From Nitrospirota bacterium (GTDB lineage Bacteria; Nitrospirota; JACRHL01), in NCBI GenBank assembly GCA_016212085.1, contig JACRHL010000016.1:62001-126000 (forward strand): 64,000 bases of DNA, in the 5' to 3' direction. Made by a program: the position numbers and the translations under genes. Shown here piece after piece: positions 1-64,000 of the stretch (position 1 is the first letter of the stretch; every line of letters starts with the position of its first letter). Below the pieces are notes generated by a model, which had not been told where the DNA came from, did not search any database, and saw nothing but the letters and a program-made list of their open reading frames with translations.

Positions 1-512
<512 letters not shown>

Positions 513-532
513 CGGGAACGGAGATCCCACCG

Positions 533-1555
533 ATGCTCAAGAAGAAGGCCCGCTACAACGTGGCCGTGGTCGGCGCCACCGGCGCCGTGGGCGAGGAGAT
601 GCGCGAGACCCTGGAGCAGCGCGACTTCCCCGTCGACTGCCTGCGCCTGCTCGCCTCCGAGCGCTCCGAGGGCAAGACCCTGGAGTTCCGGGGCCGCGAA
701 TACAAGGTGGAGCGGCTCACCCCCAATTCGTTCCAGGGGATCGACATCGCCCTGTTTTCCGCCGGCGGCGGCCGCAGCCTGGAGTTCGCCCCCCACGCGG
801 TGGCGGCGGGGGCGGTGGTGGTGGACAACTCGTCCGCCTTCCGCATGGACCCCAAGGTGCCGCTGGTGGTGCCGGAGGTGAACGCCCACGCCCTCAGGCA
901 CCACAACGGCATCATCGCCAACCCCAACTGCTCCACCATCCAGATGGTGGTGCCGCTGAAGCCCATCCACGACCACGCGCGCATCCGCCGCATCGTGGTG
1001 TCCACCTACCAGTCCGTGTCCGGCACCGGCCAGAAGGCCATGGACGAGCTGTTCAAGCAGAGCGGCCAGGTGCTCAACATGGTGCAGGTCAGGCCCGAGG
1101 TGTACCCGCACCAGATCGCCTTCAACTGCCTTCCGCAGATCGACGTGTTCGACACGGACGACTACACCAAGGAAGAGCTGAAGATGGTCAACGAGACCCG
1201 CAAGATCATGGAGGATCCGGACATCCGGGTGACCGCCACCACCGTGCGCGTGCCCGTGTTCCGCTGCCACTCGGAGAGCGTCAACATCGAGCTTGAGCGG
1301 CCCCTGTCCGCCAACGAGGCGCGCGCCCTGATGAGCGCCATGGACGGGGTGGTGGTGCTCGACGACCCGAAGCGCGGCCTGTACCCCCTGGCCACCGAGG
1401 TGGCCGGGTCCGACGCGGTGTACGTGGGCCGCGTGCGGGTGGACCGCACGGTGGAGAACGGCCTGAACATGTGGATCGTGGCCGACAACCTGCGCAAGGG
1501 CGCCGCCCTGAACGCGGTGCAGATCGCCGAGCGGCTGATCCAGGACCTGGGCTGA
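533..1555 (+). CDS. asd: aspartate-semialdehyde dehydrogenase
   Basis: This 340-residue protein makes aspartate semialdehyde from aspartyl phosphate with NADPH, the branch point to lysine, diaminopimelate, threonine and methionine. The N-terminal Rossmann motif GATGAVGEEM is at residues 14-23. The catalytic cysteine is Cys133 in NPNCSTIQ. The C-terminal dimerisation domain includes VPVFRCHSESVNIE. The length matches the usual 335-345 residues. The ATG at 533 is preceded by GGAG at a suitable distance. The stop lies 6 bases before the next gene, so asd and the cysteine desulfurase are probably co-transcribed. Confidence 0.97.
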   Translation: MLKKKARYNVAVVGATGAVGEEMRETLEQRDFPVDCLRLLASERSEGKTLEFRGREYKVERLTPNSFQGIDIALFSAGGGRSLEFAPHAVAAGAVVVDNSSAFRMDPKVPLVVPEVNAHALRHHNGIIANPNCSTIQMVVPLKPIHDHARIRRIVVSTYQSVSGTGQKAMDELFKQSGQVLNMVQVRPEVYPHQIAFNCLPQIDVFDTDDYTKEELKMVNETRKIMEDPDIRVTATTVRVPVFRCHSESVNIELERPLSANEARALMSAMDGVVVLDDPKRGLYPLATEVAGSDAVYVGRVRVDRTVENGLNMWIVADNLRKGAALNAVQIAERLIQDLG

Positions 1556-1561
1556 CGGCGG

Positions 1562-2740
1562 ATGGGCGTGCCCACCCCCATCTACCTGGATCACGCCGCC
1601 ACCACCCCGGTGCGGCCGGAGGTGGTGGCGGCCATGCTGCCCTACTTCACCACCTACTTCGGCAACGCCTCCTGCACCTACGAACTGGGCAAGGCCTCGC
1701 GCGAGGGGCTGGACCGGGCGCGGGAGCAGGTGGCGGCGGTGCTGGGCTGCCGCCCGCGGGAGGTCACCTTCACCGCCGGCGGCACCGAGGCGGACAACCT
1801 GGCCATACTGGGCGTGGCGCGGGCGCTCTCCGGGCGCGGCCGCCACATCGTCACCTCGGCCATCGAGCACCACGCGGTGCTGTACACCTGCCGGGCCCTG
1901 TCCGAGGACGGCTGGCGCATCACCGAGCTGCCGGTGGATGCCCACGGCCGCGTGAACCCGGCGGACGTGGAAGAGGCCATCACCGACGACACGGTGCTGG
2001 TGACCATCATGCACGCCAACAACGAGGTGGGCACCGTCCAGCCCATCGCCGAGATCGGCCGGGTCACCCGCCGGCGCGGGGTGTTGTTCCACACGGACGC
2101 GGTGCAGGGCTTCGCCCACGTGCCCACCCCGGTGGACGAACTGGGGGTGGACCTGCTGTCCCTCTCCGGGCACAAGTTCCACGGCCCCAAGGGGGTGGGG
2201 GCGCTCTACGTGCGCAAGGGGGTCAGGCTCTCCCCCATCCAGTTCGGCGGCAAGCAGGAGCGCGGCCTGCGCCCCAGCACCGAGAACGTGGCCGGCATCG
2301 TCGGCATGGGCATGGCGGCGGAACTGGCGGCGGCGGAGATGGACACGGAGGTGGCGCGCCAGACCGCCCTGCGCGACCACCTCATCGCCCGGCTCCTGGC
2401 TCTGCCCGACACGCGCCTGAACGGCCACCCCACCCTGCGCCTGCCCAACAACGTGAACGTGAGCGCCGCCGGCGTGGAGGGCGAGGCCCTCAACCTGCGC
2501 ATGGGCATGCACGGCATCGGCACCTCCACCGGCTCCGCCTGCACCACCGGCTCGCCCACCCCCTCCCACGTGCTCACCGCCATGGGCGTGCGGGAGCCGT
2601 GGCTGTCGGGCAACCTGCGCCTGACCCTGGGCAGGCAGACCACCCTCGCGGACGTGGACCGGGCCGCCGAACTCTATGCGCAGATCGTCACCGCCCTGCG
2701 GCAGGCGTCGCCCACCTACCGCGAGCGGTGCACGTCGTGA
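1562..2740 (+). CDS. nifS: cysteine desulfurase, NifS/IscS group I
   Basis: This 392-residue PLP enzyme removes sulfur from cysteine for Fe-S cluster assembly, tRNA thiolation or cofactor synthesis. It opens with the family signature YLDHAATTP. The PLP-binding lysine is Lys205 in SGHKFHGPKG, His104 lies in the IEHHAV motif, and the sulfur-carrying cysteine is Cys327 in STGSACTTG on the loop typical of group I. No iscU, nifU or other scaffold gene adjoins it, so its sulfur acceptor cannot be read from context and nifS is used as a family label. The stop overlaps the GTG start proposed for bluB by three bases. Confidence 0.93.
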   Translation: MGVPTPIYLDHAATTPVRPEVVAAMLPYFTTYFGNASCTYELGKASREGLDRAREQVAAVLGCRPREVTFTAGGTEADNLAILGVARALSGRGRHIVTSAIEHHAVLYTCRALSEDGWRITELPVDAHGRVNPADVEEAITDDTVLVTIMHANNEVGTVQPIAEIGRVTRRRGVLFHTDAVQGFAHVPTPVDELGVDLLSLSGHKFHGPKGVGALYVRKGVRLSPIQFGGKQERGLRPSTENVAGIVGMGMAAELAAAEMDTEVARQTALRDHLIARLLALPDTRLNGHPTLRLPNNVNVSAAGVEGEALNLRMGMHGIGTSTGSACTTGSPTPSHVLTAMGVREPWLSGNLRLTLGRQTTLADVDRAAELYAQIVTALRQASPTYRERCTS

Positions 2741-3471
2741 GCCGCGACCGCTTTTCCACCGCCGCGCGCCGCGCCGTGTACGAGGCCATCTACCGGCGGC
2801 GCGACATCCGCGAGGGCTACACCGGCGAACCCATCGACCACGCCACCCTGGCGCGCCTGCTGCACGCCGCCCACCACGCCGCCAGCGTGGGCTTCATGCA
2901 GCCCTGGAACTTCATCCTGATCCAGAGCGGGGAACGCCGCGAGCAGCTGTGGCAGGTGGTGGACAAGGAGCGCCGCAGCGCCGCCGTGATCTTCGAGGGG
3001 CAGCAGGCCAGGCAGTTCCCATCCATCAAGATCGAGGCGCTGCGCGAGGCGTCGGTGGTGATCTGCGTCACCGTCGACCCGTCCCGGCGCGGGCCCCACG
3101 TGCTGGGCCGCATCAGCGACGAGGACACGGACCTCTACTCCGCCTCCTGCGCCGTCCAGAACCTGTGGCTGGCGGCCCGCGCCGAGGGCTTCGGGATGGG
3201 CTGGGTGTCGTTCTACCGCAAGCCGGACATCCGCCACATCCTGGAGCTGCCGCACCACATCAACCCCATCGGCCTCATCTGCCTGGGGCCGGTGACCGCC
3301 TTCCCGGATCAGCCGGTGTTGCAGACCATCGGCTGGGCCCAGCGCATGCCGCTGGAGGAGCTGGTGTTCTACGAATCGTGGGACCGGCCGGCGCCGGAGC
3401 CCGGCGGCCCGTGGGAGGGCATGCCCGAGGCCGTGAGGAATAGCAACTTCCAATCACCGGGAATTCCATGA
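2737..3471 (+). CDS. bluB: 5,6-dimethylbenzimidazole synthase (BluB family), altered C-terminus
   Basis: BluB destroys FMN with oxygen to give dimethylbenzimidazole, the lower ligand of cobalamin. The ORF track only shows it inside a long false frame that starts at 1471. I place the start at GTG 2737, which overlaps the nifS stop. The 244-residue product shows the nitroreductase-like FMN-binding segments RRRDIREGY, ASVGFMQPWNFI, SASCAVQNLWLAARAEG and GMGWVSFY. The last dozen residues (about AVRNSNFQSPGIP) fall where the base composition suddenly drops, and its stop overlaps the start of the AT-rich gene downstream. The original C-terminus was therefore probably replaced when that gene arrived. 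No other cobalamin genes are nearby. Confidence 0.85.
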   Translation: MSRDRFSTAARRAVYEAIYRRRDIREGYTGEPIDHATLARLLHAAHHAASVGFMQPWNFILIQSGERREQLWQVVDKERRSAAVIFEGQQARQFPSIKIEALREASVVICVTVDPSRRGPHVLGRISDEDTDLYSASCAVQNLWLAARAEGFGMGWVSFYRKPDIRHILELPHHINPIGLICLGPVTAFPDQPVLQTIGWAQRMPLEELVFYESWDRPAPEPGGPWEGMPEAVRNSNFQSPGIP

Positions 3472-4616
3472 AAGACGGCATTTTCCCAGTCCAGGAATTA
3501 CGGCAAGCCGTAAAGAATGGTTGGATCGCCGGCCCTTCACTGGAAGAGCGGCAGTTTCAACCATCCAGCCTTGATCTACGGTTGGGGGGAAAAGCGTACC
3601 GCGTTCAATGCAGCTTTCTTCCGCAAGACCGTAAAGTCGAGCAAGTGCTCCCTGAACTAACGATGTATGAGTTTGACCTGGGGCCTCACGCAGTACTTGA
3701 ACGAGGAAACGTTTATCTAATCCCGCTGCAGGAAACCCTCAGCCTACCAGAGGATGTGAAGGGGCGCACAAACCCCAAAAGCAGCACCGGTCGGCTCGAT
3801 ATTTTCACGCGTGTTATTACAGACTTCTCTGCGCGCTTTGAAGATATTCGCGCCGGTTATTCCGGACCCTTATATTTGGAAGTTGTCCCCATAACATTTA
3901 CAGTACACGTAGAAGCCGGTTTATGTCTTAATCAACTCCGTCTTTTTAGAGGTGAACCAAGACTTAGTGATGATGAGCTACAGCGCCTTTATAAGAAAGA
4001 GCCCCTGCTAATCAACGAGAAAGGGCGGCCTATAACAATAACGGCCTCCGCGCAACACCAATTGCTCCCCGAAGGGGGAGCTTCGGAAGATCGCGCAATT
4101 ATCCGCAGAGGGTTATACATGAGCATTGACTTGAAAGGGCAAAAAGACCGGAATATTGTCGGGTATAAAGCCAGGAGAAACAGCAAGACTATAGACCTTA
4201 CAAAAGTAAAATCACACAATATTGACGAATATTGGGAGCCTGTTTCCGCACGTGACAAAGGTGGTCTAATCCTTGAACCAGAAGAGTTTTATATCTTCGC
4301 TTCCAGGGAGAGGGTGTGGGTACCACCCGATCACGCAGCTGAGATGACCGAATATGACGCCGGCTCTGGTGAGCTACGTACACATTATGCCGGTTTCTTT
4401 GACCCAGGGTTTGGCGTCCGGGGAAAAAAGAAGAAAAAGGGCACTGCAGCAGTACTGGAAGTGAGGGCCCACGATGTGCCATTCCGCATCGAGCACGGCC
4501 AGGTGTTTTTTAAGCTGGTGTACGAGCGGTTAACTGCTTCTCCTGACGTGGTCTATGGCGCGGCAGGATCCCATTATCAAAATCAGGGTCTTGCCCTGTC
4601 CAAGCACTTCCGCTAG
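3468..4616 (+). CDS. 2'-deoxycytidine 5'-triphosphate deaminase-like protein (DCD family), transferred gene
   Basis: This 382-residue protein resembles the double-length dCTP deaminase/dUTPase-fold family found mainly in alphaproteobacteria (Pfam DCD, PF06559, from memory). That family is expected to supply dUTP for dTMP synthesis. The first half carries FQPSSLDLRLG (about residues 30-40) and GRTNPKSSTGRLDIFTRV (about 99-116), matching the nucleotide-binding segments of Dcd. The second half repeats the fold with LILEPEEFYIFASRERVWVPP and HYAGFFDPGFG. Sampled lines are 40-45% G+C against about 72% in bluB, and codons ending in A or T are frequent, so it looks recently acquired. The ATG overlaps the bluB stop. 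Deaminase activity is inferred from family only. Confidence 0.8.
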   Translation: MKDGIFPVQELRQAVKNGWIAGPSLEERQFQPSSLDLRLGGKAYRVQCSFLPQDRKVEQVLPELTMYEFDLGPHAVLERGNVYLIPLQETLSLPEDVKGRTNPKSSTGRLDIFTRVITDFSARFEDIRAGYSGPLYLEVVPITFTVHVEAGLCLNQLRLFRGEPRLSDDELQRLYKKEPLLINEKGRPITITASAQHQLLPEGGASEDRAIIRRGLYMSIDLKGQKDRNIVGYKARRNSKTIDLTKVKSHNIDEYWEPVSARDKGGLILEPEEFYIFASRERVWVPPDHAAEMTEYDAGSGELRTHYAGFFDPGFGVRGKKKKKGTAAVLEVRAHDVPFRIEHGQVFFKLVYERLTASPDVVYGAAGSHYQNQGLALSKHFR

Positions 4617-4631
4617 CCGGCCAATCCGGCC

Positions 4632-5714
4632 ATGGCGGCCCCCGACCACAGCGGCGAGCACACCCGGGACTACTGGTTCGACCTGCCCCCGGAGCGCATC
4701 GCCGACCGGCCCGCCGCGCGCCGCGACGCCGCGCGCCTGATGCACCTGCCCCTGGACGGTGGCGCCCCCACCCACCACGCCTTCGCCGACCTGCCAACGC
4801 TGCTGTCCCCCGGCGACCTGCTGGTGCTCAACGACACGCGGGTGTTCCCGGCGCGCATCGGCGCCACCAAGCCGGATACGGGCGGCCGCATCGAGCTGCT
4901 GCTGGTGGAGCCGCTGGAAGGCGGCGCGTGGAAGGCGATGGTGAAGGGGCGGCTGCGGCCGGGCACCGCCATCCGGCTGGACGGCGGCCTGGACGGCACC
5001 GCCCTGGACGACCTGGGCGACGGCTTCTGGCGCTGCCGCTTCGGCGGCGACGCGGCCACCCACCTGGAGGCCCACGGCGCGCTGCCGCTGCCCCCCTACA
5101 TCAAGCGCCCGCCCGACCGGGCGGACCGGGACACCTATCAGACCGTGTTCGCCCGCGAGACCGGCTCGGTGGCCGCGCCCACCTCGGGCCTGCACTTCAC
5201 GCCGGAACTGTTCCGGGCGCTGGCGGAGCGGGGCATCCGGCATGCCTTCGTCACCCTGCACGTGGGGCCGGGCACCTTCCTGCCGGTGCGCGCGGAGCGG
5301 CTGGACGACCACGTCATGCACGCGGAGCGCTACCACGTGCCGGCGGACACGGTGGCCGCCATCGCCCGCGCGCGCGCCGCCGGCGGCCGCGTCATCGCCT
5401 GCGGCACCACGGTCACCCGCACCCTGGAGAGCGCCGCCGGCGCGGATGGCGCCGTGGCGGCGGGGGCGGGCAGCTCGGTCCTGTTCATCCGCCCCGGCTA
5501 CCGCTTCCAGGTGGTGGACGGGCTGATCACCAACTTCCACCTGCCGGGCTCCACCCTGCTCATGCTGGTGGCCGCCCTGGCCGGGCGCGGGCGGGTGCTG
5601 GCGGCATACGCCGAGGCGGTGGCCGCCGGCTACCGGTTCTTCAGCTATGGGGACGCGATGCTGCTGGACCGCGCGGGACCGGCGCGCCCGCCGCTCAGTG
5701 GTGAACGGGCATGA
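4632..5714 (+). CDS. queA: S-adenosylmethionine:tRNA ribosyltransferase-isomerase
   Basis: QueA transfers and isomerises the ribose of SAM onto 7-aminomethyl-7-deazaguanine in tRNA, giving epoxyqueuosine. The 360-residue product has the family hallmarks FDLPPERIADRPA near the N-terminus, LLVLNDTRVFPARI (about residues 58-71), LPPYIKRPPD and YQTVFARETGSVAAPTSGLHFT (about 173-195), and the C-terminal ITNFHLPGSTLLMLVAALAG. Length and composition are normal for this genome, so the AT-rich segment ends just upstream of it. The usual tgt neighbour is missing here. Its last 20 bases overlap the end of the convergent GGDEF gene. Confidence 0.96.
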   Translation: MAAPDHSGEHTRDYWFDLPPERIADRPAARRDAARLMHLPLDGGAPTHHAFADLPTLLSPGDLLVLNDTRVFPARIGATKPDTGGRIELLLVEPLEGGAWKAMVKGRLRPGTAIRLDGGLDGTALDDLGDGFWRCRFGGDAATHLEAHGALPLPPYIKRPPDRADRDTYQTVFARETGSVAAPTSGLHFTPELFRALAERGIRHAFVTLHVGPGTFLPVRAERLDDHVMHAERYHVPADTVAAIARARAAGGRVIACGTTVTRTLESAAGADGAVAAGAGSSVLFIRPGYRFQVVDGLITNFHLPGSTLLMLVAALAGRGRVLAAYAEAVAAGYRFFSYGDAMLLDRAGPARPPLSGERA

Positions 5715-7005
5715 AGCCGCACACCCGGTCGCGGCCGGTTTCCTTGGCCTGGTACACCGCCTGGTCGGCGCCGGCGATGAGGGTCTCCTGGTCGCGGCAA
5801 CAGGTGCCGTCCACCTGCGCCACGCCGCAGCTCACGCTCAGGCGCAGCACCCCCTTGGGGGTGGCGACGGCCAGCTCCTTGACCGCCAGGCGGATCTCCT
5901 CGGCCTTGGCCATGGCGCCCTTCAGGTCCGTCAGCGGCAGCAGGACGACAAACTCCTCGCCGCCGAAGCGGGCCATGCAGTCGGACTGGCGCAGGGTGAC
6001 GGGCAGCACCCGCGCCAGCTCCTTGAGCACCTGGTCGCCCACCGGATGGCCATGGGTGTCGTTGATCTGCTTGAAGTGGTCCACGTCGAGCAGCACCATG
6101 GACAGGGGCAACCCGTGGCGCTCCGCCAGACGCAGCTCCTCCGACAGGCGCATGTCGAAGAAGCGGCGGTTGTAGAGCCCGGTCAGCGGGTCGGTGACCG
6201 CCAGCTTTTGCAGGGAGACGTTGCGGTTGGCAAGGCTCTCGTGCAGATAGGCGTTCTTGAGGGTGCCCGTGGCGTGGGTGGCGATCAGCTCGCACAGCCG
6301 CGCCTCGCGCTCGGAAAAGCCGCCGCCGCGGCGCGCCAGGCACAGCATCATGGTGCCCAGGGCCGGGTCGTCCACGGTCAACGGCACCACCAGCAGGGCG
6401 CTGATGCCGATGCGCCGCAGGTCGGCCAGGGCGGGCGCCAGGAACGGCGCCTCGGCCACGTCGTTCACCATCACGGTGGTGCCGGTCTCCAGGGCGCGCA
6501 GCAGTTCCGGATAGGCGGCAAGGCCGATGCGCAGGGTGCGCGAGCCGAACCCCTCCCTTGCCTCCAGGATCTCCCGCGAGATGAGAATGCTGCCCACCGT
6601 GCGCGCCTCGTCCACATGGGTCACCGAGCAGCGGAAGGCGCCGATCACGGCGGACACCTGCTGGATCAGGGTCGCCAGCACGTCGTTGGGCTGGAGCGAG
6701 GCGGACAGGGCGCGGCTGGCGCCGGCCACCGCCGCCAGGTCACGCAGTTCGTCGGTCAGGGTGACGCTGCGGTCGGTACTCACGCGCAGGTGGCGCGCCA
6801 GCAGCACGCACGCCGTGGCCACCACCCCCAGCACCGCCGTATGCGGCAGCCAGCCGCCGTCGGGCATGGCGCGCCACAACAGCAGGGCATCGGCCAGGGC
6901 GGCCACCGCGAGCAGGATCAGCAGGCGGCGCGGCCTGACGTTGTCGGATGAATACCGCAAATGCTCCCTCTGCCGAAACGGGCGAGGCAACCGGTCGGTT
7001 GCCAC
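5695..7005 (-). CDS. diguanylate cyclase with membrane segment and GAF domain
   Basis: This 436-residue protein should make cyclic di-GMP from two GTP. Two hydrophobic segments (about residues 28-46 and 52-70) anchor it in the membrane. A GAF-like sensor domain follows (about 85-255), then a GGDEF domain with VLLDVDHFKQINDTHGHPVGD and the active-site motif RFGGEEF. An allosteric inhibitory I-site, RQSD, lies five residues before GGEEF, so product inhibition is expected. The start is GTG 7005, because no ATG occurs before the membrane segment. It lies downstream of the znu-like permease, 39 bases away on the same strand. What the GAF domain senses cannot be told. Confidence 0.9.
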   Translation of the reverse strand: MATDRLPRPFRQREHLRYSSDNVRPRRLLILLAVAALADALLLWRAMPDGGWLPHTAVLGVVATACVLLARHLRVSTDRSVTLTDELRDLAAVAGASRALSASLQPNDVLATLIQQVSAVIGAFRCSVTHVDEARTVGSILISREILEAREGFGSRTLRIGLAAYPELLRALETGTTVMVNDVAEAPFLAPALADLRRIGISALLVVPLTVDDPALGTMMLCLARRGGGFSEREARLCELIATHATGTLKNAYLHESLANRNVSLQKLAVTDPLTGLYNRRFFDMRLSEELRLAERHGLPLSMVLLDVDHFKQINDTHGHPVGDQVLKELARVLPVTLRQSDCMARFGGEEFVVLLPLTDLKGAMAKAEEIRLAVKELAVATPKGVLRLSVSCGVAQVDGTCCRDQETLIAGADQAVYQAKETGRDRVCGFMPVHH

Positions 7006-7044
7006 TACCCATTTCGGCGCCGGGCAGCCACCCCTAAAGGGCCG

Positions 7045-7869
7045 TCACGCGCCTTTCGCCGGTTGTGGCGCCAGGCCGATGCGGGCGAGCAGGAACGCGG
7101 CAAAGAAGAGAAAGACCAGGATCAGCACGATGGTGCCGCCGGTGGCCACGTCCCAATAGAACGACAGCACCAGGCCGCCGGCCACCGCCAGCCAGCCGGA
7201 GACGATGGCGATCACCAGGATGCCGCGCCAGTTTGCGGCAAGCTGATAGCCGATGGCGGCGGGAATCACCAGCAGGGCCGAGGCCAGCACCAGCCCCACC
7301 ACGTGGATGGCCGCCACCACCGTGCAGGCGATGGCCACCAGCAGCCCGAAATAGAGGGCCCTGGCCGGAATGCCGGTGACCTGCGCCACCTCCTCGTCGT
7401 AGCTGACGAACAGCAGTTCCTTGAAGAAGGTGGCCACGAAGCCGAGCACCAGCAGCAGCACCCCCAAAAGCTCCCACAGCTGCGCCGTGTCCACCGCCAG
7501 GATGTTGCCGAACAGGTAGCTGTACAGGTCGCCCTGATAGCGGTCGGAAAACCCCACCAGCACCACGCCCAGGGCCATGATGCCGGTGCTCAGGATGCCG
7601 ATGGCGGCGTCCTCGTTGATGCGCCCGCCACGGGTGACGGCGCCGATGCCGAGCGCCGCCGCCACACACACCGCCAGCGTGGTGAGCAGCGGGCTGACGC
7701 CGGTGAGCAGCCCCAGCGACACGCCCCCCAGCGCCGCGTGGGAGATGCCGATGCCGGCGAACGCCATGCGCTTCAGGAGCACGAACAGGGACAGCACCGA
7801 ACACAGCAGGCTGACGCTGAGGCCGGCCACGAATGCCCGCTGCATGAAATCGAAGGCGAACAGCTCCAC
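7045..7869 (-). CDS. znuB: metal ABC transporter permease (ZnuB/MntB family)
   Basis: This 274-residue integral membrane protein forms the channel of an ABC importer for zinc or manganese. Eight or nine hydrophobic helices can be followed, including SLLCSVLSLFVLLKRMAF, the conserved GISHAALGGVSLG segment, and HVVGLVLASALLVIPAAIGY. The ORF track hides it in a longer frame (7045-8451) that reads out of phase through the ATPase gene. The start is probably GTG 7869, three bases after the znuC stop, with ATG 7845 as the alternative. It is the last gene of a znuA-znuC-znuB order on this strand. Confidence 0.9.
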   Translation of the reverse strand: MELFAFDFMQRAFVAGLSVSLLCSVLSLFVLLKRMAFAGIGISHAALGGVSLGLLTGVSPLLTTLAVCVAAALGIGAVTRGGRINEDAAIGILSTGIMALGVVLVGFSDRYQGDLYSYLFGNILAVDTAQLWELLGVLLLVLGFVATFFKELLFVSYDEEVAQVTGIPARALYFGLLVAIACTVVAAIHVVGLVLASALLVIPAAIGYQLAANWRGILVIAIVSGWLAVAGGLVLSFYWDVATGGTIVLILVFLFFAAFLLARIGLAPQPAKGA

Positions 7870-7871
7870 GC

Positions 7872-8669
7872 CTAGACCCCGCCGTGACGGTGGGTGTGCC
7901 CGGGGTGGTCCGGGTGGTGCGAGAAGAAGTCGAACTCGCAGGCGTAGGCACGGCCCAGGTCGTGGCTTTCCATCACGTCGCGCGGGTGGCCATGCACGTG
8001 CAGGGTGCGGTTGATGCACGCCAGCTCGTCCGCATAGGCGGCCAGCATGGCCACGTCGTGGGACACGGTGATGATGGTCAGGCCGCGCTCCATCTGAAGG
8101 TCCTTGAGGAGCTGGTACAGACGCGCCTGGTGGGGCAGATCCACCCCCTCGGTGGGCTCGTCGAGCACCAGCAGGCGGGTTTCGCGGCACAGGGCGCGGG
8201 CGATCATCACCCGCTGGGTCTGGCCGCCGGACAGGGCGCCGATGGGGCGCGTGGCCAGCTCCTCCAGCCCCATGCGCCGCAGGCTCGCCATGACCATCTC
8301 CCGGTCGTCCGCCGACGGGCGGCGCCCCACGCCGATGCAGCAGGAGCGCCCCATCATGACCACGTCGAACACGGAAAACGGCGCCCAGCGTTCGGTGAAG
8401 CTGCGCTGCGGCACATAGCCGATGTGGTGGGCGCGGCGACCCAGCTCCCACGGTGGCGAGCCCAGCACCCGCACCACGCCGCGGGTGGGCCGGTACACCC
8501 CCAGGATCACCTTGAGGCAGCTGGTCTTGCCGGCGCCGTTGGGGCCGATCAGCCCCAGAAAACGCCCCGGCGCCAGCGCCAGGGAGATGCCGGACAGCAC
8601 CTCGCGGCGCTCCAGCGCCAGATCGACATCCTTCAGGTAAACGACCGGGGCGGGCGCGGCGTCGGTCAT
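7872..8669 (-). CDS. znuC: metal ABC transporter ATP-binding protein (ZnuC family)
   Basis: This 265-residue ATPase powers the metal importer. Walker A is GPNGAGKT (about residues 42-49), the signature is LSGGQTQRVMIARAL, Walker B is LLVLDEPTEGVD, and the switch histidine is in TVSHDVAM. The short C-terminal tail carries several histidines (FFSHHPDHPGHTHRHGG), which could bind metal. Its ATG overlaps the stop of the binding-protein gene by four bases (ATGA), so translation is probably coupled. The metal specificity is not shown by the ATPase itself. Confidence 0.93.
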   Translation of the reverse strand: MTDAAPAPVVYLKDVDLALERREVLSGISLALAPGRFLGLIGPNGAGKTSCLKVILGVYRPTRGVVRVLGSPPWELGRRAHHIGYVPQRSFTERWAPFSVFDVVMMGRSCCIGVGRRPSADDREMVMASLRRMGLEELATRPIGALSGGQTQRVMIARALCRETRLLVLDEPTEGVDLPHQARLYQLLKDLQMERGLTIITVSHDVAMLAAYADELACINRTLHVHGHPRDVMESHDLGRAYACEFDFFSHHPDHPGHTHRHGGV

Positions 8670-9562
8670 GGCCCGAGCGCCTCCACGAAGGCCGCCGTGT
8701 TGAAGCGCATCAACGCCGCATAGCTCGCGCCGGAGACGGTGCCCGGCATGCCGATTTCGTCGACGGTGACCACCCGGCCGTGGAACTGGCCGGCCACCGT
8801 GTAGGCGGCGCGCGGGTTGAACTGGGGCTCGATGAGGACCGCCCGCGCCCCCGCCCGGCGGGCGGCGGTCACCACCTGCATCATCCAGCGGGCGGACGGC
8901 TCGCGGCCCGGAATGGGCTCCACCACCGCCACCTGGTTCAGGCCGTAACGCTCGGCAAAGTAGGCCCAGGGGCCGTGGAAGGCCACGAACGCCCCGCCGG
9001 CGAACGGCGCCAGGGCGCGGGCGATCTCGTCGTTCAGGCCCGAAAGGCGGGTGGCCAGTTCCCCCGCGCGGCGGGCGAATTCGGCGCCGTGGCCCGGCGC
9101 CACCTGGGTCAGGGCGACGGCCAGGGCGGGCACCACCTGGTCGCGCACCAGGACCGGGTCGAGCCAGAAGTGGGGGTCGCCCTCGGCGTGATCGTGGCCG
9201 GCGCCCTCCCCGTGGTCGGGTTCGTCCGCGGCACCACGCAGCGGCACGTGGCCGGCCAGGATCAGGTGCGGCCGGCCCTTGCGCACGGCGGTGGCCATGC
9301 GTTCCGCCCAGGGGTCGAGCCCCGCGCCCACGGACACGAACAGGTCCGCTCCGGAGAGGCCGCGCACCTGGGCGGGGGAGGGCTCGAAGCCGTGGGGCGA
9401 CACGCCGGGCTTGAGCAGGGTGGTCACCGTCACCCGGTCACCCCCCACCTCCTGCACCAGCAGCGCCAGGGGATGGATGGAAACGGCCACCTTGACGGCC
9501 TGGGCCAGGGCCGTTCCGGGAAACGCCAGCAGCAGACACACCAGGGCCGCCACACGGCCCAT
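8666..9562 (-). CDS. znuA: metal ABC transporter substrate-binding protein (ZnuA-like)
   Basis: This 298-residue protein has an N-terminal signal peptide (MGRVAALVCLLLAFPGTALA) for export to the periplasm, where it would deliver Zn(II) or Mn(II) to ZnuB. Metal-ligand histidines appear in SIHPLALL, after the His-rich loop HGEGAGHDHAEGDPHFWLDP, and in AFHGPWAYFAERYGL. The acidic and histidine-rich loop favours zinc. The ORF track extends it to 10408 in a false frame. I choose ATG 9562 because the signal peptide begins there; ATG 9613 would add 17 uncharacteristic residues. No clear Zur operator was seen upstream. Confidence 0.88.
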   Translation of the reverse strand: MGRVAALVCLLLAFPGTALAQAVKVAVSIHPLALLVQEVGGDRVTVTTLLKPGVSPHGFEPSPAQVRGLSGADLFVSVGAGLDPWAERMATAVRKGRPHLILAGHVPLRGAADEPDHGEGAGHDHAEGDPHFWLDPVLVRDQVVPALAVALTQVAPGHGAEFARRAGELATRLSGLNDEIARALAPFAGGAFVAFHGPWAYFAERYGLNQVAVVEPIPGREPSARWMMQVVTAARRAGARAVLIEPQFNPRAAYTVAGQFHGRVVTVDEIGMPGTVSGASYAALMRFNTAAFVEALGP

Positions 9563-9641
9563 GCCGCCGCGCGGGGGGCCGACGGGGTTGGTATGTGGAG
9601 TCCGCCAGAACATGCTGATTCGGGGTGCCCGGCGCGGGGCG

Positions 9642-9679
9642 GCCACGGCCGGCCTCACCCGTGGGGAGCCGGCCGTGGC
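9642..9679. repeat. perfect 12-bp inverted repeat
   Basis: GCCACGGCCGGC and its exact complement are separated by a 14-base loop. The hairpin lies 11 bases beyond the stop of the bS22-like gene and upstream of znuA. There is no T-run on either side, so it could be a rho-assisted or non-canonical terminator separating the two genes, or a repeat of another kind. Confidence 0.6.
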
Positions 9680-9689
9680 AAGGCTGGAG

Positions 9690-9785
9690 TCAGCGGCTGC
9701 GCCGTTGGTGCCGGGTGCGCTTGAGCAGCTTGCGGTGCTTGTGCTTACGCATCTTCTTGCGGCGCTTCTTGATGACTCGGGACAT
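9690..9785 (-). CDS. bS22-like small ribosomal protein (AURKAIP1/COX24 domain)
   Basis: This 31-residue, extremely basic protein reads MSRVIKKRRKKMRKHKHRKL at its start. It matches the short bacterial proteins with the AURKAIP1/COX24 domain (PF08213), whose mycobacterial member is ribosomal protein bS22 of the 30S subunit. The start at 9785 is decided by a textbook ribosome-binding site, AAGGAG, seven bases upstream. The ORF track's longer version, starting at 9878, reads through that site with unrelated residues. It stands alone, 145 bases from the lipoprotein gene. Ribosome binding is inferred from the family. Confidence 0.85.
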   Translation of the reverse strand: MSRVIKKRRKKMRKHKHRKLLKRTRHQRRSR

Positions 9786-9930
9786 AAAATCTCCTTGGAA
9801 ACCATCTGCATCGCCAGTATCACACCGCACACGCACGGCGTTTGCCCGGCTGTTGGAAAGAGCAGGAAAAAGTAACACAATCCGGGGTGGTCAGACAACG
9901 AAAGGCGTTGGAAACCCGGAAAAATCGCCC

Positions 9931-10437
9931 CTAGCCATTTCCGGTGGAACCCTGCGAGGCGACGATCTGGAGCGTGTCGAGCACGCTGTTCACCGACGGA
10001 TTGCCATGCCGGTCCACCACCCTCACGCGCACCTGAAACAGGTTGTCCGGCGGGTAACAGGCCACCGGAACCTGCACCCGTTCGTCCGTCACCACGTCGA
10101 GGGTCAGGTCCCCCAGCAGCCGTTCCGGGTTCGGGATCTGGTACACCAGCTCCACGTCGCGCGCCACGCCGTCGCAGTCCTGATAGCTCACCGTGATCAG
10201 GACCCGGTCCATGTCCTGGTCCGGGTCCACCGCGCGCACGATGAAGCGGATGGGAAAGGTGACCAGCTCGCCGTTGGCCCCCGAAACGCCGATGTCCGGC
10301 GGGTTGGGCACCTGGCTGTCGAGGTCGACGATGCCCGGCGGCGAGCCGTTGCGGACAGCGGACCCGCTGCCCGCATCGGTACGCGGGCCGCAGGCGCACA
10401 AGGCCCACGCGGCCAGCCAGACCGCTCCCCTATTCAT
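9931..10437 (-). CDS. predicted lipoprotein of unknown function
   Basis: I do not recognise this 168-residue protein. It starts with a short hydrophobic segment and a lipobox-like LCAC (residues about 12-15), so it is probably exported and lipidated. The remainder is a single extracytoplasmic domain rich in beta-forming stretches, such as FPIRFIVRAVDPDQDMDRVLITV and NLFQVRVRVVDRHGN. These resemble immunoglobulin-like or fibronectin-like repeats in which D-x-D turns often bind calcium. Composition is like the rest of the genome. It is flanked by the bS22-like gene and a small zinc-ribbon gene on the same strand. Confidence 0.7.
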   Translation of the reverse strand: MNRGAVWLAAWALCACGPRTDAGSGSAVRNGSPPGIVDLDSQVPNPPDIGVSGANGELVTFPIRFIVRAVDPDQDMDRVLITVSYQDCDGVARDVELVYQIPNPERLLGDLTLDVVTDERVQVPVACYPPDNLFQVRVRVVDRHGNPSVNSVLDTLQIVASQGSTGNG

Positions 10438-10497
10438 GACGGGAGATGTGGTGGGACGGCCCGCCCCCGCGGAGGGTCGGGGCCGGTGCCGCGGCCG

Positions 10498-10707
10498 TCA
10501 GGCGGCGTTCAGCAGATTCCAGGTGAGGTACTCGTCCCCGCAGTGATCGCAGCCGGAGAAGCGGTCCCCCTTCTTGAAATCGGACTCCTCGCCGCAGGTG
10601 GTGCACTCGTAGGTGCCGCCCTCCCCGCAGAGGTCGCCGATCTTGTTGGGGATGGCGTCGAGGTCGACGTTCCCGGCGTCCTCCTGGTAGTTAAGATCGT
10701 AATCCAT
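10498..10707 (-). CDS. small acidic zinc-ribbon protein, unknown function
   Basis: This 69-residue protein (from ATG 10707; the ORF track begins ten residues earlier at 10737) starts MDYDLNYQEDAGNVDLDAIP. It has an acidic N-terminal half and a C-terminal half with two CxxC knuckles, CTTC and CDHC, spaced 17 residues apart, plus a further lone Cys. Such a pair normally binds one zinc. The sequence DRFSGCDHCGDEYLTWNLL ends the protein. I do not know a named family for it. No Shine-Dalgarno sequence is obvious before either start. Confidence 0.65.
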   Translation of the reverse strand: MDYDLNYQEDAGNVDLDAIPNKIGDLCGEGGTYECTTCGEESDFKKGDRFSGCDHCGDEYLTWNLLNAA

Positions 10708-10823
10708 ATGGTTTAACCAACCCTCGGCGCTAGGCACCCAAACAAACAGGTGCGTGTTGATACAAATGGACCCGGGCCTTAAATGTATCCCAAGGCCATC
10801 CTTAAGGCAAGCGCGGTCGAAAC

Positions 10824-10853
10824 TTGATCGGGCGGTGCCCGGTCCCCTACTCT
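10824..10853 (+). promoter_or_regulatory. weak promoter candidate upstream of the prohibitin-family gene
   Basis: TTGATC and TACTCT are separated by 18 bases and lie about 60 bases before the ATG at 10916. Only partial consensus agreement is present. The same gap also holds a 6-bp hairpin (GGCCTT at 10775 with AAGGCC at 10792). Confidence 0.3.
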
Positions 10854-10915
10854 ATTAGACCCATTCCACTGGCTTTCGACATCCGCAATCCCAACCGATC
10901 GAGCATACGGACACC

Positions 10916-11749
10916 ATGAACAACCAAACCTACAAACCTGCCAGCCTCGGCCCCGCCGGCCCCGCCGGCCTCATCGCCATCGGCGTCGCCATCCTGCTTT
11001 TCCTGGTGTACAACTTCGCCTTCGAGACCGTGGGCGCCGGCGAGCGCGGCGTGGTGTTCTCGAAGTTCGGCGGCGTGCAGAAGCAGGTGCTGGGCGAGGG
11101 CCTGCACTTCAAGATCCCGTTCATCGAGGACATCATCCCGGTGGACGTGAAGGTGCAGAAGTCGCAGACCCGCGCCGAGGCGTCGTCCAAGGACCTGCAA
11201 ACGGTCAGCTCGATCTTCGCCATCAACTACCACGTGGACCCGGCGCAGGTGCACGTGGTGTTCCAGGACGTGGGCGTGGACTTCAAGAGCCGCATCATCG
11301 ACCCGGCGGTGCAGGAGGCGGGGAAGGCGGTCACCGCCCAGTATTCCGCCGAGGAGCTGATCACCAAGCGGCCCGGGGTGCGCAACGACATCAAGGCCAT
11401 CCTCAAGGACCGGCTGCTGGACTTCCACATCGTGCTGGACGAGTTCTCCATCGTCGCCTTCGAGTTCTCGCCGGAGTTCGACGCCGCCATCGAGTCCAAG
11501 CAGACCGCCGAGCAGAACGCCCTGAAGGCCAGCCGCGACCTGGAGCGCATCAAGGTGGAGGCGGAGCAGAAGGTCACCCAGGCCAAGGCCGAGGCGGAGG
11601 CGCAACGGCTCCAGGCCCAGACCATCACCCCCAACATCCTGACGCTGCGCGCCATCGAGAAGTGGGACGGCAAGATGCCCACCGTGGTCGGCGGCGACGG
11701 CGGCGTGCCGTTCATCAACGTGGGCGAGCTGCGGGACGCCAAGCGCTGA
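10916..11749 (+). CDS. prohibitin/SPFH-domain membrane protein
   Basis: This 277-residue protein has a single N-terminal membrane helix (GLIAIGVAILLFLVYNFAF, about residues 18-37). The prohibitin-type SPFH domain follows, starting VGAGERGVVFSKFGGVQ and including GLHFKIPFIEDIIPVDVKVQ. A coiled-coil region rich in Glu, Ala and Lys comes next (ESKQTAEQNALKASRDLERIKVEAEQK). The C-terminus ENxDGKMPTVVGG-like segment is also typical of prohibitins. Prohibitins form large ring assemblies on membranes and modulate membrane proteases such as FtsH. It stands alone on the plus strand, so its partners are not shown by context. Confidence 0.88.
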   Translation: MNNQTYKPASLGPAGPAGLIAIGVAILLFLVYNFAFETVGAGERGVVFSKFGGVQKQVLGEGLHFKIPFIEDIIPVDVKVQKSQTRAEASSKDLQTVSSIFAINYHVDPAQVHVVFQDVGVDFKSRIIDPAVQEAGKAVTAQYSAEELITKRPGVRNDIKAILKDRLLDFHIVLDEFSIVAFEFSPEFDAAIESKQTAEQNALKASRDLERIKVEAEQKVTQAKAEAEAQRLQAQTITPNILTLRAIEKWDGKMPTVVGGDGGVPFINVGELRDAKR

Positions 11750-12226
11750 CGGGCTGCGGCCAAAAGCCGCTTTGTCGGGCAAGCCCGCGCCCGGCACGGG
11801 GAAGTGCCGGCGCAAGGGGCCGGGCGGGCTTCCTCAACATTCCGAAAAGCGCACCCCCGAACGGGGAGGAAGGAGGCCCTGTCCGGGGCTCTCACCGGAC
11901 AGGGCCTGATCAGGCAGGCTGGAAAAGAGAGGCCCGAGTCGGTTTGTCCCCGGCCTTGCGGCCGGCGACGTGAGAACCAGTGCCGGCGGTGAGCCGGCGG
12001 CACGCCGGAACGCGATGCGTTCACGGAAGGATGCGCGCCCGTTGGGGGGCCTCCCCTTGGGAAGCAATTCTGCTACACCGGATACAAAGCAGACTTCGTG
12101 CCAAAAACGGCGCACGCCCGCCCCGTCCGGGGGCATTCCCCTTGCGTTTCAATCAGATAAATTGTTAACGAATGAATTACCAGGCCCCCGCTCGGGGCGG
12201 GACCGCACGCGGGACGCGCGGAAGTG
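11750..12226. other. gene-free region with hairpins between the prohibitin gene and pyrE
   Basis: These 477 bases carry no ORF with normal codon use on either strand. The first 20 bases hold a small GCGGC/GCCGC hairpin followed by TTT, a weak terminator for the prohibitin gene. CCGGCAC/GTGCCGG follows at 11791-11810. The main feature is the 13-bp inverted repeat listed separately. The last 60 bases before pyrE become AT-richer. Both flanking genes converge on this region, so it may contain their transcript ends or an unrecognised small RNA. Confidence 0.6.
11874..11907. repeat. perfect 13-bp inverted repeat, possible bidirectional terminator
   Basis: AGGCCCTGTCCGG and its exact complement enclose the 8-base loop GGCTCTCA. 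No run of T or A follows on either side, so this is not a standard intrinsic terminator. Its place between two convergent genes fits transcript-end formation. Confidence 0.6.
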
Positions 12227-12814
12227 TCACGAATTTTGTCGGAACCGCGCCAAAATGTCGTCCATGGTGAAGAGGGCGTCGAGGGTCAGGCCGTGCCCGG
12301 CCACCGCCTGGCGGCCCCCCTCGTCCCGGTCCACCACCGCCACCGCGCGGGTGACGTTGTAGCCCGCGTCGCGCAAGCGGCGGATCGCCTCGACGGTGGA
12401 CTTGCCGGTGGTGCACACATCGTCCACCACGGCCACCGGCAGGGAAACGTCCGCCGGCCCCTCGATCCAGGCGCCGGTGCCGTGGCCCTTGGCGGCCTTG
12501 CGCACGATGGCGGCGCACAGGGGCTCCCCCTGAAGCTGGCTGACCAGCGAGATGGCGGTCACCAGCGGATCGGCCCCCAGGGTCAGCCCGCCCACCGCGC
12601 CCAGGCCGCGCCCGCGCACCTTCTCGAACAGCAGCCGCCCGCACAGGTAGGCGCCCAGGGGGTGCAGGGTGGTCTGCTTGCAATCCACGTAATAGTGGCT
12701 GTGGCGCCCGGAGGTGAGGGTGAAGCCCTCCTCCGAGTAGCGGAACGAGCGGGTGACCAGCAGGTCGAGCAGCGTGTCGCGCGCCTCGGCCAGGGATGGG
12801 GTGGATGGGGTCAT
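12227..12814 (-). CDS. pyrE: orotate phosphoribosyltransferase
   Basis: PyrE joins orotate to PRPP to give OMP in pyrimidine synthesis. The 195-residue protein contains FTLTSGRHSHYYVDCKQTTLHP (about residues 30-51) and the PRPP loop VAVVDDVCTTGKSTVEAI (about 127-144). The true start is ATG 12814; the ORF track version extends it in frame to 13615 through the neighbouring polyprenyl synthase gene. The gap to that gene is 29 bases, so the two are probably co-transcribed from the right. Confidence 0.96.
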   Translation of the reverse strand: MTPSTPSLAEARDTLLDLLVTRSFRYSEEGFTLTSGRHSHYYVDCKQTTLHPLGAYLCGRLLFEKVRGRGLGAVGGLTLGADPLVTAISLVSQLQGEPLCAAIVRKAAKGHGTGAWIEGPADVSLPVAVVDDVCTTGKSTVEAIRRLRDAGYNVTRAVAVVDRDEGGRQAVAGHGLTLDALFTMDDILARFRQNS

Positions 12815-12843
12815 GGGGTGGGCTCGGTCGGCAACAGGGGGCG

Positions 12844-13866
12844 TCAGCGGTCGCGATCGACCACATAGTCCGCCAGGGCCAGCAGCGCCTGGCGGTCGGG
12901 TCCGTCCGGGAACGCGAGGGTGATGGCCTGCTTGGCCACCGCCGAGTACTCGCGGGCGCGGGCGTGGGCGTCGTCGATGGCGCGGTGGCGGTGCATGAGG
13001 TCCAGGGTGAAGCGCAGGTCGTCCTCGGACGGCTCGTCGTCGAGGGCGATGATGTCCGCCAGGCGGGTGCGCTCCGCGTCGTCGCAGCGTTGCAGGGCGT
13101 AGAGCAGCGGCAGGGTGATCTTGCCGTCCTTCAGGTCCACCCCCAGGGCCTTGCCGAACACCTGGGTGTCGGCCTGGTAGTCGAGGGTGTCGTCGGCCAC
13201 CTGGAAGGCGATGCCCACGTTGCGGCCGTAGGTGCCCAGGGCCTCCAGCCGGGCGCCGTCCAGGCCGCCGAGCATGCCGCCCACCAGGCAGGCGGTGCGC
13301 ATCAGGGCGGCGGTCTTCATGTCGACGATCTTGATGTAGTCGTCCTCGACAATGCGCATGTCGCCGCACACGGCGAGCTGGAACACCTCGCCCTCGGACA
13401 TGCGCTCCACCGCGTGGGTGAGCACGCGCACCACACCCAGGTTGCCGAGGGAGACGGACACCGCCAGGGCGCGGGCGTACAGGTAATCGCCCACCAGCAC
13501 GCTGCCGGCGTTGCCCCACACGGTGCGGGCGGCGTCCTGGCCGCGGCGCACGTCGCCATCGTCCACCACGTCGTCGTGCAGCAGGGTGGCGGTGTGGATG
13601 TATTCGATGACGCAACCCAGCAGGGCCACGTCGTGATGGGCCACGCCGGCGCTGCCCACCCCGGCCATGCGCGCCGACGCCGCCAGCAGCATGGGGCGGA
13701 AGCGCTTGCCGCCGCTGCCCAGCACATAACGCGCCACCTCGCCCACCAGATCCACGTCGGAGACCAGGTTGGCGGTGAGTTGTGCCTCCACCGCCGCCAG
13801 GTCCGCCGCGTAGCGCTGCCAGACGTTGGTCTGCGTCGCCGCCACTCTGTCCGTTTGCGTTGTCAT
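12844..13866 (-). CDS. ispB: polyprenyl diphosphate synthase (octaprenyl-type)
   Basis: This trans-prenyltransferase extends farnesyl diphosphate with isopentenyl diphosphate to make the side chain of ubiquinone or menaquinone. The 340-residue protein from ATG 13866 has GSGGKRFRP, the first aspartate-rich motif LLHDDVVDDGDVRRG, and the second motif FQVADDTLDYQ. The residues before the first motif (YIHTATLLHDD) are those of long-chain quinone synthases rather than farnesyl diphosphate synthase. The longer ORF to 13947 adds 27 unconserved residues. The exact chain length is not readable from sequence. Confidence 0.92.
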   Translation of the reverse strand: MTTQTDRVAATQTNVWQRYAADLAAVEAQLTANLVSDVDLVGEVARYVLGSGGKRFRPMLLAASARMAGVGSAGVAHHDVALLGCVIEYIHTATLLHDDVVDDGDVRRGQDAARTVWGNAGSVLVGDYLYARALAVSVSLGNLGVVRVLTHAVERMSEGEVFQLAVCGDMRIVEDDYIKIVDMKTAALMRTACLVGGMLGGLDGARLEALGTYGRNVGIAFQVADDTLDYQADTQVFGKALGVDLKDGKITLPLLYALQRCDDAERTRLADIIALDDEPSEDDLRFTLDLMHRHRAIDDAHARAREYSAVAKQAITLAFPDGPDRQALLALADYVVDRDR

Positions 13867-13933
13867 CGGAGATGGGAATGCTACGGAGCGCGCCGGTTTT
13901 CTGTCAAGAAGCGGCGCATCGGCATCCGCCGGA

Positions 13934-15925
13934 TCAACGGAATGCAAGATCCAGCTCCTTCAACTCGCGGATGCGGTCGCGCAGGCGCGCCGCCGCCTCG
14001 AACTCCAGCGCCTTGGCGGCGGTTTTCATGGCCTCGGTCAGGCGGGCGATCTCGGCGGGGATGGCCTCGGGCGATATGGCCGCCTCCGTGTCGTCCCCCA
14101 GGTCCACGGTCACGTAGTCCGCCTCGCAGGCGGCCACAAGCTCCTCGCCGATGCCCTTCACGATGCCCGTTGGGGTGATGCCGTGGGCCTGGTTGTAGGC
14201 GTGCTGGATGGCGCGCCGGCGGGCGGTTTCGTCCATGGCCTGGCGCATGGAGTCGGTCATCCGGTCCGCGTAGAAGATCACCCGGCCGTTGATGTTGCGG
14301 GCGGCGCGCCCGGCGGTCTGGATGAGGGAGCGGACGCCGCGCAAAAACCCCTCCTTGTCCGCGTCCAGCACCGCCACCAACGACACCTCGGGCAGGTCGA
14401 GCCCCTCGCGCAGCAGGTTCACGCCCACCAGCACGTCGAACTCCCCCCGGCGCAGGTCGCGCAGCAGGGCGCTGCGCTGGATGGTCTTGATGTCGCTGTG
14501 CAGGTAGCGCACCCTCACCCCCAGCCCGTCGTAGTAGGTGGTGAGGTCCTCCGCCATGCGCTTGGTGAGGGTGGTCACCAGCACCCGCTCGCCCGCCGCC
14601 ACCCGGCGGCGGATCTCCGCCAGCAGGTCGTCCACCTGGGTGCCCACCGGGCGCACCTCGATCTCCGGGTCCATCAGGCCGGTGGGGCGGATGATCTGCT
14701 CCACCGTCGCGCCGCCGGATTTGTTCAGCTCGTAGGGGCCCGGCGTGGCGGACACGTAGACCGCGTGGCGCTGGAAATGCTCGAACTCGGCGAACCTGAG
14801 GGGCCGGTTGTCGAGGGCGGACGGCAGGCGGAAGCCGTAGTCCACCAGGGTGGTCTTGCGGGTGCGGTCGCCCTCGTACATGGCGCCGATTTGCGGAACC
14901 GTGGCGTGGGACTCGTCGATGAACAGCAGGAAGTCGCGCGGGAAATAATCCAGCAGGGTGGGCGGCGGCTGCCCCGGCAGGCGGCCCGAGAGGTGCCGCG
15001 AGTAGTTCTCGATGCCGTTGCAGTAGCCGATCTCGCGGATCATCTCCAGGTCGAAGCCGGTGCGCTGCTCCAGGCGCTGCGCCTCCAGCAGCTTGTGTCC
15101 CTTGTGCAGCGCGCGCAGGCGCTCCTGCAACTCCTCCTCGATGGTGGCCAGGGCGTCGTGCATGCGCTCGGGGGGGATCACGTAGTGGCTGTTGGGATAC
15201 ACGGCCACCTTGGGAACCTCGCGCAGCACCCGGCCGCGCAGGGGGTCCACCTCGTGGATGGCCTCGATCTCGTCGCCGAACAGGGTGACGCGGATGGCCA
15301 CATCCTCGCTGGCGGCGGGAAAGATCTCCAGCACGTCGCCACGCACCCGGAAGGTGCCGCGGAAGAAGTCGTACTCGTTGCGCTGGTACTGGATGTCCAC
15401 CAGCTTGCGCAGCACCTGGTCGCGGTCGATGGTGGCGCCCCGCTCCAGGAACACCATCATCTGGTGGTAGGCCTCCGGCGAGCCCAGGCCGTAGATGCAC
15501 GACACGGACGCCACGATGATCACGTCGTTGCGCTCGAACAGCCGGCTGGTGGCGTCGTGGCGCATGCGGTCGATGGCGTCGTTGATGGCCGAGTCCTTCT
15601 CGATGTAGGTGTCCGACGAGGGGATGTAGGCCTCCGGCTGGTAATAGTCGTAATAGCTGACGAAGTAGCCCACCGCGTTGTCCGGGAAGAACGCCTTGAA
15701 CTCCTGGTACAGCTGGGCCACCAGGGTCTTGTTGTGGGCGATCACCAGGGTGGGCATTTGCAGCCGCTGGACGATGTTGGCCATGGTGTAGGTCTTGCCG
15801 GAGCCGGTGACGCCCAGCAGCACCTGGTGGGCGTTGCCCGCCCGCACCCCTTCCGTCAGGCGCAGGATGGCCTGCTCCTGGTCGCCACTGGGGGCGAACG
15901 GCGCGCTCAGGCGGAACTCAGCCAC
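13934..15925 (-). CDS. uvrB: excinuclease ABC subunit B
   Basis: UvrB is the damage-verifying helicase-like subunit of nucleotide excision repair. The 663-residue protein has Walker [17 protein letters not shown] (about residue 40), the DNA-clamping beta-hairpin [21 protein letters not shown], helicase motifs ending in [26 protein letters not shown], and a C-terminal UVR domain for UvrC contact ([19 protein letters not shown]). The start is GTG 15925, overlapping the mutY stop by 8 bases. The ORF track extension to 16069 lacks family similarity. Confidence 0.97.
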
Positions 15926-17030
15926 CGGCGGCCTCCAGGGTCTGCCCGAAAAGCTGTCCGGTGACCGGCCCGGAAGGCTGTCCGGCCATCTGCGCGGCGA
16001 TCTTCTGGTGGGCGCGCGGCAGCGCCAGGCCGGCCACCGCGTCGCCCGCCAGCCAGCGGTGGTCCACATGGAAGCGGGGCGCCACCGCGTCCGCCGCCGC
16101 CCGGCAGTGGAACGGGTGCAGGGTCACCCGGCGGTGGGTGAAGGCGTGCCTCACCGGCGCCAGGGGCGTGGCCACGGCCACCGTCAGGCCGAAACGCTCG
16201 CGCAGGTTGCGCGCCACCCCATCGGCCACGGCCTCGCCGTCCGCCACGCGGCCGCCGGGGAACTCCCACATGCCGCCCAGCAGCCCCTTGGGCGGGCGCC
16301 GCACCAGCAGCAAGCGGCCGCCGTGGGCCACCACGCCGACGGCGATGTGATGGTGGGGCGTGGCCGCCCTGGGGGTTTTGCACGGAAAGCCCTCCGGGTT
16401 GCCGGCCGCCGCCGCGCGGCACCGGGCGGACAGGGGGCAGGCGCCGCAGGCGGGCGCACGCGGGGTACACAGGGTGGCACCCAGCTCCATCATGGCCTGG
16501 TTGTGGTCGCCGGGGCGGGCCGGGCTGAGCAGCTCCGCCGCCAGGGCCCACAGGTGCTGGCGGGTGGCCCGCCCGGCCACCGGATCGGCGATGGCGAACA
16601 GGCGCGTGAGCACCCGCTCCACGTTGCCGTCCAGCACCGGCTCGGAGCGGCCGAAGGCGATGCTGGCCACCGCCCCGGCCATGTAGGGGCCGATGCCGGG
16701 CAGGGTCTTCAATGCCGCCGCCGTATCGGGCAGACGGCCGCCGTGGTCGGCGAGCACCACCCGCGCGGCCTTTTGCAGGTTGCGGGCGCGGGAGTAGTAG
16801 CCCAGCCCCTCCCAGGCCTTGAGCACGTCCCCCTCCGGCGCCGCCGCCAGCGCCTGGACGGTGGGAAAGCGTTGCAAGAAGCGGTGGTAATAGGGGATGA
16901 CCGTGGCCACCTGGGTCTGCTGGAGCATGGCCTCGGACACCCAGATGGCGTAGGGGTCCGCCGTGCGCCGCCACGGCAGGTCGCGCCGGGCGCGGTCGTA
17001 CCAGGCGAGCAGCGGGGCGGAGACGGTCAC
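15918..17030 (-). CDS. mutY: adenine DNA glycosylase
   Basis: MutY removes adenine mispaired with 8-oxoguanine. The 370-residue protein has the catalytic Glu in [17 protein letters not shown], the helix-hairpin-helix [17 protein letters not shown], and the catalytic Asp in [14 protein letters not shown]. The 4Fe-4S ligands lie in [19 protein letters not shown]-terminal NUDIX-like domain begins near [26 protein letters not shown] 17030 overlaps the SDR stop (GTGA), and the 3' end overlaps uvrB, so the two repair proteins are co-transcribed and probably translationally coupled. Confidence 0.96.
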
Positions 17031-17770
17031 ACCGCCGTCGCCCCGCCATCCACCATGAGGATGGCGCCGGTCACCCAGCCGGCCTCGCCGGAGCACAGGT
17101 AGCGGGCGGCGCCGGCCACGTCCGCCGGCTGGCCGATGCGGCCGATGGGGTGGATGGCAACCATGTCCTCCAGGGCCTGGGCCACCGCCTCCCTGGGCAT
17201 GACGGTCTCGAAGATGGGCGTCTCCACCACCGCCGGGCAGATGCAGTTGACGCGCACCCCCTGCGGGGCCAGCTCCGCGGCCATGGCCTTGGTGAGGGTG
17301 ACCACCGCCCCCTTGCTGGCGCCGTAGGCGGTGGCGCCCGCCAGGCCGCGCACGCCCAGGGTGGACGCAATGTTGAGGATGTTGCCGCCGCGCGCAATCA
17401 GGTGCGGCAGGGCCGCCTGGGCCATGTAGTACGGCCCCTTGACGTTCACCGCCAGATGCAGCTCCAGCACCGCCTCGGTGGTCTGGGCCAGGGGCGCGAA
17501 GCGCGCCACGCCGGCGTTGTTGACCAGCACGTCCAGGCCGCCCAGGCGCTCCACGCAGGCGGCCACCATGGCGCGGGCGTCCTCCGGGCGCGACACGTCG
17601 CCCGCCAGCCACTGACAGCCGATCTCGTCGGCCAGCATCCTCAACGGCTCCTCGCGGCGGCCGGTGACGAACACCCGCGCCCCCTCGGCGGCAAAGCGCC
17701 GCGCGATGCCGGCGCCGATGCCGGTTCCGCCACCCGTGATCAGGGCGATCCTGCCTTCCAGACTCACCAT
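17027..17770 (-). CDS. short-chain dehydrogenase/reductase
   Basis: This 247-residue NAD(P)-dependent oxidoreductase has the cofactor motif TGGGTGIGAGIARRFA (residues about 13-28), NNAGVA, and the catalytic YGASK preceded by a serine in IASTLG. The final VDGGATAV is typical of classical SDRs of the FabG-like group. The substrate is unknown. The arginine in VTGRREE after the second strand hints at NADP. The start is supported by GGAGGAGG, five bases before ATG. It lies between mutY and a DUF4149 gene in a tight minus-strand cluster. Confidence 0.88.
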   Translation of the reverse strand: MVSLEGRIALITGGGTGIGAGIARRFAAEGARVFVTGRREEPLRMLADEIGCQWLAGDVSRPEDARAMVAACVERLGGLDVLVNNAGVARFAPLAQTTEAVLELHLAVNVKGPYYMAQAALPHLIARGGNILNIASTLGVRGLAGATAYGASKGAVVTLTKAMAAELAPQGVRVNCICPAVVETPIFETVMPREAVAQALEDMVAIHPIGRIGQPADVAGAARYLCSGEAGWVTGAILMVDGGATAV

Positions 17771-18265
17771 CTATTCCTCCTCCAGCCGGTTTTCGCGGCG
17801 CGCCTCCAGGCCGATCAGGGCAACGCCCATGAGCAGCATGGCGCCGTTCAGCATCACCGATACATGGTGCAGTTGGTCCAGCCGCTCGCGCAACGCCCCG
17901 GTGCCGTCCGCGCCGCCGGCCTGCGCCTGCCACAACTGGCCGCGCACGTCGATGATACGGGGTGCCACGTTCCAGCGGTTGTGGGCGGCGGCGGCGATCA
18001 TGCCCGCCAGCAGCAGCACCGCCGCCCAGCGCCCCACATCCCAGCGGGAGCGCGCGGCCAGGGCCGCCACCGCCGCGAGGGCCACCAGGCCGAGCACCAC
18101 GCCCATGAGGTAATAGGCGCCGAACACGGCCCCCATCACCGAGCCGGCGCTCTCCCGGGGCAGCAGCCGGAACGCGGTGGGGGCCACCAGGAACGACACC
18201 GCCACGATGGCCCCTACCCAGGTGCCCAGGGCCAGGCGGAAGACGAAGCGCAGGGCGAGGTTCAC
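17771..18265 (-). CDS. DUF4149-type membrane protein
   Basis: This 164-residue protein has four predicted membrane helices: [57 protein letters not shown] and [19 protein letters not shown]. The extramembrane segment between the last two contains [14 protein letters not shown]. The architecture fits DUF4149 (TMEM205-like) proteins of unknown function. The start is GTG 18265, overlapping the argB stop. The stop directly abuts the SDR ribosome-binding site and start. Confidence 0.75.
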
Positions 18266-19125
18266 CGGTTGACGATCTCCGTGCCGATGCCCGTGTCGGT
18301 GAACAGCTCGAGCAGGATGGCGTGGGGCACCCGGCCGTCGATGATGTGGACCTTGCCCACCCCACCGTCGAGGGCGTCGAAGCAGGCGCGCACCTTGGGC
18401 ATCATGCCGCCGGAGATCACCCCCTGCTCGATCAGCGCGTCCACCTGGGTGCGGGTGAGGTGGCCGATGAGGTTCCTGTCCGCGTCCAGGATGCCGGCCA
18501 CGTCGGTGAGCATCAACAGCTTTTCCGCGTGCAGGGCGTGGGCGACGCTGCCCGCCGCCAGGTCGGCGTTGATGTTGTGGGCCTGACCCTTGTCGTCCAC
18601 GCCGATGGGGGCGATCACCGGGATGAAGCGCCCCTGCTCGAGCTGGGCGAGGATGCCCGGGTTGATCCGCGCCACCTCGCCCACCAGCCCCATCCCCGCG
18701 TCCTCGCCCTTGCGGTTCCTCAAGGGACGCGCCTGGATGAGGTTGCCGTCCTTGCCGGTCAGGCCCACGGCGCTGCCACCGTGCTGGTTGATGAGGCTCA
18801 CGATCTCCTTGTTCACGGTGCCGCCCAGGACCATCTCGACCACCTCCATGGTGGGCGCGTCGGTAAAGCGCACGCCGTCCACGAAGCGCGCCTCCATGCC
18901 CAGCCGGTCCATCATCCTCGATATCTTGGGCCCGCCGCCGTGCACCACCACCGGATTGATGCCCACCACCTTGAGCAGCACCACGTCCTGGGCGAACTGG
19001 TGCTTGAGGGCGTCGTCGGTCATGGCGGCGCCGCCGTACTTGATGACCACGGTCTTGCCGTGGAACGCCCTCAGGTAGGGCAGCGCCTCGATGAGGATCT
19101 GGGCGCGTTGCGGGTTGCCGGTCAT
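18262..19125 (-). CDS. argB: acetylglutamate kinase
   Basis: ArgB phosphorylates N-acetylglutamate in arginine synthesis. The 287-residue protein shows the amino acid kinase motifs [10 protein letters not shown] (residue about 22), [17 protein letters not shown] (about 60-76) and the C-terminal [27 protein letters not shown]. Length and motifs are of the arginine-regulated type. It is downstream of hslU, a pairing also seen in Geobacter-like genomes, where hslV-hslU-argB occur together. No other arg gene is in the window. Confidence 0.96.
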
Positions 19126-19182
19126 GTGTCTGCCCCTTCGCGGTCAGCGAGAAAAGGTGGATGGGCGCCCGCCCATGGCGGG

Positions 19183-20505
<1,323 letters not shown>

Positions 20506-20554
20506 CGAAAAAAAATGCCGTCGTTTCAGCGTGTTTAGGGGTTCCGGTGCGGCA

Positions 20555-20560
20555 ATTATA
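20555..20560 (-). promoter_or_regulatory. -10 hexamer candidate for hslU
   Basis: A perfect TATAAT reads toward hslU 50 bases before its ATG in otherwise GC-rich sequence. No good -35 hexamer is present at 16-18 bases. A single hexamer can occur by chance, but perfect matches are rare in this composition. Confidence 0.4.
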
Positions 20561-20608
20561 GCGTGCCCGGCCGCGCCGTTGGGCGATTGGCCCGCGAAAT
20601 CCGGGCGT

Positions 20609-21418
20609 TCACCGTTCCGCCCCCGCCGCGCCCGGCGGCTCCGCCTTGAGCAGCACCCCGGCCCGGTGCGCGGTGCCGGAGGCCGCCTGGCTCTCGGTGA
20701 GCACGGCCACCAGGGCCGCGGCGAGGCGTTGCACGCGGTTCGGGTCGTGGGCGGAAAGCTGCGCGCGGTAGCGGGCCTGGAGGGGGTCGAAGTCGGTGAA
20801 CGCCGAGGCCTTCAACTCGTAGCGCCCCATGTAGGCCGCGCCGCCGGGGGGCACGGGCTGCTCCGTCCGGGCGATCATGTCCTCGGGAAAGTAGACCAGG
20901 GTGATCGGCCCCTCGCCAAACCGGAACGCGGCCGCCACCGCCGTGTAGCGGCCCGTGGCGGCGCCGCCCAGGTAGGCGCGCCCCCCCACCACGTGGGTGG
21001 AGGCGTACAGCACCGGCTCCCACACGGGCCGGCCCCCCTCGTCGTACAGGCAGGTGGGGTCGCCACCGGCGGCGAAGCCCCCCTCGCCGTCGATGGCGCC
21101 CACCGATCCACGGTGCTCCGCCGCCGCCTCGCCCAGGGGCTGGGGACGCTCCAGGTCGCGGGCGAACAACGCCTCGCGCGGGACGCAGGGCGAGCCGTTC
21201 AGGCCGCTGATGCGGGCGAAGTACACCCGCTCCGGGCGCAGGGAGATGAGCCCCATCTGGCGCAACGTCACGTCCACCCACACCGCCGGCGGCGCCACCC
21301 CTTCGGGCAGGGCCGCGTCCACGGCGGCCGGAGGGCGCGGGCCCGAGGCGCAGCCGGTGGCGGCCACCACCAGGCAGGCGAGCGTCAGCCGGGCGAGGGG
21401 GACAAGATGGGCGTGCAT
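20609..21418 (-). CDS. predicted lipoprotein of unknown function
   Basis: I do not recognise this 269-residue protein. Its N-terminus ([18 protein letters not shown]) is a lipoprotein signal with lipobox AATGC; the lipidated Cys is at about residue 23. The mature part has no repeats or known catalytic motif. It carries two widely spaced cysteines (in NGSPCVPRE and [10 protein letters not shown]) that could form a disulfide in the periplasm. Its start codon lies at the edge of a decayed sulfotransferase fragment. Confidence 0.7.
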
Positions 21419-21563
21419 GCCTGCTCCAACGCCGCGCGTGGCGGCCCCAGGTGTTTTTCGTCATGGCGCGGCCCACGGAGCGGTCGTGGATGGGCCGCCG
21501 CACCGGATCGTGGCTGGCCACCACCCGCCGGGTGGTGTGGAAGCTCGGGCAGGCGTCGTCCCA
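21419..21563 (-). pseudogene. frame-broken remnant of a sulfotransferase C-terminus
   Basis: Reading the minus strand from 21563 gives WDDACPSFHTTRRVVASHDP, then VRRPIHDRSVGR. This matches the C-terminal signature of TPR-sulfotransferases as I recall it (W-x-x-AC-x-x-FH-x-TRR-x-V, then VRQPIY-x-x-SVGRW). Near 21463-21473 the frame must shift, and the neighbouring frame continues [18 protein letters not shown], the expected next segment (YEKHLGPL-x-AL). The upstream 250 or so residues of such an enzyme are absent. It is therefore a short, frameshifted relic lying between a TPR glycosyltransferase-like gene and a lipoprotein gene. Confidence 0.65.
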
Positions 21564-21656
21564 CCGCGTCGGAATCGTCCATGCGTCGTTCCCAGGGCTC
21601 CGAAGGAGCGTTACCCGATGGTAGGCGGGGCCGGTGCCGTTGGCAAGGCGGGGGGG

Positions 21657-23048
21657 TCAGGCCTTGGCGGTCAGGGCCAGCAGCGGGCGGCCGAGCTTCT
21701 CGTAATCGTAATCGCCGATGAATGCCGCCGCGCCGCGCCAGTCCTTGAACTCCGAGACGAAGCGCGAGATGTTCGAGTAGACATTGCCGACGAAGTAATC
21801 CGCCTCCAGGGCCAGCAGCACGTCCCGCACCACCTCCTCGCCCAGGCGCACGCGGCCGGGGCCCTCCTGAAAATGCACGCCCACCGTGCCCCGCGTGCGC
21901 TGGCAACGGGTGGACACCACCCGCTCCCCGAAGGCCTTCGTGAACCGCTCCAGCTCCACCTCGCTGTCGGTGAGGACAAACAACCGGTGGTCCGGGCAGC
22001 GCTTCAGCGCCCGTTCCACCAGGCCCATGGTCTTGCGGTTGACGGCCTTCAGGTCCGCCCGTTCCACCGCCTTGTCGGAGCCCCGGACGTGCACCGCCAC
22101 GTAGGGCCCCGGCAGGTGCTCGCGGCGGAACGCCGCGGCCTGCGCCACCCGGGGCGGGGCGAACGCGATGTATTTGCGGATCAACGCCCGGTTGATGTCG
22201 CGCACCGGCCTGCCGTGCAGCGGATGCCCGTCGGGAATCCAATGCTTCAACTCCGACACCCAGCAGTAGAAGTCGCTCACCACCAGCGGCTCGGCGCGGC
22301 CCAGCAGATCGATGGGCCCGAGCCGCGAGAACGGGCCGTTCCAGACGTTGTTGTTGTCGGTCAGCAGGTTGTCCGCCGTCCACTTGGGCGGAAAGATCCC
22401 GCCCTCCTCCCGGGGCAGGTCGGCGGCGGCCATGTCCGACAGGGGCTTGAAAAAATGGCGGAATGCGTCCACGCCGCCGCCGTCGGAGAACAGGCAGTTG
22501 TCACCCCAGTGCACCACCGGGATGCGCCCGGTCAGCTCCGCCAGCAGGCAGTGGCCGATCACGTGGTGCACCTCGGAAAAGAAGCCGGCCCCCCACGCCT
22601 TGATGAGCAGGTAGCGCGGCGCGCCGCCCGGAAGCGGCGCCGGGGCCGCGCGGAGCGCCTCGGGCAGCGCCGGGAACTCCCGCTCCGCCCGCTCCCGGTC
22701 GGCCCGCGCCACGGGCCAGTCCGGGTTGCAGCGCACGGCCGCGCGGAACCGCTCCAGGCCGGGCCGGGGCAACCCGGCCATCCACGCGACGCCCCCCAGC
22801 AGGTGGTGCGCCTCGGCCAGTTCGGGCGCCAGTTCGAGCGCCATGCGGCAGCGCAGGTCGGCGAGGCGAGGCTGCCGTTTCTGGAACCACTGGGCCGCGT
22901 CCAGAAAATGGGCCCGCGCCAGCAGCGTGCGCGCCTGGGCGCCGTTCCGGGCGTCGTCCAGCAGCGGACCGCACAGGGCATGCACCTGGGACAGGTCGCC
23001 CCGCGCCAGGGCGCCGGTTGCCTGCTGGATGGCTTGCGCGGTTTTCAC
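21657..23048 (-). CDS. TPR protein fused to a fucosyltransferase-like domain
   Basis: This 463-residue protein begins (GTG start) with helical repeats of TPR character up to about residue 125, including LAEAHHLLGGVAWMAGLPRPGLERFRAAVRCNPDW. The larger C-terminal part has YLLIKAWGAGFFSEVHHVIGHCLLAELTGRIPVVHWG and the motif YVAVHVRGSDK (residues about 316-326). That motif resembles the GDP-fucose-binding HxRxxD segment of alpha-1,6- and O-fucosyltransferases (NodZ/GT23 type). It would modify a protein or glycan in the cytoplasm, since there is no signal peptide. The donor sugar is inferred from one motif and the fold order only. Confidence 0.65.
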   Translation of the reverse strand: MKTAQAIQQATGALARGDLSQVHALCGPLLDDARNGAQARTLLARAHFLDAAQWFQKRQPRLADLRCRMALELAPELAEAHHLLGGVAWMAGLPRPGLERFRAAVRCNPDWPVARADRERAEREFPALPEALRAAPAPLPGGAPRYLLIKAWGAGFFSEVHHVIGHCLLAELTGRIPVVHWGDNCLFSDGGGVDAFRHFFKPLSDMAAADLPREEGGIFPPKWTADNLLTDNNNVWNGPFSRLGPIDLLGRAEPLVVSDFYCWVSELKHWIPDGHPLHGRPVRDINRALIRKYIAFAPPRVAQAAAFRREHLPGPYVAVHVRGSDKAVERADLKAVNRKTMGLVERALKRCPDHRLFVLTDSEVELERFTKAFGERVVSTRCQRTRGTVGVHFQEGPGRVRLGEEVVRDVLLALEADYFVGNVYSNISRFVSEFKDWRGAAAFIGDYDYEKLGRPLLALTAKA

Positions 23049-23159
23049 GGGAATCGGGCGCTCCCTGTCGGCGGTTGGTACGGTGGCGGCGCGCGGCCGG
23101 CGGCCCGGAGGATTCTACCATCCCGGAACGCCGCCGCAGGGACATCGGCCAGGCGCCGC

Positions 23160-23186
23160 TTGAAAACGGGCGGCCCCCCCTATAAC
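23160..23186 (+). promoter_or_regulatory. promoter candidate for the membrane protein gene
   Basis: TATAAC lies at 23181-23186 with TTGAAA 15 bases upstream, a short spacer, in the 200-base divergent region between the TPR glycosyltransferase-like gene and the membrane protein gene. Confidence 0.35.
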
Positions 23187-23248
23187 CTCTGGTCAAGCCG
23201 ATCGGCCGGCGGCGCCGCTCCCGCCGTGGCGGACCGCCCAACCACGGG

Positions 23249-25045
23249 GTGACCATTTTTGTGAAGCGCACGTCCTCGATCCAATCCCCCGCCGCCCTGT
23301 TCGGCGCCGGCCTGGCGGTATATGCCGTCATGGCGGCGCTGGGTTGGTACAAGCTCCGCTTCGGCTTCAACTTCATCGACGAGGGCATGTACATGGCCGA
23401 CAGCTGGCGCCTGGCCATGGGCGACCGGTTGTTCCCCGACAGCGCCCCCAGCGTGGCGCGCATGTACGTGCTGTTCAACGCGCTGATCTTCAAGCTGTGG
23501 CCGGAGATCACGCTGCTCGGCTTCCGCCAGCTCCAGTTCGCGCTCTCCCTGCTGACGGCGCTGGGCCTGAGCCTGGCGGTCTACCGGTGGACGCGCGCGT
23601 ACTGGTACCTGCCGTGGATGCTGTCGGTCCTCGCCTTCACCGGCCTGGACCCGGTCGGCAAGGAATCGAACCTCTCCTATTACGCCTACGCCTCCCTGTC
23701 CGTGACCTGGTTCGTGATCCTGCTGCTGTTCGCGCTCCGGTGCGCGCACCGCTGGGGGCGCCGGGCGCTGCTGGCGGGCGCCGGCGCCGCCCTGTGGGGG
23801 CTGGGCATCGCCATGCTGCCGCTGGGCGCGGCGAGCGTGGCCTGCCCGGTGGCCCTGTGGCTGGCGTGGCGGCGGCTTGCCACCCACCCCGAACGGTTCA
23901 CCCTGGCCGACCTGATCTGGATACTCGCGCCGGTGGCCGTGGGCTGGGCGGGGCTGATCGCCCTCAACCATCCGCAGTTGCTCGATTCCGTGCGGGTGGT
24001 GGCCGGCTATTTCGAGGAAGGGGGCAAGACCGACAACGGCCTCAACCTGCCGGCCCTGGAATTCATCGGGGTGGTGGCGCTGCTGGTGGGCGGCATGGTG
24101 GCCGCCCTGCGCCGGCCCGGCCGCCGGGGGCTTGCACTGGCCGCGGCGGTGGCGGGACTGCTGTTCTGGGTGGTGGACACGAACCTGTTCGGCGCGCTGG
24201 CCGGCTATTGGCACGGCTGGTTCGACGCCCCCATGTGGTTCAGCGCCCTGCTGACCGTGGCCATGCTGGGGGTTGCCGTGCAGGCGGCCGGCGCCATGGC
24301 CGCCGGGCGGCGCTGGGACGACGACCGCCTGCTCCTGCTGGTGCTGCTGCTCCCGGCGGGGGTGGTGACGGCGCTGCTCGCCTATTTTTCGCAAATGGGC
24401 ATGCTGGCGCCCAGTTACGTGGCGCTGCCGGCGGCCGTGGGCACGGGACTGTTGTTCCTGCGGGCCGTGCCGGGGGCGGCCCGGGGCGTGCAGGCGGGGG
24501 CGCTGGTCGCGCTGCTGCTGCCGTTCCATTACCAGCTCGCCTGGGCCGACTGGCGCTTCACCTATTTCGACTTCGTGCCACACAAGCTGGTGCGGACGGT
24601 CGATGGCGGCTTTGCCGACGGCATTCGCACCAACCCGCTGTATGCGGACCTGATCGACTGGATGGGCGACCGGGCCGCGCGCCTCTCCACCCCGGAGGAG
24701 CGCGTCATCGCCCTCAACACGGCGCCCATGGTGCACATGGTCACCCACCGGCTGCCGGCGTTGAACCACACCTGGCTGGGCATGGCGCGCTCCATGTCGC
24801 TGCGCCAGGACGCGGTGGCGCTGATGGCGGAGCAGGGGCGCGAGCCCAGGCTGGCGTTCGTGTTCCTGTGGCCGCCGGTGTTCTACCCCATCTCCCTGAA
24901 GGAAGGAACCGCCGGGATCGGTCCCCCGCTTCAGTACACGCGGCTCGACCCGGTTTTCGACCATGTGGTCCGCACCATGCGCCCGGTGGACGTGTTCCGC
25001 TTCAAGGGAACCGAGTGGGTGGTCCTGTACCGGCGCCCGGACTGA
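23249..25045 (+). CDS. multi-pass membrane protein, possible GT-C type glycosyltransferase
   Basis: This 598-residue protein has about eleven hydrophobic helices and an extracytoplasmic C-terminal domain from about residue 440. The first loop after helix 1 contains FNFIDEGMYMADSWRLAMGD. Such an acidic DEG motif just after the first helix is typical of GT-C (GT39/GT83-like) glycosyltransferases that use lipid-linked sugars. No family can be named firmly. The start is GTG 23249; GTG 23261, four codons later, is equally possible. It is divergent from the TPR fusion gene and convergent with the sulfotransferase-like gene, so it probably belongs to a surface-glycan neighbourhood. Confidence 0.65.
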   Translation: MTIFVKRTSSIQSPAALFGAGLAVYAVMAALGWYKLRFGFNFIDEGMYMADSWRLAMGDRLFPDSAPSVARMYVLFNALIFKLWPEITLLGFRQLQFALSLLTALGLSLAVYRWTRAYWYLPWMLSVLAFTGLDPVGKESNLSYYAYASLSVTWFVILLLFALRCAHRWGRRALLAGAGAALWGLGIAMLPLGAASVACPVALWLAWRRLATHPERFTLADLIWILAPVAVGWAGLIALNHPQLLDSVRVVAGYFEEGGKTDNGLNLPALEFIGVVALLVGGMVAALRRPGRRGLALAAAVAGLLFWVVDTNLFGALAGYWHGWFDAPMWFSALLTVAMLGVAVQAAGAMAAGRRWDDDRLLLLVLLLPAGVVTALLAYFSQMGMLAPSYVALPAAVGTGLLFLRAVPGAARGVQAGALVALLLPFHYQLAWADWRFTYFDFVPHKLVRTVDGGFADGIRTNPLYADLIDWMGDRAARLSTPEERVIALNTAPMVHMVTHRLPALNHTWLGMARSMSLRQDAVALMAEQGREPRLAFVFLWPPVFYPISLKEGTAGIGPPLQYTRLDPVFDHVVRTMRPVDVFRFKGTEWVVLYRRPD

Positions 25046-25084
25046 GCATCCGCCAGGATGGGCGCGTGCGCGCCCGGCCGCCCG

Positions 25085-25876
25085 CTACGGCTCGTACCCC
25101 AGCAGGCGCACCGCCCGGCGGTAGTCCCTGTTGGCCCGGAACTGCGCCAGCAGCCTGGGCTCGCACGGCTGCCGGGGGAGCGGCCTGATGGCCCCCTCCT
25201 CGCGGTTGGTCTGGCGGCTGCCGGTGATGGTTTCGTAGGCCGGCCACTTGTCGATGAAGCCCGCGTCGAAGGGCAGCGCCAGCGCCTCGCACAGGCGGGT
25301 CATGACCTGCTCCGGCTGCCGGGTAAAGTCCTCGTAACGGAAAAAACCCACCTGGGCGCCCTGCTCCGCGTAGTGGGCATACCCCCTCAAGAAGGCCTTG
25401 AGGGAGAAGGTCCGGTTGTCCAGCGCCCCCTTCACCAGGTCGAGCTTGCGCACGCTCAGCCACTGGTCGACGGGGTGGCGCACCAGCGCCGCCCGCCGCA
25501 ACTGGAAGCGGCCCGCCAGCGCGTCCACCAGGGCGAACCGGTAGGCCGGCTTGGGCACCCACGGCACCCCGGTAAAATCCAGGTGGGCCCAGTCGCGGAT
25601 CACCAGGCACAGGCCCCGCTCGCGGGCGCGCCGCTCGATGAGCGCGATGGCGTCGGCAAACGGTGCGCCCTGGAGGGCGCGCAGCTCGTCCGCCGTCAGC
25701 AGGCCGAACCAGTCACGGGCCTGCTCGAGCGGGTTGAACATCCGCACCGCCGCCGGGTGGATCTCGCTCAGCATCGCCACGCCGTCCATGCAGCCGACGC
25801 ACTTGCCCATGACGGTGCCCCCGGCCCGCGCCATGTTGTGGATGATCCGGATGGTCGGCTGTTCAGCGCTGGACAT
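25085..25876 (-). CDS. sulfotransferase-like protein
   Basis: This 263-residue protein fits the PAPS-dependent sulfotransferase fold. The N-terminal strand-loop IIHNMARAGGTVMGKC resembles the 5'-phosphosulfate loop. The 3'-phosphate site is ALVRHPVDQWLSVRK (about residues 143-157), followed by FFRYEDFTRQPEQVMTRLCEALALPF. The donor-binding identity is inferred; the acceptor is unknown, possibly a glycan or lipid. I choose ATG 25876. The ORF track start at 25969 lies inside the tRNA terminator hairpin, so a message including it is unlikely; ATG 25900 is an alternative. Confidence 0.75.
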   Translation of the reverse strand: MSSAEQPTIRIIHNMARAGGTVMGKCVGCMDGVAMLSEIHPAAVRMFNPLEQARDWFGLLTADELRALQGAPFADAIALIERRARERGLCLVIRDWAHLDFTGVPWVPKPAYRFALVDALAGRFQLRRAALVRHPVDQWLSVRKLDLVKGALDNRTFSLKAFLRGYAHYAEQGAQVGFFRYEDFTRQPEQVMTRLCEALALPFDAGFIDKWPAYETITGSRQTNREEGAIRPLPRQPCEPRLLAQFRANRDYRRAVRLLGYEP

Positions 25877-25922
25877 GGCAGGCACCTGGGGCACGGCCAT
25901 GCGGACAGGCACGCGCCAAACG

Positions 25923-25973
25923 AAAAAAGCCCGTGGCCGGGTTACGGTTCTGCACCATAACCGGGCCACGGGC
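25923..25973 (-). terminator. intrinsic terminator of the tRNA operon
   Basis: On the minus strand a 16-bp stem with one mismatch (arms 25958-25973 and 25929-25944) is followed directly by six T. It lies 33 bases beyond the 3' end of tRNA-Glu. Confidence 0.85.
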
Positions 25974-26005
25974 CCAACACCCCGGCGCGACCGGCCGGCT
26001 CGGAT

Positions 26006-26080
26006 TGGTAGTCCCTAGGGGAATCGAACCCCTGCTTCCGCCGTGAGAGGGCAGCGTCCTAACCGCTAGACGAAGGGACC
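26006..26080 (-). tRNA. tRNA-Glu (anticodon CTC), CCA encoded
   Basis: The 75-base gene reads GGTCCCTTCGTCTAGCGG from its 5' end, with a D-arm, the anticodon loop CTCTCAC in a GC-rich stem, and the T-arm with GTTCGATTC. The acceptor stem closes with a G-U pair at positions 1-72, followed by discriminator A and an encoded CCA. It is five bases downstream of tRNA-Gln. Confidence 0.95.
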
Positions 26081-26085
26081 AAACT

Positions 26086-26159
26086 TGGCTGGGGGACTAG
26101 GATTCGAACCTAGGCTGGCGGAGTCAGAGTCCGCTGTCCTACCACTAGACGATCCCCCA
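26086..26159 (-). tRNA. tRNA-Gln (anticodon CTG), CCA encoded
   Basis: The 74-base gene begins TGGGGGATCGTCTAGTGG. The acceptor stem TGGGGGA/TCCCCCA is perfect, the anticodon loop is CTCTGAC inside GCGGA/TCCGC, and the T-loop GTTCGAATC is standard. Discriminator G and CCA are encoded. It is first in a two-tRNA operon. Confidence 0.96.
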
Positions 26160-26231
26160 GTGAACCACTCCCGCTGCCCACCCTTGAATGGATGACGGGA
26201 CACCGGAGTCGCCCCCTGAACAAAGAGGGCT

Positions 26232-26261
26232 ATTTTAGGAAACCGTTCCGGCACCTGTCAA
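26232..26261 (-). promoter_or_regulatory. sigma-70-type promoter of the tRNA operon
   Basis: TTGACA (26256-26261) and TAAAAT (26232-26237) are separated by 18 bases and point toward tRNA-Gln, about 72 bases ahead. A perfect -35 box suits strong tRNA expression. The remaining bases up to arsR hold nothing else recognisable. Confidence 0.75.
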
Positions 26262-26441
26262 CCGGCAAGGCGAATTCCGGCGGCGCGGGCGGATGGACGG
26301 CGCGGCGGCGGCCCGCCGCGCGCGGGGAAATCGATTCGAAATTCATCGAACAATGTGACATGATCTTGATTTACTTTATATTTTTTCGGTCCACATCGCC
26401 CCGGCGGCGCCTCGGAAGCGTCGGATCACGGTCCGGACGCC

Positions 26442-26470
26442 TTGACAGGCAGCCCGGCGTGCCACATATT
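26442..26470 (+). promoter_or_regulatory. promoter of arsR-arsM, probably giving a leaderless message
   Basis: TTGACA (26442-26447) and CATATT (26465-26470) are 17 bases apart. The arsR ATG starts only eight bases after the -10 box, where transcription should begin, and no Shine-Dalgarno sequence precedes it. Confidence 0.65.
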
Positions 26471-26497
26471 TCTAACTATGTCGAACTATCGAAATAT
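26466..26497. promoter_or_regulatory. candidate ArsR operator over the -10 box and start codon
   Basis: ATATTTC (26466-26472) and its exact complement GAAATAT (26491-26497) flank 18 bases that include AACTAT twice. The site covers the -10 hexamer and the first codons, an ideal position for repression by an ArsR dimer. Confidence 0.5.
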
Positions 26498-26816
26498 ATC
26501 CCTGGAGCGATTGTGCGCCGCCTTCGGCGCCCTGTCCAACCCCCATCGGCTGCGTATCTTCCTGCGCCTCACCGCCTGCTGCCCGCCGGGCGCCGCCCGC
26601 GAGGCGGACGCGGCCTGCTGCGTGGGCGAGCTGGGGGCGGAGCTGGGCGTCGCCCCGTCCACGGTGTCGCACCACATCAAGGAACTGGAGCGCTGCGGGC
26701 TGATCCACATGACGCGGCGCGGCCGCAACATCATCTGCCAGGCGGACGGCGACGCAGTGAGCGCCCTGCGGCGCTTCTTCGACCGGCCGCTGGCCCCGGA
26801 GAACCATACACCATGA
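26478..26816 (+). CDS. arsR: ArsR-family arsenic-responsive repressor
   Basis: This 112-residue winged-helix repressor has the recognition region VAPSTVSHHIKELERCGLI (about residues 58-76) and the wing RRGRNIICQ. Two cysteine pairs, Cys34-Cys35 and Cys47-Cys48, flank the loop before the CVGEL helix and are likely As(III) ligands. That differs from the ELCVCDL arrangement of plasmid ArsR. I start at ATG 26478 because the 12 extra residues of the ORF track would be encoded by the promoter itself. Its stop overlaps the arsM ATG (ATGA). On As(III) binding it would release the operator and induce arsM. Confidence 0.9.
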   Translation: MSNYRNISLERLCAAFGALSNPHRLRIFLRLTACCPPGAAREADAACCVGELGAELGVAPSTVSHHIKELERCGLIHMTRRGRNIICQADGDAVSALRRFFDRPLAPENHTP

Positions 26817-27613
26817 ACACCAAGACAAACCCCAACGCCGTCCGTGCGGCGGTGCGCAAGGCCTACGGCAAGGTGGCGCAGGGCGGTGGCGGCGCGGGCG
26901 CGGCACCGCCCGGCTGTTGCGGCGGGGGCGACGTGGCGCCCGTGGACGCGGCGCGCCTCGGCTACTCGCCGGCGGAACGGGAGGCCATCCCGGCGGGCGC
27001 GGACCTGGGGCTGGGCTGCGGCAATCCCACGGGCATCGCCGGCCTGGCCCCGGGCGAGACGGTGCTCGACCTGGGCTGCGGCGCCGGCATGGACGTGTTC
27101 CTGGCCGCCCGCCAGGTGGGCGCAACGGGCCGGGTGATCGGTGTGGACATGACCCCGGAAATGCTGGCCCGGGCGCGGGAAAACGCCGCCCGCCAGGGGG
27201 CCGTCAACGTGGAGTTCCGCCTGGGCGAGATCGAGCACCTGCCGCTGGCGGACGCCAGCGTGGACGTGGTCATCTCCAACTGCGTGGTGAACCTGTCGCC
27301 GGACAAGCCCCAGGTGTTCCGCGAGGTGTTCCGGGTGCTGCGGCCCGGCGGCCGCATGGCCATTTCCGACGTGGTGGCGCGCGGCGAGCTGCCCCGGGAG
27401 ATCCAGGACAATCCGGCGCTGATCGCCACCTGCGTGGGCGGCGCGGCCCCCATCGACGCCCTGCGGCGCATGCTCGCCCTGGCCGGCTTCGACCCGGTGC
27501 GCGTCACCCCCCGGGACGGCTCCCGCGACTTCATCCGCGACTGGGCGCCCGGCACGGGCATCGAGGAGATGGTGGTGTCGGCCACCATCGAGGCGGTCAG
27601 GCCCGCCGGTTGA
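26813..27613 (+). CDS. arsM: arsenite S-adenosylmethionine methyltransferase
   Basis: ArsM methylates As(III) with SAM, producing mono- to trimethylated arsenicals, some volatile. The 266-residue protein has the SAM motif [16 protein letters not shown] (about residues 84-99). The conserved arsenic-binding cysteines are Cys69 (GLGCG), Cys157 ([11 protein letters not shown]) and Cys207 (ATCVGG), and a further pair Cys35-Cys36 lies in a glycine-rich N-terminal segment. It is the second gene of the arsR-arsM pair. The last 17 bases overlap the convergent glycosyltransferase gene. No arsenite efflux gene is adjacent. Confidence 0.93.
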
Positions 27614-28526
27614 CCGGGGGGCCCGCTCCGGGGCGGCGGAACAGGCGCCACAGGGCCCGTTGCAGGGGGATGCCGAACAGGGCGTCCACCAGCAGCACGT
27701 ACATGCCGGGCCGCACCAGCGGCCAGGTACCCAGGGCCTTGAGCAGGCAGGCCGTGCCCGCGCCCAGGTCGCGGTCCCGGAAATACAGCTCCGCCAGCTC
27801 GAACCGCCGCAACGCCTTGATCTTGCGTCGATAGACGGGACCGAACGTCGCCAGCTCGGCGGCGTGCTTCGCCAGGAACCGCTCCGTGGCTTGCGCCATG
27901 GGCGCCGCAGGCGGGCGCGGCCCACGGTAAACCCGGGCCAGGTATGCCGGTACCACGCCCATGCGGTAGCGCTGGGCGTAACGCAGCACCCAGTCCCAGT
28001 CCTCGTACCGGTACAGGGTCTCGTCGTTCAGGCCGACATCCGCATAGATGTCCCGGCGCACCACCAGGGTGCTGCCGGGGCTCAGGTCGCAGCCCATGAA
28101 GATCTGGCGATAGCTGACGAGCGTGGGCGTCCTCGCGAACAGCTCGGCGCCGTCCACGATCAGGTAGCCGGTGCAGCTTGCCGCCACGTCCGGCGGCGCG
28201 GCGTCCAGCGCCGCAATCTGTACGGCGAGCTTTTCGGGCAGCCACTCGTCATCCGAATCCAGGAACGCCACGTAGCGCCCCAGGGCGGCGCGGATGCCCG
28301 TGTTGCGGGCGGCGGCGGCGCGGCGGTTGGTGGCGTGGCGCAGCAGGCGCACGCGCGGGTCCGCATAGGCCGCCACCACCTCGGCCGTGCGGTCCGTGGA
28401 GGCGTCGTCCACCACGATCAGCTCCAGGTCCGTCAGGGTCTGCGCCAGCACGCTGTCCAGGGCCCTCGCGATGGTGCCCTCGCGGTTGTAGGCGGGGATG
28501 ATGACGCTGACGGCGGGCCCGCCCAT
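27597..28526 (-). CDS. family 2 glycosyltransferase
   Basis: This 309-residue GT-A enzyme begins [24 protein letters not shown], continues with [10 protein letters not shown], and has the metal-binding aspartates in [10 protein letters not shown] (about residue 90). The C-terminal part has a hydrophobic stretch, [15 protein letters not shown]. It would transfer a sugar from a nucleotide sugar during synthesis of a surface polysaccharide. The start is ATG 28526, sharing one base with the upstream stop (TGATG), so it is coupled to the preceding GT2 gene. Donor and acceptor are unknown. Confidence 0.88.
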
Positions 28527-29461
28527 CACATCCGCCCCTTGAACATCGGGCGCAACGGCATGCGCGCCAGGCGCCACAGGATGGAGCCGCCCAGGGCGGC
28601 GGGAAACAGCGGCGCGTGCCGCCAGCCCGCCCAGGCGAAGCGCAGGGCATCCCCCGGCCGCCCGTCGCGCAGGGCCTCCAGGGCGCCGTCGATGGCCGCC
28701 TTGCCGTGCCAGCGGCGGCAGGCGGCGCGCACGTGGGCGGGCATGGCCGGGTCGGCAAGATAGCGCTCGGCCATGCGCAGGTACTCCCGGATACAGGCCA
28801 GGGCATGGGGGCCGCCCGCCTGCATGGTCAGCGAGCCCGCGTGGGCGCGGTACTGGTAGAGGGTTTGCGGCACCACCGGCCCGGATACCCCGGCGATGGC
28901 GGCGCGCAGCAAAAAGTCGCGGTCGGCGGCGATGGGGTAGGCGGGGTCGTACCCACCCACCCGCGCGTACACGGCGCGGCGGAAGAAGCGGGCGTTGATG
29001 ATGGGAGCGCCGATGGTGATCTCGCGCAGCGACAGGGGGGCGTGGCGCGCCGCCGGATAGTCACACACCACCTGCCAGCCGCCACCCGGCCGCGCCGCCA
29101 GAAGCTCCGCCCCGCCGGCCACCATCCCGGCATCCGGCGCCGCCGCGAACGCGGCGGCCACCGCGTGAAGGCAGCCGGAGGGGTACAGATCGTCGCTGTT
29201 CAGGTGGCCGATCACGTCGCCCGTGGCACGGGCGACGGCCTTGTTCAGGGCGTCGTACAGGCCAAGGTCCGGCTCGCTGACCACCTGCAAATGCGGATAC
29301 TCCGCCAGGATCTCCAGGGTACCGTCGGTGGAGCCGCCGTCGGCGATGAGGTGCTCCACGTTCGGGTAATGCTGGGCCAGCACGCTTTCCACCGCCGCGC
29401 GGATGAATCCGGCGCGGTTCAGGCAGGGGGTGACGATGGAAATGCGGGGTGGTGCGGCCAA
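28526..29461 (-). CDS. family 2 glycosyltransferase
   Basis: This 311-residue GT-A protein starts with ISIVTPCLNRAGFIRAAVESVLAQ and has ADGGSTDGT, SEPDLGLYDALNKAVARATGD and GHLNSDDLY. That set is typical of the WcaA-like group which acts on lipid-linked glycans. The start is TTG 29461; an in-frame TAG lies five codons upstream and no ATG or GTG is available. It forms a two-gene unit with the following GT2. The 164 bases upstream show no convincing promoter. Confidence 0.87.
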   Translation of the reverse strand: MAAPPRISIVTPCLNRAGFIRAAVESVLAQHYPNVEHLIADGGSTDGTLEILAEYPHLQVVSEPDLGLYDALNKAVARATGDVIGHLNSDDLYPSGCLHAVAAAFAAAPDAGMVAGGAELLAARPGGGWQVVCDYPAARHAPLSLREITIGAPIINARFFRRAVYARVGGYDPAYPIAADRDFLLRAAIAGVSGPVVPQTLYQYRAHAGSLTMQAGGPHALACIREYLRMAERYLADPAMPAHVRAACRRWHGKAAIDGALEALRDGRPGDALRFAWAGWRHAPLFPAALGGSILWRLARMPLRPMFKGRM

Positions 29462-29625
29462 ACGGAACGGGTTCTAACCAAGGCAGGGGTGACGCGACCG
29501 ACCCCGCGGCCGGTGGCGCGGGGCGACCGCCATGGGATTCTTTCGGTATCTTACTACACGGGACTTCGAAAAAGGCCCACCCCCGCAACCGGACACCGCC
29601 TGAACATGGGTCCTGCCTGGGCCGG

Positions 29626-30849
29626 TCAATCCTCGGCGGCGCCGTCGCCCCTCAGGGCGGACTCCACATCGCCCACCCAGGCGATGGCCCCCAGATAGGC
29701 GGCGCGGATCACCGACGGCTCCAGGCCGATCTCGATCACCTTGTCCCAGTTGCCGTACTCGTAGGCGAGCACGCACTCCAGCGTCGCCCCCTGCGCCCCC
29801 GCGTGGGCCAGCAGGGCGTCACGCAGCTCGTCGGTGATGGGCAGGGCGTCGAGGATTTCGGCCATGGGCGAATCCATCAGGGCGTCGAGCACGGAAAACA
29901 GGCCCACCGTGAAGAACACGTCGGCGTTGGGGAAGCGCTTGGCCTCCGCCAGCAGCTCGCACATCTTGGCGCGCACCATGGCGGTGACCATCAGCTCGTG
30001 GGGCTTGTCCGACACCTCCGACATGGAGATCAGGGTGGCCCAGCGCTTCACGCTCTTCAGGCCCAGCAGCACCAGCGCGTGGTGGATCGACTCGATGCGC
30101 CGCGACAGGCCGAAGAACGCCGAGTTGATATAGCGCAGCAGGCGGTAGGAGAGGCCCACGTCCTGGCTGATGAGCCGTTCCAGGGCCCCGACGGTGATAT
30201 CCGGGTCGTTCAAGGCGGCCAGGAGCTGCACCACCGCCAGCCGGTTGGCCGGGACGCGCTTGCCGGCGATCACCTTGGGGCGGCAGAAGAAGTGGCCCTG
30301 GAAGTAGTGGAAGCCCAGCTCCCGGCACAGCTGGAAGCAGTCCTGGTCCTCCACCTTCTCGGCCAGCAGCAGCCCCCGGAAGTCCTTCAGGGCCGTCACC
30401 TGACCCCGGATGTCGTCCGGCGTCATGCCCAGCACGTCCACCTTGATGATGTGCGCGCGCTGCACCAGCGGCTCCCACGACACGTCGTAGAAGAAGTCGT
30501 CCAGCGCCATCTGGAAGCCCGCCTCGGCAAGGCCGGTGACCGCCTCCACCACCGGCCCGTCCGGATCGATGGTTTCCAGCACCTCGAGCACCACCTTGTC
30601 CTTGGGCAGGGCCGTCAGTTTCTCCGACAGCAGCACCGCGCGGGTCAGGTTCACGAAGGCGTGGTGCGCCCCCACCAGCCGGTCCAGGCCGAAATCCATG
30701 ATGGCCGTGAAGATCATCTGCGCCGAGGCCAGGTCGGCATCGGTGATGTTGGCGCGGTTCTCGAAGCTGTCGCGGTACAACAGCTCGTAGGCGGCAACGT
30801 TGAGGTTGCGATCGTAGATCGGTTGCCTGCCGATGAAAATATCGTTCAT
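29626..30849 (-). CDS. EAL-HDOD signalling protein (YuxH type), degenerate EAL
   Basis: This 407-residue protein has an N-terminal EAL-like domain starting FIGRQPIYDRNLNVAAYELLYRD, in which the catalytic EAL motif is replaced by EVLE. It therefore is unlikely to cleave cyclic di-GMP but might bind it. A C-terminal HDOD domain (from about residue 205) lacks the HD metal site. Such proteins act as regulatory adaptors in motility and cyclic di-GMP circuits. The start is ATG 30849, matching the conserved N-terminus; the ORF track adds five residues. It may be a partner of the diguanylate cyclase at 5.7 kb, but nothing links them directly. Confidence 0.88.
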   Translation of the reverse strand: MNDIFIGRQPIYDRNLNVAAYELLYRDSFENRANITDADLASAQMIFTAIMDFGLDRLVGAHHAFVNLTRAVLLSEKLTALPKDKVVLEVLETIDPDGPVVEAVTGLAEAGFQMALDDFFYDVSWEPLVQRAHIIKVDVLGMTPDDIRGQVTALKDFRGLLLAEKVEDQDCFQLCRELGFHYFQGHFFCRPKVIAGKRVPANRLAVVQLLAALNDPDITVGALERLISQDVGLSYRLLRYINSAFFGLSRRIESIHHALVLLGLKSVKRWATLISMSEVSDKPHELMVTAMVRAKMCELLAEAKRFPNADVFFTVGLFSVLDALMDSPMAEILDALPITDELRDALLAHAGAQGATLECVLAYEYGNWDKVIEIGLEPSVIRAAYLGAIAWVGDVESALRGDGAAED

Positions 30850-30986
30850 TGCGCCAGCTATCAAGAGGGGAACGGGGCGATCCCGGACGGCGGCCTGGGA
30901 CCACCCGGCCCTTTCTTATCGGATGCTGGCGAAGGCTCTCCAGTACAAAGCGGGGCGCCTTGGCACGGCGGAGCCGGGCGGGCCGC

Positions 30987-31796
30987 TCAGGGCCACCTCA
31001 CCTCCGGCGGCAGCGACATGAGGATCGCCTCCACGTTGCCGCCGGTTTCCAGGCCGAAGGTGGTGCCCCGGTCGTAGAGCAGGTTGAACTCCACGTACCG
31101 GCCGCGGCGCACCAGTTGCGCGTCCCGCTGCGCCGGCGTGAAGGGCAGCTCCTTGCGGCCGGAGACGATCTCCGGGTAGGTGGCCAGGAAGGTCTCGCCC
31201 ACGTCGCGGACGAAGGCGAAGTCCGCCTCCACGTCGCCGCTGTCCAGGTTGTCGAAGAAAATGCCGCCGGCGCCGCGCGGCTCGTTACGGTGCCTGAGAA
31301 AGAAATATTCGTCGCACCATGCGGAAAAGCGCGGGTGGTAGGTGGCGTCGTGACGGTCACAGCAGGCCTTCAGGCGCTGGTGGAACAGCGCCGTGTCCTC
31401 CGCGAACGGCTCGTAGGGGGTCAGATCGGTGCCGCCGCCGAACCAGCCGGCGGTGGTTTCGATGCGGCGCAGATTCAGGTGCACGGCGGGCACCATCGGG
31501 CTGCGCGGATGCGCCACCAGGGAGATGCCGCACGCGCGGAACGCGCCGCTTCCGGCTCCGGGCACCTGGGCCCGGAGCCGCTCGGGCAGGGTGCCCCGCA
31601 CGGCCGAGACGTTCACCCCGACCTTCTCGAACACCCCGCCGCGCATGAGCGCCATCTCGCCCCCGCCACCGCCCTGGCGGTCCCAGCGGGTGCGCTCGAA
31701 GGTGGCGCCGTCGAGCCGCTCCAGGGCGGCACAGATGCGGTCGCGCAGGTCCTCGAAATACGCCTGGGCACGTTGGTTGATGGCCATGACCGGCAT
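30987..31796 (-). CDS. hemF: oxygen-dependent coproporphyrinogen III oxidase
   Basis: HemF converts coproporphyrinogen III to protoporphyrinogen IX using oxygen. The 269-residue protein shows GGGGGEMALMRGGVFEKVGVNVS, the conserved HLNLRRIETTAGWFGGGTDLTP, the histidine-bearing CDRHDATYHPRFSAWCDEYFFL, and the C-terminal YVEFNLLYDRGTTFGLETGGNVEAILMSLPP. It ends at VRWP, somewhat shorter than the enteric enzyme; I recall similar short ends in alphaproteobacteria, so I do not call it truncated. Presence of HemF implies growth with oxygen. Confidence 0.95.
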   Translation of the reverse strand: MPVMAINQRAQAYFEDLRDRICAALERLDGATFERTRWDRQGGGGGEMALMRGGVFEKVGVNVSAVRGTLPERLRAQVPGAGSGAFRACGISLVAHPRSPMVPAVHLNLRRIETTAGWFGGGTDLTPYEPFAEDTALFHQRLKACCDRHDATYHPRFSAWCDEYFFLRHRNEPRGAGGIFFDNLDSGDVEADFAFVRDVGETFLATYPEIVSGRKELPFTPAQRDAQLVRRGRYVEFNLLYDRGTTFGLETGGNVEAILMSLPPEVRWP

Positions 31797-31840
31797 TGTA
31801 ACGGCCGGCGCCGGCGCCGCGCCGCAACAAAAACGAACCG

Positions 31841-32965
31841 CTACGGGGCCTTTTGCGCCTCGATCAGCGTTTGCAGCTCGCGGGCCAGGGTGGTGCTGCG
31901 GATCTGCTTGAGCTTGTCGTGCTCGCGCTCGGCGGTGGCCATGTCACCCGCCTTCAGGGCCACCTGGCCCACCAGGAAATGCAGGTCCGGGTCGCGGTCG
32001 TTGCGGCTGGAGGCCTCGCGCACGTGGGGCAGGGCGGCCTTGGCATCGCCCATGTCGAGCAGCAACCGGCCCAGGCCGAGTTGGGCCTCCAGGTTGAACT
32101 TGTCGAGGGCGATGGCCTGCTCGTAGGCGGCCACCGCGTCGGCACGCTTGCCGGCGGCGGCGCGCGCCTGGGCCAAAAACACCTGGTGGGCCGGGCTGCC
32201 CGGATCCAGCGCCACCACCTTGGCATAGGCCTCCGTCGCCTCCTGGGGCTTGTGCTGTGCCATGCGGGTGTGGCCCAGCTCCACCAGGGCCACCAGGTCG
32301 TCGCGGGTCTCCACCTGGTCCAGGGCCAGGGTGAGCAGCTCTGCGGAGCGTTCCAGGTGGCCCAGCTCGCGCTCGATCACCCCCAGCCGGCGCAGGGCGT
32401 AGGTGCTCTCGCCCGTGAGCGCGCGCACCTTCTCCAGGTGCGCCACCGCCTCCTGCGGGCGGGCGGTGACACGGTAGAATTCCGCGATGCGCGCATGGGG
32501 CTCGGCGTGGTCCGGGCGCAGCGCGACCCACTTCTTGAACAGCGCCTCCGCCTCTGCGTCCCGGCCCTTGCCCTGATACAACACGCCCAGGCGCTCCAGC
32601 AGGGGCGGATAGTCCGGGTGGACGCCGTGCAGCATCTCCAGCAGCGCCACCCGCTCCTTGTACTCGCTCTTGTCGAGCTGGTGCAGGAAGTAGGTCTGCA
32701 CGTGGTGCCCCTCCGGCGCCAGCTTCACCCCCCGCGCCAGGGCCTCGAACCCCTCCGCCGGATTGCCCAGCTCGAAGTGCAGGCGGCCCAACTCGAAGAA
32801 CAGGTCCGGCCGCGGATCGGTGGCGACGCGCTTGGCCAGGGTGGCCAGCCGCGCGCGCGGGTCCTGCGGGGCCTCCTTGTCCTGGGCGGTGAGGGTGAGC
32901 GCGGCCAGCCCCACGCAGGCCACCAGCCCGGCGGCAACGCCCCATGCGCGCGCGGAGTGCCTCAC
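31841..32965 (-). CDS. tetratricopeptide-repeat protein with N-terminal membrane anchor
   Basis: This 374-residue protein starts at GTG 32965, overlapping the upstream stop (GTGA). One hydrophobic segment (WGVAAGLVACVGLAALTLTAQ) acts as signal or anchor. At least seven TPR units follow, for example PPLLERLGVLYQGKGRDAEAEALFKKW and LVALVELGHTRMAQHKPQEATEAYAKVVALDP. It presumably scaffolds protein contacts in the periplasm or at the membrane. The partner is unknown. The ORF track version to 33127 reads out of frame through the next gene. Confidence 0.8.
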   Translation of the reverse strand: MRHSARAWGVAAGLVACVGLAALTLTAQDKEAPQDPRARLATLAKRVATDPRPDLFFELGRLHFELGNPAEGFEALARGVKLAPEGHHVQTYFLHQLDKSEYKERVALLEMLHGVHPDYPPLLERLGVLYQGKGRDAEAEALFKKWVALRPDHAEPHARIAEFYRVTARPQEAVAHLEKVRALTGESTYALRRLGVIERELGHLERSAELLTLALDQVETRDDLVALVELGHTRMAQHKPQEATEAYAKVVALDPGSPAHQVFLAQARAAAGKRADAVAAYEQAIALDKFNLEAQLGLGRLLLDMGDAKAALPHVREASSRNDRDPDLHFLVGQVALKAGDMATAEREHDKLKQIRSTTLARELQTLIEAQKAP

Positions 32966-33551
32966 GCCAGCGTCTCCGGAAAGTATTCGGTGATGGACAT
33001 CACCGGCCGCCCCCGGTGGATCACCCGGTAGGTGCGCCACACCACCCGCTCGTCCGCCGCCAGGTTCAGGGCGGTGGCGCACCGGTGGCCCAGGTGGGGC
33101 GCCTCGGCGGCGGCGCATGCGCCGCAATCGACGATCTCCTTGAAGGTCTCCAGCCGGTGCTCGAGCATCAGCTTGCCCAGGGGCTCGCGCTCCGCCAGCA
33201 GCGCCTCCTGCATGCCGAGGGGCAGGGCGGCGGGCACGATGCGCGAGAAGGCGGCGGCCAACGTCACCCCCGAGCCGCGGCCGAACAGGGCGACGCCGCG
33301 GTCCATCAGGCGTGTGCCCAGCTCCACCTCCAGCTCCCGGTTGGCGCGCCCCTCGTAGGCCCGGAACCCCTGCTCCAGGACGCGGATGCCCACCTCCTCG
33401 CCAAAATGGGCGGCGAGCGCCTCGGTCACCGTGCCGTCGGTGGTGAGCAGGGTGCGCAACAACGGCGACAGGCGCCCGAAATCAAGACGCGCGGCCACCA
33501 GTTCGCGGTGCGTGGGCACCCGCTGCAACATCATGGCGGGCCGGGGGCCGG

Positions 33552-33555
<4 letters not shown>
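32962..33555 (-). CDS. chorismate pyruvate-lyase-like protein (DUF98 type)
   Basis: This 197-residue protein resembles the DUF98/UbiC-like lyases that release pyruvate from chorismate to give 4-hydroxybenzoate, the ring precursor of ubiquinone. Supporting stretches are [25 protein letters not shown] and the C-terminal [23 protein letters not shown], which parallels the R-x-Y-x-x-x-x-x-G-x-P-x-x-x-x-E-x-F end of that family. Its ATG overlaps the gyrA stop by four bases (ATGA). The quinone role would fit with the polyprenyl synthase in this window, but no ubiA is adjacent. The family call is from memory of short motifs. Confidence 0.6.
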
Positions 33556-36059
<2,504 letters not shown>

Positions 36060-36118
36060 GGAACGTCTCTACAGCTAACGGGCTTGGCGGTTCACGTGAT
36101 GCCTGGGTGACCGGGGGG

Positions 36119-38602
<2,484 letters not shown>

Positions 38603-38613
38603 CTATCGCCCGC

Positions 38614-39729
38614 TCACAGGCGCATGGGCATGACCAGCGTCAGGTATCCCGGATCGCCGGAATCGCGGATCACGCACGGGCTCAAGGGGTCGTCCGTCTC
38701 CACCCGCACACTGTCGCCATCGACGTTTTGCAGCACGTCGATGAAGTACCGGGCGTTGAAGCCGGTGGTGAAGTCGGGCCCCTCATAGACCACCGGAATC
38801 TCCTCCGTGGCCTCACCCATGTCCGGGTGGTTGGCGGCCAGGGTGAGGGTGTTGCCGCTCAGCGAAAAGCGCACCGCCCAGGTTTTTTCCTGACACAGCA
38901 GGCTGACGCGCTTGAACGCCGCCGCCGCCTCCACCTTGGGCAGGGTGATGGAGGTGGACAGCGTCTTGGGAATCACCCGGTCGTAACTGGGGAAGGTGCC
39001 CTCCACCAGCTGCGACACCAGGGTGAGGCGCTCCTTCTTGAAGATCACCCGCTTGTCGGTGAAGCCCAGGGAGATATCACCCCCGTCCTCGTCGAGCAGC
39101 TTGCGCATCTCGACCAGGGCCTTGCGCGGCACGATGGCCGACACGTTGAGGGCGCCGTCCACCTGGATCGGGCGCTCGATCATGGCCAGCCGGTGGCCGT
39201 TGGTGGCCACCATGCGGTAGATCACCTCACCCCCCTCCGGGCCCGCCTGCACGGTCATCAGGACGCCGTTCAGCACGTAGCGGGTGTCGATATCGCCCAC
39301 GGCGAAGAAGGTCTTGCGGATCATGGTGGCGAACACGTCGCGGGCCACGGGCACCCGCACCTCGCCCTCCGGCTCCGGCGCGGGCGGAAAATCGGCGCTG
39401 GGCAGGCTGGCCACGCGGAAGTGGGAGCGGCCCGAGGTGATGGACACCCACTGGTCCTGCTCCGCCAGTTCCACCGGGCCGTCCGCCAGCTCGCGGCAGA
39501 TCTCGAACAGCTTGCGGGCCGACACGGTGATGCCGCCGGGCTGCAACACCTCGCCCTGATAGGTGCCGCGGATGCCGATCTCCAGGTCGGTGGCGAACAT
39601 GTGGATGCCGTCGGCATCCGCCTCGAGCAGGATGTTGGACAGAATGGGCACCGTGTTGCGCCGCTCCACGACGCCCTGCACACGGGCCAGGCCGGCCAAC
39701 AGTTCACTCCGTTCCATGCGGATTTTCAT
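38614..39729 (-). CDS. dnaN: DNA polymerase III beta subunit (sliding clamp)
   Basis: The 371-residue clamp protein consists of three similar domains and tethers polymerase III to DNA. It begins MKIRMERSELLAGLARVQGVVERRNTVPILSNILLEA and ends with CVIRDSGDPGYLTLVMPMRL, the usual clamp C-terminus. It lies 47 bases downstream of dnaA. The gap of 74 bases to gyrB, where many genomes have recF, holds no ORF. Confidence 0.97.
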   Translation of the reverse strand: MKIRMERSELLAGLARVQGVVERRNTVPILSNILLEADADGIHMFATDLEIGIRGTYQGEVLQPGGITVSARKLFEICRELADGPVELAEQDQWVSITSGRSHFRVASLPSADFPPAPEPEGEVRVPVARDVFATMIRKTFFAVGDIDTRYVLNGVLMTVQAGPEGGEVIYRMVATNGHRLAMIERPIQVDGALNVSAIVPRKALVEMRKLLDEDGGDISLGFTDKRVIFKKERLTLVSQLVEGTFPSYDRVIPKTLSTSITLPKVEAAAAFKRVSLLCQEKTWAVRFSLSGNTLTLAANHPDMGEATEEIPVVYEGPDFTTGFNARYFIDVLQNVDGDSVRVETDDPLSPCVIRDSGDPGYLTLVMPMRL

Positions 39730-39776
39730 AACCTATTCCCTTCCTTCAGTCCGGCGGGCGCACCTTCGCGCGACCG

Positions 39777-41162
<1,386 letters not shown>

Positions 41163-41543
41163 GCGGCCGGACGGAACGTTACGCACAGATCGCGACACGG
41201 CTGTGGACAACCGCCAAACAGGCCGCCGGCCAAATGGTTATCCCCTTCGTGGCGGAAAACCGACACCCGGCTAATGGCGCGATAACTATATGGATTCTCG
41301 CGGAAAATCATCGGTCAGCGCGCCTATCCACATGGCTTGGGGAGAGTTGTTCACACGATTCCCGGTGATCCGGGCGCGGACGGCCTGAGATTACCCCAAA
41401 AGGGCCCGCCGATTCAAGGTTTCTCACCCCGTCACATGCTAATCCCATCACGCGCCGCCCCTCTGTGGATGTGTATGGGAACGAACCACTACTCCACAGC
41501 CGACAACACACGTCATGCCATTGAAATAAAATGGTAAACGGGG

Positions 41544-41561
41544 TTACTCACAGTATCCACA
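41544..41561 (+). promoter_or_regulatory. tandem pair of DnaA boxes
   Basis: TTACTCACA and GTATCCACA abut in the same orientation, each one base from consensus. They lie 24 bases from the A/T-only run, the usual arrangement for DnaA loading next to the unwinding element. Confidence 0.6.
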
Positions 41562-41702
41562 CCCCCTATGCACTACGCCTTCTCTTTTTAAATATAAAGA
41601 CCAGTAAGAAGGAAGAGGCCGCGCGGGGTGGGTCGGGCATCACCCCACCCCGGTCCCGATGGGCATCGACCGGGCGTCCGGTCTCGGGTGAGTGGTTGAC
41701 GG

Positions 41703-41731
41703 TTGACGGGGCCCGTGGGAAACGATAGGAT
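41703..41731 (+). promoter_or_regulatory. promoter candidate for rplI
   Basis: TTGACG (41703-41708) and TAGGAT (41726-41731) are 17 bases apart, about 38 bases before the rplI ATG. The -35 sequence is duplicated just upstream (TTGACGGTTGACGG). Confidence 0.6.
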
Positions 41732-41769
41732 GTTTGGCTATTTTCCGTACTTTGGAGCAAGTCCAACCC

Positions 41770-42243
41770 ATGAAAGTCATTCTCAAGGACGACGTCCCCA
41801 ATCTGGGCCGGCTGGGTGACATCAAGGAAGTCGCCGCGGGGTATGCGCGCAATTTCCTGATCCCGCGCGGGCTGGGGATTGCCGCGACCACGAAGAACGT
41901 GGCCGAGGTGGAGCACGAGCGGCGCCTGATCGAGATCCGCCTGGCGGAGCGCCGCAAGGGTGCCGAGGCGCTGGCCGCCAAGGTGGCCAAGCTGACGGTC
42001 TCGGTGCCGGTGAAGGTGGGCGAGGACGGCCGCCTGTTCGGCTCCGTCACCGCCAAGGACCTGATCGCCGCCCTGGCGGACCAGGGGGTCGAGGTGGACC
42101 GCCACGCCATCGTGCTGGAGCAGCCGATCAAGTCGGTGGGCGCGCGCACGGTCGACGTGAACGTGGGTCACGGCGTGACCGCCAAGCTGAGTGTATCGGT
42201 GGTGGCCGAGGAGGCGGGATCGGCCGGCGAAGCGGGCGCCTGA
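41770..42243 (+). CDS. rplI: 50S ribosomal protein bL9
   Basis: The 157-residue protein begins MKVILKDDVPNLGRLGDIKEVAAGYARNFLIPRGL, the diagnostic bL9 N-terminal RNA-binding domain. The long connecting helix and the C-terminal domain (GRLFGSVTAKDLIAAL) follow. The start at 41770 matches the family; the ORF track adds 12 residues. It is a single gene next to oriC, whereas rplI usually follows rpsF and rpsR. A location near the origin would raise its dosage. Confidence 0.96.
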   Translation: MKVILKDDVPNLGRLGDIKEVAAGYARNFLIPRGLGIAATTKNVAEVEHERRLIEIRLAERRKGAEALAAKVAKLTVSVPVKVGEDGRLFGSVTAKDLIAALADQGVEVDRHAIVLEQPIKSVGARTVDVNVGHGVTAKLSVSVVAEEAGSAGEAGA

Positions 42244-42252
42244 TCCGCTCCG

Positions 42253-42281
42253 TTGACCCAGCTCAGGTCGTGTGTTAGCGT
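42253..42281 (+). promoter_or_regulatory. promoter candidate for the ilv-psd-pss operon
   Basis: TTGACC (42253-42258) and TAGCGT (42276-42281) are 17 bases apart and lie about 80 bases before ilvB. The -10 match is partial. No leader peptide with a run of branched-chain codons was found in the leader. Confidence 0.4.
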
Positions 42282-42361
42282 GCGGGAATCCCTTTAGGAA
42301 TGCGGGGTTCTCGTACGGCACCCGCGTCCTGCACCACCACGAGGCGGCGGGCGGTTTTGCA

Positions 42362-45706
<3,345 letters not shown>

Positions 45707-45728
45707 GGCCGGTGCGACAAGGGCCCGC

Positions 45729-46370
45729 ATGAAGACCACCGCTCAGGGGGCATTGATCGCCCGCGAGGGCTATCCGTTCATCGCCCTCGCGGCCGGCCTG
45801 TGTCTGACGGCCTATCTGGCCTGCTGGGCCTACACGGCGGTATTGCTGTTCGCCCTCACGGTGTGGGTGGTGTGGTTCTTCCGCAACCCGCCGCGCATCG
45901 TGCCCGAGGGCGAGAACCTGGTGATCTGCCCGGCGGACGGCCGCGTGCTGGACGTGATCCCGGACCCCACCCGCGATGGCGAGGGGGTGCGGGTGGCGAT
46001 CTTCATGAATGTCTTCAACGTGCACGTGAACCGCCTGCCCGTGTCCGGCGAGGTGGTGGCGACGGAGTACATCCCCGGCAGCTTCATCAACGCCAGCTTC
46101 GACAAGGCCAGCGAGCAGAACGAGCGCAACCGCATCACCATGATCACGCCGCGGGGCCACCGGGTGGTGTTCGTGCAGATCGCCGGGCTGGTGGCGCGGC
46201 GCATCGTGAGTTGGGCGCGCTCGGGGATGTACGGCGCGGCGGGTGATATATTTGGGCTGATCCGCTTTGGTTCGCGGGTGGACGTCCACCTGCCCGATGG
46301 CACGGAGATCTGGGTGCGCGCGGGTCAGCGTGTCACCGCCGGCGAAACGGTCCTTGGGAGGCTTCCATGA
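45729..46370 (+). CDS. psd: phosphatidylserine decarboxylase (short, archaetidylserine type)
   Basis: Psd makes phosphatidylethanolamine from phosphatidylserine at the inner membrane. The 213-residue proenzyme has an N-terminal hydrophobic region (IALAAGLCLTAYLACWAYTAVLLFALTVWVVWFF) and cleaves itself between Gly and Ser in RFGSRVD to form its pyruvoyl group. Its length is that of the short form found with pssA in Geobacter-like and alphaproteobacterial genomes. It overlaps pssA by four bases (ATGA), so the two consecutive steps of the pathway are co-translated. Confidence 0.95.
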   Translation: MKTTAQGALIAREGYPFIALAAGLCLTAYLACWAYTAVLLFALTVWVVWFFRNPPRIVPEGENLVICPADGRVLDVIPDPTRDGEGVRVAIFMNVFNVHVNRLPVSGEVVATEYIPGSFINASFDKASEQNERNRITMITPRGHRVVFVQIAGLVARRIVSWARSGMYGAAGDIFGLIRFGSRVDVHLPDGTEIWVRAGQRVTAGETVLGRLP

Positions 46371-47116
46371 TGGAACCGATGCACGCGAGGCGCCGCGGGG
46401 TCTACCTGATCCCCAACCTGCTCACCACCTGCAACCTGATCGCCGGGTTCTACTGCCTGGTGGCGGCCTACCACGGCAAGTTCGAGCATGCGGCGTTCGC
46501 CATCGTGGCGGCGGGCATCTTCGACATCCTCGACGGCCGGGTGGCGCGCGCCATGGGCGGCGGCAGCCGCTTCGGCGTGGAATACGACTCGCTGGCGGAC
46601 CTGATCTCGTTCGGCCTGGCGCCGGCGTTCCTCATGTATTCCTGGGCGCTGGAGGCGTTCGGCCGGGTGGGGTGGGTGGCCGCCTGCCTGTACGTGATCT
46701 GCGCCGCCCTGAGGCTGGCCCGCTACAACGTGAGCCAGGAGGACCCCACCACCAAGGCCGCCATGTTCACCGGACTGCCTAGCCCGGGCGCCGCGGGCAT
46801 GATCTGCAGCATCGTGTTGTTCGAATCGAAGTACGGGATGTTCGGCAAGGCCATGCCCATGGTGGCGCTGGTGCTGGTGTTCGTGCTGGCGTTCCTGCTG
46901 GTGAGCACGGTGCCCTATGGCCGGGGCACCTCCAGCGAGCCCCACCCGTTCCTGAACCTGGTCTCCGGCGTCCTGGTGCTGGTGGCGGTGGTGGCCGAGC
47001 CGCACCTGGTGCTGTTCCTGATCGGCATCGCCTACACCGGTTCCGGCCTGCTGCGCTGGGCCTGGATGCGCCAGAAGGCGGCGCGGGGCGCCTCCACCGG
47101 CTACGGGGGGAACTGA
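46367..47116 (+). CDS. pssA: CDP-diacylglycerol-serine O-phosphatidyltransferase
   Basis: PssA makes phosphatidylserine, the substrate of Psd. The 249-residue membrane protein has the full CDP-alcohol phosphotransferase motif DGRVARAMGGGSRFGVEYD followed by SLAD, and about seven hydrophobic helices. This is the membrane-bound type II enzyme, unlike the phospholipase-D-like enteric one. It ends the ilvBHC-psd-pssA gene run. Confidence 0.95.
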   Translation: MMEPMHARRRGVYLIPNLLTTCNLIAGFYCLVAAYHGKFEHAAFAIVAAGIFDILDGRVARAMGGGSRFGVEYDSLADLISFGLAPAFLMYSWALEAFGRVGWVAACLYVICAALRLARYNVSQEDPTTKAAMFTGLPSPGAAGMICSIVLFESKYGMFGKAMPMVALVLVFVLAFLLVSTVPYGRGTSSEPHPFLNLVSGVLVLVAVVAEPHLVLFLIGIAYTGSGLLRWAWMRQKAARGASTGYGGN

Positions 47117-47152
47117 CGCCCCCTCGTGTTGGTGTGTCATGCCAATCCGTTC

Positions 47153-47181
47153 TTGACCCGTTCGGCGCGCTCTTCTAACAT
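47153..47181 (+). promoter_or_regulatory. promoter candidate for rpiB-glyA-nrdR
   Basis: TTGACC (47153-47158) and TAACAT (47176-47181) are exactly 17 bases apart and lie about 47 bases before the rpiB ATG, in the only sizeable gap between pssA and nrdR. Confidence 0.65.
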
Positions 47182-47227
47182 GCGTGTGCGCGTCTGGCGC
47201 CCCACCCTTTGACCCGAGACCTTCCCG

Positions 47228-47685
47228 ATGGTTTCCGACCGGCCCATTGCCATCGCCTCCGACCACGGCGGCCTGGACCTCAAGAACCAGGTGGTGCGCC
47301 TGTTGCAGGACGATCTGGGCCTGAAGGTGGACGACATGGGCGCCTTCTCCGACGAGTCGGTGGACTATCCCGACTACGGCATGCTGGTGGCCAGGGCGGT
47401 CTCCACCGGCCAGGCGGACCGGGGCATCCTGATCTGCGGCACCGGCATCGGCATGTCGATCATCGCCAACAAGTTTGCCGGCGTGCGCGCCGCCCTCTGC
47501 CACAACGCCGACACCGCCCGCCTGAGCCGCGAGCACAACGACGCCAACATCCTCGTGCTGGGTGGCCGGGTGCTGAGCGGCGAACTGGCGCGGGAGATGG
47601 TGCGCATCTGGTTCAACACGCCCTTTGAGGGCGGCCGCCACAAGCGCCGGATCGACAAGATCCGCGAACTCGAAGAACACTGCTG

Positions 47686-47686
<1 letters not shown>
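47228..47686 (+). CDS. rpiB: ribose-5-phosphate isomerase B
   Basis: RpiB interconverts ribose 5-phosphate and ribulose 5-phosphate. The 152-residue protein has [13 protein letters not shown] near the N-terminus, the active-site cysteine in [25 protein letters not shown], and [18 protein letters not shown]. Its stop overlaps the glyA ATG by one base. It begins a three-gene unit that feeds one-carbon and nucleotide metabolism. Confidence 0.95.
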
Positions 47687-48915
<1,229 letters not shown>

Positions 48916-48994
48916 TCCGGCCGGTCGGCGCGGCATGGTGCCGCGCCCCGGGGAAACCTGACAGGAGGCCCGACGGAGGCGCCCCACGGCAGCC

Positions 48995-49453
48995 ATGAGA
49001 TGCCCGTTTTGCAGTTACCCCGAGGACAAGGTGGTGGACTCCCGCAGCAGCCGGGAGGGGCGTGAAATCCGCCGCCGCCGCGAGTGCCTACGGTGCGGCC
49101 GCCGCTTCACCACCTATGAGCGCCTCGAAAGCCAATCCCCCCTGGTGGTCAAGAAGGACGGCACCCGCGTGCCGTTCGACCGGGCCAAGGTGCTGGCCGG
49201 CATGGTGCGCGCCTGCGAGAAGCGCCCGGTGGCCATGTCGGACCTGGAGGCGGTGGTGAACCGCATCGAGCAGGCGGTGCAGGACCAGCCGGAATCCGAG
49301 GTGTCGTCGCGCTTCATCGGCGAGCAGGTGATGGACGCCCTCTACCGCCTGGACCAGGTGGCCTACGTGCGCTTCGCCTCCGTGTACCGGGAGTTCAAGG
49401 ACGTCAACGCGTTCATGGACGAGGTGAAAACCCTGCTGCGCCACGACCGTTGA
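48995..49453 (+). CDS. nrdR: transcriptional repressor NrdR
   Basis: NrdR senses ATP/dATP and represses ribonucleotide reductase genes. The 152-residue protein has a zinc ribbon starting MRCPFCSYPEDKVVDSR with the second knuckle CLRCGRRFTTYER, then the ATP-cone domain (VVKKDGTRVPFDRAKVLAGM). It lies 79 bases after glyA. No ribonucleotide reductase gene or obvious NrdR-box pair is seen in the window. Confidence 0.96.
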   Translation: MRCPFCSYPEDKVVDSRSSREGREIRRRRECLRCGRRFTTYERLESQSPLVVKKDGTRVPFDRAKVLAGMVRACEKRPVAMSDLEAVVNRIEQAVQDQPESEVSSRFIGEQVMDALYRLDQVAYVRFASVYREFKDVNAFMDEVKTLLRHDR

Positions 49454-49472
49454 CGGACGCATCATCGCCAGC

Positions 49473-50807
49473 ATGATCCAACTGTTCCGATCCTTCCTGG
49501 GCGGCATCCACCCCGACTACCGCAAGGAGATGAGCGCCGCCGCCCCGGTGCGCGACCTGCCCCTGCCGGAGCGGGTGGCGGTGCCGCTGATCCAGCACAT
49601 CGGCATGCCCTGCGAGCCGCTGGTGACGGTGGGCGACAGGGTGCTCACCGGGCAACCCATCGGCGACGCCCAGGGGCTGATGAAGGCGCGGGCGCACGCC
49701 ACCGTGTCGGGCACGGTGACGGCCATCGCCCTGCTCCCGCACCCCAGCGGCCGCGAGGTGCCCGCCGTGGTGATCGAGTCCGACGGCGCCGACGAGTGGG
49801 TGGCCCTGGAGCCCTGCCCGGACTACCTGGAACAGCCCGCCGCCACCCTGCTCGCGCGCATCGCCGACGCGGGCATCGTGGGGCTGGGCGGCGCGTCGTT
49901 CCCCACCCGCGTGAAGCTGTCGCCGCCGGCGGAGCACCGCCTGGACACCCTGATCGTCAACGGCGCCGAATGCGAGCCCTACCTGACCGCCGACCACCGG
50001 CTGATGGTGGAGGAGGCGCCGCGCGTGGCGGAGGGGATCCGCGTCATCGCCCGCATCCTGGGGGTGGAGCGCGTGATCGTGGGCATCGAGGACAACAAGC
50101 CCGACGCCATCCGGGCCATGCGGGCCGCCCTGGCCGCCAGCGACCGCCCGGTGACCCTGGGGGTGCTGCCCACCAAGTATCCGCAAGGGGGCGAAAAGCA
50201 GCTCATCGCCGCCCTCACCGGGCGCGAGGTGCCCAGCGGCGGCCTGCCCATGGACGTGGGGGTGGTGGTGCACAACGTGGGCACCGCGGCGGCGGTGCGC
50301 GACGCGGTGTGCCTGGGCAGGCCGCTGGTGGAGCGCATCGTCACCGTGACCGGCGAGGGCATCGCCCGCCCCGGCAACGCCCGGGTGCGCCTGGGAACCC
50401 CGGCCCGGGTGCTGGTGGAGGCCTTCGGCGGCACGGTGGGCGACGTGGGCAAGGTGGTGTTCGGCGGCCCCATGATGGGGGTGGCCCAATACAACCTGGA
50501 CGTGCCGGTGGTGAAGGGCACCTCGGGCATCCTGGTGATCCCCAAGGACGGGATCGACGCGGGGACCATCCGCCCCTGCATCCGGTGCAGCGCCTGCATC
50601 GAGGTGTGCCCCATCGGGCTGTTGCCCAACATGATTTCGGTGTGCGCCGAGCGCGGCGCGTTCACGGACAGCCAGCGGTTCCACCCCTTCGACTGCATCG
50701 AGTGCGGCTGCTGCTCCTACGTGTGCCCGTCGTACCGGCCGCTGGTGCAGATGATCCGCTTCGCCAAGTCCGAGGTGCGCGCCATCAAGCAGAAGGAGCA
50801 CCACTAG
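49473..50807 (+). CDS. rnfC: RNF complex subunit C
   Basis: RnfC is the peripheral NADH-binding subunit of the membrane RNF complex, which exchanges electrons between ferredoxin and NAD and pumps Na+ or H+. The 444-residue protein has the nucleotide/flavin-like region GIVGLGGASFPTRVKLSPP and LIVNGAECEPYLTADHRLM. Two 4Fe-4S motifs follow: CIRCSACIEVCPIGLLP and CIECGCCSYVCPSYRPL. It lacks the long repeat tail of the enteric RsxC. It opens an rnfCDGEAB operon 19 bases after nrdR. Confidence 0.95.
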   Translation: MIQLFRSFLGGIHPDYRKEMSAAAPVRDLPLPERVAVPLIQHIGMPCEPLVTVGDRVLTGQPIGDAQGLMKARAHATVSGTVTAIALLPHPSGREVPAVVIESDGADEWVALEPCPDYLEQPAATLLARIADAGIVGLGGASFPTRVKLSPPAEHRLDTLIVNGAECEPYLTADHRLMVEEAPRVAEGIRVIARILGVERVIVGIEDNKPDAIRAMRAALAASDRPVTLGVLPTKYPQGGEKQLIAALTGREVPSGGLPMDVGVVVHNVGTAAAVRDAVCLGRPLVERIVTVTGEGIARPGNARVRLGTPARVLVEAFGGTVGDVGKVVFGGPMMGVAQYNLDVPVVKGTSGILVIPKDGIDAGTIRPCIRCSACIEVCPIGLLPNMISVCAERGAFTDSQRFHPFDCIECGCCSYVCPSYRPLVQMIRFAKSEVRAIKQKEHH

Positions 50808-50835
50808 GGGCCTTTCCCCGCCGTGGCACCCAGAC

Positions 50836-51924
50836 GTGAGCGAGGAGACCCCCACCCCAACCCCCGGCGTGGCGCCGGGGCCCAGGCCGGCACGGCCGGC
50901 GGCCGCCGCCAAGGCCGGACGCGAGGCGGAGCCGGAGTACACCCTGTCGTCGTCGCCCCACGTGCGGCGCCGGGTGAGCATCCGTTCCGTCATGGCCGAC
51001 GTGCTGATCGCCCTGGCCCCGGCCACCCTGGTGGGGCTGTGGTTCTTCGGGGTCCATGCCCTGTTCGTGGTGGCGTTGTGCGTGGGCGCCTGCGTGCTGG
51101 TGGAGGTGGCCGCCCAGCGCATGCGCGGCCAGAAGGTGACGGTGGACGACCTGAGCGCCGCGGTCACCGGCCTGCTGCTGGCCATGACCATGCCCCCCCG
51201 CGCCGAGTGGTGGCTGTGCCTGATCGGGGCGCTGGCCGCCATCGGCCTGGCCAAGCACGCCTTTGGCGGGCTGGGCTACAATCCCTTCAACCCGGCCCTG
51301 TTCGCGCGGGTGGTGCTGCTCATCTCGTTCCCGGCGCAGATGACCTCGTTCTACACCCCCACCCCCCTGGGGCTGGACGCGGTGAGCACGGCCACCCCCT
51401 TGAACCAGCTCCAGGAGGCGCGCATCCGCGGCCTGGGGCTGGGCGACACGGCGGATTTCGACCTGACCGCGGCGTTCCTGGGCAACATGCCCGGCTCCCT
51501 GGGCGAAACCTCGGCCCTGGCGATCCTGCTGGGGGGGCTGTACCTGCTGTGGCGCGGCCACGTGCGCTGGGACATCCCGGTGAGCATGCTGGGCACCATC
51601 GCCCTGGTGTCGGGCATCTTCTGGTGGCTCGACCCGAGCCGCTACCAGTCGCCGTGGTTCCACCTGTGCACCGGCGGCGTGATGCTGGCGGCGTGGTTCA
51701 TGGCGACGGACATGGTCACGTCGCCCCTCACCGTCCGGGGCAAGGTGATCTTCGGGGTGGGGTGCGGCCTGTTGACCATCGTCATCCGCCTGTGGGGCGG
51801 CTATGCGGAGGCGGTGTCGTTCGGCATCCTGCTCATGAACGCGGCGGTGCCCATCATCGACCGCTACACGGCGCCGCGCCTGTATGGCAGCGGGCGCGCG
51901 CCCCGGCGGGGGCCGGCCCGGTGA
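50836..51924 (+). CDS. rnfD: RNF complex subunit D
   Basis: RnfD is a multi-helix membrane subunit carrying covalently bound FMN. The 362-residue protein has a Pro/Ala-rich cytoplasmic head, about nine helices, and the flavinylation segment STATPLNQ, in which a threonine takes the FMN. LGYNPFNPALFARVVLL and WFMATDMVTSPLT are further family stretches. The start is GTG 50836. Its end overlaps rnfG (GTGA). Confidence 0.95.
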   Translation: MSEETPTPTPGVAPGPRPARPAAAAKAGREAEPEYTLSSSPHVRRRVSIRSVMADVLIALAPATLVGLWFFGVHALFVVALCVGACVLVEVAAQRMRGQKVTVDDLSAAVTGLLLAMTMPPRAEWWLCLIGALAAIGLAKHAFGGLGYNPFNPALFARVVLLISFPAQMTSFYTPTPLGLDAVSTATPLNQLQEARIRGLGLGDTADFDLTAAFLGNMPGSLGETSALAILLGGLYLLWRGHVRWDIPVSMLGTIALVSGIFWWLDPSRYQSPWFHLCTGGVMLAAWFMATDMVTSPLTVRGKVIFGVGCGLLTIVIRLWGGYAEAVSFGILLMNAAVPIIDRYTAPRLYGSGRAPRRGPAR

Positions 51925-52475
51925 CGCGCCTGGTGCTGGCGCTGATGGTGGTGTGCGTGATCGGCGCGGTGATCCTGGCGGGCACCGACCGCATCACCCA
52001 GGGCCCCATCGCCGAGCAGAAACGGCGCGAGATCGTGCGCAGCCTCGACAGCGTGCTGCCGCCCCACTCCAACGCCCCGGACCAGGACACCCGGGTGATC
52101 CGGCCGGAGGGCGGCAAGGAGATGACCCTCTACCTGGCCAGGCGGGATGGCGCCTGGGTCGGCACCGCGATGGTGGTCACGGCGCCGGACGGCTATTCGG
52201 GCAACATCGACGTGATGGTGGGCATCGACCGCGCCGGGGCCATTGCCGGCGTGGCCATCCTGGCCCACGCGGAAACGCCGGGCCTGGGCGACAAGATCAT
52301 CACGGACCCGCGCTGGCTGCCCGCGTTGCGCGGCCGTACCCTGGACAACACCCACTGGGCGGTGAAGAAGGACGGCGGCGACGTGGACCAGTTCACCGGC
52401 GCCACCATCACCCCGCGCGCGGTGACCGGGGCGGTGAGGCGCGCCCTGGAAATCTGCCGGGAGTACTGCGGTTAG
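51921..52475 (+). CDS. rnfG: RNF complex subunit G
   Basis: RnfG has one N-terminal helix (LVLALMVVCVIGAVILAGTDRIT) and a periplasmic flavoprotein domain. The 184-residue protein contains GYSGNIDVMVGIDRAGAIAGVAIL, HAETPGLGDKI and the FMN-attachment motif TGATIT, whose last Thr carries covalent FMN. The true start is GTG 51921. The ORF track presents it inside a false 550-codon frame beginning at 50823. Confidence 0.94.
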   Translation: MTRLVLALMVVCVIGAVILAGTDRITQGPIAEQKRREIVRSLDSVLPPHSNAPDQDTRVIRPEGGKEMTLYLARRDGAWVGTAMVVTAPDGYSGNIDVMVGIDRAGAIAGVAILAHAETPGLGDKIITDPRWLPALRGRTLDNTHWAVKKDGGDVDQFTGATITPRAVTGAVRRALEICREYCG

Positions 52476-52543
52476 CGGCCCCGTCCAACCCGGTGGCGCG
52501 CGGGCAGGCTCAACCCCGGTGCCGGACCCGCCGACGGGATTCC

Positions 52544-52572
52544 TTGTGCGGCGGCCGGGCCGCGTTTACATT
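52544..52572 (+). promoter_or_regulatory. weak internal promoter candidate before rnfE
   Basis: TTGTGC and TACATT are 17 bases apart in the only long gap (150 bases) of the rnf operon, between rnfG and rnfE. The match to consensus is partial. Confidence 0.35.
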
Positions 52573-52625
52573 GGATTGAGCGCGCCGCGCCACCCCGGCG
52601 GCGTAAACCCCATTGGGATTGCCTG

Positions 52626-53324
52626 ATGCAGCCCGAGACCACAACCCCGCCCCGCCCCGCCCACATGGGCGACGTGGCCGTGCTGCCGCCGGGCGCCCTG
52701 CCGGAGGCGCGGCCCGCCACCAGTGCGCGCGAACTGGCGGCGGACTTCACCCGCGGCATCTGGCGCGAGAACGCGGTCTTCAAGCAGATGCTGGGCCTGT
52801 GCCCGTCCCTGGCGGTGACCACCTCCGCCGTGAACGGCATGGCCATGGGGCTGGCCACCCTGGTGGTGGTCGCGATGTCCAACGCCAGCGTGTCCGCCGT
52901 CCGCAACCTGATTCCGGGCAGCGTGCGCATCCCCGCCTTCGTCGTCATCATCGCCACCTTCGTCACGGTGGTGGACCTGACCATGAACGCCTTCGCCCAC
53001 GAACTGCACAAGACGCTGGGGCTGTTCATCCCGCTGATCGTGGTGAACTGCATCGTGCTCGGCCGCGCCGACGCCTTCGCCTGCAAGCGCCCGCTGCCGC
53101 GCGCGGTCTGTGACGGCCTGGGGGCGGGCACCGGCTTCACCCTGGCGCTGGTGGTCCTGGGTAGCGTGCGTGAGCTGGTGGGGTTTGGCACCGTGTTCGG
53201 CGTTTCCGTGTTCGGCGCGGCGTACCCGCCGTTCCTGCTGTTCATCCTGCCGCCGGGGGCGTTCATCGTCATGGGGCTGATGCTGGCGGGCGTGAACCGG
53301 CTGCAAAGCCGGATGGGGGGGTGA
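52626..53324 (+). CDS. rnfE: RNF complex subunit E
   Basis: RnfE is one of two homologous six-helix membrane subunits related to NqrD. The 232-residue protein has the typical start of the family at FTRGIWRENAVFKQMLGLCPSLAVTTSAVNGMAMG, in which a conserved cysteine can ligate an intramembrane Fe-S centre, and VVNCIVLGRADAFA. About 38 residues of Pro/Ala-rich sequence precede the conserved part, so the protein is either extended or starts later. Confidence 0.94.
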   Translation: MQPETTTPPRPAHMGDVAVLPPGALPEARPATSARELAADFTRGIWRENAVFKQMLGLCPSLAVTTSAVNGMAMGLATLVVVAMSNASVSAVRNLIPGSVRIPAFVVIIATFVTVVDLTMNAFAHELHKTLGLFIPLIVVNCIVLGRADAFACKRPLPRAVCDGLGAGTGFTLALVVLGSVRELVGFGTVFGVSVFGAAYPPFLLFILPPGAFIVMGLMLAGVNRLQSRMGG

Positions 53325-53327
53325 CCG

Positions 53328-53912
53328 GTGGCCGGTGAGCTTGCCCTGATCGCCGTCAGCGCCATGCTGGTGAACAACTTCGTGCTGGCGCGCTTTCTGG
53401 GAGTGTGCCCGTTCCTGGGCGTGTCGCGCAAGACCGAGTCGGCCCTGGGCATGGGCGCGGCGGTGATGTTCGTGATGACCGTGGCCAGCCTGGTCACCTG
53501 GCTCATCCAGCGCCTGGTGCTGGTGCCGTTCCACCTGGAGTATCTGCAAACCATCACCTACATCCTGGTGATCGCCGCGCTGGTGCAACTGGTGGAGATG
53601 GTGGTGCAGAAGACCAGCCCGGTGCTGTACCAGGCGCTGGGTATCTTCTTGCCGCTCATCACCACCAACTGCGCCATCCTGGGGGTGGCCATCCTGGTGC
53701 AGCAGAAGGCCTACGGCTTTTTGGAGACGCTCACCTTCGCGATGGCGGCCTCGGCGGGCTTTGGCCTGGCGCTGGTGCTGCTGGCGGGCATCCGCGAGTC
53801 GCTGGAGCTGGCGTTCGTGCCCAAGGCGTTCCAGGGCAACGCCATCGTGCTGGTGGCGGCGGGCATGCTGTCGCTGGCGTTCATGGGCTTCTCGGGCCTG
53901 GTGCGAGGCTAG
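53328..53912 (+). CDS. rnfA: RNF complex subunit A
   Basis: RnfA (NqrE-like) pairs with RnfE in the membrane. The 194-residue protein has six helices and the conserved MLVNNFVLARFLGVCPFLGVSRKTESALGMG and ITTNCAILGVA, with cysteines at positions expected for the shared 2Fe-2S site. The start is GTG 53328, three bases after the rnfE stop. Confidence 0.96.
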   Translation: MAGELALIAVSAMLVNNFVLARFLGVCPFLGVSRKTESALGMGAAVMFVMTVASLVTWLIQRLVLVPFHLEYLQTITYILVIAALVQLVEMVVQKTSPVLYQALGIFLPLITTNCAILGVAILVQQKAYGFLETLTFAMAASAGFGLALVLLAGIRESLELAFVPKAFQGNAIVLVAAGMLSLAFMGFSGLVRG

Positions 53913-53917
53913 CCCGG

Positions 53918-54967
53918 ATGCTGGCGGCGATCCTGACACTGGGCGGCATGGGGGCCGTGGCCGGCCTGGGGCTGGGCCTGGCGGCGAAGCGGTTCGCCGT
54001 GGAGGTGGACGCCCGCCTCGAGGGGCTGCTGGGCGCCCTGCCGGGCATCAACTGCGGCGCCTGCGGCTACGCGGGCTGCCGCCCCTGCGCGGACGCCATC
54101 AACCTTGGCCGGGCGGGGGTGAACGCCTGTCCGGTGGGCGGGCAGGAGACGGTCATCGCCCTGGCCGCCATCATGGGCGTGGAGGCGGTGGACGCGGTGC
54201 GGCAGGTGGCGCGCGTCTTCTGCACCGGCGGCGTGGCGGAGGCGCGGCGCGCGTTCCAGTACCAGGGGCTGGACGACTGCAACGCGGCGGTATTGGTGTC
54301 CGGCGGCGGCAAGGCGTGCGTGTTCGGCTGCCTGGGCCTGGGCTCGTGCGTGACCGCCTGCCCCTACGACGCCATGTACATGAACGCCAACGCCGTCCCG
54401 GTGGTGATCGACGGCAGGTGTACCGGCTGCACCCTGTGCGCCCCCGCCTGCCCCAAGGACCTGATCGACATGGTACCGGCCACCGCCAGCGTGCAGATCC
54501 TCTGCAGCTCCACCCACAAGGGGTCGGAGGTGAAGAAGGTCTGCACCGTGGGCTGCATCGCCTGCGACATCTGCGTGAAGGTCTGCCCCTACGAGGCGAT
54601 CACCATCAACGCCTTTCTGGCCGAGATCGACCACAATCGGTGCACCAACTGCGGCCTGTGCGTGGCCAAGTGCCCGGACGACACCATCCTCGACTTCAGC
54701 GGCGTGCGCCCCAGGAGCTTCATCCTGGTTGAGCCGTGCACGGGCTGCACCTGGTGCCGCGACGTGTGCCCCACCAACGCCATCAGCGGCGAGCAGGACC
54801 GGCCGCACGTGGTGGCCCCGGAAAAGTGCATCGGCTGCTACCTGTGCAAGGACATCTGCCCCGAGGACGCGGTGGAGATGCGCGGGCCCGACGTGTACCG
54901 CCTGCCTGGGGTGTGGGTGACGGCGGAGCCGGTGCCCAACCGGCTGACCCTGGTAAATATCCGCTAA
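53918..54967 (+). CDS. rnfB: RNF complex subunit B, polyferredoxin type
   Basis: RnfB is the ferredoxin-docking electron-entry subunit. The 349-residue protein has one N-terminal helix, the Fe-S domain INCGACGYAGCRPCADAI, and then six cysteine motifs of ferredoxin type: GCLGLGSCVTACP, CTGCTLCAPACP, CIACDICVKVCP, CTNCGLCVAKCP, CTGCTWCRDVCP and CIGCYLCKDICP. Seven 4Fe-4S clusters are therefore possible, against three in the 190-residue enteric protein. This matches clostridial and archaeal-type RNF in size. The ORF track hides it in a frame from 53405. Confidence 0.95.
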   Translation: MLAAILTLGGMGAVAGLGLGLAAKRFAVEVDARLEGLLGALPGINCGACGYAGCRPCADAINLGRAGVNACPVGGQETVIALAAIMGVEAVDAVRQVARVFCTGGVAEARRAFQYQGLDDCNAAVLVSGGGKACVFGCLGLGSCVTACPYDAMYMNANAVPVVIDGRCTGCTLCAPACPKDLIDMVPATASVQILCSSTHKGSEVKKVCTVGCIACDICVKVCPYEAITINAFLAEIDHNRCTNCGLCVAKCPDDTILDFSGVRPRSFILVEPCTGCTWCRDVCPTNAISGEQDRPHVVAPEKCIGCYLCKDICPEDAVEMRGPDVYRLPGVWVTAEPVPNRLTLVNIR

Positions 54968-54986
54968 TTCAAATCGGATTTAGCGG
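54961..54986. terminator. hairpin between convergent rnfB and nagZ
   Basis: CCGCTAA (54961-54967) and TTAGCGG (54980-54986) pair around 12 bases and contain both stop codons. There is no T-run, so termination is only a possibility suggested by position. Confidence 0.35.
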
Positions 54987-55955
54987 GGTTCCGAACACCC
55001 GCCGCACCCGGTTGGCGGCGTCGGCCACGCGGCGCGCCAAAATCCCGTCGTTTTTCGCGGCCGCCAGGATGCCCTCGAAGGCATTTTCCCAGACCGGCCG
55101 CTGCCTGCATATCAAAAGCATGTCCGCGCCAGCCAGAATGGCCTTTACGGCCCTTTCCGGGGGGGTGTGGTTTTGCGCCACCGCCGCCATTTCCAGGTCG
55201 TCGGAGATCACCACCCCCTCGAACCCCATCTTGTGCTTGAGCAGCCCGGTGAGGATTTCGTGCGAGAACGTCGCGGGCTGATGGGGGTCCCAGGCCGGGT
55301 AGACCACGTGGGCGGTCATAATTGTTTTTAATATGGGCATTAATGCCGCGTAGGGGGCCAGCTCCACCCGCTCCAGCCGGTCCGCCGGGTGGCGCACCGT
55401 GGGCAGGGCCAGGTGCGAATCCAGCTCCGTGTCGCCGTGGCCGGGAAAGTGCTTGCCGCAGGCGGTCACCCCCGCCGCGTGCAGGCCGCGGATGGCCTGG
55501 GCGGCGAAGGCGGTCACCACGTCCGGGGTGCGGCCGTAGGCACGGTCGCCGATGATGGGGTTGGCGGGGTTGGTGTCCACGTCGAGCACCGGGGCGAAGT
55601 TGAGGTCGATGCCCAGATCCTTCAGGAAGCGCCCGGTGGCCAGGCCCCAGCGGTAGGCGGCGTCGGGGTCTCCCCCGGCGGCGATGGCGCGGGCGGTGGG
55701 GCCGGCGGGCAGGCCGGCCCTGTCCAGCCGCGCCACCCGGCCCCCCTCCTGGTCGATGCCGATGGGGATGGCGCGGCCGGCGGCGGCGCGCAGGCGGCGG
55801 GTGAGGGCGCGCACCTGCCGCGCGGATTCCACGTTGCGGGAGAACAGGATCACGCCGCCCGCCCGGCCGTCGGCCAGGGCGTCCAGCACGGGCTGCTCCG
55901 GGCCCTCGTAGCCGATCATCAGGATGGTGCCGACGTCGCGGCGCAGGTTGCTCAT
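54969..55955 (-). CDS. nagZ: beta-N-acetylhexosaminidase NagZ
   Basis: NagZ removes N-acetylglucosamine from cytoplasmic peptidoglycan turnover products. The 328-residue GH3 protein has IGIDQEGGRVARLD, the dyad motif KHFPGHGDTELDSHLALP (about residues 155-172) and the nucleophile Asp in GVVISDDLEMAAV. The ATG at 55955 is preceded by AGGAG; the ORF track adds 21 residues. It ends within two bases of the rnfB stop on the other strand and is preceded by thiD. Confidence 0.94.
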   Translation of the reverse strand: MSNLRRDVGTILMIGYEGPEQPVLDALADGRAGGVILFSRNVESARQVRALTRRLRAAAGRAIPIGIDQEGGRVARLDRAGLPAGPTARAIAAGGDPDAAYRWGLATGRFLKDLGIDLNFAPVLDVDTNPANPIIGDRAYGRTPDVVTAFAAQAIRGLHAAGVTACGKHFPGHGDTELDSHLALPTVRHPADRLERVELAPYAALMPILKTIMTAHVVYPAWDPHQPATFSHEILTGLLKHKMGFEGVVISDDLEMAAVAQNHTPPERAVKAILAGADMLLICRQRPVWENAFEGILAAAKNDGILARRVADAANRVRRVFGTPLNPI

Positions 55956-55959
55956 GGTG

Positions 55960-56766
55960 TCACTCCTGGGGAAATTCGCGCCCGTCGCCCAGGTAGGGGC
56001 GGCCCCGGCCCGGGGCATGGGCGGCGCGGATGGCGCGGCCCACGTAGCCCAGGGCGCGGCGGATGCTCTCGCGCAGCGGCAGGCCGTGGGCCAGATGGGC
56101 GGTGATGGCGGCGGTCAGGGCGCAGCCGGTGCCGTGGGGCACGGCGCCCATGTGGCGCGGGTGGCGCCAGGTGGTGATGCCCTCCGCGTCCGCCAGGGTG
56201 TCGACCACGTGGTTCTTGTCGGGCAGGTGACCGCCGGTGATCAGCACCGCGCGGGCACCGGATTCGCGCAGGGCCTGGGCGCAGCGGGCGGCGTCGGCGC
56301 CGTTGGTCACCGGCTGGCCCCACAGCAGCGCCGCCTCGTCCCGGTTGGGGGTGATCAGGGCGGCGTGGGGCAGCAGGCGCTCCGCCAGCAGGCGGTGGCC
56401 CGGGCCGGTGAGCAGTTCCGCCCCGGAACTGGCGTGGCGGATGGGGTCGATGACCAGGTTGGGCAGGGGCCGCCCGTCGAGCAGGTCCGCCAGCGCCGCC
56501 ACCACCTCGTCGGTGCCGAGCATGCCGGTCTTGGTGGCAGCGGGGGGCATGTCGGCCAGCAGATGGGCGAGCTGGCGGGTGACGAACGCGGCGGGCAGCG
56601 GCATCACCTCGGCCACGCCCACGGAGTTCTGCACGGTGAGGGCCGTGGGCACCGCCATGGGGTGCGCGCCGAGCCGCGTGAACACGGCCACGTCGGCTTG
56701 CAGGCCGGCGCCGCCGGAGGGATCGGAGCCGGCGATGGAAAGGGCGCGGGGGGGCGTGCGCGTCAT
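55960..56766 (-). CDS. thiD: phosphomethylpyrimidine kinase
   Basis: ThiD phosphorylates hydroxymethylpyrimidine (phosphate) for thiamine synthesis. The 268-residue ribokinase-fold protein has SIAGSDPSGGAGLQADVAVFTRLG at the N-terminus, VLDPIRHASSG-like VIDPIRHASSGAELL, and the anion-hole motif GTGCALTAAITAHLA. No TPP riboswitch is seen upstream. The gap to the stress-protein gene is ten bases, so the two may share a transcript. Confidence 0.94.
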   Translation of the reverse strand: MTRTPPRALSIAGSDPSGGAGLQADVAVFTRLGAHPMAVPTALTVQNSVGVAEVMPLPAAFVTRQLAHLLADMPPAATKTGMLGTDEVVAALADLLDGRPLPNLVIDPIRHASSGAELLTGPGHRLLAERLLPHAALITPNRDEAALLWGQPVTNGADAARCAQALRESGARAVLITGGHLPDKNHVVDTLADAEGITTWRHPRHMGAVPHGTGCALTAAITAHLAHGLPLRESIRRALGYVGRAIRAAHAPGRGRPYLGDGREFPQE

Positions 56767-56776
56767 GCGGGGCGCG

Positions 56777-57667
56777 TCAGGGATGGGGAACGATCAGGAC
56801 CGATGCCTCGGCGTGCTTGAGCACCTTGTGGGAGGTGCTCCCCAGGAAGAACTCGCGGACGCCGGACATCCCCTTGCTGCCCAGCACGATCAGGTCGGCG
56901 CTCACCTCGCGGGCGGCGTCGAGGATGCGGCGCCGGGCGTCCCCCTCCAGGAGGAACGGGCGCACCTCGGCGAAGCGGCCGGCCAGGGCGGCGGCATCCT
57001 CCTTGAGCAGCCGCTCGCCGTGATGGCGCTGCGCCTCCCCCACCCGGTACAGGGTGTCCAGCACCGGCGGAACGGGCTCGCCCATGCCGAGGTGCAGCTG
57101 GTCGTTGGCGGCGGGGATCACGTGCAGCAGGTGGCAGACGGTTTCCGGCGGAAACGGCAGGGCGCACAGGGCCTGGATGGCGTGGCGGGCGTTGGCGGAG
57201 CCGTCGGACGCCACCAGCACGTCCGGCGCGCCGCCCTTCAGCGGGCGCTTGACCACCCACACCGGGCACGGGGCGTGCTTGACCACGGTGAGGGAGATGG
57301 AGCCGAGCAGCACGCGCATCCAGCCGGTCACGCCCAAGGCGCCCATCACGATCAGGTCCACCCCCAGGGCGGCGGCGTTGTCGACGATCTGCTGCGCCGG
57401 GTGGCCCTCGACGCGGCGCACGTCCAGATCGAAGCCGCGGGGCGCCACGATGGCGCGCGCCTCCTCGATCACCTGGGCGGCCCGGCGATCCTCGTCGGCG
57501 CGCAGGGTGTCGAGGGTGCGGCGGGCCATGGCGGATTCGGCGGGCACATAGCGGGTGATCACGTGCAGCAGCGTGACGCGGGTGGCGGCGGCAAACGGCG
57601 TGGCGGCAACGGTGCGCAGCGCCTCGCGGGAGCCGTTCGAGCCGTCGACGGCGATCAGGATGTGCAT
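56777..57667 (-). CDS. tandem universal stress protein (UspA family)
   Basis: The 296-residue protein consists of two Usp domains. The first starts MHILIAVDGSNGSREALRTV and ends with VMGALGVTGWMRVLLGSISLTVVKHAPCPVWVV. The second starts PDVLVASDGSANARHAIQAL and ends with VLGSKGMSGVREFFLGSTSHKVLKHAEASVLIV. Both have the G-x2-G-x9-G-(S/T) ATP-binding pattern. Such proteins help survival under respiratory or nutrient stress, with no defined reaction. It is transcribed away from parB on the same strand. Confidence 0.92.
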   Translation of the reverse strand: MHILIAVDGSNGSREALRTVAATPFAAATRVTLLHVITRYVPAESAMARRTLDTLRADEDRRAAQVIEEARAIVAPRGFDLDVRRVEGHPAQQIVDNAAALGVDLIVMGALGVTGWMRVLLGSISLTVVKHAPCPVWVVKRPLKGGAPDVLVASDGSANARHAIQALCALPFPPETVCHLLHVIPAANDQLHLGMGEPVPPVLDTLYRVGEAQRHHGERLLKEDAAALAGRFAEVRPFLLEGDARRRILDAAREVSADLIVLGSKGMSGVREFFLGSTSHKVLKHAEASVLIVPHP

Positions 57668-57748
57668 CGGCTGCCCTCCAGGGTCATGGGCATAGCTTAG
57701 CCCTCCGTACTGGCCACATCAAACCGCCCGGGGGGGGGCGGCACCGGT

Positions 57749-58591
57749 TCAGACCTCGGCGAGCAGGCGGGCGATCAGCCGCTCGCGCTGCTCCGGGCCC
57801 TTGTAGCGGATCTCGATGCGGCCGCTGCGCTTGCCCTCGCTGACCGCCACGGCGGTGCCCAGGCGGGCCTTGAGCCGCGCTTCCAGGTCGCGCAGGTCGG
57901 CGGGCTTCCTGGGCTTGGGGGCGGGCGGTGTCTGCTGCCGCGCGACCACGGCCTCGAGCTGGCGCACGGACAGGCCGTCGGCGACCACCCGGCTGGCCAG
58001 GTTCACCTGAAGGTCGGGCCGGTCGGCGAGGGCCAGCAGCACCTTGGCGTGGCCGAGGCTGATGCGCTCCTCGTGGATGTGCCCCTGCACCGGCGCGGGC
58101 AGGTTGATCAGGCGCACGATGTTGGCCACGCTCGATCGCTCCTTGCCGACCCGCGCGGCCACCTGCTCCTGGGTGAGGTGGAACTCGGTGATCAGGCGCT
58201 GGTAGGCCAGGGCCGACTCCATGGGGTTGAGGTTCTTGCGCTGGAGGTTCTCCACCAGCGCCAGCTCCAGCGACTCGGCGCGGTCCGCGTCGCGGATCAG
58301 GGCCGGGATGGCGTCGCGCCCGGCCAGCTTGGAGGCGCGCCAGCGGCGCTCGCCGGAGATCAGCTCGTAGCCGCCCTTGGGGTTCTGGCGCACGGTGACG
58401 GGTTGCAGCACCCCCTGGCGGGCGATGGAGTCGGCCAGCTCGGCCAGGCCCGCCTCGTCGAACACCACGCGCGGCTGGTAGGGGTTGGGGGAGATGTCGG
58501 CCAGCGGCAGGTCGCGCAGGGTGCCGGTGGCGGTGTCGACGGAGCCGATCAGGGCGCCTAGGCCCTTTCCCAAAGCCTGTCGGGTGGTCAT
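57749..58591 (-). CDS. parB: chromosome-partitioning protein ParB
   Basis: ParB binds parS and spreads as a CTP-dependent clamp for origin segregation. The 280-residue protein has the N-terminal domain with the CTP-binding motif GERRWRAS (about residues 80-87), the HTH region LTQEQVAARVGKERSSVANIVRLINLP (about 135-161), and a C-terminal dimerisation part after a Pro/Lys-rich linker. It follows parA by 15 bases. No rsmG or mnmG is next to the pair. Confidence 0.96.
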   Translation of the reverse strand: MTTRQALGKGLGALIGSVDTATGTLRDLPLADISPNPYQPRVVFDEAGLAELADSIARQGVLQPVTVRQNPKGGYELISGERRWRASKLAGRDAIPALIRDADRAESLELALVENLQRKNLNPMESALAYQRLITEFHLTQEQVAARVGKERSSVANIVRLINLPAPVQGHIHEERISLGHAKVLLALADRPDLQVNLASRVVADGLSVRQLEAVVARQQTPPAPKPRKPADLRDLEARLKARLGTAVAVSEGKRSGRIEIRYKGPEQRERLIARLLAEV

Positions 58592-58606
58592 GGCGGTCCT
58601 TTACTG

Positions 58607-59401
58607 TTAGCGGGCGGCGTGGCTGAGCGCCGGGCGGGCCCCGGTGCGGGCGACGATTTCCCCGGCCAGGGCCAGATAGGCCTGGGCGCCGTTGGAGGCG
58701 ATGTTGTAGAGCAGGATGGGGCGGCCGTGGCTGGGGGCCTCGGCCAGGGTGATGTTGCGCGGTATGACCGCCTCGAACACCTTGGCGCCGAAGTGACGGC
58801 GCACCTCGGTCATCACCTGCCGGCACAGGTTGTTGCGGCGGTCGGCCATGGTCAAGAGCACCCCCAGCAGGGCCAATTGCGGGTTGAGGTGGCGGCGCAC
58901 CAGGTCGATGGTCTTGGTGAGCTGGCCGAGCCCCTCCAGGGCGTAGTATTCGCACTGCACGGGCACCACCACCGAATCGGCGGCGGTGAGGGCGTTGAGG
59001 GTGACGATGCCCAGCGACGGCGGGCAGTCGAGCAGGATGTAATCGTAGCGGTCGCGCACCCGGCCGATGGCCTCCTTGAGGCGCAGCTCGCGCCCGGCCT
59101 CGTTTACCAGCTCCACCTCGGCGCCCACCAGGTCCACATGGGAGGGGGCCACGGCGAGGCGCTCCATCTCGGTGGCGCAGGCCACCAGGTCGAGGTCGGC
59201 GCCGCGCATCAGCACGTCGTAGACGGTGTGTCGGCAGGCGCGCGCGTTCACCCCCACGCCGCTGGTGGCGTTGCCCTGCGGGTCCATGTCGATCAGCAGG
59301 GTGCGGTAGCCCGCCACCGCCAGCGAGGCGGCCAGGTTCACGGCGCTGGTGGTCTTGCCCACCCCGCCCTTCTGGTTGGAGACGGAGATTACGTGGCCCA
59401 T
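58607..59401 (-). CDS. parA: chromosome-partitioning ATPase ParA (Soj)
   Basis: ParA forms ATP-dependent gradients on the nucleoid that move ParB-parS complexes. The 264-residue protein has the deviant Walker A NQKGGVGKTTSAVNLAASLA at residues 9-28, Walker A' LLIDMDPQGNATSG, and Walker B YILLDCPPSLG. It lacks an N-terminal DNA-binding domain, so it is chromosomal Type Ib-like. The start is ATG 59401; the ORF track's 739-residue version runs far upstream through the parS region. Confidence 0.96.
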   Translation of the reverse strand: MGHVISVSNQKGGVGKTTSAVNLAASLAVAGYRTLLIDMDPQGNATSGVGVNARACRHTVYDVLMRGADLDLVACATEMERLAVAPSHVDLVGAEVELVNEAGRELRLKEAIGRVRDRYDYILLDCPPSLGIVTLNALTAADSVVVPVQCEYYALEGLGQLTKTIDLVRRHLNPQLALLGVLLTMADRRNNLCRQVMTEVRRHFGAKVFEAVIPRNITLAEAPSHGRPILLYNIASNGAQAYLALAGEIVARTGARPALSHAAR

Positions 59402-59503
59402 CGGTTGCCTCCCTCCGGCAAAGCGCGCGGCGTACCGGCCCAGGTCCGGCCGCGCTTCCAAGTGGGCAGAGCGTACCACATCGGCGGCGGAGAAAACACG
59501 CCC

Positions 59504-59519
59504 TGTTCCACGTGGAACA
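59504..59519. promoter_or_regulatory. parS site 1
   Basis: TGTTCCACGTGGAACA is a perfect 16-bp palindrome and fits the bacterial parS consensus (TGTTNCACGTGNAACA). It lies 102 bases upstream of parA. Confidence 0.95.
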
Positions 59520-59536
59520 AGGGGCCGGAAGAGGGG

Positions 59537-59552
59537 TGTTCCACGTGGAACA
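59537..59552. promoter_or_regulatory. parS site 2
   Basis: A second identical 16-bp palindrome begins 33 bases after the first, about three helical turns away. Both are followed by AAGGGG, so the repeat unit is slightly longer than parS. Confidence 0.95.
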
Positions 59553-59671
59553 AGGGGGCGCGGCCGAAAAAATGCCGTCGATTTGGCGCCCGCCGCCCGG
59601 CGGCGTATCATCGTGCGGCCGGCGGCGTGGCCACCGGACCGGTTCAAGACACGGGGGACGGAGGAGGTTTC

Positions 59672-61021
59672 GTGAGAAAGGAATGGTTGCTGCTGGCCGC
59701 CACGGTGGCCGTGACCCTGGCCCTGGCGCTGGGGGGGATCCGCCTGCTGGCCCCGCAGTTGCTGGGGGGTGATGTGCCGGTGGACCGGCGCGTGGTGCGG
59801 GCCGCCGAGGAGGTGCCGCCGTTTTTCGACCTGGTGCTGAACCCGGCGGACCTGACGCCGGACCGATCCTTGATCAACGACCCCTATGTGGGTCACCGGC
59901 GCGCCGTGATGGTGCCGGAGAACGCCGAATTCAACGCCCCCTTCGACCTGCTCGGGTTCCGCAACCGTTCCGTGCCGGTGGTGGCCGACGTGGTCGCCCT
60001 GGGCGACAGTCAGACGGTGGGCACCAGCGCCGTGTTCGACCAGAGCTGGCCGCGCCATCTGGAGCAGGCCCTGGCCGCCCGGCAGGCGTCCGTCTACAAC
60101 ATGTCGGTGGGCGGCTGGGGGGCGGTGCAATACCTTTACATGTTCGACAAGGCGGCCCTGTTCCGTCCCCGTGTGGTGGTGGTGGCCTTCTACACGGGCA
60201 ACGACCCGGTGGACAGCCTGCACCTGGCCTACAGCTTCGAGCCCTGGAAATCCCTGCGTGGCGCGCCGGAAAAACCGAAGGCGGCGCCCCTGACCTGGCC
60301 GCCGGACCCGGCGGACACGTGGGCGGTGCGCTTCGCGGACGGGATGACCACCGCGTTCGCCGCGCGCACGCGCCTGTCGGCCAACGACCGGGACTATCCG
60401 GGCACCCTGGAGGGGTACCGCATCATGGCCGAGGCCGCCCGGCGCATCGACGCGCGCGCGGCGGAGCTGGGCATCGCCGTGATCTACACCATCATCCCCA
60501 CCAAGGAGATGGCCCATGCGGCCAAGCTGCGGGCGGAGGGCATCGCGCCGCCGCCGGACTTCGTCAGGCTGGTCCAGCACGAGACGCAAAACATCGCCGA
60601 GCTGTCCGCCGAGCTGTCCGCCCTGCCCCACGGCCGCTATGTGGACGTGGCGTCCCTGTTGCAGCGCGCCGCCCTGGGGCCGGCGCCCCTGTACCCGGCC
60701 AACGAGAACGGCCACCCGCTGGCCGCCGGCTACCGGGTGATCGCCCTGGCGCTGGCGCCCCACGTGCAGGCCCAGCTGCCGCCGCCGCTCGCGGACGGGG
60801 TGGCGCTGTGGGCCGACCCGGAGCACCCGGGCGGGGGCAAGGTGTACCTGGTGCGCGACGGCGGGGCGCGCCTGTTCAACAGTCAGGAGGTGTTCCTGAA
60901 AAACGGCTGGAAGTGGCAGCCGGCGACGTTCCGCCCGGTGACCCTGCGCGACCTGGCCGCGCTGCGCAACCTGGGGCTGATCGAGACCGTGGACCCGGCC
61001 GCCTACGGGCCGCGCCCCTGA
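59672..61021 (+). CDS. membrane-anchored SGNH-hydrolase-like protein
   Basis: This 449-residue protein has a single N-terminal helix (WLLLAATVAVTLALALGGIRLLAPQLL) and a large extracytoplasmic domain. It shows the SGNH blocks VVALGDSQTVGTSAVFDQSWP (about residue 112; block I GDS), NMSVGGWGAVQY and VVVAFYTGNDPVDS. A late histidine in NENGHPLAAGYRVIA fits the catalytic Asp/His block. It could deacylate or acylate a surface polymer; AlgJ/AlgX-like roles are possible. The start GTG 59672 follows GGAGGAGG closely. It is divergent from parA. Confidence 0.72.
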   Translation: MRKEWLLLAATVAVTLALALGGIRLLAPQLLGGDVPVDRRVVRAAEEVPPFFDLVLNPADLTPDRSLINDPYVGHRRAVMVPENAEFNAPFDLLGFRNRSVPVVADVVALGDSQTVGTSAVFDQSWPRHLEQALAARQASVYNMSVGGWGAVQYLYMFDKAALFRPRVVVVAFYTGNDPVDSLHLAYSFEPWKSLRGAPEKPKAAPLTWPPDPADTWAVRFADGMTTAFAARTRLSANDRDYPGTLEGYRIMAEAARRIDARAAELGIAVIYTIIPTKEMAHAAKLRAEGIAPPPDFVRLVQHETQNIAELSAELSALPHGRYVDVASLLQRAALGPAPLYPANENGHPLAAGYRVIALALAPHVQAQLPPPLADGVALWADPEHPGGGKVYLVRDGGARLFNSQEVFLKNGWKWQPATFRPVTLRDLAALRNLGLIETVDPAAYGPRP

Positions 61022-61117
61022 CCGTCGGCCCCTGGCAAAGGCGGGCCGGTTGGCCTATGCTGACGGTCCGGCGCGCCCGCCCGGGGCCGCCCAACCCGAT
61101 CGCGAGAGGTGATGACC

Positions 61118-61921
61118 ATGGATTTGGACCTGAAGGATCGCGTGGTGCTGGTGAGCGGCGCCAGCGAGGGTATCGGCCGCGCCATCGGCGAGGCGTTCGC
61201 CCGCGAGGGGGCGCGGGTGATCCTGAGCGCGCGCCGTGCCAACCGCATGCAGCCGGCGGTGGAGGCCATAACCAAGGGGGGCGGCAAGGTGGACGGCATC
61301 GGCGCCGACCTGACCAATCCCGCCGAGGCGCAGGCGCTGCTGGACGACATCCGCCGCGCCCACGGCCGGCTGGACGTGCTGGTCAACAACCTGGGCGCGG
61401 TGGTGGAATTCGCCGGCTTCGAGGACGTGACCGACGACGCCTGGCAGGAGAGCTGGGACGTGAACGTCATGAGCACCGTGCGCCTGACCCGCGGCGCGCT
61501 GCCCTTGCTGTCCGCGTCGGACCGGCCGCGGGTGCTGTTCATCGGCTCGCTGGGGGCCAAGCAGCCCACCGGGGTGTGGCCGCACTACAACGCCACCAAG
61601 GCGGCCATGGTCAACCTGTCCAAGTCCCTCGCCATGCAGTGGGCCAAGAAGGGCATCACCGTGAACGCCATCTCCCCCGGCCCCATCTGGACGGAAAGCT
61701 GGGACCGGGAGGCGGCGCAGCTCGCCGGCCGCAAGGAGGTGTCGGTGGAGGAGGCGGGCCACCTGCTCATCGCCAGCAAGGAGAAGAAGGTGCCCCTGGG
61801 GCGTATCGGCACCCCGGCGGACGTGGCCGGGGTGTGCCTGTTCCTGGCCTCGCCCCACGCCAACTGGATCACCGGCGCCAACATCCCGGTGGACGGCGGC
61901 ATGCAGCGCGCCGCCGTGTGA
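61118..61921 (+). CDS. short-chain dehydrogenase/reductase
   Basis: This 267-residue SDR has GASEGIGRAIGEAFA (residues about 14-28), VNNLGAVVEF and the catalytic YNATK in WPHYNATKAAMVNLSKSLA. The family's active-site Ser lies in FIGSLGAKQP. It ends with NIPVDGGMQRAAV. I prefer ATG 61118, eight bases after GAGAGG, over GTG 61109 and ATG 61112. The substrate is unknown. It converges on the minus-strand gene after three bases. Confidence 0.87.
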   Translation: MDLDLKDRVVLVSGASEGIGRAIGEAFAREGARVILSARRANRMQPAVEAITKGGGKVDGIGADLTNPAEAQALLDDIRRAHGRLDVLVNNLGAVVEFAGFEDVTDDAWQESWDVNVMSTVRLTRGALPLLSASDRPRVLFIGSLGAKQPTGVWPHYNATKAAMVNLSKSLAMQWAKKGITVNAISPGPIWTESWDREAAQLAGRKEVSVEEAGHLLIASKEKKVPLGRIGTPADVAGVCLFLASPHANWITGANIPVDGGMQRAAV

Positions 61922-61924
61922 CGG

Positions 61925-62902
61925 TCACAGCCGGACGCTGGCGCCGCCGAGGGGGAACCACTCCGGCTGGGTCACCCACGCCTCGGGCAGCACCTCGAAG
62001 TGGCTGACGTGGGCGCGCCCGTTCTCGATGTCGTGCAGGTCGAAGCCGTCCTTGGCGAGGCAGAACACGAACTGGCGCACCCGGAAGCTGGACTCCACGT
62101 CCGTGGGCGACGGGGGTGACAGGAGCTGGTTGTGGAAGTGGTAGATGCCGGCGTAGTTCCAGCCCGGCATGTGCCCGAGGGTGGCCTTGAAATCCACCGG
62201 AAGCACCAGGTAGCGTGCGTCCGAGGCCGTCTCCAGCGCATATATCACGCTCTCGAACGCCGCCTGCTTGACGTTTTCGGCAAAAATCGGGCTGGCGAGT
62301 ATCTTGCCCACCCGCTCCACCGTGTCGGCATTCATCGCCAGCGCCGCCAGCAGCTCCGCGTTTTCCGGCGCCAGCAGGCGGTCAAGCACCTGTTCCGGCG
62401 GCAGTTTGCGCAGGGTGTCCAGCAGGGCGCCGTTGGAGGAGGGCACCGGGTGCAGCCGTGGCTCGCGGGCCGGGCCCACGGCCAGCACCCCCCCCAGCTC
62501 GGTATCGGTAACCTGGCGGGAGGCCCACAGGGCCAGGTAGATGGCGCGCTTGTCGGCTTCCACATGGGCCGCCACCTCCGCCGGGGTGACCGGGTTGGAG
62601 CGGCTGGCATAGGTGTGCAGCAGCTCCTTGGCATGGCCGATGGCCGTGTAGGGGAATTCGTGGGTGACGATCCGGGTCATCAGCGGGATGCCGGACAGGA
62701 AGGTGCGGTTCTGGTCCAGCAGTCCGCCCTGCGCGTCACCGCTAACGGTCATCAGCGCCGCCAGCAGTTGCAGGTAGATCACCAGCACCGGAACCAGCCA
62801 GTAGTCGTTGAAGAAGCGCCGCAGACGCCCCCACGGGGTGCGCGAGCGCCGCTCCACGCGCACGGGGTGGCGCAGTCTGGATCGGGTGGGGATTCGGATC
62901 AT
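61925..62902 (-). CDS. membrane-anchored protein of unknown function
   Basis: I do not recognise this 325-residue protein. A basic, Arg-rich N-terminus (about 30 residues) precedes one hydrophobic helix (WLVPVLVIYLQLLAALMTVSG), so the rest is probably periplasmic. The soluble part is mixed helical, then a beta-rich C-terminal region containing GHMPGWNYAGIYHFHNQLLSPPSP and ARYLVLPVDFKATLG. The two aromatic/His-rich stretches look like a conserved binding surface. There are no enzyme motifs that I can name. Confidence 0.65.
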   Translation of the reverse strand: MIRIPTRSRLRHPVRVERRSRTPWGRLRRFFNDYWLVPVLVIYLQLLAALMTVSGDAQGGLLDQNRTFLSGIPLMTRIVTHEFPYTAIGHAKELLHTYASRSNPVTPAEVAAHVEADKRAIYLALWASRQVTDTELGGVLAVGPAREPRLHPVPSSNGALLDTLRKLPPEQVLDRLLAPENAELLAALAMNADTVERVGKILASPIFAENVKQAAFESVIYALETASDARYLVLPVDFKATLGHMPGWNYAGIYHFHNQLLSPPSPTDVESSFRVRQFVFCLAKDGFDLHDIENGRAHVSHFEVLPEAWVTQPEWFPLGGASVRL

Positions 62903-63041
62903 AGGCCCTGTTGGCGGCGGTGATCGGCCACGGAACAGGCGGTTCCGAGGCCGGTCCGCCCTGGGTGCGCGGCAACCCGTGGTGAAACGCCAGCGTTTTC
63001 AACCATTATCGGGCCGTCGTGGCGATTACTGAACCCCGCCG

Positions 63042-63070
63042 TCCGGCGCCGGTATCACGCCGGCGCCGGA
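63042..63070. repeat. perfect 11-bp inverted repeat in the gap before the reductase gene
   Basis: TCCGGCGCCGG and its complement enclose TATCACG. It lies in a 258-base divergent intergenic region between the unknown membrane protein and the flavin reductase-like gene, where a regulator site or a hairpin leader is possible. Nothing else recognisable is in that gap apart from the ribosome-binding site of the next gene. Confidence 0.5.
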
Positions 63071-63160
63071 AACCGCTTGCCTAACCCGCCGGGTTTGGTC
63101 CATCTTGAGCTTTTGCCCGCCCGCGTACAACCGGGCGCGTGGACCGACATAAGGAGTGCC

Positions 63161-63847
63161 ATGACGGCGGACGGCTATCGCATGAAGGTCGCGCGGGTGC
63201 AGCAGGAGGGGGTGGACATGCGCCATCTCATGCTGGATTGCCCCGCCCCCTACCCGTTCGGTTACGGCCAGTACGTGCAGCTGGGCCTGCCGGACCAGAA
63301 GCCGGGCTACTTCGCCATCGCCAGCCACCCGGAACAGCGGGAGCGCATCGAGTTCCTGGTCAAGGACGGCGGCGGCGCGGCGGGGCAGCTCTATCACGTG
63401 GCGACGGGCGACGAGCTGGCGGTCAGCGCCCCCATGGGCCCGGGGTTCCCGAGGGAGCACCTGCTGGGCCGCAACGTGATGTTGATCGGCGTGGGCTCGG
63501 GCATGGCGCCGTTGCGCAGCGTGATCGGGTCGATCCTGGCCAACCGGGCGGATTACGGCCCGCGGGTGATGCTCCTCTACGGCGCGCGCACGCCGTTCCA
63601 CGTCCCGTTCCGGCCGGAAATCGCCAAGTGGCGCGGGCAGGTCGAGGTCTACAAGGCCATGAGCCGGCCGGGTGACACGGACTGGAACGGCTACGTGGGC
63701 TACGTGCAGCAGATCATCGAGGGGCTCGCCCTGCCCAAGTCCAACACCATTGCCTGCGTGTGCGGCATGCGCCCCATGGTGGACGCCGTCAAGGCCAAGC
63801 TGGCGGAGATGGGCATCACCGAGGACGACGTGTACCTGAACTTCTGA
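63161..63847 (+). CDS. ferredoxin-NADP-reductase-like flavin oxidoreductase
   Basis: This 228-residue protein has a FAD-binding beta-barrel (YGQYVQLGLPDQKPGYFAIAS, about residues 33-53) and a NAD(P)-binding half with MLIGVGSGMAPLRSVIGSIL, MLLYGARTPFHVPF and the C-terminal CVCGMRPMVDAVKAKLAEMGITEDDVYLNF. It lacks an added Fe-S domain. The electron partner is unknown; hydrogenase or sulfhydrogenase gamma-like subunits and flavin reductases share this layout. AAGGAG four bases before ATG 63161 decides the start. Its stop overlaps the next ATG. Confidence 0.8.
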   Translation: MTADGYRMKVARVQQEGVDMRHLMLDCPAPYPFGYGQYVQLGLPDQKPGYFAIASHPEQRERIEFLVKDGGGAAGQLYHVATGDELAVSAPMGPGFPREHLLGRNVMLIGVGSGMAPLRSVIGSILANRADYGPRVMLLYGARTPFHVPFRPEIAKWRGQVEVYKAMSRPGDTDWNGYVGYVQQIIEGLALPKSNTIACVCGMRPMVDAVKAKLAEMGITEDDVYLNF

Positions 63848-64000
63848 TGCCGGAACCGCCGCTCCACGTCCTGTTCCTGTGTACCGAGAACGCCTGCCGC
63901 AGCCAGATGGCCGAGGCCTGGATGCGCCACCTGAGCGGCGGCCGCGTGCGCGCCTCCAGCGCCGGCGTGCGGCCCGGCGCGTTGCACCCCATGACCGTGC
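63847..64000 (+). CDS. arsenate reductase / low-molecular-weight protein phosphatase, N-terminal part
   Basis: The 51 residues before the window ends read MPEPPLHVLFLCTENACRSQ and then MAEAWMRHLSGGRVRASSAGVRPG. The CX5R loop CTENACRS with QMAEA is that of thioredoxin-linked arsenate reductases (ArsC) related to LMW tyrosine phosphatases. It starts in the last base of the upstream stop (TGATG), so it is coupled to the flavin reductase-like gene. Full length and the extra resolving cysteines lie beyond the window, so arsenate reductase is probable but unproven. Confidence 0.75.
   Translation, partial: MPEPPLHVLFLCTENACRSQMAEAWMRHLSGGRVRASSAGVRPGALHPMTV

Follow-up and report, generated by a model that had tools for sequence, protein, structure and literature searches.

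In a stretch of 64,000 nucleotides from a Nitrospirota bacterium (contig JACRHL010000016.1, positions 62,001 to 126,000; here the window, with positions counted from its first letter), 238 bases separate a predicted lipoprotein gene from an O-fucosyltransferase-like gene. Part of this gap resembles the end of a sulfotransferase carrying TPR repeats, which raises the question whether a gene was lost here and in what manner. Here we describe the relic, its lesions, its intact relatives and the readings that may account for its presence.

The relic and its homology

The features of the locus, all on the minus strand, are the following.

20609 to 21418, minus strand: predicted lipoprotein of 269 aa, downstream of the relic (open reading frame, codon bias, lipobox-like TGC)
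21419 to 21563, minus strand: relic of a TPR-sulfotransferase C-terminus, both parts, 145 bases, about 48 residues, the last twelfth of the gene
21419 to 21465, minus strand: relic frame 2, resuming the tail after a net loss of 4 nt, in register (profile positions 36-50)
21424 to 21427, minus strand: GGAG resembling a Shine-Dalgarno site, within the relic and 5 nt ahead of the ATG start at 21418, by direct reading
21468 to 21563, minus strand: relic frame 1, WDDACPSFHTTRRVVASHDPVRRPIHDRSVGR (tail profile 33.9 bits, E 2e-9)
21564 to 21656, minus strand: non-homologous spacer from the stop of the O-fucosyltransferase-like gene to the relic, holding a sigma-70-like site at 21646-21618
21657 to 23048, minus strand: O-fucosyltransferase-like protein of 463 aa, upstream of the relic (PF10250, E 4.8e-7)
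25085 to 25969, minus strand: sulfotransferase-like protein of 294 aa from another subfamily, without TPR (PF13469, E 8.1e-5)

Read directly, the relic begins with the tryptophan codon at 21563-21561; frame 1 ends at about 21468, the frame changes at about 21467, and frame 2 runs from 21465 (CAT GAC GAA AAA CAC CTG GGG CCG...) until it meets the ATG at 21418 that opens the next gene. Pfam gave the short relic peptide no match, the peptide being too short, and the C-terminal ends of seven intact relatives were therefore used to build a tail profile. In a six-frame search of the window the frame-1 part matched profile positions 1-34 with 33.9 bits (E 2e-9). The frame-2 part alone reached only 4.6 bits, and is in register because its match falls at positions 36-50; as one joined peptide, the two parts reach 52.5 bits and cover positions 1-50. 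The top score among 30 random first-order-Markov windows with the same dinucleotide frequencies was 11.3 bits. The claim of the earlier note on this DNA, that the minus strand spells the end of a TPR-sulfotransferase across one frame change near 21470, is borne out by these scores.

When the whole proteins of the relatives were searched with tblastn, their sulfotransferase part matched nowhere in the window other than at the relic; the spacer at 21564..21656 matched none of the intact TPR-sulfotransferases by tblastn or profile search. Among 99 genomes searched, the best matches (E 1e-5 to 1e-2) came from three genomes of the same family, always at the C-termini of long intact open reading frames, with frame 1 being 53-59% identical to its best matches; the remaining genomes gave E 0.03 or worse. 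As judged from its sequence, the relic is the frameshifted C-terminus of a TPR-sulfotransferase. That it lies outside any open reading frame, as had been stated, is true of plausible genes only: it stands between predicted genes, but the high G+C content keeps both of its frames open for hundreds of codons, and one of them has an ATG at 21581.

Lesions and intact genes in relatives

The relic lacks the first approximately 570 residues of the protein, which are absent from the window; homology begins at the tryptophan of GLEWDDAC. Neither the sulfotransferase core with its 5' PAPS loop (PRSGTS) nor the remainder of PF13469 was found at the relic, where a whole-protein profile matches model positions 575-609 only, and no N-terminal TPR array is attached to it. 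Compared with the intact tails, the tail of the relic is short of two codons in the invariant STAS motif, has a frameshifting net loss of four bases at the place of WRRY, and no longer carries 8 of the 27 residues that are invariant in the family. No stop codon closes the old frame, which runs past the former end. It follows that a large truncation, together with these smaller lesions, cost the genome this gene. Of the 32 codons in frame 1, 31 have G or C in third position (GC3 in the living genes of the window is mostly 0.90-0.98), so the loss is probably not very old. A search for repeats that might have mediated a deletion gave one weak pair of 18 nt, which is uninformative.

No intact TPR-sulfotransferase was found in the genome of the window, a 2.70-Mb assembly estimated as 99.25% complete. 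This genome has a few other sulfotransferase-like genes, but the sulfotransferase part of the TPR-sulfotransferases has no match among them. The three relatives sampled within its family (G001, G002 and G003) hold seven intact TPR-sulfotransferases of 521-731 aa, one to three in each: a tandem array of three in G002, a tandem array of two and a single copy beside amiC in G003, and a single copy beside amiC, at a contig end, in G001. All of the five proteins scanned carry TPR repeats and Sulfotransfer_3 (PF13469, E 4e-41 to 9e-49). NCBIfam models matched one intact relative mainly through its TPRs, and none of them names the protein. With intact homologues in relatives and several independent lesions here, the stretch is an ordinary pseudogene relic, and the gene family is a known one.

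In G002 and G003 the tandem arrays stand next to a conserved SPFH gene and to an efflux operon of RND type (L026 5421-11343, L027 4046-7831); this SPFH gene was not found in the genome of the window. The gap between the LysM/amiC-like and xerC-like genes was compared at four loci (L030 5702-7267, L028 145-1917, L060 6770-6780 and L062 6074-6130). It holds a TPR-sulfotransferase in G003 and is clean, with no relic, in the window genome and in G002; from this comparison the gap appears to be a spot of gain or loss for the TPR-sulfotransferase.

The locus and the fate of the gene

The relic is co-directional with both of its neighbours. The upstream neighbour had been called TPR/fucosyltransferase-like; its likeness to O-fucosyltransferases holds at 30.1 bits to PF10250, just under the cut-off of 31.5, but its TPR match is weak. 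The intact sulfotransferase-like gene noted nearby is the one at 25085-25969, sulfotransferase-like indeed, but with 23.4 bits to PF13469, below the cut-off of 27. The predicted lipoprotein at 20609-21418 belongs to no Pfam or NCBIfam family, and neither the other genomes searched nor the plasmid collection yielded a relative of it; its gene is an orphan. Two further candidates for a connection with the relic were discarded: the TPR-only gene at 31841-33127, considered as a source of the missing N-terminal half, lies 10 kb off and is a gene in its own right, and the relic is not the end of an O-fucosyltransferase-like fusion, the related 1681-aa protein of Candidatus Nitricoxidireducens bremensis being without a sulfotransferase domain. 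The latter protein (L031 7919-12964) contains TPRs, a GT41 domain, an O-fucosyltransferase-like segment, a methyltransferase and a group-1 glycosyltransferase domain.

The taxonomic order is represented by four genomes only. A full-length relative of the O-fucosyltransferase-like gene occurs only in G001 (45-47% identical), where the sulfotransferase beside it belongs to a different subfamily. G003 shares the hslU-argB-uvrB block that lies left of the lipoprotein gene, but has a divergent MBOAT gene and no sulfotransferase on the other side of hslU. Neither the hslU locus of G003 nor the O-fucosyltransferase-like locus of G001 has an intact TPR-sulfotransferase, and the arrangement differs from that of the window at both. 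The suggested comparison with related genomes thus yielded seven intact genes in three relatives, but none at the same locus. In the window genome hslV and hslU stand apart, hslV being on a different contig (G000:C21:46956-47465 and 49699-50085; L064, L066 and L067), where a second copy, truncated at its 3' end (profile 1-129 of 171), stands about 2.7 kb from the intact one; around the two copies, identity is 97.4% over 727 bases.

The reading preferred here, to which we give a probability of about three in four, is that a TPR-sulfotransferase gene once stood between the O-fucosyltransferase-like and lipoprotein genes and was reduced in place to a lesioned tail. The original gene would have had about 520-730 codons, encoding TPR repeats followed by a PAPS-dependent sulfotransferase domain, and would have pointed in the same direction as both neighbours. 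A deletion would have taken the gene as far as the tryptophan that stands about 48 residues from its end, and the remaining tail would then have lost two codons of an invariant motif and a net four bases, shifting the frame, while several invariant residues were substituted; such a tail is predicted to yield no working protein. Deletion in place and this order of events are our inference; none of the relatives compared has a TPR-sulfotransferase at the locus, which speaks against decay in place. Such decay is nevertheless the simplest reading, since the relic points the same way as the genes on either side and its end coincides with the start codon that follows. Of the proposal that a gene was lost here, the loss itself thus stands, with about 570 residues absent and no intact copy in the genome; the exact former site is less certain, as no relative has the gene at this place.

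The main rival to decay in place is that a stray TPR-sulfotransferase tail was copied or moved in by illegitimate recombination and that the intact gene never stood here. The family does sit at varied places in the relatives (beside amiC in G001 and G003, in SPFH-side tandem arrays in G002 and G003), and partial duplications do occur in the window genome, as the shortened extra copy of hslV 2.7 kb from the complete gene shows; but no donor copy is left in this genome, and the operon orientation and the end exactly at the start of the next gene are those of the 3' end of an upstream operon gene, which makes a stray insertion unlikely. An error of assembly or sequencing that breaks a really intact gene is much less probable still: the genome is a draft in 23 contigs and a base error could produce the frameshift, but not the approximately 570 missing residues, the two-codon loss and the eight lost invariant residues, and no other piece of the sulfotransferase part was found in the 99.25% complete assembly.

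It is scarcely credible that a small working gene lies here, or that the stretch encodes a peptide by recoding (frameshifting): with G+C above 70%, open frames arise easily, even one with an ATG at 21581; the sulfotransferase core is missing from the tail, invariant residues are lost, and no relative keeps the tail as a peptide of its own. Chance similarity might be suspected of so short a stretch, to which Pfam gives no score, but it is refuted by the random-window control, and the E-value and the second piece being in register leave it practically no probability.

For the persistence of the relic under decay in place, the Shine-Dalgarno-like GGAG before the lipoprotein gene may be the explanation, its last bases having perhaps been kept as the ribosome-binding site of that gene. 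A wider proposal, which we regard as doubtful, is that the whole relic has been retained to serve the orphan lipoprotein gene as its 5' leader, with a promoter-like site upstream and the last codons of the dead gene supplying the ribosome-binding site. A promoter scan found one sigma-70-like site in the spacer (21646-21618) where 0.0 were expected, a match to the consensus only. If this were true, the relic would now be regulatory DNA.

The window lineage has lost its last TPR-sulfotransferase, and the sampled relatives keep one to three; any sulfated product of the enzyme should therefore be missing or be made by another sulfotransferase-like gene. Given the relatives, much could be recovered from 145 intergenic bases, and beyond annotation the relic matters little.

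Comparison with known systems

The relic agrees with TPR-containing bacterial sulfotransferases (PF13469, N-terminal TPRs) over about 48 C-terminal residues, WDDACxxFHxTxRxV..ASxxxVRxPIxxxSVxR...EKHLGP..AL; it differs from them in lacking the TPR repeats and the PAPS-binding core, in being frameshifted and in having no stop. The literature offered nothing useful on this bacterial group. The closest solved structures to the catalytic domain of one intact relative are those of tyrosylprotein sulfotransferases 1 and 2 (TPST1/TPST2, e.g. PDB 3ap1 and 5wri; E 1.5e-8), which are eukaryotic and distant, and their alignment with the intact relative reaches up to the start region of the relic and barely touches the relic stretch. 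Truncated pseudogenes in the intergenic DNA of bacteria are likewise short, frameshifted and truncated, with the gene kept in relatives. From such remnants the relic differs in nothing essential, its overlap with the likely ribosome-binding site of the next gene being a detail.
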